A stretch of 64,000 nt of DNA from Amycolatopsis bartoniae (lineage in GTDB: Bacteria; Actinomycetota; Actinomycetes; Mycobacteriales; Pseudonocardiaceae), in assembly GCF_014191255.1 (NCBI RefSeq), contig NZ_JACHWH010000001.1:806001-870000 (forward strand). The letters run 5' to 3'. The notes under the pieces were generated by a model. It did not search any database and was not told the DNA's origin. It was given only the letters and a program-made list of their open reading frames with translations. Numbering within the stretch: the stretch's first letter is position 1; each line of letters opens with the position of its first letter. Below are positions 1 to 64,000 of this stretch, piece by piece. A program made the translations under genes and the position numbers.

Positions 1-528
1 CGTTCGCCCGCGCGGTCGCGCGCTGGCGCGGCGAGGAAGGCTCGGTGCTGATCGCGCTGGAGGGGCACGGCCGCGAGGAGCAGCTGGTGCCCGGCGCGGA
101 CCTGTCCGGCACCGTCGGCTGGTTCACCGACGTGCACCCGGTCCGCATCGACCCCACCGACGTGCGGAAGGTGTCGCAGCAGCTCGCCCTGCCCGACAGC
201 GGCCTGGGTTACGGCCTGCTGCGCTACCTCAACCCGGACACCGCGCCCGAGCTCGCGCGGCTGCCCGAACCGCAGGTCGAGTTCAACTACCTCGGCAGGC
301 TCACGGTCGGCGAGACCGACGGCGAGCCGTGGTCCGGCGCGCCCGAGGTCGGCGCGATGGGTGGTGGCGTCGACGACGCCATGCCGGCGCCGTACTGCCT
401 GGTGCTCAACGCGCTCGTCCGCGGCTCGGTGCTGGAGGCCGACTGGCAGTGGGCCGAGGGCGTCTTCCCGGGCGACCGCATCCACGACCTGTCGCGCGAG
501 TGGTTCGCCGCGCTGAAGGAGATCTCCG

Positions 529-536
<8 letters not shown>
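1..536 (+). CDS. NRPS, C-terminal fragment (epimerization domain end), 5' end outside window
   Basis: The reading frame is open from the window edge and stops at 534-536. The visible 178 residues are the end of an epimerization domain. They contain [17 protein letters not shown] and NYLGR, the late E-domain motifs, and they closely match the E domain at the end of the next gene. The protein should therefore finish with a D-configured residue on its last carrier protein. The stop overlaps the start of the next NRPS by 8 bases (ATGAGTGA), so the two are translationally coupled and belong to one assembly line. All upstream modules lie outside the window, so the substrate of this module is unknown. 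Confidence 0.9.
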
Positions 537-7544
<7,008 letters not shown>

Positions 7545-7551
<7 letters not shown>

Positions 7552-10500
7552 GTCAGCAACCGACGGCGGGGGAACTGCTGCGGGAGGTCACCGACCTGCT
7601 GGGCCCCGACGCCGCTGAACTGTCCGAAGAGGACAGTCTCATCGAGTGGGGGCTGGACTCGATCCAGCTCATGCAGGTCGCCAACAAGTGGCGCCGCCGC
7701 GGGATCAAGGTCGGCTTCGCACAGCTGGCGAAGCGCCCGACGCTCGCGGGCTGGCGTGAGGTGCTGGCCGAGGCGGCCGGAGTCGCGCCCGAGCCGGCGG
7801 TGACTGTGAAGGTCGACGAGACCGAGCCGTTCCCGCTCGCGCTCATGCAGCACGCGTACTGGATCGGCCGTGACGAGGAGACCAACCTCGGTTCCGTCGC
7901 CGCGCACCTGTACGTCGAGTTCGACGGCCGCGACGTCGACCCGGCCCGGCTGCAGCGCGCCGTCCAGGCCCTCGTCGAGCGGCACGGGATGTTGCGCGCG
8001 AAGTTCACCGACGACGGCCGTCAGCAGATCCTGCCCGCGCGCACCCAGCCCGCGCTCGTCGTGCACGACATCGCCGACGAGCAGGAGCTGGAGCGCATCC
8101 GCGACCGGTCTTCACACGCGCGCCTCGACGTCGCCGAGGGCGAGGTGTTCTGGATCCAGCTCAGCCGCCTGCCCGACGGCCGCACCCGGTTGCACGTGGA
8201 CGTCGACATGCTCGCCGCCGACGCGCTGAGCTACCGGATCCTGCTGTCGGACCTCGCGCGCTTCTACGACAACCCCGAGTTCGAGCCGATCGGCTACAGC
8301 TACCCGCGTTACCTGGCCGAACACGAGCTGACGCGCAAGGTCGACCGCGAGCGCGCCCGCGAGTGGTGGCAGCAGCGGGTTCCCGAGCTGCCTGCCGCCC
8401 CGGACCTGCCGCTGGTGCCCGAGAGCGAGCGCGGCGACGCCACCCGCGTCACCCGGCGGCACCACTGGCTCGCGCCCGAAGACCGCAAGCGCCTCGGCGC
8501 CCGCGCCCACGAGCACGGGCTCACCCCGGCGATGGTGGTGGCGACCGCGTTCGCGGAGTCGCTCGCGGCGTGGAGCGCGCAGCCGCGGTTCCTGCTCAAC
8601 CTGCCGATGTTCGATCGCGAGACCACGCACCCGGAGGTGGAGAAGCTCGTCGGCGACTTCACCAGCTCCGTGCTGCTGGAGGTCGATTTCACCGAGGAAG
8701 CGTCCTTTGTGGACCACGCCCGTGCGTTGCAGGACCGGATGCACGCCGATGCCGCGCACGCCGCGTACTCCGGCGTCGAGGTGCTGCGGGACCTCTCGCG
8801 CCACCAGGGCGAACAGGTGCTCGCGCCGGTCGTGTTCACCAGCGCGCTCAACCTCGGCGAGCTGTTCGACGCCGAGGTCCGCCGCTGCTTCGGCGAGGCG
8901 GTGTGGATCATCTCGCAGGGCCCGCAGGTGCTGCTCGACGCGCAGGTCACCGAGGTCAACGAGGGCCTGCTGATCAACTGGGACGTGCGTGAAAACGCTT
9001 TCCCAGCCGGGATGATCGACGAGATGTTCGCGGCCTTCCACCGGCTGATCACGCGGCTCGGCCAGGAGGACGACGCGTGGGACCAGCCGGTCGGCGGTCT
9101 CCTGCCCGCCGCGCAGGCCGCGGTGCGCGCCAAGGCCAACGACACCGCGGGCCCGCGCAGCGGCAAGCTCCTGCACGACGGGTTCTTCGAGCACGCGCGG
9201 CAGAACCCGGAGGCGACCGCGCTCGTCTGGTCCGAGGGCTCGATGAGTTACGGCGAGCTGGCCGACAAGGCGCTGCGCATCGCGGCGACGTTGAAGCCGC
9301 ACGACATCGTCGGCGTGAGCCTGCCGAAGGGGCCGGACCAGATCGCCGCCGTGCTCGGTGTGCTCGCGGCCGGGGGCACGTACGTGCCGATCGGCATCGA
9401 CCAGCCGCGGGCGCGGGCCGAGCGCATCCGCCGTATCGCGGGCATCGAACACACCCTGACCAGCGCGGACGTGGCCGCCGAACCGCTGGCCGAGCCGGTG
9501 CGCGTGGACGAGGAGTCGATCGCGTACGTGCTGTTCACCTCCGGCTCCACGGGCGAGCCGAAGGGCGTCGAGGTGCCGCACCGCGCGGCGATGAACACCA
9601 TCGAGGACCTCAATGAGCGCTTCGGCGTCGGCCCGTCGGACCGCTGCCTCGCGGTGTCCGCTTTGGACTTCGACCTGTCGGTGTACGACATCTTCGGCCT
9701 GCTCAGCGCCGGTGGCGCGGTGGCGCTCGTCGAGGAGGGCGACCGGCGGGACGCGCGGGCGTGGGCCGAGCTGGTCGCGAGCCGGGGCGTCACGCTGGTG
9801 AACTGCGTGCCCGCGTTGCTGGACATGCTGCTCGTCTCCGCCCGGCCGGGTGAGCTGACCGGGCTGCGCACGGTGCTGCTCGGCGGCGACTGGGTGGGCA
9901 CGGACCTGCCCGGCCGCGTCGCCGCGCACGCGCCACGCTGCCGGTTCGCCGGCCTGGGCGGCACGACGGAGACGGCGATCCACTCGACGGTGTGCGAGGT
10001 GCACGGCGTGCCCGCGCACTGGCGGTCGGTGCCGTACGGCACACCGCTGCGCAACGTCGCGTGCCGCGTGGTGGACGCGCGCGGCCGCGACTGCTCGGAC
10101 TGGGTGGGCGGCGAGCTGTGGATCGGCGGGGACGGCGTCGCCCGGGGATATCGAGGCGACCCGGAACGCACTGCGGACCGGTTCGTCGAGTACGAGGGGC
10201 GCCGCTGGTATCGCACAGGTGACCTGGCGCGGTACTGGCCGGACGGCACGCTGGAATTTCTCGGTCGCCGCGACCACCAGGTGAAGGTGCGCGGCGTGCG
10301 GATCGAGCTGGGCGAGGTCGAGGCCGCGCTGGCCGAGCACCCGGCCGTGCGGCGCGGGGTCGCCGGGGTGGCGGGCAACCAGCTCGTCGCGGCCGTCGCG
10401 GGCGCCGTGACGCCGGAGGAGGTGCGCGAGTTCGCGCGGGGCCTGCTGCCGCCGCACATGGTGCCCGCACGCGTGGTGGTGCTCGACGAGCTGCCGCTGA

Positions 10501-10889
10501 CCGCGAACGGCAAGGTCGACCGCCGCACGGTGGCCACGCACTGGGCCACGGGCGCGGACGACTACGTGCCGCCGAAGTCGCCGCTGGAGCAGGTGATCGC
10601 GAAGGTGTGGGCCGAGGTGCTGGGAGTCGAGCGCGTCGGCCTGGAGGACCCGTTCTTCGCACGGGGCGGGGATTCCGTGCTGGCGACCATGATCGTCGGG
10701 CGTCTCCGGGAAGCCTTGGACACCACGGAGGTCACGGTCCGCACGCTGTTCGCGACACTGACGGTGAGCGCGATGGCGGCGCGCCTGACGGCCGACGAAA
10801 GCACCCCGGGCCGCCTCGACCAGGTCGCGGAGATCTACCTGGAGGTCGACGCACTGTCCGAAGAGGACCTGGAGTCCGAGCTGAGCTGA
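7545..10889 (+). CDS. NRPS starter protein ArCP-Cy-A-T (aryl-oxazoline synthetase, MbtB-like)
   Basis: This is a 1114-residue protein starting GTG (a second GTG follows directly) and overlapping the previous stop. Residues 5-75 form an aryl carrier protein with WGLDSIQLM (Ser39). A heterocyclization domain follows with the DxxxxDxxS motif at D221/D226/S229 in place of HHxxxDG. The adenylation domain has [11 protein letters not shown] near 666 and a pocket I read as DLYNLGLIHK. A carrier domain has Ser1044 in GGDSV. This layout matches MbtB-type phenyloxazoline synthetases: an aryl acid on the ArCP is condensed with Ser/Thr (less likely Cys) and cyclised. His at the position where Cys pockets have Trp argues for Ser/Thr. 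The protein would start the chain that the upstream gene extends. It has no release domain. Confidence 0.93.
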
Positions 10890-10898
10890 GGCACGAAG

Positions 10899-10930
10899 AA
10901 GGCCCCCTCCGCGCTCGGAGGGGGCCTTTT
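10899..10930. terminator. Bidirectional intrinsic terminator between NRPS and binding-protein genes
   Basis: A perfect 13-bp stem (10899-10911 with 10916-10928) with a 4-base loop is followed by T residues to 10930. It begins 9 bases after the NRPS stop and lies just before the stop of the convergent gene, with A residues on its other flank. It can therefore serve both strands. Confidence 0.9.
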
Positions 10931-10940
10931 CGTTGCTACG

Positions 10941-11936
10941 TCAGAACTTCGCCAGCGCAGGCTTCAGCTTGTCCAGCACCCACGGGATGTCGTACACCGT
11001 CGGGTAGCGCAGGGCCGAGATGGTCTCCATGTCGGTCACCAGGTAGTTCCCCGACTTGACGTTCGCCACCAGCTGGTTGCTCTCGAATGCCTGCCGCAGG
11101 TCCGGCGAGGTGAACGCGATGACCACCAGGTCGGCCGCCAGCTTGTCGTACTGCTCAGGCGACAGCGAGCCCGTCGGACTGCCCGAGTCGTTCTGGCCCA
11201 GGTTCGCCACGTTCGGCGACAACTTCAGGCCCAGCGACTGGATCAGCTGCACCGCGAAGTCCTGCTGCGACACCAGGGTGAAGACCTTGCCCGCGGTGTT
11301 GCCCACCGAGGCGGTGAACGTCTTGCCTCCCGCCTTCGGGTAGTCGGCCTTCACCTTGTCGATGGCCGCCTGCGTGGTGTCGATGACCTGCTGTGCCTGC
11401 GCCGACTTGCCCAGCGCCTTCGCCGTCACCTGCACGTGTTCCTGCCACGACTGCGCGCCCCACTCGGTGGCGTAACCGACCGTCGGCGCGATCTTCGACA
11501 GGTTCGCGTACTCCTGGTCCAGCCCGTAGTCCGCGGTGGCCAGGATCAGGTCCGGCGTGAGGGCGCCGACCTCCTCGGCGTTCACGCCGTTGGTCGCGTC
11601 GACGATCTTCGTCTTCGCGGTGTCCACCTTGCCCTGCAGGTACGTCGGCACGCCGGAGACGCCGGACTTGTTGAAGAACGCGACCGGCGTCACGCCCAGC
11701 GCCAGCGCCGCGTCCAGGTCGTCACTCGAAGTGCCGATCACGACCACCCGCGAGGGTGCCTTGTCGATCGTCGTCGAACCGAACTTGTGAGTGATCGTCA
11801 CCGGGAACGCCGAAGCGTCCGCCGCGGCGGCAGAGGACGACGGCGCGGACGACGAGTCCTGCACGTCACCGCACGCGACGAGGCCGAAGACGGCACCCGC
11901 GAGCAGCAGTGCGCCGAGGATTCTCTTACGGGACAT
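10941..11936 (-). CDS. Iron-siderophore ABC transporter substrate-binding lipoprotein (FecB/PBP2 type)
   Basis: This is a 331-residue lipoprotein precursor. I start it at ATG 11936 rather than at an upstream in-frame codon. There the protein begins MSRKRILG, has a hydrophobic stretch and a lipobox LVAC with Cys22, and GAAAGG sits 8 bases upstream. The mature part has the helical-backbone (FecB/BtuF) fold signatures: FGSTTIDKAPSRVVVIG, ALGVTPVAFF and LTPDLILA. It should bind ferric siderophore outside the membrane and deliver it to the FecCD permeases encoded at 16259-18306. It lies 10 bases downstream of a paralogous binding protein and is probably co-transcribed with it from the iron-box promoter at 12986. 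Confidence 0.93.
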   Translation of the reverse strand: MSRKRILGALLLAGAVFGLVACGDVQDSSSAPSSSAAAADASAFPVTITHKFGSTTIDKAPSRVVVIGTSSDDLDAALALGVTPVAFFNKSGVSGVPTYLQGKVDTAKTKIVDATNGVNAEEVGALTPDLILATADYGLDQEYANLSKIAPTVGYATEWGAQSWQEHVQVTAKALGKSAQAQQVIDTTQAAIDKVKADYPKAGGKTFTASVGNTAGKVFTLVSQQDFAVQLIQSLGLKLSPNVANLGQNDSGSPTGSLSPEQYDKLAADLVVIAFTSPDLRQAFESNQLVANVKSGNYLVTDMETISALRYPTVYDIPWVLDKLKPALAKF

Positions 11937-11946
11937 GGACTGCCTT

Positions 11947-12981
11947 TCAGGAGGTGGCGGGGTTGCCGTCGACAGCCGCGGCGAGCTGGGGGACGAGCTT
12001 GTCGAGCAGGTACGGCAGGCTGAGCACGGACACGAACGACATGGCGCTGCCGTAGTCCGTGCCGTCGGGGACGAGGACCTCACGCTTCTGCTTCGCCACG
12101 TCGAGACCCGAGTAGAGCTTGTCGGCGTCGAGCGACGCGCGGCCCTCGGCCTCCGACTTCACCAGCCACACGAGGGCCTTGACGTTGAGCAGATCCGTGC
12201 GCTCGGCGGAGATGTTGGCGCCGTACTTGTTGCCGATGACCTGGTCGAGGTCGCCGGGCAGGGTGAAACCGAGCTCCGCGAGCACCCGCGAGCGCGGGTC
12301 CTCGCTGCCGTAGACGAAGTAGCCCTGGTAGATGGTGGCCACCAGCGCCGTCGCGCCGGCGAACGACGGGTTGTCCGCCTTGGCCTTCGCGAAACGAGCC
12401 TCCACATCGGACACCAGCTGCTCGGCCTGCGCCGACTTGCCGAGCACCTTGCCGACCGTGCGCGTCTCCTCCTGCCACGGGATGCCGTAGTCGCTGTACT
12501 CCTTCGGCTGCGCGACGACCGGCGCGATCTTCGACAGCGTGTCGTACTGCTCCTGCGTGAGCGCTGAGTACAGGCCGAGGATCAGGTCCGGCTTGAGCGC
12601 CGCGATCTTCTCGTACTGCGGGCCGTCGGTGCTGGTCAGCACCTCGGGCTTCGCCGCGTTGCCCAGCTTGTCCTGCGCCCACGGACCGATCGCGCCCGGG
12701 TAGTTGCCGAGGAACTCGGTCGTGCCCACCGGCACCACGCCGAGCGCGAGCAGCGAGTCCTGGTCGGTCAGCCCGACCGTGACGACGCGCTTGGGCGCGG
12801 ACTTGATCGTGGTGCTGCCGTACTTGTGGGTGATGGTCACCGGGTACGCACCGTTGTTGGCGGCGCCGCCGGACGTCGACGGCGCGCTGTCGTCGCTGCC
12901 GCCACAACCGGTCACGACGAGTAGCGCCGAGGCCAGGGCACCGGCCAGGAACGCGCGCCGGCGCGGGAAGGAAGAGATCAT
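11947..12981 (-). CDS. Iron-siderophore ABC transporter substrate-binding lipoprotein (second copy)
   Basis: This is a 344-residue protein with N-terminal arginines, a hydrophobic segment and a lipobox VTGC (Cys26). The body carries the same family marks as its neighbour (YGSTTIKSAPKRVVTVG, LALGVVPVG, LKPDLILG), and the two are diverged paralogs. They may bind different ferric siderophores or different forms of one. The ATG at 12981 is only 4 bases from an IdeR-type box and no Shine-Dalgarno is visible. The mRNA may therefore be leaderless, with the repressor site covering the promoter and start site. First gene of a two-gene operon. Confidence 0.93.
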   Translation of the reverse strand: MISSFPRRRAFLAGALASALLVVTGCGGSDDSAPSTSGGAANNGAYPVTITHKYGSTTIKSAPKRVVTVGLTDQDSLLALGVVPVGTTEFLGNYPGAIGPWAQDKLGNAAKPEVLTSTDGPQYEKIAALKPDLILGLYSALTQEQYDTLSKIAPVVAQPKEYSDYGIPWQEETRTVGKVLGKSAQAEQLVSDVEARFAKAKADNPSFAGATALVATIYQGYFVYGSEDPRSRVLAELGFTLPGDLDQVIGNKYGANISAERTDLLNVKALVWLVKSEAEGRASLDADKLYSGLDVAKQKREVLVPDGTDYGSAMSFVSVLSLPYLLDKLVPQLAAAVDGNPATS

Positions 12982-12985
12982 AGGG

Positions 12986-13004
12986 TTAGGTTTGCCTAAC
13001 CGAA
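12986..13004 (-). promoter_or_regulatory. IdeR/DmdR iron box for the binding-protein operon
   Basis: TTAGGTTTGCCTAACCGAA matches the 19-bp IdeR/DmdR1 consensus TTAGGTTAGSCTAACCTAA at 17 of 19 positions. Its core is the inverted repeat GTTAGG-N4-CCTAAC (12985-13000). It sits in the 31-base gap between an exporter gene end and the start of the binding-protein gene. Iron-loaded repressor here would block that operon. Confidence 0.85.
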
Positions 13005-13012
13005 CTCCCTAG

Positions 13013-14740
13013 TCAAGACAGGGTTGCGTCACGTGACTCCGACCAAACGGACCACAACTGCGCGTAACGGCCGCCCGCGCTGACCAGGTCGGCATGGGTG
13101 CCCGACTCGACGACCCGCCCATCCTCCAGCACCACGACCCGGTCCGCATTCGCTGCCTGCGTCAGCCGGTGTGCGATGACCAGCGCCGTCCGGCCCCGCA
13201 ACGCCGCGTCCGCCGCGGCTTCCAGTGCCTTCGCGCCCGCGCTGCCCGCTTCGGCGGTCGCCTCGTCGAGGATCGCCACCGCCGGGTCGGCGAGCACCAG
13301 CCGGGCGAGCGCGAGCTGCTGCGACTGCGTGGCCGTGAGCCGGTGTCCGCCCTCACCGACCACTGTGGACAGTCCGGCCGGGAGTGCCTCGGCCCAGCCC
13401 AGTGCGCCGACTCGGGCCAGCGACTGCGTGAGGTCCTCGTCGGTGGCGTCCGGCTTCGCCAGCCGGAGGTCGTCGGCGAGCCGTCCGGCGAACACGTGCA
13501 CCTCCTGGCTGACCAGCGCCACCGTGCGGCGGTCCAGGTCCTCCAGCGGCAGGCCGCCGACGAGGATCGAGCCCATGGACGGGCGTTGCAGCCCTGCCAC
13601 CAGCCTTCCCAGCGTCGTTTTCCCGGCGCCGCTCGCGCCCACCAGCGCCACCCGTTCACCCGGCGCGATCGCGAGGTCGATCTCACGCAGCACCGGTGCA
13701 CCCGGCACGTACGCGTGGTGCACTCCGGCGATCTTGACCGAGCCGTCGAGCGGCACCGCGGCGCCTTCGCCGGGCGGCTGCAGTTCGGCCACCCCGACCA
13801 GCCGGGACAGGCTCGCGGCCGCCTGCTGTGCGTCGTCGGCCAGCGCCAGCGCGGAGTTGATCGGGCCGAACAGGCTGTGGAAGTACAGCGCCGCCGCGGT
13901 CGCGGTGCCCAGCGAGACGCTCCCGCCGCGGACCAGCAGGAATCCCGTGACCAGCACGGCGGCGAGGCCGATGTACTCAGCGAGGTTGAGCCGCGCGAAG
14001 AACCGGGTCAGCAGCCGCACGCCACGCAGGGTGAGCCCGACAGCGTGCTCCGAGGCGTCGGTGACCCGCGCGAGGTGGCGTTCGGTCAGCCCGAACGCGC
14101 GCACCGTCTTCGCGCCGCCGATGGTGTCGAGCAGCTGTTGCTGCTGCGCCCCGACGGCGACGCGCTGCTCGGCGTAGACGGGCACGGCGCGACGGCCGTA
14201 CCAGCGAACCGTGTGCAGCTGCACCGGCGCGGCGAGCAGCGCGGCGACGAGGAACCGCCAGTCCAGCACGGCCAGCCCGCCGAAGGTGAGCGCGATCGTC
14301 AGCACCGAGCCGCCCAGCTCGGGAAGCGCTTCCCGGGCGGCGCGGGCGATCACGGACACGTCGTTCGTCACCCGGGCGGTCAGGTCCCCGGAACCGGCCT
14401 TCTCCACTGTGGACAGTGGCAGGCTCAGCGCGCGCGAGACGAACCGTTCCCGCAGCGTCGCGAGCATGCCTTCGCCCAGCTTCGCGACGAGGAACCGGCC
14501 GACCGCCTGCGTGAGCCCGCGAGCCACCGCGACTCCGACCAGCAGCACGACGGGTACGGCGATGGACCGGTGCGCCGCGACGAGGTCGACGACGCGGCCG
14601 AGCAGGGGAGCGGTGAACATCCCGATCCCGGTCGCGGCGACCAGGACGGCGAACGCGCAGGCGGCGAGCGGGCGGCGCGGGCGCAACAGGTCGGCGAGGG
14701 CCTTCCTGACGCTGCCCGCGGTGGGGAGGAGGTCGGTCAC
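13013..14740 (-). CDS. ABC exporter half-transporter with catalytic P-loop (siderophore export type)
   Basis: This is a 575-residue transmembrane-plus-ATPase fusion. The six-helix ABC exporter membrane domain occupies roughly 25-310. The nucleotide-binding domain has an intact Walker A (GASGAGKTT), Q-loop (VSQEVHVF), Walker B (AVAILDEAT) and H-loop (VIAHR). The signature motif is degenerate: LTATQSQQ where LSGGQ is expected. The upstream partner shows the reverse pattern, so the two should form a heterodimer with a single good ATP site. The start overlaps the partner's stop by 4 bases. Within this locus the likely job is siderophore export, though iron-siderophore import through an IrtAB-like exporter fold is also possible. 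Confidence 0.9.
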   Translation of the reverse strand: MTDLLPTAGSVRKALADLLRPRRPLAACAFAVLVAATGIGMFTAPLLGRVVDLVAAHRSIAVPVVLLVGVAVARGLTQAVGRFLVAKLGEGMLATLRERFVSRALSLPLSTVEKAGSGDLTARVTNDVSVIARAAREALPELGGSVLTIALTFGGLAVLDWRFLVAALLAAPVQLHTVRWYGRRAVPVYAEQRVAVGAQQQQLLDTIGGAKTVRAFGLTERHLARVTDASEHAVGLTLRGVRLLTRFFARLNLAEYIGLAAVLVTGFLLVRGGSVSLGTATAAALYFHSLFGPINSALALADDAQQAAASLSRLVGVAELQPPGEGAAVPLDGSVKIAGVHHAYVPGAPVLREIDLAIAPGERVALVGASGAGKTTLGRLVAGLQRPSMGSILVGGLPLEDLDRRTVALVSQEVHVFAGRLADDLRLAKPDATDEDLTQSLARVGALGWAEALPAGLSTVVGEGGHRLTATQSQQLALARLVLADPAVAILDEATAEAGSAGAKALEAAADAALRGRTALVIAHRLTQAANADRVVVLEDGRVVESGTHADLVSAGGRYAQLWSVWSESRDATLS

Positions 14741-16212
14741 GAGAGCACCGCCGCGCGGTAGTTCTCGTTGTGCCGCAACAGTTCGTCGTGGGTCGCTGCG
14801 AGATTCCCGAAGACGACACGGTCGGTCACGGCGAGCAGAGCCGGGCTGGTGGTGATCAGGATCGTGGCGCGGCCGCGGCGGTGTTCGGCGATACCGGCGG
14901 CGATGCGGGCCTCGGTGACGGGGTCGACGGCGGTGGTCGGTTCGTGCAGCGCGAGGACCGGCGCTTCGGCGGCGAGCGCGCGGGCGAGGGCGACGCGCTG
15001 GCGCTGACCACCGGAGAGGGACTTGCCGCCCTCGGCGAGCACGGCGTCGGCCGGCACGTCCACCGCGGCGGCGGCCATGGCGCGTTCGACGTCGCCACCG
15101 ACGTTGTCCGCGACGGTGCCGGTGAACAGGTCCGCGTCGTGCGGGGCGAGGAGCACGCCGGGGTGTTGTTCGAGCGCGGTGAGCAGGTCGTGCGGGTCGG
15201 TGGTGACGATACCCAGCAGGCCGCGGTCCGGTAGGTCCATTGTGGACTCGGTTGGCTTGGCCGGTGCGTCTTGGAGCACGTCGGCGATGCGGGCGGCCGA
15301 AGCCCGGCCCTGGGCGAGCTGGCCGTTGACCCAGGCGAAGATCTGGAACGGCGTGAGGAGGAACTGGGCGAGCCCGACGGCGGCGACGAGTTCACCGATC
15401 GTGAGGTGCCCGTCGAGCGCGAGCTTCCCGCCGACGAGGGCGACGAGCGCGATGAAGGCGCCGGTGAGGGCGAGGATGGCGCCGTCGTGCCCGGCCTCGG
15501 CCCGCGCGGCGCGGAGCGTGGCGCGCAGGCTGGCGCGGCTGGTCCGCCGGTAGCGGGCGACGGCCGCCGCTTCGGCGCCGAGGCCCTTGAGCACGCGCAA
15601 CCCGCTGACCAGATCGACGGCGACGGCGGACGCGTGGGCGGCGCGGTCCTGCTCGACCTGGCTGCGGCGTTCGAGCGGGCGCCCGATGAGGTGGGCCAGC
15701 CACAGCAGCGGAGGGGTGCCGAGGAGAACCAGCAGCCCGAGCGGAACGGACATCCGGAGCAGACTCACGGCGGCGACGAGCAACCCGGCGAGCGCGGCGA
15801 TCCCGAAGGGCAGCGCGGAGTTCACGGCACCGACGCGCTGCGCGTCCCCGGTCGCGACGGCGACCAGTTCCCCGGACAGCCGCCCCGTCCCGTCAACGCC
15901 TTTCGCGGCGACCGCCGTGCGCAGCCGGTGAGCCGCCCACTCGGCGGTCCCCTCGGCGACTCGCGCGGCGAAGCGGTAGCACGTGGAGAGCCCCGCGAAC
16001 ACGACGGCGAGGATCAGCAGCCAGACGAGCAACCCGGTGACCGAGTGATCAGCCACAGCGCGGTCGATCACGATGCCGATGACCACGGGAACGAGCGCCT
16101 CGCCCCCCTGATGCCCAGCCGCCAGCAGCGAGGCCAGCACCACCCGCCGCCGATCCACGGCGGTCCAGAGGCTGGGGATGGTTCGAGTGCCACTGCGACC
16201 TCGTTCCGTCAC
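14737..16212 (-). CDS. ABC exporter half-transporter lacking Walker A (degenerate partner)
   Basis: This is a 491-residue protein, some 80 residues shorter than its partner. The membrane domain is normal. In the nucleotide-binding domain no GxxGxGK[ST] exists: the segment after GIVTTDPHD runs directly to a Q-loop-like LLAPHDADLF. The signature LSGGQRQR is perfect. Walker B reads VLALHEPTT (His for the usual Asp), and the H-loop His is replaced (ILITTSP). The protein cannot bind and hydrolyse ATP in its own P-loop but can give its signature to the partner's site. The GTG start at 16212 has GGAGGAGG about 10 bases upstream. It is divergent from the FecCD permease genes, with an iron box between them. 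Confidence 0.9.
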   Translation of the reverse strand: MTERGRSGTRTIPSLWTAVDRRRVVLASLLAAGHQGGEALVPVVIGIVIDRAVADHSVTGLLVWLLILAVVFAGLSTCYRFAARVAEGTAEWAAHRLRTAVAAKGVDGTGRLSGELVAVATGDAQRVGAVNSALPFGIAALAGLLVAAVSLLRMSVPLGLLVLLGTPPLLWLAHLIGRPLERRSQVEQDRAAHASAVAVDLVSGLRVLKGLGAEAAAVARYRRTSRASLRATLRAARAEAGHDGAILALTGAFIALVALVGGKLALDGHLTIGELVAAVGLAQFLLTPFQIFAWVNGQLAQGRASAARIADVLQDAPAKPTESTMDLPDRGLLGIVTTDPHDLLTALEQHPGVLLAPHDADLFTGTVADNVGGDVERAMAAAAVDVPADAVLAEGGKSLSGGQRQRVALARALAAEAPVLALHEPTTAVDPVTEARIAAGIAEHRRGRATILITTSPALLAVTDRVVFGNLAATHDELLRHNENYRAAVLS

Positions 16213-16235
16213 AGCGCCCGCCTCCTCCTGAGCAT

Positions 16236-16254
16236 GTAGGTAAGGCTAGTCTAA
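16236..16254. promoter_or_regulatory. IdeR/DmdR iron box between exporter and permease operons
   Basis: GTAGGTAAGGCTAGTCTAA matches the IdeR/DmdR1 consensus at 15 of 19 positions. It lies in the 46-base gap between divergent starts at 16212 (minus) and 16259 (plus), so one repressor site can govern both export and import genes. Confidence 0.75.
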
Positions 16255-16258
16255 GTCC

Positions 16259-17287
16259 GTGGCCGTGAGCACCCAGCAACCTTCCGCGCAGCGCACCGGC
16301 GCGAAGGGGTCCGGCCTGGTCATCGCCCTCGCGGTACTCGCATTCGCCTGCCTCGCGAGCCTGTGGGTCGGCGCGAAGGGCATCCCGTTCACCGCCACCT
16401 GGCACCTGTTGTGGCACAACGACGGCTCCAGCGAAGCCGTCATCATCCACGACCTCCGCCTGCCACGGACCGTCCTCGGCCTGCTCGTCGGCGCCGGGCT
16501 CGGGCTGGGCGGCGCGCTCATGCAGGCGCTGACCCGCAACCCCCTCGCCGACCCCGGGCTGCTCGGCGTGAACATGGGCGCCGCGGCCGCGGTGGTCGTC
16601 GCGATCGGCTTCCTCGGCATCGGCACCCTCACCGGCTACCTGTGGTTCGCCCTCGCCGGGGCCGCGGTCGCCGCCGTCCTCGCGTACACCCTCGGCACCG
16701 CGGGCCGCGGCTCCGCCACCCCCGAACGGCTCGTGCTCGCCGGCGCCGCCATCACCGCCGTGCTGTTCGCGTTCGTGCAGGGCGTGCTGCTGCTGAACCC
16801 GATGACGTTCAACCAGTTCCGCTTCTGGGACGTCGGTTCGCTCGCCTCCCGCCGGATGGACGTCGTCGTGCAGGTCGCGCCCGTGATCGCCGTCGGGATA
16901 GTCCTCGCGCTCTCGCAGGCCCGCGCCCTCAACGCGCTCGCCCTCGGCGACCAGGCGGGCCGGGCGCTCGGCGCGCACATCGGCCGCACCCGCGCGCTGG
17001 TCGCCATCGCCGTGACCCTGTTGTGCGGCGCGGCGACCGCGGCCGCGGGGCCGATCACGTTCGTCGGACTGGCCGTGCCGCACGTCGCGCGTCTCCTCGT
17101 CGGGCCGGACCAGCGGTGGGTGCTGCCGTACTCGATGGTGCTCGCGCCGATCCTGCTGCTCGGCTCGGACATCGTGGGCCGCGTCATCGGCGGGGCCGAG
17201 GAGGTCGAGGTCGGCATCGTCACCGCGTTCATCGGCGCACCGGTCTTCGTCCTGTTGTGCCGCAGGCGAAAGCTGGCCCGGCTGTGA
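16259..17287 (+). CDS. Iron-siderophore ABC transporter permease (FecCD family)
   Basis: This is a 342-residue membrane protein of the BtuC/FecCD family with about ten hydrophobic segments. It has the family motifs LRLPRTVLGLLVGAGLGLGGALMQ, TRNPLADPGLLG and, near the C-terminus, GPITFVGLAVPHVAR. It pairs with the next gene to form the membrane channel that takes ferric siderophore from the FecB-like lipoproteins. The start is GTG 16259 (or GTG 16265). No clear ribosome site is present and the iron box ends 4 bases upstream, so a leaderless transcript is possible. The stop overlaps the next start (GTGA). Confidence 0.93.
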   Translation: MAVSTQQPSAQRTGAKGSGLVIALAVLAFACLASLWVGAKGIPFTATWHLLWHNDGSSEAVIIHDLRLPRTVLGLLVGAGLGLGGALMQALTRNPLADPGLLGVNMGAAAAVVVAIGFLGIGTLTGYLWFALAGAAVAAVLAYTLGTAGRGSATPERLVLAGAAITAVLFAFVQGVLLLNPMTFNQFRFWDVGSLASRRMDVVVQVAPVIAVGIVLALSQARALNALALGDQAGRALGAHIGRTRALVAIAVTLLCGAATAAAGPITFVGLAVPHVARLLVGPDQRWVLPYSMVLAPILLLGSDIVGRVIGGAEEVEVGIVTAFIGAPVFVLLCRRRKLARL

Positions 17288-18306
17288 CCGCTGTCCTCCG
17301 CGCGGGCCCCGTGTCGCTGCGCGTGCACCCGCGGGCCGTCGTCGTCGCGGTCGCGCTGCTCGTCGCCACCTTCGCGATCAGCGTCCTGGCGCTCACCACC
17401 GGCGACTACCCGCTGTCGGTGCCGGACGTGCTGAAAACCCTCGCCGGTGACGGGCCGCCCGGCGCGGATTTCGTGGTCACCACGCTCCGGTTGCCCCGCC
17501 TGCTCACCGGCCTGTTCGTCGGCGCGGCGCTCGCGGTCAGCGGCGGGATCCTGCAGAGCATCTCCGGCAACGCGCTGGGCAGCCCGGACGTCATCGGTTT
17601 CACGCAGGGTTCGGCGGTCGGCGCGTTCTTCGTGATTCTCGTGCTCGACGGCGGGATGTTCGCCACCTCGGTGGGCGCGCTGGTCGGCGGGCTCGTGACC
17701 GCGGCCGTGCTGTACCTGCTGTCCTACCGCGGCGGGGTGCTCGGGCTGCGGCTGATCCTGATGGGCATCGGCGTCAGCGCACTGCTGCTGGCGGTCAACT
17801 CGTACCTGATCACGCGCGCCTCGCTGCAGGACGCGATCGTCGCGCAGTCGTGGCGCGTCGGCGGCCTCAACGGGCGGGAGTGGGAGCACGTCACGGTGTC
17901 GGGCGTGACCGTCGCGGTGCTGTTGCCGGTCGCGTTGCTGCTGGGGCGCCGCCTGTCGCTGCTGGAACTGGGCGACGACAAGGCGCGGGCGCTCGGCGTG
18001 CGCACCGAACAGACGCGGCTCGCGTTGCTGGTGGTCAGCGTCCTGCTGGCAGCCTTCGCGGTCGCCGTCGCCGGGCCGATCGCGTTCCTCGCGCTGGCGG
18101 CGCCGCAGGTCGCGCGGCGCCTGTCGGGCAGCGCCGGCCCCGCCCTGCTGACCACCGCGCTGACCGGCGCTTTCCTGCTGGTGGCCAGCGATTTCGTGGT
18201 GCAGCGGGTCTTCGCGTCACGCCTGCCGGTCGGCGTGGTGACGGGCGCACTGGGCGGGTTGTACCTGGCGTGGCTGCTCGTGCACCAGTGGCGTCGCCGG
18301 GTGTGA
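17284..18306 (+). CDS. Iron-siderophore ABC transporter permease, second subunit (FecCD family)
   Basis: This is a 340-residue permease starting at GTG 17284, which overlaps the previous stop by 4 bases. The FecCD motifs are LRLPRLLTGLFVGAALAVSGGILQ, GNALGSPDVIGF and GPIAFLALAAPQVARRL. It would be the second half of the heterodimeric importer channel. No FecE/FhuC-type cytoplasmic ATPase follows: the operon ends at a hairpin and lon is convergent. The ATPase must be encoded elsewhere, possibly left of the window or shared with another system. Confidence 0.93.
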   Translation: MTAVLRAGPVSLRVHPRAVVVAVALLVATFAISVLALTTGDYPLSVPDVLKTLAGDGPPGADFVVTTLRLPRLLTGLFVGAALAVSGGILQSISGNALGSPDVIGFTQGSAVGAFFVILVLDGGMFATSVGALVGGLVTAAVLYLLSYRGGVLGLRLILMGIGVSALLLAVNSYLITRASLQDAIVAQSWRVGGLNGREWEHVTVSGVTVAVLLPVALLLGRRLSLLELGDDKARALGVRTEQTRLALLVVSVLLAAFAVAVAGPIAFLALAAPQVARRLSGSAGPALLTTALTGAFLLVASDFVVQRVFASRLPVGVVTGALGGLYLAWLLVHQWRRRV

Positions 18307-18313
18307 ACGCACA

Positions 18314-18346
18314 GAGGCCCCTCACCCACGAGGGATGAGGGGCCTC
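18314..18346. terminator. Hairpin between convergent permease and lon genes
   Basis: A perfect 11-bp stem (gaggcccctca, 18314-18324, with 18336-18346) encloses an 11-base loop. It is placed 8 bases after the permease stop and 5 bases before the lon stop. There is no T tract, so it could be a transcription-end or mRNA-stability hairpin for both genes. Confidence 0.65.
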
Positions 18347-18351
18347 CGAAC

Positions 18352-20757
18352 TCAGGCCGCCTGCGCGACCGGTGTCGACGCCGGGGCGAGGGCCAGCTCC
18401 AGCACCTCGCGGACGTTCGACACCGGGTGCACGTCGAGCTCCGCGAGGACGTCCGCCGGGACGTCGTCCAGGTCCGGCTCGTTGCGCTGCGGGATGATGA
18501 TCGTCTTCAGGCCCGCCCGGTGCGCCGCCAGCAGCTTCTGCTTCACGCCACCGATCGGCAGCACCCGGCCGGTCAGCGACACCTCACCGGTCATCGCCAC
18601 GTCCGCCCGGACCACCCGGCCCGACAGCAGCGACGCCAGCGCCGTGGTCATCGTGACCCCGGCCGACGGGCCGTCCTTCGGCACCGCACCGGCGGGAACG
18701 TGCACGTGGATCCCGCGCTCCTTCAGGTCACCGACCGGCAGCTCCAGCTCCGCGCCGTGCGACCGCAGGTACGACAGCGCGATCTGCGCCGACTCCTTCA
18801 TCACGTCACCCAGCTGACCCGTCAACGTCAGGCCGGTGCCGCCGGACTCCGGGTCCGCCAGCGACGCCTCCACGTAGAGGACGTCACCACCGGCACCGGT
18901 CACCGCGAGGCCCGTCGCCACACCCGGGGTCGCGGTCCGCTGGGTCGACGCGGGCAGCGACGACTCCGGCAGGTGCCGCGGCCGGCCGAGGTAACCCGGC
19001 AGGTCCTCGGCGTCGATCGTCACCGGCAGCGACACCTCGTCCAGCGCCACCCGCGTCGCGATCTTGCGCAGCACCTTCGCCAGCGTCCGGTTCGCGTTGC
19101 GGACGCCCGCTTCCCGCGTGTACTCGGCGGCGATCCGGCTCAGCGCGGCGTCGGTGAACACCACGTCACCCGGCGCCATGCCCGCCCGCTCCAGCTCACG
19201 TGGCAGCAGGTGGTCGCGGCCGATGGTCACCTTCTCCTGCTCGGTGTAGCCGTCGAGGGTCACCAGTTCCATGCGGTCCAGCAGCGGACCGGGGATGGTC
19301 TCCAGCGCGTTGGCCGTCGCCAGGAACACCACGTCCGACAGGTCGAGCTCGACCTCCAGGTAGTGGTCGCGGAACGTGTGGTTCTGCTCCGGGTCCAGCA
19401 CCTCCAGCAGGGCGGCCGTCGGGTCGCCGCGGTAGTCGGCGCCCACCTTGTCCACCTCGTCGAGCAGCACCACCGGGTTCATCGACCCGGCTTCCTTGAT
19501 CGCACGGACGATCCGGCCGGGCAACGCGCCGACGTACGTGCGCCGGTGCCCGCGGATCTCCGCCTCGTCCCGGATACCGCCGAGCGCGACGCGGACGAAC
19601 TTGCGGCCCATCGCCTTCGCGACCGACTCGCCGAGCGACGTCTTGCCGACACCCGGAGGGCCGACCAGTGCCAGCACCGCGCCGGAGTGACGCCCGCCGA
19701 CCTGGCCCTTGCCCGCCTCGGATCGCCGGGCGCGCACGGCCAGGTACTCGATGATGCGTTCCTTCACGTCGTCCAGGCCCGCGTGGTCGGCGTCGAGGAT
19801 CGCTCGCGCCGCCGCGATGTCCAGGATGTCGCTCGTCCGTGTCTCCCAAGGCATTTCCAGCACGGTGTCCAGCCACGTGCGGATCCAGCCGCCCTCGGGG
19901 GACTGGTCGGAGGTCCGCTCCAGCTTGTCTACCTCGGCCAGCGCGGCCTTGCGGACGTGCTCGGGCAGGTCGGCCTTCTCGACGCGGGCGCGGTAGTCGT
20001 CCTCGCCGTCGCCGCTGCCGTCCAGCTCGCCGAGCTCCTTGCGGATCGCCTCCAGCTGGCGGCGCAGCAGGAACTCCTTCTGCTGCTTCTCCATGCCCTC
20101 GGCCACGTCCTTGCGGATGGTGTCGCTGACCTCCAGCTCGGCCAGGTACTCCCGGCTCCACTCCAGCGCGCGCTCCAGCCGGGCCGCGACGTCGAGCGTG
20201 CGCAGCAGTTCGAGCTTCTGGTCCAGGTCGAGGTACGGCGCGTTGCCCGCCAGGTCCGCGATGGCGGACGGGTCCTCCAGCTCCTGGACGGCGTCGATCA
20301 TCTGCCAGCCGCCACGCTGCTGGAGGATCGAGATCACCACGGTCTTGTACTCGGCGGCAAGCGTTTGCGCGCGCTCGCCGCGCAGCTCCGGAGCCTCCTC
20401 GGCGCGGACCCACCGCGCCGCGCCGGGCCCTTCGCCGGTCTCGCCGACCGCGGCCCGCCCGGTGCCGCGCAGCAGCACCGCGGCCTTGCCGCCGGGGATG
20501 CGGCCGATCCGCTCGATGGTGGCGACGGTGCCCAGCTCGGCGTACTCGCCGTGCACCCGCGGCACGATCAGGACCTCGGCCTTCGCGGCAGGCAGCGAAC
20601 GGATGCCCGGGAACGACGGCGTGCTCGGCGCCTTCGCCTGCGCGGACTCCACCGCCGCACGGGTCTCGGCGTCGTCGAGCTCCAGCGGGACGATCATGCC
20701 GGGCAGCACGACATCGTCGTCGAGGGGAAGCAGGGGCAGGAGCCTGATTTCGGTCAT
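18352..20757 (-). CDS. lon: ATP-dependent Lon protease
   Basis: This is an 801-residue cytoplasmic AAA+ serine protease. The N-terminal substrate-binding domain starts LLPLLPLDDDVVLPGM. Next come a coiled helical region (about 180-300), the AAA module with Walker A GPPGVGKTS and Walker B VVLLDEVDK, and the protease domain with catalytic Ser698 (KDGPSAGV) and Lys741 (GGVKQKLLAA). I use ATG 20757 because GAAGGAG lies 9 bases upstream. The frame is open 10 codons further, but that start has no support. A HAIR-type operator upstream indicates control by the heat-shock repressor HspR, as known for lon in Streptomyces. Confidence 0.97.
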   Translation of the reverse strand: MTEIRLLPLLPLDDDVVLPGMIVPLELDDAETRAAVESAQAKAPSTPSFPGIRSLPAAKAEVLIVPRVHGEYAELGTVATIERIGRIPGGKAAVLLRGTGRAAVGETGEGPGAARWVRAEEAPELRGERAQTLAAEYKTVVISILQQRGGWQMIDAVQELEDPSAIADLAGNAPYLDLDQKLELLRTLDVAARLERALEWSREYLAELEVSDTIRKDVAEGMEKQQKEFLLRRQLEAIRKELGELDGSGDGEDDYRARVEKADLPEHVRKAALAEVDKLERTSDQSPEGGWIRTWLDTVLEMPWETRTSDILDIAAARAILDADHAGLDDVKERIIEYLAVRARRSEAGKGQVGGRHSGAVLALVGPPGVGKTSLGESVAKAMGRKFVRVALGGIRDEAEIRGHRRTYVGALPGRIVRAIKEAGSMNPVVLLDEVDKVGADYRGDPTAALLEVLDPEQNHTFRDHYLEVELDLSDVVFLATANALETIPGPLLDRMELVTLDGYTEQEKVTIGRDHLLPRELERAGMAPGDVVFTDAALSRIAAEYTREAGVRNANRTLAKVLRKIATRVALDEVSLPVTIDAEDLPGYLGRPRHLPESSLPASTQRTATPGVATGLAVTGAGGDVLYVEASLADPESGGTGLTLTGQLGDVMKESAQIALSYLRSHGAELELPVGDLKERGIHVHVPAGAVPKDGPSAGVTMTTALASLLSGRVVRADVAMTGEVSLTGRVLPIGGVKQKLLAAHRAGLKTIIIPQRNEPDLDDVPADVLAELDVHPVSNVREVLELALAPASTPVAQAA

Positions 20758-20774
20758 CGGGGCGCTCCTTCGTA

Positions 20775-20795
20775 GTTGAGTCTGCACAGCTCAAC
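20775..20795 (-). promoter_or_regulatory. HAIR operator (HspR site) upstream of lon
   Basis: GTTGAGT-N7-GCTCAAC is a perfect inverted repeat. It fits the HspR-associated inverted repeat CTTGAGT-N7-ACTCAAG in the TTGAG/CTCAA cores and in spacing. It is centred about 28 bases upstream of the lon start codon. Confidence 0.8.
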
Positions 20796-20860
20796 TTCGT
20801 CGGGAGCGGTTTTGTTTCCGCAGGTCGTTCGCTATGAGCGAGCGGTTTTCGGGAATAGGC

Positions 20861-21712
20861 TCACTCGGGTCCGCGGGCGACTCCGGCGACGCCGAAGGGC
20901 CTCGTCCGCGCGGTCGGCGGGCTCACCGGTTCGGTCGGCCGCCAGTCGGCGGGCGGCACGAGCCCGGGGTCGAGCAGCGGCCAGCCGCCGAACCACGACT
21001 CGATTTCCGCGCTCTTCCGTGGCCACATCGGGTTGCTCGTCTTCCGGTACGACTGCACGGCGTCGCGGATGGGCGCCGCCTCGTCGGTGTCGAGGTGGTC
21101 GGACGTGGAGTGCGAGATCGCGAGCCAGCTGCCCGGCACGAGCTGGTCCCGGTAGCGGGCCACGAGGTCGGCGGGGCGGTCGTCGTCGCCGATGAAGTGC
21201 AGCACGGCGACCATCAGCAGGCACACCGGCTGCCCGAAGTCGATCAGCCGCTCGGTCTCGGGATGCGTCAGCACGCCGTCGACGTTCCGCAGGTCGGCCT
21301 GGATCATCGCGGCCCAGTCGGTCGCTTCCTCCTGTTCGAGCAGCACGGTGGCGTGGGCCGTGGCGACGGGCTCGTAGTCGACGTACACGACCGACGCCCG
21401 CTCGCCCTCGGGCAGGTGGTCGCGGACGATCTCGTGGACGTTGCCGACTGTCGGCACCCCCGAGCCGAGGTCGAGGAACTGCCGGATCCCGGCCTCCACC
21501 GCCGCCCGCACGAGCCGCCCGAGGAACGCCCGGTTCTGCCTCGCCAGCTCCCCGGCCACGGGGAACAGCTCCAGCGCCCGCTTGCCGAACTCGCGGTCCA
21601 CCGCCCAGTTCTGGTCGCCGCCCAGGTACCAGTCGTAGATCCGCGCCGCGGACGGCTTCTCGACGTCGACGCCGGCCGGAGCCGCCGGTGCTGCTTCCCC
21701 AGTGTCACCCAT
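20861..21712 (-). CDS. SAM-dependent methyltransferase of the DUF574 (Methyltransf_19) family
   Basis: This is a 283-residue protein. KPSAARIYDWYLGG near the N-terminus is the typical opening of this actinobacterial family. The SAM-binding loop is FLDLGSGVPTVGNVHE (about 95-112), with the acidic ribose-binding motif VVYVDYEPVA after it. LLMVAVLHFI and the SWLAISH strand follow in the usual order. Members are abundant in Streptomyces and Amycolatopsis and their substrates are mostly unknown. ATG start at 21712. It is probably monocistronic or co-transcribed with the GNAT gene 10 bases upstream. I see no partner that gives its target. Confidence 0.88.
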   Translation of the reverse strand: MGDTGEAAPAAPAGVDVEKPSAARIYDWYLGGDQNWAVDREFGKRALELFPVAGELARQNRAFLGRLVRAAVEAGIRQFLDLGSGVPTVGNVHEIVRDHLPEGERASVVYVDYEPVATAHATVLLEQEEATDWAAMIQADLRNVDGVLTHPETERLIDFGQPVCLLMVAVLHFIGDDDRPADLVARYRDQLVPGSWLAISHSTSDHLDTDEAAPIRDAVQSYRKTSNPMWPRKSAEIESWFGGWPLLDPGLVPPADWRPTEPVSPPTARTRPFGVAGVARGPE

Positions 21713-21721
21713 TCGTGTGTT

Positions 21722-22663
21722 CTACCGCACAGCCGGCCTTCGGTACCAGTAGGTCCAGAGCGGGCGGTAGCCGTGGCCGTACCAGAACGGCGTCGACTGG
21801 GGGCTCGCCAGCGCGTGGTGCAGGAGCACGGCGTCCACGCCCATCTCGTCGAACAGCTGGTGGGCGTGTGCGGTGAGCGCCGTGCCGACGCCGGAGGACT
21901 GCGCGGCCTCGGAAATCTGCAGAGAAGCGAGGTAGCCGACGCGCTCCGCGTTGACGTACCGCGCGACCCAGTCCGTCTCCGGCGGGTACTCCAGCAGCAG
22001 CGACCCGAGCGGCCTGCCGTAGAGCTCGGCGAGCCAGACCGTCGGCTCGGTCCGGTTCAGCTGCTCGGTGAGTTCCGCGCGCAGCAGCTCCTCGGCGTTG
22101 GCCCGCAAGGTGACCAGGCCGAACTGGGAGTCGTACCGCTGCAGCTCGGTGAACAGCCGGGTCGCGGTGTCGAGGTCGGCGGTCTCGGCCGCGCGGATCC
22201 GCACCCCGGGTTCGGCGGGCGGTCCCGCCGCGGTCAGCCGGTCCGCCGGGCGCACGGCCAGCACCCGCGTCGGGGCGAAGCCGTGCCGCAGCAGCTCGGC
22301 GGAGCCCGCGGGGTCGCGGCTCGGCCGCGGCACCACGGCCGCGGTCTCCCAGTCGCCGGGGCTCGCGAGCCCGCTGAGATGTTCATCCCATCGCGTGAGA
22401 ATCTCCGCGAGGGCTTCGCCCGGCGCCGGACCGCTCAGCCGGACAGTCAGCCGGTGCTCGACGAGCGGCCGCCACAGAGAGTCACTTGAACGTTCGTCTA
22501 CGGCACTGCGCCACGCGTGCCCCTCCGCGCCGGAGCCGTTGGCGTCGGCCCGGAAAACGGTTACCGGCTCGGGTGGTCGGGCGAAGGGGTCTGACGAGGG
22601 CAGCAGTGGGTCGGCGCCGGTGAGCCGGGCGGCGTGCGCCGTTGCGATCGCCTCCGTGTCCAT
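21722..22663 (-). CDS. GNAT-family N-acetyltransferase
   Basis: This protein is 313 residues from ATG 22663. A GTG at 22699 would add 12 residues and is the main alternative. The C-terminal half is a GNAT domain: strand GVRIRAAETADLDTATRLF, then AELYGRPLGSLLLEY, then the acetyl-CoA loop QSSGVGTALTAHAHQLF and FWYGHGYRPLW at the end. The N-terminal half looks like a second, degenerate GNAT-like lobe, as in tandem-GNAT proteins. Acceptor substrate unknown. A purine-rich AAGGGGGC is about 13 bases before the ATG, a somewhat long spacing. Confidence 0.8.
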   Translation of the reverse strand: MDTEAIATAHAARLTGADPLLPSSDPFARPPEPVTVFRADANGSGAEGHAWRSAVDERSSDSLWRPLVEHRLTVRLSGPAPGEALAEILTRWDEHLSGLASPGDWETAAVVPRPSRDPAGSAELLRHGFAPTRVLAVRPADRLTAAGPPAEPGVRIRAAETADLDTATRLFTELQRYDSQFGLVTLRANAEELLRAELTEQLNRTEPTVWLAELYGRPLGSLLLEYPPETDWVARYVNAERVGYLASLQISEAAQSSGVGTALTAHAHQLFDEMGVDAVLLHHALASPQSTPFWYGHGYRPLWTYWYRRPAVR

Positions 22664-22871
22664 GGCGGTATTGAAGCCCCCTTGTTCGATCAAGGCCACC
22701 GCAGGGCTGGTTACCGCTCGTCATCGGAAAAAGAAAACGAAGCGACCTTCCGTTTCACCCGGTAAGTCGCCGCAGCTCACCACCGTTGGCGGATTGTTAA
22801 CTATGGGGTGATCTCATGGTGGCTGGAAAGAGGCTGAAGTACGCCCTCCGGGGTACAGTGACACCCTCATT

Positions 22872-22897
22872 CGTGCGGAGATCAAGTTTTCCGCACG
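22872..22897 (+). promoter_or_regulatory. Inverted repeat in the leader of the GGDEF/EAL gene
   Basis: CGTGCGGA (22872-22879) and TCCGCACG (22890-22897) form a perfect 8-bp inverted repeat with a 10-base spacer, 37 bases before the ATG. A possible -10 element TACAGT lies at 22854-22859. It could be an operator or a 5' UTR hairpin. It does not resemble a cyclic-di-GMP riboswitch. Confidence 0.4.
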
Positions 22898-22934
22898 CAG
22901 GAGCGCTGCGGGCCACTGGTGGGAAGGAGGGCGC

Positions 22935-25556
22935 ATGCCGGGCACAGGCGGCACGCCGGACGCATCAGATCCGGCGGAGGCCGACTCCGCCCGCCCGCCC
23001 TCCGCGGAGGCGCGCGGCGACGAGCGGCGCTTCCGCGTCTACACCCTCGCCGTCCTGACTTCCGGCATCGTGACGGCGACCCTGGTGTCGCTGCTGTGGC
23101 AGCCGTTCCACGGTCGCGCCGAGCTGTGGTGGATCGGCCCGGTGCTGGCGCTGTCGTTCCTGCTCGCCGAGCAGCTGGGCATCAACGTCGACGTCCGCAG
23201 CGGCATCTCGTGGACCATCTCCTTCACCGAGATCCCGCTGGTCATCGGCTTCTTCGTGGCGCCGTTCGAGGTCGTGCTGGCCGCGCACCTGGTCGCCGGC
23301 ATCAGCACACTGCTGGTCCGGCGGGTGTCGGGCCGTGTCCTCTACAACGCGGGCGCGTTCCTGCTGGAGATCACCAGCGCGTTCGCCGTCGCCGGGCTCG
23401 TCCAGCACGCCGCGGGCACCACGGAGATGACGTGGCCCGCCGCGCTCGCCGGCACGCTGACCGCCCCGCTGGCCAGCACCCTGCTGGCGCTCGCGGCCGT
23501 GCGCGTGCTGCGCCGCCGGATGCGGATCGGCACCGCGCTGCGGCTGACCGGGCGGATCCTCGTCGTCGGGTTCGTCAACGCCTCCGTCGGCCTGAGCGGG
23601 TACCTCGTCATCGTCGGCACCAGCAACGCCTGGCCGCTCGTCGTCGCCGTGTTCCTCGGGCTTTCCGCGCTGTACTGGGCCTACTCGGACCTGCTGCGCG
23701 AGCAGCGGGACATGGAAGCGCTTTCCGACGTCAGCCTCATGGTCGCCCGGTCCGGGCAGCAGGCCGCCGCGCGGCCCGCGAGCCGGATCGACGACCTGAC
23801 CGGCGGGGTGAACGCGAACGACTGGTCCACCATCGCGGAACGGATCAAGGACCAGCTCTCGGCCGCGAGGGTCGTGCTGCGCCTGCGCCTCGAACCGACC
23901 GCCGCCATGACCACCGTCGTGGCGGGGGAGCCGCTGCCCGGCGCGGGCCAGGTGGGGGAGGACGCGCTGGTCCGCCTGCCCGGCTCGCACGTGCGGCACT
24001 TCCGCAGCACCGAGGCGAACGCCGACGTCGCGGACGCGCTGCTCGACCGCGGTGCGCAGGAGGCGCTGGTGGTGCCGCTGCGCAGCGCCAACCAGCTGCT
24101 CGGCGTCGTCGAGGCGCACGACCGGCTGTCGCGCTGGCGCGGGTTCGGCAAGTACGACGTGCAGCTGCTCGGCACGATGGCCAGCCACCTCGCGACCGCG
24201 CTCGACAACCGGCGCCTGCTGGCGACCCTGCGCCACGACGCGTACCACGATCCGCTCACCGGCCTGCTCAACCGGCCGGGTTTCCGCCAGGTGGCGAGGG
24301 AACCGTTGCGGGAGCGGCAGGACGCCGCCGTGCTGCGCGTGGACCTCGACGTGTTCTCCACCGTCAGCGACGCGCTCGGCTACACGTGGGCCGACCGGAT
24401 GGTGATCGCCGCCGGCCGCCGCCTCCGCGACGCGCTCGGCCAGGACGTCCCGCTGGCCCGGCTGGAAGGCGCGTCGTTCGCGGCGCTGCTCACGGGTTAT
24501 CCCAGCAACCGCATCCACGAGGTGGCGGAGCGGTTGCGCGCCCAGCTGTCCGCGCCGTACCCGGTGGACCGTCTCACGGTCGAGGCGAACGCCATGGTGG
24601 GCTACGCGACCCAGGGCGGCGAGGAAGCGGACAGCGCCGATATCGACGCCCTCCTGCAGCGTGCGGACGTCGCCGTGCGGGCCACGCGTGGCGGCGAGGA
24701 GGTCCGGGCCTACGTGCCCAGCATGGGCCAGATCTTCCTGCGCCGCTTCCAGATGGTCACCCAGTTCCGGCAGGCGCTGGAAGAGGGCCAGCTGAGCGTG
24801 CACTACCAGCCGAAGATCTCGCTGCCGAGCAAGCAGGTGCTGGGCGTCGAGGCGCTCGTGCGGTGGGTGCACCCGGAGTTCGGGAAGCTCGACCCCGACG
24901 AGTTCGTGCCCGCCGTCGAGGCCGCGGGGCTGATCGGTGTGCTGACCGGGTTCGTGCTGGAGGAGTCGCTCAAGCGGGTGCGCAAGTGGATGGACGAGGG
25001 GCTGCGGATCTCGGTGGCCGTGAACCTGTCCGTGCGCAACCTGGCGGACGAGGACTTCCCGGCGAAGGTCGTGGAGTCCCTGCGCCGCTTCGACGTGCCG
25101 TCCGAGCTGCTGACGTTCGAGCTGACCGAGTCCGGTGTGATGGCCGATCCGCAGAAGGCGCTGCCGATCCTGCAGGAGCTGCACGCGCTGGGCATCGTGC
25201 TGGCGGTGGACGACTTCGGCACGGGCTACTCGTCGCTCGCGTACCTGCGGCGCCTGCCGGTGGACGAGGTCAAGATCGACAAGAGCTTCGTCCTTGGCAT
25301 GGGCACGGATCTCGGGGATCTCGCGGTGGTGCGGTCGATCGTCGAGCTGGGGCACTCGCTGGGCCTGACAGTGGTCGCCGAGGGTGTCGAGGAGGACATC
25401 GCGAGGGACCAGCTGGAGGCGATGGGCTGCGATGTGGCGCAGGGCTACCTGATCTCGCGCCCGCTCGCGGAGGACCGGCTGGAGGCGTGGTTGCAGGCGC
25501 GTACGGCCAGGTCAGCGGGTCGGCACCGGGAGACCGTCCTGACGCTGCTGACTTAA
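22935..25556 (+). CDS. Membrane GGDEF/EAL cyclic-di-GMP signalling protein, probable phosphodiesterase
   Basis: This is an 873-residue protein with AAGGAGG four bases before the ATG. Residues about 33-255 hold six to eight membrane segments, followed by a linker and a GAF-like region (about 300-430). A GGDEF-fold domain follows (YHDPLTGLLNRPGF at about 436), in which the catalytic GG[DE]EF is replaced by EGASF, so diguanylate cyclase activity is unlikely. The EAL domain (about 620-855) has EALVRW, NLSVRN, ELTES, DDFGTGYSSL, KIDKSF and EGVE, the full set of metal and catalytic residues. It should hydrolyse c-di-GMP, with the GGDEF part perhaps sensing GTP. It stands alone, with tRNA genes downstream. 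Confidence 0.92.
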   Translation: MPGTGGTPDASDPAEADSARPPSAEARGDERRFRVYTLAVLTSGIVTATLVSLLWQPFHGRAELWWIGPVLALSFLLAEQLGINVDVRSGISWTISFTEIPLVIGFFVAPFEVVLAAHLVAGISTLLVRRVSGRVLYNAGAFLLEITSAFAVAGLVQHAAGTTEMTWPAALAGTLTAPLASTLLALAAVRVLRRRMRIGTALRLTGRILVVGFVNASVGLSGYLVIVGTSNAWPLVVAVFLGLSALYWAYSDLLREQRDMEALSDVSLMVARSGQQAAARPASRIDDLTGGVNANDWSTIAERIKDQLSAARVVLRLRLEPTAAMTTVVAGEPLPGAGQVGEDALVRLPGSHVRHFRSTEANADVADALLDRGAQEALVVPLRSANQLLGVVEAHDRLSRWRGFGKYDVQLLGTMASHLATALDNRRLLATLRHDAYHDPLTGLLNRPGFRQVAREPLRERQDAAVLRVDLDVFSTVSDALGYTWADRMVIAAGRRLRDALGQDVPLARLEGASFAALLTGYPSNRIHEVAERLRAQLSAPYPVDRLTVEANAMVGYATQGGEEADSADIDALLQRADVAVRATRGGEEVRAYVPSMGQIFLRRFQMVTQFRQALEEGQLSVHYQPKISLPSKQVLGVEALVRWVHPEFGKLDPDEFVPAVEAAGLIGVLTGFVLEESLKRVRKWMDEGLRISVAVNLSVRNLADEDFPAKVVESLRRFDVPSELLTFELTESGVMADPQKALPILQELHALGIVLAVDDFGTGYSSLAYLRRLPVDEVKIDKSFVLGMGTDLGDLAVVRSIVELGHSLGLTVVAEGVEEDIARDQLEAMGCDVAQGYLISRPLAEDRLEAWLQARTARSAGRHRETVLTLLT

Positions 25557-25629
25557 GGGACCCCCGTGCACGGGCTGGTCGGCTCGTTGTGTAATCTCTT
25601 CGAGGCTTCAACGTTGAGGCGTTGATCCC

Positions 25630-25702
25630 GCCCCTTTAGCTCAGTCGGCAGAGCGTCTCCATGGTAAGGAGAAGGTCTACGGTTCGATTCCGTAAAGGGG
25701 CT
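25630..25702 (+). tRNA. tRNA-Thr (anticodon GGT)
   Basis: A cloverleaf can be drawn by hand. The acceptor is GCCCCTT/AAGGGGC, the D stem GCTC/GAGC, and the anticodon stem TCTCC/GGAGA with loop ATGGTAA giving GGT. The T arm is TACGG/CCGTA with TTCGATT, and the discriminator is T. CCA is not encoded. Confidence 0.95.
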
Positions 25703-25761
25703 CGCGAGTGGGTGTAGTCTGTCCAGAGCAAGCGTGGACCTGACTCGCTTCGCAGTGTCCT

Positions 25762-25812
25762 CTGGGGGCCTGGCCCCCAGACCCCCGCCGGGGGCGAGCC
25801 CCCCGGACCCCC
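25762..25812. repeat. G/C-run intergenic hairpin block
   Basis: CTGGGGGC-CTG-GCCCCCAG (25762-25780) is followed by alternating runs of five or six C and G (CCCCC/GGGGG at 25782-25794, then more C runs to 25812). The block lies between two tRNA genes. It looks like a REP-like intergenic element, but no second copy occurs in the window, so the class is a guess. Confidence 0.4.
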
Positions 25813-25851
25813 ACTGGCGGTGGTGGGTTTGCGGGGCCGGGGCGCGAACAG

Positions 25852-25924
25852 GGCGGTGTAGCTCAGTTGGCAGAGCAAGCGGCTCATAATCGCTGTGTCG
25901 CCGGTTCAAGTCCGGCCACCGCTA
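25852..25924 (+). tRNA. tRNA-Met (anticodon CAT)
   Basis: The acceptor GGCGGTG pairs with CACCGCT (one G-T pair). The D stem is GCTC/GAGC. The anticodon stem AGCGG/TCGCT has loop CTCATAA (CAT). The T arm is GCCGG/CCGGC with TTCAAGT, and the discriminator is A. The paired first base and the position before rpmG fit the elongator tRNA. Confidence 0.93.
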
Positions 25925-25958
25925 CCGGGATTCGAGTTTTGTAGAGAAAGGCGTAGCC

Positions 25959-26123
25959 GTGGCTGCCACCGACGTGCGACCGAAGATCACCCTGGCGTGC
26001 GAGGAGTGCAAGCACCGCAACTACATCACCAAGAAGAACCGGCGCAACGACCCGGACCGCTTGGAGATGAAGAAGTTCTGCCCGAACTGCGGTACGCACC
26101 GGGTGCACAAGGAAACCCGCTAA
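25959..26123 (+). CDS. rpmG: 50S ribosomal protein L33
   Basis: This is a 54-residue protein from GTG 25959, with AGAAAGG 8 bases upstream. It begins [22 protein letters not shown] and ends THRVHKETR. The four cysteines (C14, C17, C41, C44) form two CxxC pairs, so this is the zinc-ribbon (C+) form of L33. Its place after tRNA-Thr and tRNA-Met is the conserved actinobacterial arrangement. A strong terminator follows. Confidence 0.97.
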
Positions 26124-26134
26124 GACCAGACCAA

Positions 26135-26176
26135 CAGGACCGCCTCCGGACACACACGGAGGCGGTCCTGTTTTTT
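26135..26176 (+). terminator. Intrinsic terminator of the tRNA-rpmG unit
   Basis: A perfect 14-bp stem (26135-26148 with 26157-26170), an 8-base loop and six T residues (26171-26176). It starts 11 bases after the rpmG stop. Confidence 0.95.
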
Positions 26177-26356
26177 GTGGCACCACCCACACAACGGTCA
26201 CCCGGTGACGAAGGCCGCCCGGAACACGCCCAGGCCGACCACGGCTCACGCGCGAAGGCGCGGGTTCAAAGATCAAAAGATGCCTCGCCGGCGGGCAGGC
26301 TCCAGGATGAGCCAGGGGATGCCGTCCACCTCACCTCATGCAGGTGGTCGAGTCGT

Positions 26357-26495
26357 GTGGTCATCCCGTCGCCTGCGGTTTGTGCATATCACTTTGAGGA
26401 CCAGCCGCAAGGTTGGCATGTCAAGCTCCGGCGAGCACGGATGTTGCGGCTGCTCCTCAAAGTGATCGTCCGGTGTCAGGCGACGGGATGACCAC
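26357..26495. repeat. 139-bp imperfect inverted repeat in noncoding DNA
   Basis: The 389-base gap between rpmG and the ROK gene has no credible coding frame. It contains an outer perfect 19-bp repeat (26357-26375 with 26477-26495), an unpaired 12/10-base section, an inner 13-bp perfect match (26388-26400 with 26454-26466) and, after one mismatch, a 9-bp match (26402-26410 with 26444-26452). The loop is 33 bases. No flanking target duplication is evident. It could be a small mobile-element relic (MITE-like), a structured RNA or a double-ended barrier. The rest of the gap (26177-26356) shows nothing I can name. Confidence 0.75.
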
Positions 26496-26512
26496 CCAAC
26501 TCTGGGGTTTGT

Positions 26513-27676
26513 TCAACCCGTTCCCCGCCGTGCGAAGACCACGTCCCGTGCTGTCCGCAACGCCGTTGCTATCGCTCCCGTCAGCGCCGCCTCCTCGCCC
26601 AGTTCCCCGGGCACGATCACCGGTCTCAACGGTGTCGCGTGGGTCAACGCGCGGGTCAGGGGCTCGGCCAGCAGGTCCGTGTTCTTCCCGATCCCGCCGC
26701 CCAGTACGACCAGTGCCGGGTCGATCACCGCCGCCACCGAGGCCACCATGAAGGCCAGGCGGGTCGCCTCCTCATCCACCGCCGCCAGCGCACGCCGGTC
26801 GCCCTCGCGGGCCAGGCGGAAGACATCCTTCGCGGTTTCGACGTCCAGGCCACGGGACGCCGCCATCTCCACCACCGAGTGGCCCGCCGCGGACGACTCC
26901 AGCATTCCTTCCCGCGGGGGCGAGTCGGGCGGCGGCCAGCCGTACGGGAGGTAACCCACCTCTCCCGCCGCCCCGTGGGCGCCGCGGAACAGGGCGCCGT
27001 CGACCACGATGCCCATGCCGATACCGGTGCCGACGGTCACGCACACGAACACGTCCACACCCCGCGCGGCGCCCGCCTCGTACTCGCCGACCGCCGTCAG
27101 GTTCGCGTCGTTCTCCACCACCACGTCCGGGCCCAGCGCCGACGACAGCTCGTTCAGCAGCCCCTTGCGCTCCCAGCCCGGCAGGTTCGGCGCCCGCCGC
27201 ACCGTGCCTTCCCGCGGGTCCGGCACACCCGGGGTGCTGACGACCTTCGACACGACGTCCGCCATCCGCAGGCCCGCCCGCGCGACCGCGTCCTCCGCCG
27301 TCGCCCGCACGGACTGCAGCAGGGCACCCGCCGAGCGCGCCCGGTTCGGCGCGTCCAGCCTGGCCACGACCGTGCCGCTCAGGTCCGCCACCGCGACCCG
27401 GATCAACCCGCGCCCGATGTCGATGCCCAGCACGTGCCCGGCCGCCGGGTTGACCTCGTACACCACCGCCGACCGGCCAGGACCCGAGATCGTGCGGCCC
27501 GCCGTGCGCACCAGCCCGTGCTGTTCGAGGTCGAGCAGCGCCTGGCCGACCGTCGGCTTGGACAAGCCCGTGTCGGCCGCGATCTGCGGCCTCGTCGCGG
27601 GCCCGCTGTCCCGCAACCGCTCCAGCACGGCGCGCTGGTTCAGCTCGCGCATGCCCGCGGGAGTGCCGACCGTCAC
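26513..27676 (-). CDS. ROK-family transcriptional repressor
   Basis: This is a 387-residue protein. The N-terminal winged helix (about 10-65, with PQIAADTGLSKPTVGQALLDLEQHGLV) is joined to a ROK sugar-kinase-like domain. That domain has LGIDIGRGLIRVAVAD, VENDANLTAVGEYEAG, VTVGTGIGMGIV and GAAGEVGYLPYG. The cysteine cluster (CxCGxxGC) that binds zinc in many ROK proteins is absent. The GTG start at 27676 is divergent from the permease gene of the sugar island. A perfect palindrome lies between them, which is the likely operator for this protein. Predicted role: inducer-sensing repressor of the permease-glycosidase-kinase operon, responding to an amino sugar or other released sugar. Confidence 0.9.
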   Translation of the reverse strand: MTVGTPAGMRELNQRAVLERLRDSGPATRPQIAADTGLSKPTVGQALLDLEQHGLVRTAGRTISGPGRSAVVYEVNPAAGHVLGIDIGRGLIRVAVADLSGTVVARLDAPNRARSAGALLQSVRATAEDAVARAGLRMADVVSKVVSTPGVPDPREGTVRRAPNLPGWERKGLLNELSSALGPDVVVENDANLTAVGEYEAGAARGVDVFVCVTVGTGIGMGIVVDGALFRGAHGAAGEVGYLPYGWPPPDSPPREGMLESSAAGHSVVEMAASRGLDVETAKDVFRLAREGDRRALAAVDEEATRLAFMVASVAAVIDPALVVLGGGIGKNTDLLAEPLTRALTHATPLRPVIVPGELGEEAALTGAIATALRTARDVVFARRGTG

Positions 27677-27749
27677 CGCTCCATCCCCCTGCCTTCGAAC
27701 CGAGTAATCGCCAGTTTACGGAGAAGCCCTTCCCTCCACGTCAGGCTTC

Positions 27750-27770
27750 TGTTAAGAAACCTTCTTAACA
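27750..27770 (+). promoter_or_regulatory. Palindromic operator of the ROK-controlled operon
   Basis: TGTTAAGAA-N3-TTCTTAACA is a perfect 9-bp inverted repeat. It ends 21 bases before the permease ATG, in the divergent gap between the ROK repressor and the operon. Its A/T richness stands out in this GC-rich region. Confidence 0.75.
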
Positions 27771-27791
27771 AATCCGGGACGGAGGCGCGCC

Positions 27792-29189
27792 ATGAGCTCT
27801 CCCACAAGATCCGAGACGACCGGCCTGCAACGGCAGATCGGCCCCCTGCAGGCGACCGCGATCAACATGACCCAGATGTGCGGCATCGGGCCGTTCGTCA
27901 CCATCCCCGCGATGGTGGCGACGATGGGCGGCCCGCAGGCGATGTTCGGCTGGGTCATTGGCGCGATCATCGCGCTGGCCGACGGGCTGATCTGGGCCGA
28001 GCTGGGCGCCGCCATGCCCGGCGCCGGCGGCACCTACATCTACCTGCGGGAGGCGTTCCAGTACCGCACCGGGCGGCTCATGCCGTTCCTGTTCGCGTGG
28101 AGCGCCGTGCTGTTCATCCCGCTGATCATGTCCACCGGCGCGATCGGCATGGTCAGCTACCTCGGCTACCTCGTGCCGGGACTGGTCGACGCCGACGGCG
28201 GCACCACCGTGCTGGGCCACGTCGTGGGCATCGCGATCGTGGCGGTCGTCGTCTTCGCACTGTGGCGGCGGATCGGCGAGATCGGCAAGCTCACGACCGT
28301 CCTGTTCGGCGTGATGCTGTTCTCCGTCTTCGCCGTGATCATCGCCGCGTTCACGCACTTCGACGGCGGCCAGGCGTTCGGGTTCACGCCCGGCGCGTTC
28401 GGCTCCGGCGGCGCGTTCTGGACCGGCCTCGGCGCCGGTCTCGTCATCGCGATCTACGACTACCTCGGCTACAACACCACGGCCTACCTCGGCGCCGAGC
28501 TGCGCGACCCGGGCCGGACGCTGCCGCGCTCGGTGATCTACTCCGTGCTCGGCATCATGGCCCTGTACTTCCTGCTGCAGGTCGGCGTGCTCGGCGCGGT
28601 GCCGTGGCAGGAGGTGCAGAACTCGTCGTCCATCGCGTCGCTCGTGCTGGAGCGGACGTGGGGCGGGGTGGCCGCGAAGATCATCTCGGTCGCGATCGTG
28701 ATCACCGCCTTCGGTTCGGTGTTCGCCGGGCTGCTCGGCGGCTCGCGCGTGCCGTACGAGGCCGCACGCGACAAGCTGTTCCTGCCGTGGTTCGCGAAGC
28801 TGCACCCACGGTTGAACTTCCCGACCGTCGGGCTGCTGGCGATGGGCGTGATCACCGCGATCGGCTCGCTGTTCACGCTCACCGACGTGATCAACATGGC
28901 GCTGGCCGTGCTGGTGATCGTGCAGTCGGTCGCGCAGGTCGCGGCGATCGTGGTCCTGCGGCGGCGCCAGCCGAACCTCCGGCGCCCGTACCGCCAGTGG
29001 CTCTACCCGGTGCCGACGGTCCTCGCGCTCGTCGGCTGGGGCTACATCTTCTACTCCGCCAGCCCGCTGTCGAAGTGGCTGACGCTGGCGTGGGTGGTCG
29101 TGGGCGTCGTCGCGTACCTGATCTGGGCGAAGGTCGAGCGGACCTGGCCCTTCGGGGAGAAGGAGATCCGGGAGGCGTACGCAGCATGA
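27792..29189 (+). CDS. APC-superfamily permease
   Basis: This is a 465-residue protein with about twelve hydrophobic segments. It has the amino acid-polyamine-organocation opening, in which the first helix contains MCGIGPFVTIP, then GWVIGAIIALADGLIWAELGAAMPGAGGTYIYL and YLGYNTTAYLGAELRDPGR. GGAGG lies 8 bases before the ATG. Proteins of this family carry amino acids, amines and related cations. Here the gene is the first of an operon with a secreted GH2 enzyme and a ROK kinase (ATGA overlap with the next gene). The substrate may thus be a liberated amino sugar, but that is only contextual. Repressor site upstream. Confidence 0.9.
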   Translation: MSSPTRSETTGLQRQIGPLQATAINMTQMCGIGPFVTIPAMVATMGGPQAMFGWVIGAIIALADGLIWAELGAAMPGAGGTYIYLREAFQYRTGRLMPFLFAWSAVLFIPLIMSTGAIGMVSYLGYLVPGLVDADGGTTVLGHVVGIAIVAVVVFALWRRIGEIGKLTTVLFGVMLFSVFAVIIAAFTHFDGGQAFGFTPGAFGSGGAFWTGLGAGLVIAIYDYLGYNTTAYLGAELRDPGRTLPRSVIYSVLGIMALYFLLQVGVLGAVPWQEVQNSSSIASLVLERTWGGVAAKIISVAIVITAFGSVFAGLLGGSRVPYEAARDKLFLPWFAKLHPRLNFPTVGLLAMGVITAIGSLFTLTDVINMALAVLVIVQSVAQVAAIVVLRRRQPNLRRPYRQWLYPVPTVLALVGWGYIFYSASPLSKWLTLAWVVVGVVAYLIWAKVERTWPFGEKEIREAYAA

Positions 29190-31891
29190 AACTCGCACTG
29201 GGAGCCGTGGTACTGGCCGCGACCGCACTGCTCACCCCGACCGCCGCGGCGCAACCGCACGACACCGGGCTGATCACCGTCGGCAAGCAGGGCTGGCAGG
29301 TGCAGAGCAGCGCTGTCGCGACCGACCCGGCCGAGCAGATCTCCAACCCCGCCTACCGCACGACGAACTGGCTGCCGGTCAGGCCCGACGACGCCGGCGC
29401 GCCCGGCACCGAGATCAACGCGCTACTGCAGAACGGCGCGTGCCCGGACGTCTTCTACTCCGACAACATGCGCAAGTGCTTCGGGTACGTCGACAAGCTC
29501 GGCCCGGTCACCGTGCCGCGCTTCGCCGTGCCGTGGTGGTTCCGCACCGACTTCACGCTGGCCACCAAGCCCGGGCAGGACGTGAAGCTGACCATCCCGG
29601 GTGTCGTGGGCGAGGCCGACGTCTGGGTCGACGGGCAGCAGGTCGCGACGCGTGACGAGGTCAGCGGCGCCTTCGCCGCGCACACCTTCGACGTCACTCC
29701 GTTCGTGCGCCAGGGCAAGAACTCGCTGGCGGTCAAGGTGTACCCGAACGACCCGACGAAGATGTACACCCTCGACCAAGTCGACTGGAACCAGTTCCCG
29801 CCGGACAACAACACCGGCATCCAGTACCCGGTCCAGCTGCAGATCTCCGACGCGCTCACCGGCTCCAACGCACACGTCCTGCAGCAGAACGCGGCCGACC
29901 TGTCCAGCTCGAAGCTGACCGCGAAGCTCGACCTCACCAACAACGCGAGCCGCGCCCAGACCGGCGACGTCACCGCCACGATCACCCCACCGGACGGCGG
30001 GAAACCGGTGGTCGTGCGGCAGACCGTGACCGTGCCCGCGAACACCACGAAGACCGTGACGTTCGCCCCGGTGACGATCAACCACCCGAAGGTCTGGTGG
30101 CCGTATTCGATGGGTGACCAGCCGCTGTACACGCTGAGCACCGCGGTTTCGCAGGACGGCAAGGTGTCCACCACCTCCAGCGACACCTTCGGCATCCGCA
30201 CCGTCACCACACGGCTCGTCGGCGGCTCGCCGCAGCTGCCCGACGGCGCGCGCATCTTCGCCGTCAACGGCAAGGAGTTCGTGTTCCGCGGCGGCGGGTA
30301 CGCGCCGGACCTGTTCCTGCGCTACTCGAAGACCGACGTGGCCCACCAGGTCCAGCTGATCAAGAACCTGGGCCTGTCCGGCGTCCGCCTCGAAGGCCAC
30401 GACATGCCGCAGGACTTCTACGACCAGATGGACCGCGCGGGCCTGCTCGTGCTGGGCGGGTTCCTGTGCTGCGACGCGTGGCAGCCCGACAGCGAGGCCA
30501 ACCTGACCGAGCGCGACTTCCGGATCATGCACGACTCGGCTCGCAGCATCGGCGAGATGGAGCGCAACCACCCGAGCGTGATCACCTACGGCTGGAGCGA
30601 CAACGAGCCGCTGCCGCGCCAGGAGCGGGAATCGCTCGCCGGGTTCGCCGAGGCGGACTTCCAGGTGCCGATCATCGCGTCGGCCGAGTACAAGAGCACG
30701 CCGACGCTCGGCCCGGCGGGGGAGAAGGAAGGCCCGTACGACTGGGTTCCGCCGACGTACTGGTACGACACCACGCACTACGACCCGGACGACCCGAGCC
30801 GCAGCAACGCGGGCGGCTCGTGGGGCTTCGCGAGCGAGCAGAGCGCCGGCGACACCGTGCCCACGCTCGACTCGATCAAGCGGTTCCTCTCCCCGGAGGA
30901 GCAGGCGAAGCTCTGGCAGGACCCGGCGTACAACCAGTACCACGCGAACTTCGAGCCCGGGCACGGCGGCTACGCCTTCGGCACGCTGTACACGTTCGAC
31001 ACCGCGCTGAAGGCCCGCTACGGCAGTTGGTCCGATTTGGACAGTTACGTGCAGCTGGCCCAGGTGCAGAACTACGAGAACACCCGCTCGCAGTTCGAGG
31101 CCTTCCTGGACCACTCGACGGACAAGGCCAACCCCTCGACGGGCGTCGTGTACTGGCAGCTCAACAAGGGCTGGCCGACGCTGCTGTGGTCGCTCTACAA
31201 CTACGACGGCGACCAGCCCGGCTCGTACTACGGCGCGCAGAAGGCGAACAAGCCGCTGCACGCGCTGCTGGGCTACGACGACAACCAGGTCACGGTGGAC
31301 AACCTCGGCGGGGCGAAGCAGGACGGCGTGAGCGTCGAAGCCAAGGTGTACGACCTGAGCGGCAAGCTCCTCGACGACCAGAAGGCCGGCGGGATCGCGC
31401 TGAACAGCCAGCAGGTCCGCAACGACGTGCTGCGTCCGAAGCTGCCCACCAGCGGGGTCTCCTTCGTCGAGCTGCTCCTGTCGCAGCACGGCAAGGTCGT
31501 CGACCGCAACGTCTACTGGCGCTCGGCGAAGCCCGACGTCGTGGACTGGCCCGCCACCCTGGGCAACCCGCAGGCGACGATGAAGCAGTACGCGGACTTC
31601 TCGGCGCTGCAGTCGTTGCCGCCGTCGTCGGTGCGTGCGGTCGCGAGCACGCCGCGGCCGGGCGTCACCCAGGTCACCGTCACCAACACGTCGGACAAGG
31701 TCGCGTTCTTCCTGCGTGCCGACGTCCGGCAGGCGGACGGGTCGCAGGTCGCGTCGGCGACGTGGGACGACAACGACATCACGTTGTGGCCCGGGGAGTC
31801 GCAGACACTCACCGCCACCTACGACCCGGTGGCCGCACCGCACGTGAGCCTCGACGGGTTCAACACGGCGGCGATCACGGTGATCGGGTGA
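29186..31891 (+). CDS. Secreted glycoside hydrolase family 2, exo-beta-D-glucosaminidase-like
   Basis: This is a 901-residue protein starting at ATG 29186, which overlaps the permease stop. The signal peptide MKLALGAVVLAATALLTPTA ends near AAA-QP. A sugar-binding jelly-roll domain (about 40-215, PWWFRTDF, VWVDG), an Ig-like domain, and the TIM barrel follow. In the barrel, SVITYGWSDNEP places the acid/base at Asp472 and FASEQSAG places the nucleophile at Glu551. Two C-terminal beta domains follow. The catalytic surroundings (SD and SEQSAG in place of the common NE) resemble CsxA of Amycolatopsis orientalis, which releases glucosamine from chitosan ends. Activity on another beta-glycoside or beta-mannoside cannot be excluded. 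Confidence 0.88.
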   Translation: MKLALGAVVLAATALLTPTAAAQPHDTGLITVGKQGWQVQSSAVATDPAEQISNPAYRTTNWLPVRPDDAGAPGTEINALLQNGACPDVFYSDNMRKCFGYVDKLGPVTVPRFAVPWWFRTDFTLATKPGQDVKLTIPGVVGEADVWVDGQQVATRDEVSGAFAAHTFDVTPFVRQGKNSLAVKVYPNDPTKMYTLDQVDWNQFPPDNNTGIQYPVQLQISDALTGSNAHVLQQNAADLSSSKLTAKLDLTNNASRAQTGDVTATITPPDGGKPVVVRQTVTVPANTTKTVTFAPVTINHPKVWWPYSMGDQPLYTLSTAVSQDGKVSTTSSDTFGIRTVTTRLVGGSPQLPDGARIFAVNGKEFVFRGGGYAPDLFLRYSKTDVAHQVQLIKNLGLSGVRLEGHDMPQDFYDQMDRAGLLVLGGFLCCDAWQPDSEANLTERDFRIMHDSARSIGEMERNHPSVITYGWSDNEPLPRQERESLAGFAEADFQVPIIASAEYKSTPTLGPAGEKEGPYDWVPPTYWYDTTHYDPDDPSRSNAGGSWGFASEQSAGDTVPTLDSIKRFLSPEEQAKLWQDPAYNQYHANFEPGHGGYAFGTLYTFDTALKARYGSWSDLDSYVQLAQVQNYENTRSQFEAFLDHSTDKANPSTGVVYWQLNKGWPTLLWSLYNYDGDQPGSYYGAQKANKPLHALLGYDDNQVTVDNLGGAKQDGVSVEAKVYDLSGKLLDDQKAGGIALNSQQVRNDVLRPKLPTSGVSFVELLLSQHGKVVDRNVYWRSAKPDVVDWPATLGNPQATMKQYADFSALQSLPPSSVRAVASTPRPGVTQVTVTNTSDKVAFFLRADVRQADGSQVASATWDDNDITLWPGESQTLTATYDPVAAPHVSLDGFNTAAITVIG

Positions 31892-32757
31892 GCGGTTTCG
31901 TACTGGGCATCGACTTCGGCGGCACGAAGGTCGCCGTCGGAGTCGCCGACCGGGCGGGGAACCTGGTGCGCCAGGCGAGGCTGGACACCGAGGCCGAACT
32001 CGGGGCCGGGCAGGTCGTGTCGCGGGCGCTGGCCGCCGCGCGCGACCTGCTCGACGGCGCCGAGCCAGCCGCGGTCGGCGTCGTGAGCCCCGGCATCGTC
32101 CTGCCCGAGAAGATCCTGCTCGCACCGAACGTGCCGGGCTGGGAGAACCTGCGGCTGCACGACCTGGTGGCCGCGGAGTTCGCCGCGCCGATCACCGTGG
32201 GCACGGACGTGAAGGCGGCCGGGCTCGCGGAGGCGCGATGGGGTGCGCTCGCGGGCGCCGATCCGGCGGTGTTCCTGTCACTGGGCACGGGTATCGCCGC
32301 CGCGCTCGTCGTCGGCGGCCGGGTGCTGACCGGGGCGAACGGGGCGGCGGGCGAGATCGGTTACCACCTGGTGGCGGGGGTCGACGAGGGTTTCGCCTCG
32401 GGCGCGGCGCCGCTGGAGGACGTGGTCGGCGGGCGGGCGCTGGGGCTGCGGGCGAGCGCGGCGCTGGGCCGCCCGGTGACCGCGGCCGAGCTGTTCGCGT
32501 TGGCACGGCGGGATCCGGCGGCGAAGGAGCTGGTGTCGCAGGCCCTCGACGAGCTGTCCCGGCACGTCGCGAACCTCGCGATCACCCTCGACCCGCGCCG
32601 GATCGCCGTGGGCGGCGGCCTGTCGGGCTCGAACGACGTCATCCTGCCCGCGTTGCGGGATCGGCTGGCCCACGCCGTGCCGTTCCCGCCGGAGGTGGTG
32701 GCGGCCCGCTTCCCGCACGACGGCGCCCTGCGCGGGGCGATCGCGCTCGCTGGGTAA
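31888..32757 (+). CDS. ROK-family sugar kinase
   Basis: This protein is 289 residues from GTG 31888, overlapping the GH2 stop (GTGA). The ATP phosphate loop is GIDFGGTKVAVGV. Conserved sugar-site motifs follow: GVVSPGIVLP, GTDVKAAGLAEARWG, LSLGTGIAAALV and GAAGEIGYH. There is no CxCG zinc cluster. Without a DNA-binding domain it should be the kinase of the pathway, phosphorylating the sugar (glucosamine, glucose or an analogue) freed by the GH2 enzyme after import. Last gene of the three-gene operon. The downstream hadA starts 10 bases later. Confidence 0.9.
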   Translation: MSGFVLGIDFGGTKVAVGVADRAGNLVRQARLDTEAELGAGQVVSRALAAARDLLDGAEPAAVGVVSPGIVLPEKILLAPNVPGWENLRLHDLVAAEFAAPITVGTDVKAAGLAEARWGALAGADPAVFLSLGTGIAAALVVGGRVLTGANGAAGEIGYHLVAGVDEGFASGAAPLEDVVGGRALGLRASAALGRPVTAAELFALARRDPAAKELVSQALDELSRHVANLAITLDPRRIAVGGGLSGSNDVILPALRDRLAHAVPFPPEVVAARFPHDGALRGAIALAG

Positions 32758-32767
32758 TGTGCCTTCC

Positions 32768-33214
32768 GTGCCACTCGACCAGTCGTTCATCGGGCGTAGC
32801 TATCCGCCGACCAGCACCTACGAGGTCGGCCGCGAGAAGATCCGGGAGTTCGCCGACGCGATCGGCGACGACAACCCGGTGTACCGCGACCCGGAGGCGG
32901 CGCGGGCCGCGGGCCACCCCGACGTCATCGCCCCGCCCACGTTCCTCACGGTGATCAACCTGGCGGCGATCAACACGATCGTCGCGGACCCGGAGCTGGG
33001 GCTGGACTACTCGCGGATGGTGCACGGCGACCAGAGCTTCCGCCACACCCGCCCGGTGCGCGCGGGCGACCGCCTGCGGCTGACGACGTACGTCGAGGAC
33101 ATCATGGCCCGTGCGGGCAACGACTTCCTGACCGTGCGCGCGGAGATCACCGACGAGGACGGCGAACCGGTGTGCACCACGCGCGCGCAGCTCGTGGTCC
33201 GGGGGGAGGCGTGA
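32768..33214 (+). CDS. hadA: (3R)-hydroxyacyl-ACP dehydratase subunit HadA
   Basis: This protein is 148 residues from GTG 32768, giving MPLDQSFIGRSYPP, the usual family start. A GTG 9 bases upstream is possible. The hot-dog fold lacks the catalytic His/Asp pair and is the stabilising subunit: YEVGREKIREFADAIGDDNPVY, GHPDVIAPPTFLTV and VHGDQSFRHTRPVRAGD. It pairs with HadB to dehydrate 3-hydroxyacyl-ACP in type II fatty-acid elongation (mycolate or long-chain acids in mycolic genera). The ribosome site is weak and translation may depend on the preceding gene. The stop overlaps the hadB start (TGATG). Confidence 0.9.
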   Translation: MPLDQSFIGRSYPPTSTYEVGREKIREFADAIGDDNPVYRDPEAARAAGHPDVIAPPTFLTVINLAAINTIVADPELGLDYSRMVHGDQSFRHTRPVRAGDRLRLTTYVEDIMARAGNDFLTVRAEITDEDGEPVCTTRAQLVVRGEA

Positions 33215-33615
33215 TGGCGTACACCGTGGGCGAGGAGCTGCCGGCGCTGAACGTGCGCGTGACGCGGGAGAGGCTGGTCCGGTACGCGGGCGCGTCGCTG
33301 GACTTCAACCCGATCCACTGGAACGAGCGGTTCGCCAAGGATGTCGGGCTGCCGGACGTGATCGCGCACGGGATGCTCACGATGGCGCTGGGCGGCCGGC
33401 TGGTCACCGACTGGCTGGGCGACCCGTCCCGGCTGCTCGAATACGGCGTCCGGTTCACGCGCCCGGTCGTGGTGCCGGACGACGAGGAGGGCGCGCTCGT
33501 CGAGTTCACCGGCAAGGTGGGCGAGGTCCGCGAAGACGGCACGGCGAGGGTGGACATCACGGCCAAGTTCGCGGGGAAGACCGTGCTGGGCAAGGCGACC
33601 GCCGTCGTGCGGTGA
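33214..33615 (+). CDS. hadB: (3R)-hydroxyacyl-ACP dehydratase subunit HadB (MaoC-like)
   Basis: This protein is 133 residues from ATG 33214. A MaoC hot-dog domain carries the catalytic segment DFNPIHWNERFAKDVGLPDVIAHGMLTMA, which has the Asp and His of R-hydratases. It forms the active subunit with HadA. In mycobacteria a hadC gene follows, then tRNA-Trp. Here hadC is absent and other genes separate hadB from tRNA-Trp. Confidence 0.93.
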   Translation: MAYTVGEELPALNVRVTRERLVRYAGASLDFNPIHWNERFAKDVGLPDVIAHGMLTMALGGRLVTDWLGDPSRLLEYGVRFTRPVVVPDDEEGALVEFTGKVGEVREDGTARVDITAKFAGKTVLGKATAVVR

Positions 33616-33700
33616 CGGGGTTCCGTAAAACCGGTTGGCCTGGCACGCGGCCGCTGCTACTTTTCCGGAGGCCGTGCGAGAGACCGAGGAGGTGGTACCC

Positions 33701-33751
33701 GTGAACGTTTTGACATGGGTGCTCCCCTCAGGGGTCACGGTCGGGCGATAG
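33701..33751 (+). CDS. Candidate 16-residue leader peptide
   Basis: GTG 33701 follows GAGGAGG by 8 bases, the strongest ribosome site in this neighbourhood, and encodes MNVLTWVLPSGVTVGR before TAG at 33749-33751. The last base of the stop is the first base of a hairpin that covers the ribosome site of the following hydrolase gene. The placement is like the leader peptides of inducible antibiotic-resistance genes, where a ribosome paused on the leader opens the hairpin. I know of no family with this peptide. CCCC-TCA-GGGG (33724-33734) inside it can form a further small hairpin. Confidence 0.55.
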   Translation: MNVLTWVLPSGVTVGR

Positions 33752-33797
33752 GTCGTCCGGGAGCGCCGTTTCACGAGCACTCCCGAAAGGCACGACC
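33751..33797 (+). promoter_or_regulatory. Hairpin sequestering the hydrolase ribosome binding site
   Basis: GGTCGT (33751-33756) pairs with ACGACC (33792-33797), and CGGGAG (33758-33763) pairs with CTCCCG (33780-33785). The Shine-Dalgarno GAAAGG (33785-33790) is held in the internal loop and the ATG starts at the base of the stem. A second GGTCG at 33739-33743 inside the leader ORF could pair instead with CGACC (33793-33797), offering an alternative fold. Confidence 0.6.
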
Positions 33798-34520
33798 ATG
33801 CAGTTCACTTCCGAACGGCGCCTCGACGACGGCGTCCTCGAACGCGAGTTCACCCTCGGCGAGATCCCCGGCATCCTGTGGACGCCCGCGTCCGCACCGG
33901 CCCCGCTGATCCTGCTCGGCCACCCCGGCGGCCTGGGCAGGATGTATCCCCGGCTGGTGGGCCGGGCCCGGCACGCCGCGAAGGACGGCTTAGCCTCGGC
34001 CACCATCGAGCTCCCCGGAAGCGGTGACCGGCCCCGTTCCGCCGCGCTGGAGGAGGCTCGCGCCGACCTGCGCCGGGCGATGGCGGCCGGAGAGCCACTG
34101 GACGAGATCGTCGACCGGCTGATCCTCCCGCTGGTCGAGAAGGCGGTCCCGGAATGGCAGGCGACCCTGGACGCCCTCCTCGCGCTGCCCGAGATCGGCG
34201 GCCCGGTCGGGTTCTCGGGAGGGGTGATCGCCATCGGCACCCGGCTGGCGGTGGTGGAGCCACGCATCTCGGCCGCCGTCCTGTTCGCCGGGAGCTTCGT
34301 GCCCCGCAGCATGTTCGAGGAAGCCCGGCAGGTCGGCATCCCGCTGCTGGTCCTGCTCCAGTGGGACGACGAGGGCAACGACCGGCAGGCGGCGCTGGAT
34401 CTGTTCGACGCGTTCGGCTCGAAGGAGAAGACGCTGCACGCGAACCTGGGCGGGCACACCGGCGTCCCACAGTTCGAGGGCGACGACGGAGGACGGTTCT
34501 TCGCGCGGCATCTGAAGTGA
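33798..34520 (+). CDS. Alpha/beta hydrolase (small, dienelactone hydrolase-like)
   Basis: This is a 240-residue protein with GAAAGG 7 bases upstream of the ATG. The alpha/beta-hydrolase fold is shown by PLILLGHPGG (oxyanion strand), ATIELPGSGDRP, the nucleophile elbow GFSGGV, a late Asp in LLQWDDEGND and a probable catalytic His in GGHTGVPQF. No signal peptide, so it is cytoplasmic. Substrate unknown. The leader ORF and hairpin upstream suggest inducible translation, perhaps by a ribosome-acting compound that the enzyme inactivates, but this is speculation. Convergent with the SGNH hydrolase gene. Confidence 0.82.
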   Translation: MQFTSERRLDDGVLEREFTLGEIPGILWTPASAPAPLILLGHPGGLGRMYPRLVGRARHAAKDGLASATIELPGSGDRPRSAALEEARADLRRAMAAGEPLDEIVDRLILPLVEKAVPEWQATLDALLALPEIGGPVGFSGGVIAIGTRLAVVEPRISAAVLFAGSFVPRSMFEEARQVGIPLLVLLQWDDEGNDRQAALDLFDAFGSKEKTLHANLGGHTGVPQFEGDDGGRFFARHLK

Positions 34521-34527
34521 GGTTGGG

Positions 34528-34635
34528 GCGGGCGGCAGGTTGATAGCACGCTGCGCGATGCCTGGGGTTGCCTCGTGCGCGGACTCGACCGGGCGCTGGG
34601 CGACCTCGACTGACCCGCTTCAACCTGCCGCCCGC
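34528..34635. repeat. 15-bp perfect inverted repeat between convergent hydrolase genes
   Basis: GCGGGCGGCAGGTTG (34528-34542) is repeated inverted at 34621-34635, 78 bases apart. The right arm lies inside the last codons of the minus-strand gene. A long-loop hairpin of this kind may end or protect both convergent transcripts. No T tract is present. Confidence 0.55.
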
Positions 34636-35507
34636 ACCACCGCGTCCGCCATTGCCTTCTCGCCGTTGGCGTTCGGGTGCAGGGCTGCCGCCGGGGCGGA
34701 CGGGACCAGGTCTTCGACCCACTTGACCGTCGCCTTCTGGCACAGGTCGTGGCCCTTGCTCGGCGTCGCCGTGTCGACGTAGTCCGCGCCGTGTGTCTTC
34801 GCCTGCTCCGCGAGCATCGCGTTCAGCCGGTCCGCCGTGTCGCGCAGGTACGCCACGTCGGCCGGGACCAGGGGCAGGAACGGGAAACACCCGTCGCCGT
34901 CGGGGAGGACCGTCGGGTAACCCACCAGCAGCACCCGGGCGTTCGGGGTCTTTCCGTGGATCGCCGTCAGCGCGCTGCCGACCTTCGCCGCCGTCTGGTC
35001 GATCCGCTGCGCCAGCTGGTCCCGGCCGCCCGCGGTCAACCTGTTCCGGCACGGCGTCGCGTTCACGTCGTCGGTGCCGCACTGCTGGATCAGGCCGATG
35101 AGCCCGACGTCGTTGCCCCCGATGCCGAGCGTCACCAGCACCGTGTCCGGGGTGAGGGCGTCGAGCTGCGGCGGGTTGGTGCCGTCGTTCGTGCGCTGCG
35201 ACTCGTACAGGTGCTCGGTGGTCGCCCCGGCGCAGCTGACGTCCACGAACTGCACCGGGTGCAACTCGGCCGCCACGAGGTGCGGGTAGTTGTTGTCCGA
35301 ACGCTGGCAGCCCACCGGCTGCCCGGCCGCGTTCCCGGTCCGCGGCGCCGACGTGTACGAGTCGCCCAGCGCGACATAACGGCCCGACTGCACGGGAACC
35401 GCGGGCGGTGACGCCGACGTGTTCTGCTGCGACCGGGAATACGCGAACGCGCCCGCGGCGACGATCACCGCGAGCGCGATCAGCCCGACGAGGAGTTTCC
35501 TGACCAC
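34620..35507 (-). CDS. Secreted SGNH/GDSL-family esterase
   Basis: This is a 295-residue protein. The N-terminal MVRKLLVGLIALAVIVAAGAF is a signal peptide or anchor. SGNH blocks are visible: GDSYTS (nucleophile Ser), the block II Gly in VSCAGATTEHL, GIGGND (block III Asn) and HPN near the C-terminus (catalytic His). Cysteines are spaced as in secreted actinobacterial lipases with disulfides. The GTG start at 35507 has GGAGG only one base away, an unusually short spacing, yet no other in-frame start exists. Directly downstream of the aminotransferase gene (14-base gap). Confidence 0.88.
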   Translation of the reverse strand: MVRKLLVGLIALAVIVAAGAFAYSRSQQNTSASPPAVPVQSGRYVALGDSYTSAPRTGNAAGQPVGCQRSDNNYPHLVAAELHPVQFVDVSCAGATTEHLYESQRTNDGTNPPQLDALTPDTVLVTLGIGGNDVGLIGLIQQCGTDDVNATPCRNRLTAGGRDQLAQRIDQTAAKVGSALTAIHGKTPNARVLLVGYPTVLPDGDGCFPFLPLVPADVAYLRDTADRLNAMLAEQAKTHGADYVDTATPSKGHDLCQKATVKWVEDLVPSAPAAALHPNANGEKAMADAVVRAAG

Positions 35508-35521
35508 CCCTCCAGGGTGCG

Positions 35522-36745
35522 CTACTTGGCCTCGGACAGCAGGTTGCCGACCCGCTGCACGCCCTCGACCAGGTCGGACTCCGCCAGCGCGTACGAGAAC
35601 CGGAAGTAACCGGGCGTGCCGAACGCCTCACCCGGCACCACGGCCACCTCGGCCTCGCGCAGGATCAGGTCCGCCAGCTCCAGTGAGTCCTTCGGCCGCT
35701 CGCCGCGGATCTCCTTGCCCAGCGCGCCCTTCACCGACGGGTACGCGTAGAACGCGCCCTTCGGCGTCGGGCACTCGAAGCCGGGGACCTCCGACAGCAT
35801 CGACACGATCTTCTTTCGGCGCACGTCGAACGCGGCGCGCATCTCGTGCACGATGTCCAGCGGCCCGGCCACGGCGGCCAGCGCGGCGCGCTGCGCCACG
35901 TTCGCCACGTTGCCGCACAGGTGCGTCTGGTAGCTCGACGCGGCCTTGACCACGTCCTGCGGGCCGATGATCCAGCCGACGCGCCAGCCCGTCATCGAGT
36001 ACGTCTTCGCGACGCCGTTGAGCACCAGGGTCCGGTCGGCCATCTCGGGGACCACGACGGGCAGCGAGTAGTTCTTCGCCTCGTCGTACACCAGGTGCTC
36101 GTAGATCTCGTCGGTGACGACCCAGATGCCGTGCTCGTAGGCCCACTTGCCGATCGCCTCGATCTGCTCACGCGGGTACACCGAGCCGGTCGGGTTGGAC
36201 GGCGAGTTGAACAGCAGCACCTTCGTGCGCTCGGTGCGCGCGGCCTCCAGCTGCTCGACCGAGACCAGGTAGTCGGTGGACTCGTCCGCGGTGACCTGCA
36301 CCGGAACGCCACCGGCGAGCTTGATCGACTCCGGGTACGTGGTCCAGTACGGGGCCAGCAGCAGCACCTCGTCGCCCGGGTCGAGCAGCGTGGCGAACGC
36401 CGAGTAGACGGCCTGCTTGCCGCCGTTGGTGACGAGGATCTGCGAGGGCTGGACCTCGAAGCCGGAGTCGCGCAGCGTCTTCTCGGCGAGGGCCTCGCGG
36501 AACTCCGGCAGGCCGGCGGCGGCGGTGTACCCGTGGTTCGCGCGGTCGCGCACGGCGGCCGCGGCGGCCTCGACGACGTGGTCCGGCGTCGGGAAGTCGG
36601 GCTGCCCCGCGCCGAAGCCGATCACCGGGCGGCCCTCGGCCTTGAGCGCCTTGACCTTCGCATCCACCGCGAGGGTCGCCGACGGCGTGATGCCGGCGAT
36701 GCGGGCCGAGATGCGCGGGCGGGTGACGGTTGCGGGAGAGGTCAT
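35522..36745 (-). CDS. aspC: Pyridoxal-phosphate aminotransferase, aspartate aminotransferase type
   Basis: This protein is 407 residues from ATG 36745. The open frame continues far upstream through the tRNA gene, but family alignment supports this start ([27 protein letters not shown]). It is fold-type I, class Ib: [45 protein letters not shown], the PLP lysine in [14 protein letters not shown] and YFRFSYA. It transfers amino groups between aspartate and 2-oxoglutarate, and relatives also accept prephenate. Divergent from tRNA-Trp/secE, the same neighbourhood as in Streptomyces. No strong ribosome site is visible. Confidence 0.92.
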
Positions 36746-36924
36746 GGCTTCATGGTGGCACGGCCGCCCTGTGATCAAACGCGCAGGGCAGGGCCTCGGG
36801 AGGGCTCGGTTGCGGGCCCACCCAGGGCTTGCCGTAGACTGCCGAACTTGGAACGTCCGGCGCGTGACCCCGCACGGGATGCGGGGTTGGTGAAGGGTGT
36901 CCGGCGAGCGGTGGTTCAGCTCGA

Positions 36925-36997
36925 AGGGGTGTAGCTCAGTTGGTAGAGCAGCGGTCTCCAAAACCGCAGGTCGCAGGTTCGAGTCCTGTCGCCCCTG
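36925..36997 (+). tRNA. tRNA-Trp (anticodon CCA)
   Basis: The acceptor is AGGGGTG/CGCCCCT, the D stem GCTC/GAGC, and the anticodon stem GCGGT/ACCGC with loop CTCCAAA (CCA). The T arm is GCAGG/CCTGT with TTCGAGT, and the discriminator is G. A likely -10 TAGACT lies at 36835-36840. A small hairpin (ACCCCGCA/TGCGGGGT, 36867-36887) sits between it and the tRNA. Confidence 0.95.
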
Positions 36998-37031
36998 CTT
37001 CGGCATAGGTGGTCCAAGCGGAGGAGTGGTC

Positions 37032-38346
<1,315 letters not shown>

Positions 38347-38423
38347 CGGCCCGGTAGACTGGGACGTTGGCCCTCGGGCGCAGGCAGGCGCCCGGGGTAC
38401 GCAGTAGTGAATAGGAACTAGGA

Positions 38424-38855
38424 ATGCCACCCAAGAAGAAGAAGCTTGCAGCGATCATCAAGCTGCAGATTCAGGCGGGTGCCGCGAACCCGGCTCCGCC
38501 GGTCGGCCCCGCGCTGGGTCAGCACGGCGTCAACATCATGGAGTTCTGCAAGGCCTACAACGCCGCCACCGAGTCGCAGCGCGGCAACGTGGTGCCGGTC
38601 GAGATCTCCGTGTACGAAGACCGGTCGTTCGACTTCAAGCTCAAGACCCCGCCGGCCGCGAAGCTGCTGCTGAAGGCCGCCGGGATCGAGAAGGGCTCCG
38701 GCGAGCCGCACAAGACCAAGGTCGCGAAGGTGACCTGGGACCAGGTGCGTGAGATCGCGGAGACCAAGAAGAGCGACCTCAACGCGCTGGACATCGACCA
38801 GGCAGCCAAGATCATCGCGGGTACGGCCCGTTCGATGGGCATCACGGTCGAATAA
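38424..38855 (+). CDS. rplK: 50S ribosomal protein L11
   Basis: This is a 143-residue protein. [19 protein letters not shown] and [26 protein letters not shown] are the hallmark N-terminal domain. The C-terminal rRNA-binding domain ([34 protein letters not shown]) is complete. It forms the GTPase-associated centre of the ribosome and is the thiopeptide target region. A TAGACT element at 38355-38360 in the upstream gap may be a separate promoter. Confidence 0.98.
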
Positions 38856-38932
38856 GCACGACGAACAGTGGGAGGGCCAGGCGCTGGCCCGGACCACGAC
38901 TGATCCACTTTTTTCGTAGTTAAGGACAGAGC

Positions 38933-39652
38933 ATGGCAAAGCGCAGCAAGGCCTACCGCCAGGCCTCCGAGCTGGTCGACCGCGAGCGGCTGTACGCCCC
39001 GCTCGAGGCGGCGAAGCTCGCGAAGGAGACTTCCAAGGTCAAGATGGACGCCACGGTCGAGGTGGCCGTGCGTCTCGGGGTCGACCCCCGCAAGGCCGAC
39101 CAGATGGTCCGCGGCACCGTGAACCTGCCGCACGGTACGGGCAAGACCGCTCGCGTGATCGTGTTCGCCGTCGGTGACAAGGCCGCCGAGGCCGAGGCCG
39201 CCGGCGCGGACGCGGTCGGCACGGACGAACTGATCGAGCGCATCCAGGGTGGCTGGCTCGACTTCGACGCCGCGATCGCGACGCCGGACCAGATGGCGAA
39301 GGTCGGGCGCATCGCCCGCATCCTCGGCCCGCGTGGCCTGATGCCGAACCCGAAGACCGGCACCGTGACCCCCGCGGTCGCGAAGGCCGTCGCCGACATC
39401 AAGGGCGGCAAGATCAGCTTCCGGGTCGACAAGCAGGCCAACCTGCACCTCGTGATCGGCAAGGCGTCGTTCGAGCCGGAGAAGCTGGTGGAGAACTACG
39501 CGGCCGCGCTGGACGAGATCCTGCGGGTCAAGCCCTCCGCCGCGAAGGGCCGCTACCTGAAGAAGGTCGTCTTCTCGACCACGATGGGCCCGGGTATCCC
39601 GGTCGACCCGGCACGCACCCGCAACCTCCTCTCGGAGGACGCGAACGCCTGA
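38933..39652 (+). CDS. rplA: 50S ribosomal protein L1
   Basis: This is a 239-residue protein, AAGGA upstream of the ATG. L1 motifs: [58 protein letters not shown] and [12 protein letters not shown]. It binds the L1 stalk of 23S rRNA. It ends the secE-nusG-rplK-rplA unit, with a terminator immediately after. Confidence 0.98.
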
Positions 39653-39668
39653 CGGCGACAACGTCACG

Positions 39669-39705
39669 ACCGGCCGGTCTCCCCACCCGGGAGGCCGGCC
39701 GGTTT
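39669..39705. terminator. Intrinsic terminator after rplA
   Basis: A 15-bp stem (39669-39683 with 39689-39703, one G-T pair) with a 5-base loop and a short T run. It also lies just 3' of the convergent minus-strand gene. Confidence 0.88.
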
Positions 39706-39711
39706 CGTCTG

Positions 39712-40539
39712 TCAGGACGTCGGCGAGGCGGCCGTGGTCGGAGGCGCGCAGGTGCGCGGGCCGGGCTCGTGGCCCGTGATCAGCCACTGGCCCTTGTCGA
39801 CCTGCTGCACCGTGAAGACGCCCAGCGCGGGACCGCCGCTGACGCCGAACGCGCAGGAGTCGATGGTGATCGTGGTGCCCTGCTGGCCCGAGACGTAGCT
39901 CGGCAGGGACTCGGCGTAGTCGTTGACGTTCGTGACCCGCGTCTTCAGGTCCAGCACCGCCGCCTGGCAGTCCGCGTACCCGAGGTCCGTCGCGAACTTC
40001 TGCTGCACCGGGATGTCGAAGTACCCGCACGCCAGGTCCGGCCGCCCCTGCGCGACCTGCTGGTACACCTTCCGCACCGCCTCGTACGGCTGCGTCGAGA
40101 GAATCTTGTTGGCGTGGTACGTCCCGCCACCGGTCTCCGACGCGGGGCGGTCGTCGTCCTGCGGCGGGAAGAAGTGGTCGTACAGCAGCTTGCCCGCGAC
40201 GCCCAGCACGGCGAGGAAGATCAGCGCCGACAGCACCGACGCGAGGATCCGCTTCACGAACCGCGGCATCCGGACCTTCGGCCGCGGGCTCGGCGCCGGC
40301 GGCGCCACCTGCACCTGCCCGCCCGGCGGCGGCACCGGCGGCCCGCCGGACCCCGGCACGACCTGGCCGCGCTGCTGGGCCTCGGTGTAGCGCAGGTAGT
40401 CCTGGAACTGCTGGAACTGCTGGAACTGGCGCAGCTGCTCGGGATCGAGCTGGGGCGCCGACTGCACGTGCGGCGGCTCGGCGGGCCGCGCGCGCTCCAG
40501 TTCGCCGTGGTCCTCGGACTCGTCACGCTGCTCGGGCAC
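39712..40539 (-). CDS. Single-pass membrane protein, function unknown
   Basis: This protein is about 275 residues from GTG 40539, and the start is uncertain (the frame is open upstream). The N-terminal part is cytosolic-looking and rich in Gln, Pro and Glu: DPEQLRQFQQFQQFQDYL, then a Pro/Gly stretch. One membrane helix follows (ILASVLSALIFLAVLGVAG). The roughly 150-residue external domain has three cysteines (ACGYF, ADCQA, DSCAF) and a second-half pattern like small Mce-associated or lipoprotein-like domains, ending with a Thr/Pro tail. I do not recognise a family. It sits on the opposite strand between rplA and rplJ. Confidence 0.75.
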   Translation of the reverse strand: MPEQRDESEDHGELERARPAEPPHVQSAPQLDPEQLRQFQQFQQFQDYLRYTEAQQRGQVVPGSGGPPVPPPGGQVQVAPPAPSPRPKVRMPRFVKRILASVLSALIFLAVLGVAGKLLYDHFFPPQDDDRPASETGGGTYHANKILSTQPYEAVRKVYQQVAQGRPDLACGYFDIPVQQKFATDLGYADCQAAVLDLKTRVTNVNDYAESLPSYVSGQQGTTITIDSCAFGVSGGPALGVFTVQQVDKGQWLITGHEPGPRTCAPPTTAASPTS

Positions 40540-40590
40540 CCGCTCATGATGCCCGCCCGGTCCCGCCGCTGACCACCGGGAGCGGGTGTG

Positions 40591-40811
40591 TATGCTGGAC
40601 GACGGTTCTACCGAAGACCGCTGGTCATCCACACACCGTGTGGAACGAAGGTCCCGCATCCGCCGGGCGGCCCGCGCAGGAGGAACGAGGCATTTCCGGG
40701 TGCGCCCTCGCGGCCGCCCTGCACGCCCCGCGCCTTGCTGCGCCGGGGCGTTTCGTCGTTTGAGGGCCCCTCGACCGGCCGGTGGTCACCAGCCAAGAGA
40801 GGAGGCGAGGA
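40591..40811 (+). promoter_or_regulatory. rplJ promoter and L10-type leader with attenuator
   Basis: A plausible promoter (GCTGAC at 40568-40573, 17 bases, TATGCT at 40591-40596) precedes a leader of about 200 bases. The leader has a hairpin CCACAC-ACC-GTGTGG (40629-40643) and an intrinsic-terminator-like stem (ACGCCCC at 40723-40729 with GGGGCGT at 40745-40751, plus an inner GCGC pair). A T-rich run continues to about 40761. This fits autogenous control by L10(L12)4 binding its own leader. The binding fold itself I infer from position, not from a covariance model. Confidence 0.6.
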
Positions 40812-41354
40812 ATGGCGAAGCCCGACAAGGTGTCGGCGGTCGCCGAGATCGCGGACAGCTTCCGCGGGAGCTCGGCCGCCGTGGTCACCCAGTACAACGG
40901 CCTCTCCGTGTCCCAGCTGAGTCAGCTGCGCCGCGCTCTCGGCACCAGTGCCAAGTACCGGGTCGCGAAGAACACCCTCGTCAAGCGCGCCGCTCAGGAC
41001 GCCGGGCTCGAGGGTCTCGAAGAGCTGTTCGTCGGTCCGACCGCCATCGCCTTCGTCGAGGGTGAGCCGGTCGACGCCGCCAAGGCGCTTCGTGACTTCG
41101 CGAAGGACAACAACGCGCTTGTCATCAAGGGCGGCTACATGGATGGCCGCGCCCTCACTGTCGACGAGATCAACCAGCTGGCCGATCTCGACAGCCGTGA
41201 GGTCCTGCTCGCCAAGGCGGCGGGCGCGTTCAAGGCGAAGCTGTCCCAGGCCGCCGCGCTGTTCCAGGCGCCGGCGTCCCAGGTGGCCCGTCTGGCTGCC
41301 GCGCTGCAGGAGAAGCAGCAGGGCGGCGACGCCGAGGCACCGGCCGAGAGCTGA
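40812..41354 (+). CDS. rplJ: 50S ribosomal protein L10
   Basis: This protein is 180 residues from ATG 40812 with AGGAGGCGAGGA upstream. [49 protein letters not shown] and [20 protein letters not shown] are typical of L10. The C-terminal helix binds L7/L12 dimers. It anchors the stalk that recruits translational GTPases. It forms a unit with rplL, which starts 42 bases later. Confidence 0.98.
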
Positions 41355-41396
41355 CTTTTCACCACCCCCCGAACCCAGTAAGAAAGGACCGCCATC

Positions 41397-41783
41397 ATGG
41401 CGAAGCTGAGCACCGAAGAACTGCTCGACGCTTTCAAGGAGCTGACCCTGCTCGAGCTCTCGGACTTCGTGAAGAAGTTCGAGGAGACCTTCGACGTCAC
41501 CGCCGCCGCGCCGGTCGCCGTCGCGGCCGCCCCGGGTGCCGCTGCCGCCGCCCCGGCCGAGGAGGAGAAGGACGAGTTCGACGTCATCCTCGAGGGTGCC
41601 GGCGACAAGAAGATCCAGGTCATCAAGGTCGTCCGCGAGGTCGTCTCGGGCCTGGGCCTGAAGGAGGCCAAGGACCTCGTCGAGGGCGCGCCGAAGCCGA
41701 TCCTGGAGAAGGTCGACAAGGACGCCGCCGACGCGGCGAAGGAGAAGCTCGAGGCCGCCGGCGCCAAGGTGTCGGTCAAGTAG
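41397..41783 (+). CDS. rplL: 50S ribosomal protein L7/L12
   Basis: This is a 128-residue protein. The N-terminal dimerization domain ([30 protein letters not shown]) is joined by an Ala/Pro hinge (about 40-57) to the C-terminal factor-binding domain ([38 protein letters not shown]). AGAAAGGA precedes the start. A strong terminator follows. Confidence 0.98.
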
Positions 41784-41807
41784 TTTCTTCCGCACTCCGG
41801 AATTCGA

Positions 41808-41842
41808 GGCGGGCATCCCGAGAGGGGTGCCCGCCTTTTTCT
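41808..41842 (+). terminator. Intrinsic terminator after rplL
   Basis: A 12-bp stem (41808-41819 with 41824-41835, one G-T pair) with a GAGA loop and a run of T residues from 41836. Confidence 0.95.
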
Positions 41843-41850
41843 TGCCTTAT

Positions 41851-41882
41851 CTGCATCCGCCGTGCATGCTGGGCGTATGCAG
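41851..41882 (+). promoter_or_regulatory. Inverted repeat at the antitoxin start, possible autoregulatory operator
   Basis: CTGCAT (41851-41856) and ATGCAG (41877-41882) form a 6-bp inverted repeat 20 bases apart, and the second arm includes the proposed ATG. Toxin-antitoxin pairs usually repress themselves at such sites. This one is short and could be chance. Confidence 0.3.
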
Positions 41883-42101
41883 ACCAGTATGCGTGTCGCT
41901 CAGGAGAATCGGGACAGGCTCGCCAGGATCGCGGAATCCGAACTCGGCGGTGCCACGCTCGACGAGGCGCTCCGCGTGTTGCTCTTCGAACACGAGTCGC
42001 GCCGGGCGCTCGCCAAGTTGGCTGCGGATCCGGAGATGGCCGATGACTACCTCCGGGAGAGCGCTGAACTGGCCGAAGTGGACACCGAGGTCGCCGAGTG
42101 A
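41877..42101 (+). CDS. Antitoxin of a MazEF/PemIK-like pair
   Basis: This protein is 74 residues from ATG 41877, and ATG 41889 is an alternative. The N-terminal half (MRVAQENRDRLARIAESELGGATLDEALRVLLFEHES) resembles ribbon-helix-helix antitoxins, with strand, helix, turn, helix. The acidic C-terminus (ADDYLRESAELAEVDTEVAE) would wrap the toxin. The stop overlaps the toxin start (GTGA), so the two are coupled. It lies just past the rplL terminator. Confidence 0.75.
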   Translation: MQTSMRVAQENRDRLARIAESELGGATLDEALRVLLFEHESRRALAKLAADPEMADDYLRESAELAEVDTEVAE

Positions 42102-42433
42102 CCCGGACGGTCTGGCCTTGGCAGGTGTGGTGGGCGAACTTCGATCCTCAGGTCGGCCGAGAGCAGGCGGGGCAGCGGCCCGCCGTGGTGGTGGGTTCCG
42201 CGTTCGCCTGTGAACTGCCGAACGACCTCGTCTTGGTGGTGCCCTGCACCACCAAGGACCGAGGTCTTCCTTTCCAGCCGCGACTCGAGTCGCTGGGCAA
42301 GCCGAGCTTCGCCATGTGTGATCAGCTGAAGTCGATCAGCCGCAGTCGGTTGGTGAAGCAGCACGCCGCGCGCCTCGACAAGCCGGAAATCGAGGCGATC
42401 CGCTTCGTCCTGCGGCGGCTGATCGAGGTCTGA
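42098..42433 (+). CDS. MazF/PemK-type endoribonuclease toxin
   Basis: This protein is 111 residues from GTG 42098. The PemK-like beta-barrel pattern is clear: VWWANFDPQVGREQAGQRPAVVV, the catalytic-core VVPCTTKDRGLPFQPRL, and CDQLKSISRSRLVK. Members cut mRNA at short motifs when freed from the antitoxin. Family length is about 110-120 residues, so it is intact. Confidence 0.88.
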   Translation: MTRTVWPWQVWWANFDPQVGREQAGQRPAVVVGSAFACELPNDLVLVVPCTTKDRGLPFQPRLESLGKPSFAMCDQLKSISRSRLVKQHAARLDKPEIEAIRFVLRRLIEV

Positions 42434-42619
42434 GTCCTCACCGGACAGTCGTTCCGCCAGGAATGACCGGCTTCTTTCGTCACCTGGTTTGTGGATTGCG
42501 AAACTCGTGAGTAACCTCCACGTCGCCCTGCTCGTTGGGTCACAAGAGGCGGACGCGCTCACCGTGCGCAACCTGTTTAGGGTGTGTGAGCCGTCACCGT
42601 AGGAGCTCCGGGAGGTGCG

Positions 42620-43762
42620 ATGGGTGCCGAGGTGGTCATCGAGGGTCTGACGAAGTCGTTCGGCAGACAGACCATCTGGCGGGACGTCACGCTGACCCTG
42701 CCCCCGGGCGAGGTCTCCGTGATGCTCGGGCCTTCGGGGACGGGCAAGTCCGTCTTCCTGAAGTCGATGATCGGGCTGCTCAAGCCCGACCGCGGCAAGT
42801 GCATGATCAACGGCGTCGACATCGTCACCTGCAGCGAGCACAAGCTCTACGAAACCCGAAAATTATTCGGAGTTCTGTTCCAGGACGGCGCGTTGTTCGG
42901 GTCGATGAACCTGTACGACAACGTCGCCTTCCCGCTGCGCGAGCACACCAAGAAGTCCGAGACCGAGATCCGCCGCATCGTGCTGGAGAAGCTGGAGATG
43001 ACGGGTCTGGCCGGTGCGGAGAAGAAGCTCCCCGGCGAGATCTCCGGCGGTATGCGCAAGCGCGCCGGGCTCGCCCGCGCGCTGGTGCTGGACCCCGAGA
43101 TCATCCTGGTCGACGAGCCGGACTCGGGCCTGGACCCGGTGCGCACCACGTACATCAGCCAGCTGTTCCTGGACGTGAACGCACAGAGTGACGCCACGTT
43201 CCTGATCGTCACCCACAACATCAACCTCGCCCGCACCGTGCCGGACAACCTGGGCATGCTGTTCCGCAAGGAGCTGGTCATGTTCGGCCCGCGCGAGGTG
43301 CTGCTCACCAGCGAGGAGCCGGTGGTCAAGCAGTTCCTCAACGGCCGCATGGACGGTCCGATCGGCATGTCCGAGGAGAAGGACCAGGCGCAGATCGCCG
43401 CCGAGCAGGCGATGTTCGAGGCGGGCCACCACGCGGGCGGCGTCGAGGAGGTCACCGGCATCCCGCCGCAGATGCAGCCCGCGCCCGGGCTGCCGACCCG
43501 CCAGGGTGCGATCCGCCGCAAGGACCGCGTCATGCAGATCCTGCACACCCTGCCGCCCGCCGCGCAGGAGGGGATCATCGAGTCCCTCAGCCCGGAGGAG
43601 CAGGAGCGCTACGGCGTGCACCCGCACCGCGGTGGCTACCAGGACCCGCCGACCATCAACACGACGCCGGTCGCGCCGCACCACCGCGGTGAGCTGCCGA
43701 GCGAAGAGGTGGCCCGCATCCCGGGCGCCCACCGGCGGACCCAGGGACCGGGTGACTCATGA
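42620..43762 (+). CDS. mceG: Mce transporter ATPase MceG (Mkl/MlaF family)
   Basis: This is a 380-residue protein with GGGAGGTGCG before the ATG. The ABC ATPase has Walker A GPSGTGKS, signature ISGGMRKRAG, Walker B IILVDEPDSGLDP and switch His in IVTHNI. The C-terminal roughly 130 residues extend beyond MlaF, as in mycobacterial MceG. It energises lipid or sterol uptake by the Mce complex from the cytosolic face. It overlaps the next gene by 4 bases, so unlike in Mycobacterium tuberculosis the ATPase is part of the operon. The preceding 186-base gap holds no clear promoter. Confidence 0.95.
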   Translation: MGAEVVIEGLTKSFGRQTIWRDVTLTLPPGEVSVMLGPSGTGKSVFLKSMIGLLKPDRGKCMINGVDIVTCSEHKLYETRKLFGVLFQDGALFGSMNLYDNVAFPLREHTKKSETEIRRIVLEKLEMTGLAGAEKKLPGEISGGMRKRAGLARALVLDPEIILVDEPDSGLDPVRTTYISQLFLDVNAQSDATFLIVTHNINLARTVPDNLGMLFRKELVMFGPREVLLTSEEPVVKQFLNGRMDGPIGMSEEKDQAQIAAEQAMFEAGHHAGGVEEVTGIPPQMQPAPGLPTRQGAIRRKDRVMQILHTLPPAAQEGIIESLSPEEQERYGVHPHRGGYQDPPTINTTPVAPHHRGELPSEEVARIPGAHRRTQGPGDS

Positions 43763-44553
43763 CCTCGTCGGCCTCTCCAGCCAAGATCCCCGGAGTCGGG
43801 ATGCTGCGGGAGACCGGGAAACTGTTCGCTCTCGGGCTGGACATCATCCGCGGGTTCTTCCAGCGGCCGTTCCAGATGCGCGAGTTCATCCAGCAGTCCT
43901 GGTTCATCGCTAGCGTCACGATCCTGCCCACCGCGCTGGTCGCCGTCCCGTTCGGCGCGGTCATCTCGCTGCAGTTCGGTTCGCTGGCCCGCCAGCTCGG
44001 CGCGCAGTCCTACACCGGTGCCGGCAGTGTGCTGGCCACCGTCCAGCAGGCCAGCCCGCTGGTGACGGCGCTGCTGGTCGCGGGCGCGGGCGGCAGCGCG
44101 ATCTGCGCCGACATCGGCGCCCGCACCATCCGCGAGGAGATCGACGCGATGGAGGTGCTCGGCGTCTCCGCGGTGCAGCGGCTGATCGTGCCGCGCGTGC
44201 TCGCGTCGATGCTCGTGGCGCTGCTGCTCAACGGCATGGTCAGCGTGATCGGCGTGCTGGGCGGCTACTTCTTCAACGTCGTGCTGCAGGGCGGGACGCC
44301 GGGTGCGTACCTGGCGAGCTTCTCCGCGCTCGCGCAGCTGCCGGACCTGTGGGTCGGTGAGCTCAAGGCCCTGATCTTCGGGTTCATCGCCGCCGTGGTC
44401 GCGGCCTACCGCGGGCTGCACCCGTCCGGTGGGCCGAAGGGCGTCGGGGACGCGGTGAACCAGTCGGTGGTCATCACGTTCCTGCTGCTGTTCGTCGTCA
44501 ACTTCGTGATCACCCTGGTCTACCTGCAGATCGTGCCCGGAAAGTTGAGCTAG
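43759..44553 (+). CDS. Mce permease YrbE subunit A (MlaE family)
   Basis: This is a 264-residue membrane protein with five to six hydrophobic segments. MlaE/YrbE signatures: QSWFIASVTILPTALVAVPFGAVISLQ, ATVQQASPLVTALLVAGAGGSAICADIGARTIREEIDAMEVLGV, and PKGVGDAVNQSVVIT near the end. The EExxAxxxM-like coupling helix (REEIDAMEVLG) contacts MceG. ATGA overlap with mceG. Confidence 0.95.
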   Translation: MTSSASPAKIPGVGMLRETGKLFALGLDIIRGFFQRPFQMREFIQQSWFIASVTILPTALVAVPFGAVISLQFGSLARQLGAQSYTGAGSVLATVQQASPLVTALLVAGAGGSAICADIGARTIREEIDAMEVLGVSAVQRLIVPRVLASMLVALLLNGMVSVIGVLGGYFFNVVLQGGTPGAYLASFSALAQLPDLWVGELKALIFGFIAAVVAAYRGLHPSGGPKGVGDAVNQSVVITFLLLFVVNFVITLVYLQIVPGKLS

Positions 44554-44555
44554 CC

Positions 44556-45395
44556 ATGGCGACGTTCGGCCAGACCGCGAAACGCATCGCGAACCGGCCC
44601 CTTGAGGTGCTGGACAACTTCGGCGACCAGATGTCGTTCTACATCCGGGCGCTGGCGTGGACCCCGCGGACGTTGCGGCGCTACACCAAGGAAGTGCTGC
44701 GGCTGCTCGCCGAGGTGAGCTTCGGCTCGGGCTCGCTCGCCGTCATCGGCGGCACCGTGGGCGTGATGATCGGGCTGACGCTGTTCACCGGTGTGCTCGT
44801 CGGCCTGCAGGGCTACTCGGCGCTGAACTCGATCGGCACCTCGGCGTTCACCGGGTTCCTGACCGCGTTCTTCAACACCCGCGAGATCGCGCCGCTGGTC
44901 GCCGGGCTCGCGCTGTCGGCGACCGTCGGCGCGGGCTTCACCGCGCAGCTGGGCGCGATGCGGATCTCCGAGGAGATCGACGCGCTCGAGGTCATGGCCG
45001 TGCCGAGCCTGCCGTACCTGGTGACCACGCGGATCATCGCCGGGTTCGTCGCGGTGATCCCGCTGTACATCATCGGGCTGTTGTCGTCGTACCTCGCGTC
45101 GAGACTCGTGGTCATCTACATCTACGGCCAGTCGGCGGGCACGTACGACCACTACTTCGACCTGTTCCTGCCACCGCAGGACGTGTTCTACTCGTTCATC
45201 AAGGTCCTGATCTTCAGCGTGGTCATCATCCTGACCCACTGCTACTTCGGTTACCGCGCCTCCGGCGGCCCCGCGGGTGTCGGTGTCGCGGTGGGCCGCG
45301 CGGTGCGGCTGAGCATCGTCACCGTGGCCATCATCAACTTCTTCGTCGGCTTCGCCATCTGGGGTACCTCGACGACGGTGAGGATCGCGGGATGA
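44556..45395 (+). CDS. Mce permease YrbE subunit B (MlaE family)
   Basis: This protein is 279 residues, 2 bases after the stop of its partner. MlaE-family permease with GSLAVIGGTVGVMIGLTLFTGVLVGLQG, SATVGAGFTAQLGAMRISEEIDALEVMAVPSLPYLV (coupling helix) and GPAGVGVAVGRAVRLS. It forms a heterodimer with YrbE-A in the Mce inner-membrane complex. Its stop overlaps the mceA start (ATGA). Confidence 0.95.
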   Translation: MATFGQTAKRIANRPLEVLDNFGDQMSFYIRALAWTPRTLRRYTKEVLRLLAEVSFGSGSLAVIGGTVGVMIGLTLFTGVLVGLQGYSALNSIGTSAFTGFLTAFFNTREIAPLVAGLALSATVGAGFTAQLGAMRISEEIDALEVMAVPSLPYLVTTRIIAGFVAVIPLYIIGLLSSYLASRLVVIYIYGQSAGTYDHYFDLFLPPQDVFYSFIKVLIFSVVIILTHCYFGYRASGGPAGVGVAVGRAVRLSIVTVAIINFFVGFAIWGTSTTVRIAG

Positions 45396-46726
45396 AGACG
45401 TTGCGCCGCAGGCTGCTCGGGCTGCTGCTGATCGCCGTGCTCGTCGGCGGGGTCACGCTGAGCATCGCCATGTACAACAACGCCTTCACCTCCTACGTGG
45501 ACGTGAAGCTGGACGCGAGCGACATCGGCAACCAGCTGCTGGAGCAGTCCGACGTCAAGGTGCGCGGGCTGATCGTCGGCTCGGTGAAGTCCATCGACGC
45601 GAAGCCCGACGGCGCGGAGCTGACCCTGGCACTGGACCCGGAGTCGGCGAAGCTGATCCCCGCCAACGTGTCCGCGCGGTTCCTGCCGAAGACGCTGTTC
45701 GGCGAGCGGTACGTGTCGCTGGAGATCCCGCAGGACCCGTCGGCGAAGACGCTGCAGAACGGCGACGTGATCCCGGAGGACCGCACGCAGGACGCGGTGC
45801 AGCTGTCCAAGGCGCTCGACGACCTGCTGCCGGTGCTGCAGGCCGTGCAGCCGCAGAAGCTCTCCGCGACCCTGACCGCGATCTCGACCGCGTTGCAGGG
45901 CCGCGGTGACGAGCTCGGCCAGACGCTGTCGGACCTCGGGCAGTACCTCGACGGCCTCAACCCCCACCTGCCGCAGCTGCAGCACGACCTGCAGTCGCTG
46001 GCGAAGTTCTCCGGCAACCTCAGCAACACCGCGCCGGACCTGGTGCAGACGCTGGACAACCTGTCCACCACGAGCAGGACCATTGTGGACGAGCAGCAGA
46101 ACCTGCAGGCGTTGTACGGCAACGTGACCGCCGCTTCGCAGACGCTGCAGTCCTTTGTGGCCGCGAACTCGGACAACATCATCACGCTGTCCGAGAGCTC
46201 CCGGCCGACGGCGGAGCTGCTCGCGAAATACGCGCCGGAGTACCCGTGCTTCCTCGGCGAGATGTCGAACCTCATCCCGCGGCTGAACCAGGCGTTCGGC
46301 CAGGGCACGGACCAGCACGGCCTGCACGCGACGCTGGAGATCGTGGCCAACCGCGGCCCGTACGTGGCCGGCCGCGACGAACCGCGGTTCGAGGACAAGC
46401 GCGGCCCGCGCTGCTACGACTTCCAGAACGGCCCGGACCCGTTCCCGCAGTACCCGCCGGACGGCCCGTTCAAGGACGGCAGCCAGCCGACCCCGGCCTC
46501 GCGCAGCGCGAGTGACGGGCTGGTGCCGGCCAACACCACCGCGACCGCGGGCGGCTACAACGGCAGCGGCACGACGGCGGGCAACCCGGCCAACACCCCG
46601 GCCGAGCAGGACTTCCTGGACGTGCTGGTCGGCCCGCAGGTGGGGCTGACCGCCGACGAGATGCCCGGCTGGAGCGGCCTGCTGGTCGGTCCGCTCTACC
46701 GCGGGACGGAGGTGACGATCCAGTGA
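45392..46726 (+). CDS. mceA: MCE-family protein, position A
   Basis: This is a 444-residue protein starting at ATG 45392, which overlaps the YrbE-B stop. An N-terminal signal anchor (LLGLLLIAVLVGGVTLSIAMY), the MCE/MlaD beta domain (about 38-115: SDVKVRGLIVGSVKSID, FGERYVSLE) and a long coiled-coil helix rich in Gln/Leu heptads (about 140-300) follow. The tail (about 345-444) is Pro/Gly/Asn-rich and low in complexity. It would be one of six chains forming the lipid-conducting tube. Confidence 0.93.
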   Translation: MKTLRRRLLGLLLIAVLVGGVTLSIAMYNNAFTSYVDVKLDASDIGNQLLEQSDVKVRGLIVGSVKSIDAKPDGAELTLALDPESAKLIPANVSARFLPKTLFGERYVSLEIPQDPSAKTLQNGDVIPEDRTQDAVQLSKALDDLLPVLQAVQPQKLSATLTAISTALQGRGDELGQTLSDLGQYLDGLNPHLPQLQHDLQSLAKFSGNLSNTAPDLVQTLDNLSTTSRTIVDEQQNLQALYGNVTAASQTLQSFVAANSDNIITLSESSRPTAELLAKYAPEYPCFLGEMSNLIPRLNQAFGQGTDQHGLHATLEIVANRGPYVAGRDEPRFEDKRGPRCYDFQNGPDPFPQYPPDGPFKDGSQPTPASRSASDGLVPANTTATAGGYNGSGTTAGNPANTPAEQDFLDVLVGPQVGLTADEMPGWSGLLVGPLYRGTEVTIQ

Positions 46727-47748
46727 GGGGCCTCGCCGCACCGCTGATCAAGCTGACGATCTTCATCGTCGTGACCGTGTTGTTCACCGCGGTGCTCGGC
46801 ATCAGCATCGCGAACATCAACACCAGCAGCACCAAGGGTTACAGCGCGCGGTTCAGCGACGCGACGCTCGTGATGGCCGGTGACGACGTGCGCATCGCGG
46901 GCGTGCGCGTCGGGCAGGTGACCGACGTGAAGATCGTCGACCGCAGGCAGGCGCAGGTGGACTTCGAGGTCGACTCGGACCGCACGCTGCCCGCCGACGT
47001 GACGGCCACGATCAAGTACCGCAACCTCGTCGGGCAGCGGTACATCTCGCTCGGGCAGGGCACCGGCGACGGGACCAAGCCGCTGAAGCCCGGCGCCACG
47101 ATCCCGCTCGACCACACCACCCCGGCACTCGACCTCGACCAGCTGTTCAACGGCTTCAAGCCGCTGTTCGCCGCGCTCAACCCGGACGACGTGAACAAGC
47201 TGTCCTACGAGATCATCCAGGTGATGCAGGGCGAGGGCGGCACCATCGACAGCCTGCTCGCCCACACGGCGTCGCTGACCAGCACGATCGCACAGAAGGA
47301 CCAGGTCATCGGCGAGGTCGTCGACAACCTCAACAGCGTGCTCGACACCGTCAACGCGCACACCCCGCAGCTCAACACGCTGATCGTCAACCTGCAGCAG
47401 CTCGTCACGGGGCTCGCGCAGGACCGCAAGCCGATCGGTGACGCGATCGACGCGCTCGGCGGCCTCGCGGACACCACCGCCGGCCTGCTGGACAAGGCGC
47501 GGGCGCCGCTGAAGGACGACATCGCCGCACTCGGAGTGCTCAGTGACAACCTCAACGACAACCAGGCGCTGGTGGAGCACTTCATCCAGTACCTGCCGCA
47601 GAAGGTGACCGCGTTGACGAGCACCGCCGACTACGGGTCCTGGTTCAACTTCTTCCTGTGCTCCACCGAGGGCGACGTGACAGTGCCCCTGGTCGGGGCG
47701 ATCAACGTCCCGCTCACGACGTCGGGCAACGGGCGGTGCACGGGATGA
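46723..47748 (+). CDS. mceB: MCE-family protein, position B
   Basis: This protein is 341 residues from GTG 46723 (GTGA overlap). Signal anchor LIKLTIFIVVTVLFTAVLGISI, MCE domain with SDATLVMAGDDVRIAGVRVGQVTDVKI and LVGQRYISLGQG, then a helical needle (about 150-310). It has an even heptad pattern and no large low-complexity tail. Confidence 0.93.
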   Translation: MRGLAAPLIKLTIFIVVTVLFTAVLGISIANINTSSTKGYSARFSDATLVMAGDDVRIAGVRVGQVTDVKIVDRRQAQVDFEVDSDRTLPADVTATIKYRNLVGQRYISLGQGTGDGTKPLKPGATIPLDHTTPALDLDQLFNGFKPLFAALNPDDVNKLSYEIIQVMQGEGGTIDSLLAHTASLTSTIAQKDQVIGEVVDNLNSVLDTVNAHTPQLNTLIVNLQQLVTGLAQDRKPIGDAIDALGGLADTTAGLLDKARAPLKDDIAALGVLSDNLNDNQALVEHFIQYLPQKVTALTSTADYGSWFNFFLCSTEGDVTVPLVGAINVPLTTSGNGRCTG

Positions 47749-48731
47749 AGAGCTTCCAGCAGCGCAACCCCGTCCCCATCGCCGTCGTCGGGCTCGTCCT
47801 GATGGTGCTGGGCCTCGTCGTCGCCCTCAACGCCGACGACCTGCCGATCATCGGCGCGGGCACCACGTACAGCGCGGACTTCACCGAGGCGGCCGGGCTC
47901 AAGCCGGACGACGAGGTGCGCGTGGCCGGCGTGAAGGTCGGCAAGGTGACCGACGTCGGCCTGGACGGCGCGCAGGTCAAGGTGTCGTTCAAGGTCAAGA
48001 ACGCGTGGCTGGGCGACAAGACCAGCGCGGCGATCAAGATCAAGACCCTGCTCGGGCAGAAGTACCTCGCGCTCGATCCGGTGGGGGACCGGACGCTCGA
48101 CCCTGGCACCACGATCCCCAAGGAACGCACGCTCGCGCCCTACGACGTGCTCGACGCGTTCCGCGACCTGTCGACCACGGTGGACCAGGTCAACACGCAG
48201 CAGCTCGCGCAGAGCTTCGACACCCTGTCGCAGACGCTGTCCGGCACCCCGGACGACGTGAAGGGCGCGCTGTCGGGGTTGCAGCAGTTGTCGGACACCG
48301 TCGCCAAGCGCGACACCCAGCTCTCGCAGCTGCTCGCGAACACCCGGCAGATCAGCCAGACGCTGGCCAACCGCGACCAGGAGCTGACGAAGCTGCTGAC
48401 CGACGGCAACCAGCTGCTCGACGAGATCTCCCAGCGCGAGCAGGCCATCTCGACGCTGCTGACCGGCTCGCAGGAGCTGTCGAAGCAGCTCAAGGGCCTG
48501 ATCGACGACAACGACAAGCAGCTGACGCCGGTGCTGGACTCGCTCGACCAGCTGACCTCGATGCTGCAGCGCAACCAGGACTCGCTGGCGCAGGGCCTCG
48601 CGCGGTTCGCGCCCTACATCCGGGTGTTCACCAACACGGTCGGCAACGGGCACTGGTTCGACAACTACATCTGCGGGCTGCTGCTGCCCTCGACCGGCCC
48701 GTTGAACCAGGAGGGGTGTAACCAGCAATGA
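47745..48731 (+). CDS. mceC: MCE-family protein, position C
   Basis: This protein is 328 residues from ATG 47745, coupled by ATGA overlap. Signal anchor NPVPIAVVGLVLMVLGLVVAL, MCE domain with EAAGLKPDDEVRVAGVKVGKVTDVGL and LLGQKYLALDP, then a long coiled coil (about 125-280, many QLS/QTL repeats). It ends with CGLLLPSTGPLNQEGCNQQ, whose two cysteines may form a disulfide. Confidence 0.93.
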   Translation: MKSFQQRNPVPIAVVGLVLMVLGLVVALNADDLPIIGAGTTYSADFTEAAGLKPDDEVRVAGVKVGKVTDVGLDGAQVKVSFKVKNAWLGDKTSAAIKIKTLLGQKYLALDPVGDRTLDPGTTIPKERTLAPYDVLDAFRDLSTTVDQVNTQQLAQSFDTLSQTLSGTPDDVKGALSGLQQLSDTVAKRDTQLSQLLANTRQISQTLANRDQELTKLLTDGNQLLDEISQREQAISTLLTGSQELSKQLKGLIDDNDKQLTPVLDSLDQLTSMLQRNQDSLAQGLARFAPYIRVFTNTVGNGHWFDNYICGLLLPSTGPLNQEGCNQQ

Positions 48732-49906
48732 CGGACACCCGCTTCGGACAGTCGCTCGCCCGCGGCGTCGCCATCGCCTGCGTGCTCGGGCTCGTCGTCG
48801 CCGGCGTGCTGTGGTGGACGCTCAAAGACGCCAACAAGAAGCACCTGACGGCGTACTTCCCCAGCGCGATCGGCCTGTACGTCGGCAACAGCGTGCGCGT
48901 GCTCGGCGTCGACATGGGCACCATCACCGGCGTCCAGCCGATGGGCAACCAGGTGCGCGTCGAGATGGAGTACGACCGCTCGATCGCGATCCCCGCCGAC
49001 GCGCAGGCCGCGATCATCGCGCCGTCGCTGGTCAGCGACCGGTACGTGCAGCTCGCCCCGGCCTACACCGGCGGCAAGGTGATCGACGACGGCGCCACGA
49101 TCCCGCTGAACCGCACCGCGGTACCGGTCGAGGTCGACGACCTGTACTCGAGCCTGGACAAGATCAGCCAGGACCTCGGGCCCAACGGCGTCAACTCCAA
49201 CGGCTCGCTGTCGGACCTGCTGAACACGCTCGCGAAGAACTTCGACGGCAACGGCGAGTCCCTGCACGACACGATCACCAAGCTCAGCCAGCTGTCGACC
49301 ACGTTGTCGGGCAACAAGGAAGACCTGTTCGCGACCATCCAGAACCTCGCGCAGTTCTCCCAGACCCTCGCCGACAGCGACGGCCAGGTGCGGCAGTTCG
49401 AGTCGAAGCTGGCCGACGTCAGCGGCTATCTGGCGGGGGAGAAGGACAACCTCGCCGCGACGGTGCAGCAGCTCGGTACCACGCTGGGCATGGTGCAGGA
49501 GTTCATCGACTCCCACCACGACAAGCTGCGGACCAATGTGGACAACCTGGCGAGCGTCACGAAGGTGCTGGTGGACCAGCGGAGCGCGCTCGCGCAGATC
49601 CTCGACGTCGCGCCCGTCGGCCTGAGCAATGTGATCAACGCCTACAACGGCTCGTCCGGCACGCTGGACGCGCGGCCGAACCTCAACGAGCTGACCCAGC
49701 CGCCGTTGGTGATGATCTGCGGCTTCCTCAAGCAGGCGGGCCAGCTGGGAGCGGTCGGGACCCTGTGCGATTCGGTCGCCGGACTCCTCGACGGCACGCT
49801 GAAGCTGCCTTCGCTGGCGCAGACGGCGTACGCGCTGCAGCACGGCCAGCTGCCGCCGCTGCCGCTGCCGTTCGTCGACCTGGTCGGAACGGGGGCGCAG
49901 CAGTGA
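48728..49906 (+). CDS. mceD: MCE-family protein, position D
   Basis: This is a 392-residue protein, ATGA overlap with the previous gene. Signal anchor RGVAIACVLGLVVAGVLWW, MCE domain with SAIGLYVGNSVRVLGVDMGTITGVQP and VSDRYVQLAPAY, coiled-coil region (about 140-290), then a C-terminal part with two cysteines (MICGFL, GTLCDS). Confidence 0.93.
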   Translation: MTDTRFGQSLARGVAIACVLGLVVAGVLWWTLKDANKKHLTAYFPSAIGLYVGNSVRVLGVDMGTITGVQPMGNQVRVEMEYDRSIAIPADAQAAIIAPSLVSDRYVQLAPAYTGGKVIDDGATIPLNRTAVPVEVDDLYSSLDKISQDLGPNGVNSNGSLSDLLNTLAKNFDGNGESLHDTITKLSQLSTTLSGNKEDLFATIQNLAQFSQTLADSDGQVRQFESKLADVSGYLAGEKDNLAATVQQLGTTLGMVQEFIDSHHDKLRTNVDNLASVTKVLVDQRSALAQILDVAPVGLSNVINAYNGSSGTLDARPNLNELTQPPLVMICGFLKQAGQLGAVGTLCDSVAGLLDGTLKLPSLAQTAYALQHGQLPPLPLPFVDLVGTGAQQ

Positions 49907-51114
49907 AGCGCAGCATCGCACTGACCGCACTCGGCGCCGTCGCCGCGCTGACGCTGGCGGGCTGCGGGTTCGGCGGCATCTACGACGTCCCGCTGCCCGG
50001 CGGCGCCGACCTCGGCGACCACCCGTACACGGTGAAGGCGCAGTTCCAGGACGTGCTCGACCTGGTGCCGAAGTCCGGCGTGAAGGTCAACGAGGTCGCG
50101 GTCGGCCGCGTCGAGTCCATCGGGCTCACCCCGGACGGCTGGCACGCCGAGGTGACCATGGAGATCAACGGCGACGTGAAGCTGCCCGCGAACGCGCTGG
50201 CCAACATCCGCCAGTCGAGCCTGCTCGGCGAGAAGTACGTCGAGCTGACCTCGCCCGGCGACGACCTCGCGCAGGGCGCGCTCGCGAACAACGCCGAGAT
50301 CCCGCTGGCGCGCACCAACCGCAGCGTCGACGTGGAAGAGGTGCTCGGCGCGCTGTCGATGCTGCTCAACGGCGGCGGGGTCGAGCAGATCAACACGATC
50401 ACCAAGGAGCTCAACTCCGCGACGGAGGGCCGCGAGCCGGACATCCGCAACCTGCTGAACAACGCGAACCAGCTGGTGACCACGCTCGACAAGCAGTCCG
50501 CGGACATCACCCGCGCCCTCGACGGGCTCAACCGGCTCTCGTCCACCCTGGTCACGCAGAAGGACCAGCTGGCGAACGCGATCGACAACCTGGGACCCGG
50601 GCTCGGTGTCCTGGAACAGCAGCGCACCCAGCTCGTCACGATGCTCCAGGCGCTGCGGAACCTGTCGGGGGTCACCGTCGACACGATCAACAAGAGCCAG
50701 GAGGACCTGGTCGCCGACCTGCGCGCGCTGCTGCCGACGTTGCAGAAGCTCGGCGAGGCGGGCTCGGACCTGCCCAAGTCGCTGGAGCTCCTGCTGACGT
50801 TCCCGTTCACCGACTCCGCGATCCCGGGCGCGAAGGGCGACTACTTCAACCTGTACGCGAAGGTCGACCTGAACCTGCAGACGATCCTGCAGAACCTGGG
50901 CCGCAGCCGGGACAACCCGCTGTCCGGGATCCTGCCGCAGAACCTCGCGGGCGGGACCTCGTCGGACGGCACCGGCGTGCCGCTGCCGCTCCAGATCCCC
51001 GGCACGTCGAGCAGCGGCACCTCGCCGGGCACGACGGGGAGCACGGGGAACAGCCAGCAGTCGCAGTCCGGGCTCGCCGGCCTCTTCGGCCTGCTGTCGG
51101 GGGGAGGTGCCTGA
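49903..51114 (+). CDS. mceE: MCE-family lipoprotein, position E
   Basis: This protein is 403 residues from GTG 49903, overlapping the mceD stop. The signal peptide ends in a lipobox LAGC (Cys21). This matches the rule that the fifth Mce protein (MceE/LprK) is a lipoprotein. The MCE domain has SGVKVNEVAVGRVESIGLT and LLGEKYVELTSPGD. A helical needle follows, and the tail (about 355-403) is Ser/Gly/Thr-rich. ATG/TGA overlap with mceF. Confidence 0.94.
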   Translation: MKRSIALTALGAVAALTLAGCGFGGIYDVPLPGGADLGDHPYTVKAQFQDVLDLVPKSGVKVNEVAVGRVESIGLTPDGWHAEVTMEINGDVKLPANALANIRQSSLLGEKYVELTSPGDDLAQGALANNAEIPLARTNRSVDVEEVLGALSMLLNGGGVEQINTITKELNSATEGREPDIRNLLNNANQLVTTLDKQSADITRALDGLNRLSSTLVTQKDQLANAIDNLGPGLGVLEQQRTQLVTMLQALRNLSGVTVDTINKSQEDLVADLRALLPTLQKLGEAGSDLPKSLELLLTFPFTDSAIPGAKGDYFNLYAKVDLNLQTILQNLGRSRDNPLSGILPQNLAGGTSSDGTGVPLPLQIPGTSSSGTSPGTTGSTGNSQQSQSGLAGLFGLLSGGGA

Positions 51115-52373
51115 TGCTGGTCCGCAGGACGAAGATCCAGCTGATCGCGTTCCTGGTGATCTCGGTCGTCGCGGTCGTCTACGCGCTGATCCGGTTCGCC
51201 GGGCTCGGGCAGGTGTTCGGGCAGCACGGCTACACCGTGAAGCTGGAGCTCAACCAGTCCGGTGGCATCTTCACCGGCGCCGAGGTGACCTACCGCGGTT
51301 ACGACATCGGGCGCGTCGGGCAGCTGCGGCTCACCGCGAGCGGGCTCGAAGCCGACCTGAACATCGACCCGGACACCCCGTCGGTGCCCGCGGACCTGCA
51401 GGCCGTCATCGCCGACCGGTCGGCCGTCGGCGAGCAGTTCGTCGACCTGCGCCCGACCGGCACCACCGGGCCGGTCCTCAAGGCGGGCTCGGTCATCCCG
51501 GCCGCGAAGACCCAGACGCCGATCGGCACCGAACAGGTGATCAACGACCTCGACGGGCTCGCGCGGTCGGTGCCCACCGACGCGCTGCGCACGGTCGTCG
51601 ACGAGTCGTACAACGCCTTCAACGGCACCGGCACCGACCTGCAGGTGCTGCTCGACACGCTGCGGGACTTCACCAAGTCGGCGCAGGACAACCTGCCGCA
51701 GACCGTGCAGCTGCTCGGCGCGGGCGGGAAGGTGCTCGACACCCAGAACGCCGAGGCGTCGAACATGGCGGAGTTCAGCAAGAACCTGAACGAGCTGTCG
51801 GCCACGCTGAAGAGCTCGGACGGCGACCTGCGCAAGCTCATCGACGTCACCCCGGGTGCGGCGCAGTCGCTCAACCAGCTGATCACCGACACCGGGCCGG
51901 GACTCGGGGCGCTGGTCGCGAACCTGCTCACCACGTCGAACGTGCTGCTCACCCGTCAGGACGGCATCGAGCAGCTCATGGTGAGCTACCCGGCGCTCGC
52001 GGCGGCGTCCTACAGCGTGGTGCCCGGCGACGGCACCGCGCATCTGGGGCTCGCCCTCAACCTGTTCAACCCGCCGTCCTGCACGAAGGGTTACCAGGAC
52101 CCGAGCCAGTACCGGACGGGCGGGGACACCACGGAACGCGAGCCGGACTGGAACGCCTACTGCGCGGAGCCGACGGGCAGCCCGATCGACGTCCGCGGCG
52201 CCCAGAACGCGCCGTACAACGGCGTGCCGGTGGCGCCGAACCAGCAGCAGCTGGCCGCCAGTGCCGACCGGCCGCAGCAGCAGCTGGCCGAGCTCGCCGG
52301 GACGCCCGGCGTCACCGGCTCGCCCGCGGTCACCATCACCAGCCTGTCGTCCCTGCTGGGGCTGCCCGGCTGA
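51114..52373 (+). CDS. mceF: MCE-family protein, position F
   Basis: This protein is 419 residues from ATG 51114 (TGATG overlap). Signal anchor KIQLIAFLVISVVAVVYALI, MCE domain with NQSGGIFTGAEVTYRGYDIGRVGQL and SAVGEQFVDLRPTG, needle helix, and a C-terminal section with NPPSCTKGY and AYCAEP cysteines, as in mycobacterial MceF. Last chain of the hexamer set. Confidence 0.93.
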   Translation: MLVRRTKIQLIAFLVISVVAVVYALIRFAGLGQVFGQHGYTVKLELNQSGGIFTGAEVTYRGYDIGRVGQLRLTASGLEADLNIDPDTPSVPADLQAVIADRSAVGEQFVDLRPTGTTGPVLKAGSVIPAAKTQTPIGTEQVINDLDGLARSVPTDALRTVVDESYNAFNGTGTDLQVLLDTLRDFTKSAQDNLPQTVQLLGAGGKVLDTQNAEASNMAEFSKNLNELSATLKSSDGDLRKLIDVTPGAAQSLNQLITDTGPGLGALVANLLTTSNVLLTRQDGIEQLMVSYPALAAASYSVVPGDGTAHLGLALNLFNPPSCTKGYQDPSQYRTGGDTTEREPDWNAYCAEPTGSPIDVRGAQNAPYNGVPVAPNQQQLAASADRPQQQLAELAGTPGVTGSPAVTITSLSSLLGLPG

Positions 52374-52409
52374 CGGGGACGACACACCGTCTATCTACTC
52401 TGGAGAGTT

Positions 52410-53018
52410 ATGAGCGCCGAGGACGCCGAGGACCGGGACCTGCCCGAGGCTCCGGCCGCGGAGACCACGGAGACCGCCGAGCGGGACGGTTCCGGGGACG
52501 CCAGGCTGGGCCGCTACCTGCTGTGGGGCTCGGCGGTGCTCGCGGTCGCCGCGCTGGCGACGGCCGCGATCTTCGGCATCCGCTGGTGGTCGGCGTCCGG
52601 CAGCGACGACGTCGCGCTCGCGCAGGCCCGTGACAAGGTCGCGCAGCAGGGCGCGGTCGCGGTCAAGGCGTTCACCGAGCTGGACTACACCAACCCGGAC
52701 GCGTACTTCCAGAAGCAGCTGGACGTCTCCACCGGGGACATGCAGACGCAGATCAAGAACTCGGAGCAGACCTACCGCCAGGCGATGACCGACGCGAAGA
52801 CCAAGGTCACCACCACAGTGCAGGACATCGGGGTCGAGGAGCTCGACGACCACGAGGGCAAGGCCAGCTTCCTGGCAGCGATCAGCACCCTCGTCACGAA
52901 GGAGGGGCAGCAGCCCGCGGCCAAGCCGCTGCGGCTGGAGGTCCAGATGACCCGCGTCGGCGAGGACTGGAAGGTCTCCTCGATCGGGTCGGTGCCGCTC
53001 GTCAGCAGCGGTCAGTAG
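52410..53018 (+). CDS. Mce-associated membrane protein
   Basis: This is a 202-residue protein. The acidic N-terminus (about 1-33) precedes one membrane helix (YLLWGSAVLAVAALATAAIFGI). The external domain of about 145 residues has the shape of Mce-associated proteins (FTELDYTNPDAYFQKQLDVSTGDMQ, WKVSSIGSVPLV), a distant NTF2-like/Mam fold. It starts 36 bases after mceF, with GGAGAG close to the ATG. Such proteins stabilise or couple the Mce complex (Mam/Mas proteins). Confidence 0.85.
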   Translation: MSAEDAEDRDLPEAPAAETTETAERDGSGDARLGRYLLWGSAVLAVAALATAAIFGIRWWSASGSDDVALAQARDKVAQQGAVAVKAFTELDYTNPDAYFQKQLDVSTGDMQTQIKNSEQTYRQAMTDAKTKVTTTVQDIGVEELDDHEGKASFLAAISTLVTKEGQQPAAKPLRLEVQMTRVGEDWKVSSIGSVPLVSSGQ

Positions 53019-53040
53019 CGTCGCAGGAACGGAGTTCGTA

Positions 53041-53922
<882 letters not shown>

Positions 53923-53944
53923 CCCGGCGGGAAACCCTCGCGAA

Positions 53945-53982
53945 GACAGCGCCCCGATGATCGTCGGGGCGCTGTCCTTTTC
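53945..53982 (+). terminator. Intrinsic terminator of the mce operon
   Basis: A perfect 13-bp stem (53945-53957 with 53964-53976), a 6-base loop and a T run from 53978. It starts 22 bases after the last stop codon. Confidence 0.93.
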
Positions 53983-53989
53983 CGCCGAG

Positions 53990-54046
53990 TGATCCATCCG
54001 CGCGGCCCGCGGGCCGCGGAAACAGCAGGTCACGACGGGTGGATCA
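53990..54046. repeat. Nested palindromes upstream of rpoB
   Basis: CGCGGCCCGCGGGCCGCG (54001-54018) is a perfect 18-base palindrome, and TGATCCA (53990-53996) with TGGATCA (54040-54046) flank it as an inverted repeat. The 466-base gap between the mce operon and rpoB (53923-54388) holds the mce terminator, this element, a promoter at 54225 and the rpoB leader. I see no further gene in it. Confidence 0.5.
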
Positions 54047-54224
54047 CCCGGTGTGCACGGCGCGAGCACATTGCGCCAACCGGCGGGTTGAGGGCGTGGC
54101 ATCTTGACGGAACGGCGCCGGGGGGTCACGCTTACTGGCGACGGCACCGCCCTGCGGGAGGGCGAAGCTGGAGGCATACCTGAAGACGGTGTGATCGAGA
54201 TCTGGGCCCCATCGGGAGCGCCCC

Positions 54225-54253
54225 TCGACAAGACACGTCATTCGGGCTAGACT
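54225..54253 (+). promoter_or_regulatory. Housekeeping promoter for rpoBC
   Basis: TCGACA (54225-54230), a 17-base spacer and TAGACT (54248-54253) match the vegetative sigma consensus of actinobacteria. The start would be near 54260, giving an untranslated leader of about 130 bases. A further TAGGAT-like -10 near 54299 may be a second start. The TTGACG at 54104 lacks a good partner. Confidence 0.6.
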
Positions 54254-54388
54254 GCTTCTTTGCGCTGCCCTCTTTCAGGCTGCCCGGGCACGGCAGTTAG
54301 GATAGTGGGCACCACGGCACCCCTGACAGTCGCTTTAGCAGTTGCTATCGCGGCTGCTCACCGCTCATTGTCCCCGGAAGGACGCATC

Positions 54389-57889
<3,501 letters not shown>

Positions 57890-57981
57890 CCCAGCCGCCG
57901 GTGTGCGGGGCCACCTCCCGCGGCCCCGCACACCGGTAGCCGACCCCTCTAGCCACATCTACCCCAAGGGGATGCAAGGAC

Positions 57982-61893
<3,912 letters not shown>

Positions 61894-61908
61894 CCCGAGT
61901 TGTGCACG

Positions 61909-61941
61909 AACCCCCCGGTTCCCTCGCGGAGCCGGGGGGTT
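61909..61941. terminator. Intrinsic terminator after rpoC
   Basis: AACCCCCCGG (61909-61918) pairs with CCGGGGGGTT (61932-61941), followed by a T-containing tail (ttcgtcgttt). It is also 8 bases beyond the stop of the convergent minus-strand gene. Confidence 0.88.
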
Positions 61942-61948
61942 CGTCGTT

Positions 61949-62734
61949 TCAGCCCCGGCGGGCGCCGGGGATGCGGTCGAGCAGGCCGAGCATCGCGTCG
62001 ACGGTGGTCAGCAGCGTCTGTGGCTGGATGCGGGTGGGCCAGGTGGCGTACAGCAGCCCGCTCTCGAAGGTGAGGCCCCACGGCAGCGCGCCGGTGTTCC
62101 GTGACAACCACTCCAGCGCCTCGGGTGTGAGCGGAGCACCCTGGGGAGCGCTGCTGAACGCGACCCAGTCCGTGCTGACGGAGAGCGGCAGGTTCACTTC
62201 CAGCCACTGGCCCTGCTGCTGCGCCACCGTGACGGGAGCTTCTCGCACCGGTTTGCCGCCGAGAGCCAGGATGCTGTCCGGTTTCACCGGGCGACCGCGG
62301 AAGTCCGTGTGCAGGCGGCGGTGGAGTTTCATCGGAGGTAGCGGGGCGGTGGCCACGTCGATCCGGTGCTCGTAGAACGTGCTCGTGCCGTTGGACACCG
62401 CCCTGCGCATCGACGCCTCGCTGACCCGGACCTGCCAGCCGTCGCGCCGGAAGTCCAGCGCGGTCTCGAAGCGCGGTTTCCGGACAGTGCCCATCCAGTT
62501 GATCAGGCCACCGACATGGGTCTTGAACGGCGGGCGCAGCCCGGTAGACCACGCCGTCGCCTCGTCCCGTCCGATCACCACTCCGCCGATCGAGGCGGTC
62601 AGCGCCGCCAGCGCCTCGTAGTGCTTGCGATCCTCACGCCGCTCGCGACGCCGCACCCACCAGAACGTGAGGCTGATCGGTAGTACGAGGCAAACCAGCA
62701 CCGCCAGCGCGATCCGCAGCTCGAACTCACCCAT
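61949..62734 (-). CDS. Membrane-anchored protein, function unknown, in a type VII-like operon
   Basis: This protein is 261 residues from ATG 62734, which starts 2 bases after the stop of the upstream gene. The frame extends further but overlaps that gene. One N-terminal membrane helix (IALAVLVCLVLPISLTFWWV) is followed by a charged RRRERREDRK stretch and a soluble domain of about 210 residues with no cysteines and no motif I recognise. The pattern of beta strands and the EALEWLSRNTGALPWGLTF segment do not match a known enzyme. Its tight coupling to the ESX-like gene suggests a partner or accessory of that protein. Confidence 0.75.
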   Translation of the reverse strand: MGEFELRIALAVLVCLVLPISLTFWWVRRRERREDRKHYEALAALTASIGGVVIGRDEATAWSTGLRPPFKTHVGGLINWMGTVRKPRFETALDFRRDGWQVRVSEASMRRAVSNGTSTFYEHRIDVATAPLPPMKLHRRLHTDFRGRPVKPDSILALGGKPVREAPVTVAQQQGQWLEVNLPLSVSTDWVAFSSAPQGAPLTPEALEWLSRNTGALPWGLTFESGLLYATWPTRIQPQTLLTTVDAMLGLLDRIPGARRG

Positions 62735-62736
62735 GC

Positions 62737-63864
62737 TCAGATGTCCAGGTACCCCTCGGTCTCTTCCTTCGGTTGGTCCTCGCCGACGTCGTCGACCTCC
62801 GCGGCCTTCATCCCGCCGCTGACGTTGCGCAGCGGCTTGTCGATCCCCGCGTTCTGGCCCTTGCCCAGCCCCAGCTCCGAGACGGCCGTGTCGCGCGCCG
62901 TGTTCAGCAGCGACTTGCCCAGGCCGTCGTTGAGACGGCCGCCGAGCAACCCCTCGTTGCTCCACAGCTTGGTGAGCGGGGACTTGTCGCCGAACTCCTT
63001 CTTCGCGGCGTCGGCGAAGATGTTGCCCACCCGCTTGTTGAGCATGGCTCGCTGGAAGGCTGTGCGCACGTTCCCCAGCCGGGAGACCAGGTTCCGCAGG
63101 AACGCCAGGATCCGGTCGAGGAACTCCCGCAGCTTGGCGACGATCCGCGACACCCGGCTGCCGGTCTGCGCCGCCCGCACGCCGGTCGCCGTGCCGGCCG
63201 CGGCGGTCGAGGCACCGAAGCTCGGGATCGCGGCCGCCAGCGCGGGGATCCAGATCATGATCAGCCAGGTGATCAGCTCGGTGAGGATGGCCTTGATGAA
63301 GTCCTCGACGACGGTCATGATCATGCTGGAGATCTGCAGCATCCGCGCCAGTTCACCGGCCTGCCCGGCGACGCCGTCGATGCCGTTCGCGAACTCGCCC
63401 AGCTTCGTGCTCGCCGCCTCGCCCGCGGGCCCGCCCCAGCTCGTCACCGAGTCCGCCAGCTCCTGCTCGAAGCGCTTGCCGAGGTCGGCGACGCCCTTGC
63501 CGATGGCGTTGAAGTTCTCCGCGGCCTGCGACAGCGCCGGGCCGTCGCCGCTGACGAAGTGGATCGCGTCCTCCAGCGGCTGCACCACGCTGATCAGGAA
63601 GTTCAGCCCCTGCCCGACCAGCCAGCCGATCGGGTCGGTCGCGATGCCGTAGGCGCTGGTGCCCACCGCGCCGAGCAGCGCCGTGCCCTCGGAGGCCAGG
63701 TTGGACACCTCCGAGCCGTCCGCGCCGTCGCTGAACTTGCCCACGGCGTCCTTGGTCTTGAGGTAGTTGCCGTAGAACGGGACCGCCTCGGCCATCTTCT
63801 GGCCGGTGTCCTTGTCGCCGGTGGTGATCTCGACGCCACCGGCCTTGGTCTTCTCTTCAGCCAT
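62737..63864 (-). CDS. Large WXG100/LXG-like protein, probable type VII secretion substrate
   Basis: This is a 375-residue protein. Residues about 85-180 are helical and resemble an ESX-type four-helix domain: FNAIGKGVADLGKRFEQELADSVTSWGGPAGEAASTKLGEFANGIDGVA, with a W-G-G turn after a helix. A hydrophobic stretch of about 45 residues (SSMIMTVVEDFIKAILTELITWLIMIWIPALAAAIP) follows, then a basic region (REFLDRILAFLRNLVSRLGN) and a charged C-terminus. It resembles secreted or membrane-targeted effectors that travel with WXG100 partners. A toxin activity cannot be read from the sequence. The start overlaps the stop of the next upstream gene (TGATG). Confidence 0.7.
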   Translation of the reverse strand: MAEEKTKAGGVEITTGDKDTGQKMAEAVPFYGNYLKTKDAVGKFSDGADGSEVSNLASEGTALLGAVGTSAYGIATDPIGWLVGQGLNFLISVVQPLEDAIHFVSGDGPALSQAAENFNAIGKGVADLGKRFEQELADSVTSWGGPAGEAASTKLGEFANGIDGVAGQAGELARMLQISSMIMTVVEDFIKAILTELITWLIMIWIPALAAAIPSFGASTAAAGTATGVRAAQTGSRVSRIVAKLREFLDRILAFLRNLVSRLGNVRTAFQRAMLNKRVGNIFADAAKKEFGDKSPLTKLWSNEGLLGGRLNDGLGKSLLNTARDTAVSELGLGKGQNAGIDKPLRNVSGGMKAAEVDDVGEDQPKEETEGYLDI

Positions 63865-64000
63865 CAGTGGCCCTCGATCTCCAGCTGGAAGCCCTTCAGG
63901 AGGTCCTTCACCGCGTCCTCCTGCGCCTGGTAGCCGTCCGCGGCGCCGCGGAACTTCTCCGCCCCCGACTGCAGCCCCTCCTGCAGGTCGGTGAACAGGT
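63864..64000 (-). CDS. Small WXG100-like protein, C-terminal part only
   Basis: The frame enters from the window edge on the minus strand and ends at 63864-63866. About 45 residues are visible, ending in DLQEGLQSGAEKFRGAADGYQAQED and GFQLEIEGH, an amphipathic helix like the second helix of ESAT-6/WXG100-type partner proteins. It is coupled to the following large gene by TGATG. The 5' end is outside the window. Confidence 0.6.
   Translation of the reverse strand, partial: LFTDLQEGLQSGAEKFRGAADGYQAQEDAVKDLLKGFQLEIEGH

Follow-up and report, generated by a model that had tools for sequence, protein, structure and literature searches.

Upstream of an alpha/beta-hydrolase-fold gene of Amycolatopsis bartoniae lie a short leader frame and a set of alternative base pairings, which together probably form a ribosome-mediated translational attenuator that is switched by stalling at the leader start codon. 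The window, by which we mean the whole 64,000-nucleotide stretch of DNA analysed here, comes from a genome (G000) of 7.76 Mb. This genome holds one strong copy of the leader; the next-best match of our RNA model has an E-value of 0.7. The leader frame, three pairings between four recurring segments and the masking of the gene start all recur before other genes, and on this comparison of sequences translational attenuation is a well supported reading. Stalling at the leader start is favoured over an arrest peptide of the erm type.

Layout of the leader

The letters and coordinates of the leader and its hairpin were read directly at 33686-33797 (Table 1). An earlier note on this DNA had described a leader ORF with a strong Shine–Dalgarno (SD) sequence and a hairpin that masks the hydrolase start. 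Every coordinate and letter of that description was confirmed, the first residue, M, being encoded by GTG. The arrangement also goes beyond chance: the fold of 33680-33820 has a z-score of -3.0, none of 200 shuffles folds as well, and the leader is conserved in homologues.

Four segments recur among leaders of this type. Segment 1 is an extended SD with the start codon, segment 2 (GGGTGCTCCC) lies inside the leader, segment 3 lies behind the leader stop and segment 4 (TCCCGAAAGG) carries the SD of the gene. Pairings between them are written 1:2, 2:3 and 3:4 below.

Table 1. Features of the leader region, with positions in the window
Feature	Position	Strand	Basis or remark
WblC/WhiB7-like promoter	33626-33663	+	match to published consensus; conserved columns
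Promoter parts	A-rich box 33626-33632; -35 about 33635-33641 (TTGGCC, or TGGCCT one base on); -10 TACTTT 33658-33663		
Segment 1, extended Shine–Dalgarno GAGGAGGTGGTACCC plus leader start GTG	33686-33703	+	largely invariant in the 68 and 50 aligned leaders; pairs with segment 2
SD1, AGGAGG	33687-33692	+	direct reading
Leader ORF VNVLTWVLPSGVTVGR, 16 codons and stop, GTG start	33701-33751	+	direct reading; homologues
Segment 2, GGTGCTCCC (leader +18 to +26), proposed switch strand	33718-33726	+	2:3 complementarity
Extra GGTCG, clade-specific	33739-33743	+	group counts
Leader stop TAG	33749-33751	+	direct reading
Masking hairpin 3:4 over the hydrolase start	33751-33797	+	direct reading, folding, alignment, swap test
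Outer stem, GGTCGT with ACGACC	33751-33756 with 33792-33797	+	direct reading
Inner stem, CGGGAG with CTCCCG	33758-33763 with 33780-33785	+	direct reading
Segment 3, GGGAGCGCC; predicted partner segment 2 (on) or segment 4 (off)	33759-33767	+	comparison
Hydrolase Shine–Dalgarno GAAAGG	33785-33790	+	largely within the internal loop that separates outer and inner stem; conserved
Hydrolase gene, ATG at 33798, 240 codons	33798-34520	+	alpha/beta-hydrolase-fold protein

A search of Rfam 15 with 33500-34000 of the window and with eight leader loci gave nothing above the gathering score; the sub-threshold matches were to CRISPR repeats and miRNAs only.

The surroundings of the gene deserve a short description. 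Upstream of the hydrolase, at 32759-33615, are hadA/hadB-like genes whose NCBIfam matches fall below the cut-offs of those models. Within 32759-38346 they are a few kb from secE/nusG-like genes (names given partly by eye). The genes between the two groups are those for the hydrolase, for a GDSL lipase and for an aminotransferase-like protein, and the hydrolase may have been inserted there.

Conservation before hydrolase homologues

At an E-value of 0.001 the hydrolase has matches, some of them partial, in 12 of 19 genomes of the genus and 121 of 297 genomes of the family. Further matches comprise the best 80 named loci, which include Streptomyces, Nocardia, Kutzneria, Micromonospora, Pseudonocardia and Frankia, and 38 plasmid records. 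The leader is found in all of the best 80 named loci, most commonly with the peptide VNAVSTWVLPSGVTVGR, and its ORF is disrupted in two of them, in L098 by a change of frame and in L113 by a stop. By a strict pattern it precedes 126 of 129 loci with more than 60% identity to the hydrolase, a count in which some genomes occur twice. It is kept in the three plasmid copies examined as well (Rhodococcus jostii pRHL1, Nocardioides pNOCA01 and Streptomyces cynarae). Among divergent hydrolases the RNA skeleton is present, with other peptides, at 48 of 58 loci. The earlier note had staked its proposal on conservation in orthologous loci, and both the leader and its pairings are conserved there.

A recognisable leader was absent from 10 of the 58 divergent loci and from three close ones, one of which (L359 or L360) fails the strict pattern only; these loci were excluded from the leader counts. 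L012 and L015 have shortened leaders, in which segment 1 runs into a single CTCCTCCCGAAAGG and there is no segment 3. This is possibly a constitutive or differently regulated form.

One leader before five gene families

We searched genomes with two RNA models, R1 at an E-value of 0.01 and R2 at 0.001. In a draw of 296 genomes from the class Actinomycetia, R1 found 147 places in 89 genomes and R2 matched 94 genomes; in a phylum-wide draw R2 matched 20 of 296. Five R2 matches outside the class were marginal (E 0.001-0.008) and are not counted. We classified 130 places by the gene behind them, namely 125 of the 147 R1 places and five found by R2 only, leaving out 22 R1 places. A hydrolase homologue stands behind every one of the first 30. 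Sixty weaker R1 places gave 37 methyltransferases, 12 hydrolases, 8 patatins and 3 GNAT genes, and 40 further places gave 8, 12, 1 and 5 of these together with 14 Rox genes. The totals are 54 hydrolase, 45 methyltransferase, 14 Rox, 9 patatin and 8 GNAT places.

The family names rest on the representatives scanned. Three methyltransferases matched TIGR03704 (PrmC_rel_meth) with 412, 388 and 409 bits (cut-off 249), two patatins matched PF01734 and one GNAT protein PF00583. For Rox the model was NF033145, rifampin monooxygenase, with 847, 799 and 792 bits, so that one of three lies above the cut-off of 800; the nearest solved structure of a Rox representative is 5vqb. Rox-family genes stand under the leader at L326-L330, L332, L335, L336 and L353-L358, and rifamycins do not target the ribosome. 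TIGR03704 itself was found in 58 of 118 genomes. When 200 nt upstream of 30 methyltransferase loci were examined, 13 had the leader, one of these degenerate (L278), and it was missing before the other 17, the source genome's own methyltransferase included.

The genes under the leader thus encode hydrolase-fold, PrmC-related, Rox, patatin and GNAT proteins, and no rRNA methyltransferase was found among them. Because five or more unrelated gene families of Actinomycetia share the module, it has the look of a reusable, stress-responsive 5′ leader.

Pairing evidence

Pairing was followed in two alignments of leaders chosen for diversity, A1 with 68 leaders and A3 with 50 leaders from all groups but Rox. 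The sequences are related, so the pairing counts below are inflated and the shuffle figures should not be read as probabilities. In A1, 99.5% of 612 cells show the 2:3 pairing, compared with 45-59% when the partner is slid; the corresponding figures for A3 are 94.6% of 500 cells and 46-68%. Changes in 2:3 within the close set A1 are one-sided only, with nothing beyond shuffles. In the diverse set there are seven two-sided changes against 1.9 in shuffles, a number reached in 2 of 500 shuffles, and by our reading of the alignment they fall mostly in methyltransferase leaders.

For the other two pairings, A1 gives 91.3% paired for 1:2 and 96.8% for the inner part of 3:4; together these have eight two-sided cells against 2.0 in shuffles, all of them in 1:2. 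In A3 the two pairings are formed in 80.3% of cells against 25-59% for slid partners. They show 25 two-sided cells against 17.0 in shuffles, with 1 of 500 shuffles as high, and a control structure slid by two columns still gives 21. Some of the 1:2 signal comes from the last base of the start codon, whose partner is C for GUG and AUG and G for AUC.

In an alignment-free test that swapped partners among 81 non-redundant leaders, a leader's own 1:2 and 3:4 pairings were on average more stable than swapped ones over all groups, and none of 5000 permutations did as well. For 2:3 over all groups, swapped partners were as stable (3547 of 5000). Since 2:3 is as stable with any partner, its complementarity is mostly frozen, not covarying. 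Support for the pairings is weaker within single groups than over all groups: swapped partners were as stable in 1068 (3:4), 822 (1:2) and 312 (2:3) of 5000 permutations within methyltransferase leaders, and in 175, 0 and 3207, respectively, within divergent hydrolase leaders.

The strand that changes partner is another point on which comparison helps. In the window's minimum-energy fold the leader-internal GGTCG pairs with CGACC, and a small GGCGA/TCGTC hairpin spans the stop codon; the two GGTCG copies are thus alternatives, each of which masks the ATG. This second GGTCG had been put forward in the earlier note as an alternative partner of CGACC. It does pair so in the fold, but it leaves the ATG masked, and it is clade-specific: we find it in 116 of 126 close homologues, in 6 of the 45 leaders of divergent hydrolases, 6 of the 42 of methyltransferases and 5 of the 14 of Rox genes, and in none of the 9 patatin and 8 GNAT leaders. 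For the latter reason we rejected it as a general switch strand. The alternative common to all groups is the pairing of segment 2 with segment 3, which is absent from the earlier note.

The 2:3 complementarity also bears on another account, that reinitiation after the leader stop raises expression with no switch involved. The leader is near the gene and the position of its stop is conserved, as reinitiation would have it. That said, the conserved 2:3 complementarity is left unexplained, and the distance from stop to start is 46 nt here, compared with a peak at 10-11 bp that is reported for reinitiation in Actinobacteria (PMC4833913). We consider this account very improbable.

Start codons and reading frame

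The most surprising part of the finding is the set of non-AUG leader starts. In the close hydrolase clade the leader begins with GTG in 125 of 126 cases. ATG is used in 12 of 14 Rox and 8 of 9 patatin leaders, and GTG in 7 of 8 GNAT leaders. Starts that end in a pyrimidine are found in 43 of 45 methyltransferase leaders (ATT 23, ATC 17, GTT 2, GTC 1) and in 25 of 48 divergent hydrolase leaders (ATC 20, ATT 4, GTT 1). Frames that begin at such codons are kept in the methyltransferase leaders of L199-L253 and in L140-L149.

The frame set by these codons is kept. Leaders range from 14 to 26 codons in length, and the frame closes just 5′ of segment 3 in 122 of 126 close hydrolase leaders, where the other two frames do so in 0 and 2. 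Taking all start types together, it closes there in 41 of 42 methyltransferase leaders (other frames 10 and 8) and 42 of 45 divergent hydrolase leaders (other frames 11 and 4). The same is true of 9 of 9 patatin, 8 of 8 GNAT and 14 of 14 Rox leaders. Translation either begins at the AUU, AUC, GUU and GUC codons, each preceded by a near-perfect SD, or enters the frame in some other way. A GTG inside the SD was considered as the start of the AUU and AUC leaders. In nearly all of them this GTG shares the frame, so that frame by itself does not decide against it. It is a poor candidate, though, because it would overlap its own SD, and in L245 it stands in a different frame while the ATT frame is kept. 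A weak leader start may serve to keep basal firing low.

These starts suggest a sub-form of the start-stalling explanation, in which a poor start codon (GUG, AUU, AUC, GUU or GUC) on a near-perfect SD would act as a sensor of initiation fidelity. The RNA would then read the dwell of the 30S or 70S initiation complex, as set by IF3 or by drugs acting at the initiation stage. The pyrimidine-ending starts, the kept frames and the retained ATT frame of L245 all speak for it. The Rox, patatin and GNAT leaders and the close hydrolase clade speak against it with their ATG or GTG starts, the window itself having GTG, and we regard this sub-form as possible but doubtful.

Ribosome footprints and the proposed switch

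We simulated a ribosome footprint on 72 of the 81 non-redundant leaders, those with a placed downstream SD, Rox not included. The mean unpaired probability was computed first and the opening energy afterwards. By the first measure there is no switch in hydrolase leaders (0.44 to 0.46), and methyltransferase and patatin leaders go from 0.32 to 0.42-0.43 with the footprint at codon 1. By the second, a footprint on the start codon lowers the energy for opening the gene's SD and start by 2.14 kcal/mol on average (p 1e-11); the fall exceeds 0.5 kcal/mol in 52 of 72 leaders and does not in 20. A footprint on codons 3-7 stays near baseline, a difference of 2.20 kcal/mol from the start codon. If segment 2 is scrambled, which also breaks 1:2, the start-codon footprint brings a fall of only 0.03 kcal/mol.

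The spacing agrees with stalling on the start codon. The GGG of segment 2 begins at +16 to +23, mostly at +17 or +20, and a ribosome stalled at a start codon is reported to have its downstream edge at +18 (PMC12121999).

The window's own leader (L001) behaves differently from the average: a start-codon footprint moves its opening energy only from 11.5 to 11.0. As the equilibrium evidence for the window is weak, co-transcriptional folding would have to matter here. A footprint at codons 16-17 has the larger effect (8.7 and 8.1 vs 11.9). This fits an attenuator like those of cat or erm genes, in which drug-dependent arrest late in the leader lets the stalled ribosome melt the 3:4 hairpin directly. 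The leader stop abuts the hairpin, and within the close clade conservation of the peptide STWVLPSGVTVGR is high. However, this conservation coincides in part with RNA pairing, and a terminating ribosome would get equally far without the drug. We looked for a conserved nascent-peptide arrest sequence and did not find one: the peptide is conserved in the close clade only, and the other groups differ in peptide, in length and in the reading frame of segment 2 (by our own reading, INAVNPDGRSSTLPA in L141). Arrest late in the leader is therefore unlikely in our view. The erm-type attenuation proposed in the earlier note holds for the layout, with the leader frame, the three pairings and the masking recurring; it does not hold for the peptide, whose conservation ends at one clade, and the spacing points to start-codon stalling more than to nascent-peptide macrolide arrest.

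We propose that, in the absence of stress, the leader would be translated with 1:2 and 3:4 paired, as comparison supports, and that the hydrolase start would be masked. A ribosome held on the leader start codon would cover segment 1 and end at about +18, leaving segment 2, or most of it, free. The free segment 2 could then pair with segment 3, as the computed geometry and energies allow, which would release segment 4 and let the hydrolase be translated. Anything that halts ribosomes during initiation or in the first step of elongation, be it a drug or another stress, would act as the trigger, and the precise peptide would matter little. Lincosamides, streptogramin A and pleuromutilins (PMC12421871) and tetracycline and retapamulin (PMC12121999) are described as stalling ribosomes at the start codons of uORFs, and these drugs are therefore predicted inducers of the leader.

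Promoter

A second layer of control may act on transcription. The published WblC consensus consists of GAAAWY, a -35 element TKGMNN and a -10 element TANNNT (PMC7157823). The window promoter agrees with it at 11 of 13 scored positions when read as AAAACC, TGGCCT, a 16-bp spacer and TACTTT. In the close hydrolase clade the mean score is 11.26 of 13, against 8.05 in shuffled sequence (125 loci), at a similar distance to SD1 in most loci. Divergent hydrolase loci score 9.76 against 8.03 (38 loci) and GNAT loci 11.67 against 8.38 (3 loci), and in Rox leaders an A-rich box, TTGGAC or TGGACG and TAGCTT can be seen by eye. To this extent the hydrolase, GNAT and Rox copies resemble the WblC/WhiB7 regulon. 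Unlike them, the methyltransferase and patatin copies lack the motif, with scores close to those of shuffles (8.30 vs 7.93 in 37 loci and 8.62 vs 8.16 in 8 loci), and the leader RNA is a separate layer.

One of eight WhiB matches in the source genome has a C-terminal RGRP AT-hook, which makes it WhiB7-type by motif only. Judging from the promoter motif, WhiB7/WblC probably raises transcription in the same stress.

The hydrolase

An AlphaFold2 model of the protein has an alpha/beta-hydrolase fold with a pLDDT of 92.8. There was no match to Pfam or NCBIfam at an E-value of 0.001. The best Foldseek match is the cold-adapted esterase 4ao8 (TM 0.76, 28% identity), and a profile search matched 4ao6 at E 7.8e-48. 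The protein shares with this esterase (4ao6/4ao7/4ao8) the fold and the aligned QWDDE and GxHxxVP motifs. It differs at the nucleophile elbow, which is GLSMG in the esterase and a shorter loop in the close hydrolase clade.

All 125 close homologues have the late GxH (or Y) and WDD motifs. No conserved nucleophilic serine was found among them: 75 have Ser at that position, 40 have Ala, 4 Glu, 1 Thr and 5 another residue. Some divergent members have GxSxG, others Asn, Thr, Asp or Ala. Because the serine is variable, the protein should not be called a serine esterase. Catalysis without a serine is possible, and so is a binding role. Action of the hydrolase on a ribosome-targeting compound is at most conjectural, given this variable nucleophile and the presence of the same type of leader before methyltransferase, patatin, GNAT and Rox genes. 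The most likely role of the protein is detoxification or sequestration in the antibiotic response.

Relation to known systems

Attenuators of the erm type, such as that of ermC, have a short leader ORF and four pairing segments, and their masked start is freed by a stalled ribosome. The leader described here is like them in its short ORF with a strong SD, its four segments and its masked downstream SD and start. It is unlike them in that no arrest peptide is conserved beyond one clade, the spacing fits start-codon stalling, and one leader type serves five gene families, none of them 23S rRNA methyltransferases.

Other uORFs are closer in the site of stalling. The toiL uORF upstream of topAI in E. 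coli frees a downstream SD when ribosomes stall at its start codon, and several drug classes act on it (PMC12121999). By its description, toiL differs in its genes and phylum and in that Rho-dependent termination is part of topAI control. Stalling at the start codon is also described for the are5sc and tiaA uORFs of Streptomyces (PMC12421871) and for the cplR uORF of Clostridioides (PMC10201436). The drugs that cause it are lincosamides, streptogramin A and pleuromutilins, the first two in Streptomyces, and for cplR translational attenuation comes on top. Those uORFs are 3 to 9 codons long, precede ABC-F genes and have predicted terminators.

The terminators predicted for are5sc and tiaA (PMC12421871) raise the question of transcription attenuation, by a terminator and antiterminator as in ARE-ABCF leaders. 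By reading, no intrinsic terminator of the kind seen with the ARE-ABCF start-stalling uORFs was found in the window leader; there is no T run after the hairpin, and the gene start lies directly behind it. This mechanism is scarcely credible here.

For the Rox genes a different element should be mentioned, the rifamycin-associated element, a 19-bp palindrome reported upstream of rifamycin-inactivation genes (PMC10194278). In the open-licence PMC text we found no paper on the leader peptide, and among the matches listed none describes the leader in its title or the start of its abstract. The principle that stalling on a uORF can unmask a start is known; a common leader before five gene families and its non-AUG starts appear to be new.

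What the leader may mean

We tentatively suggest that this single class of leader RNA is a general sensor of translation initiation. A near-perfect SD would be joined to a deliberately weak start so that basal firing is low, a longer dwell of the initiating ribosome would flip the RNA, and five or more unrelated protein families would have taken up the module. The link to Rox raises the question of why a rifamycin-type enzyme should be under a translation sensor.

If stalling at the leader start is indeed the switch, a widespread translational attenuator, so far without a name and common to unrelated actinomycete genes, would be added to those known. The leader offers a testable case of conserved non-AUG starts in regulatory leaders and, if these starts are used, the AUU and AUC leaders would amount to a large natural collection of bacterial non-AUG regulatory start codons. 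Its sequence could also serve to find intrinsic-resistance genes, among them those for a hydrolase fold that lacks a fixed serine, a PrmC paralogue, a patatin and a GNAT protein.
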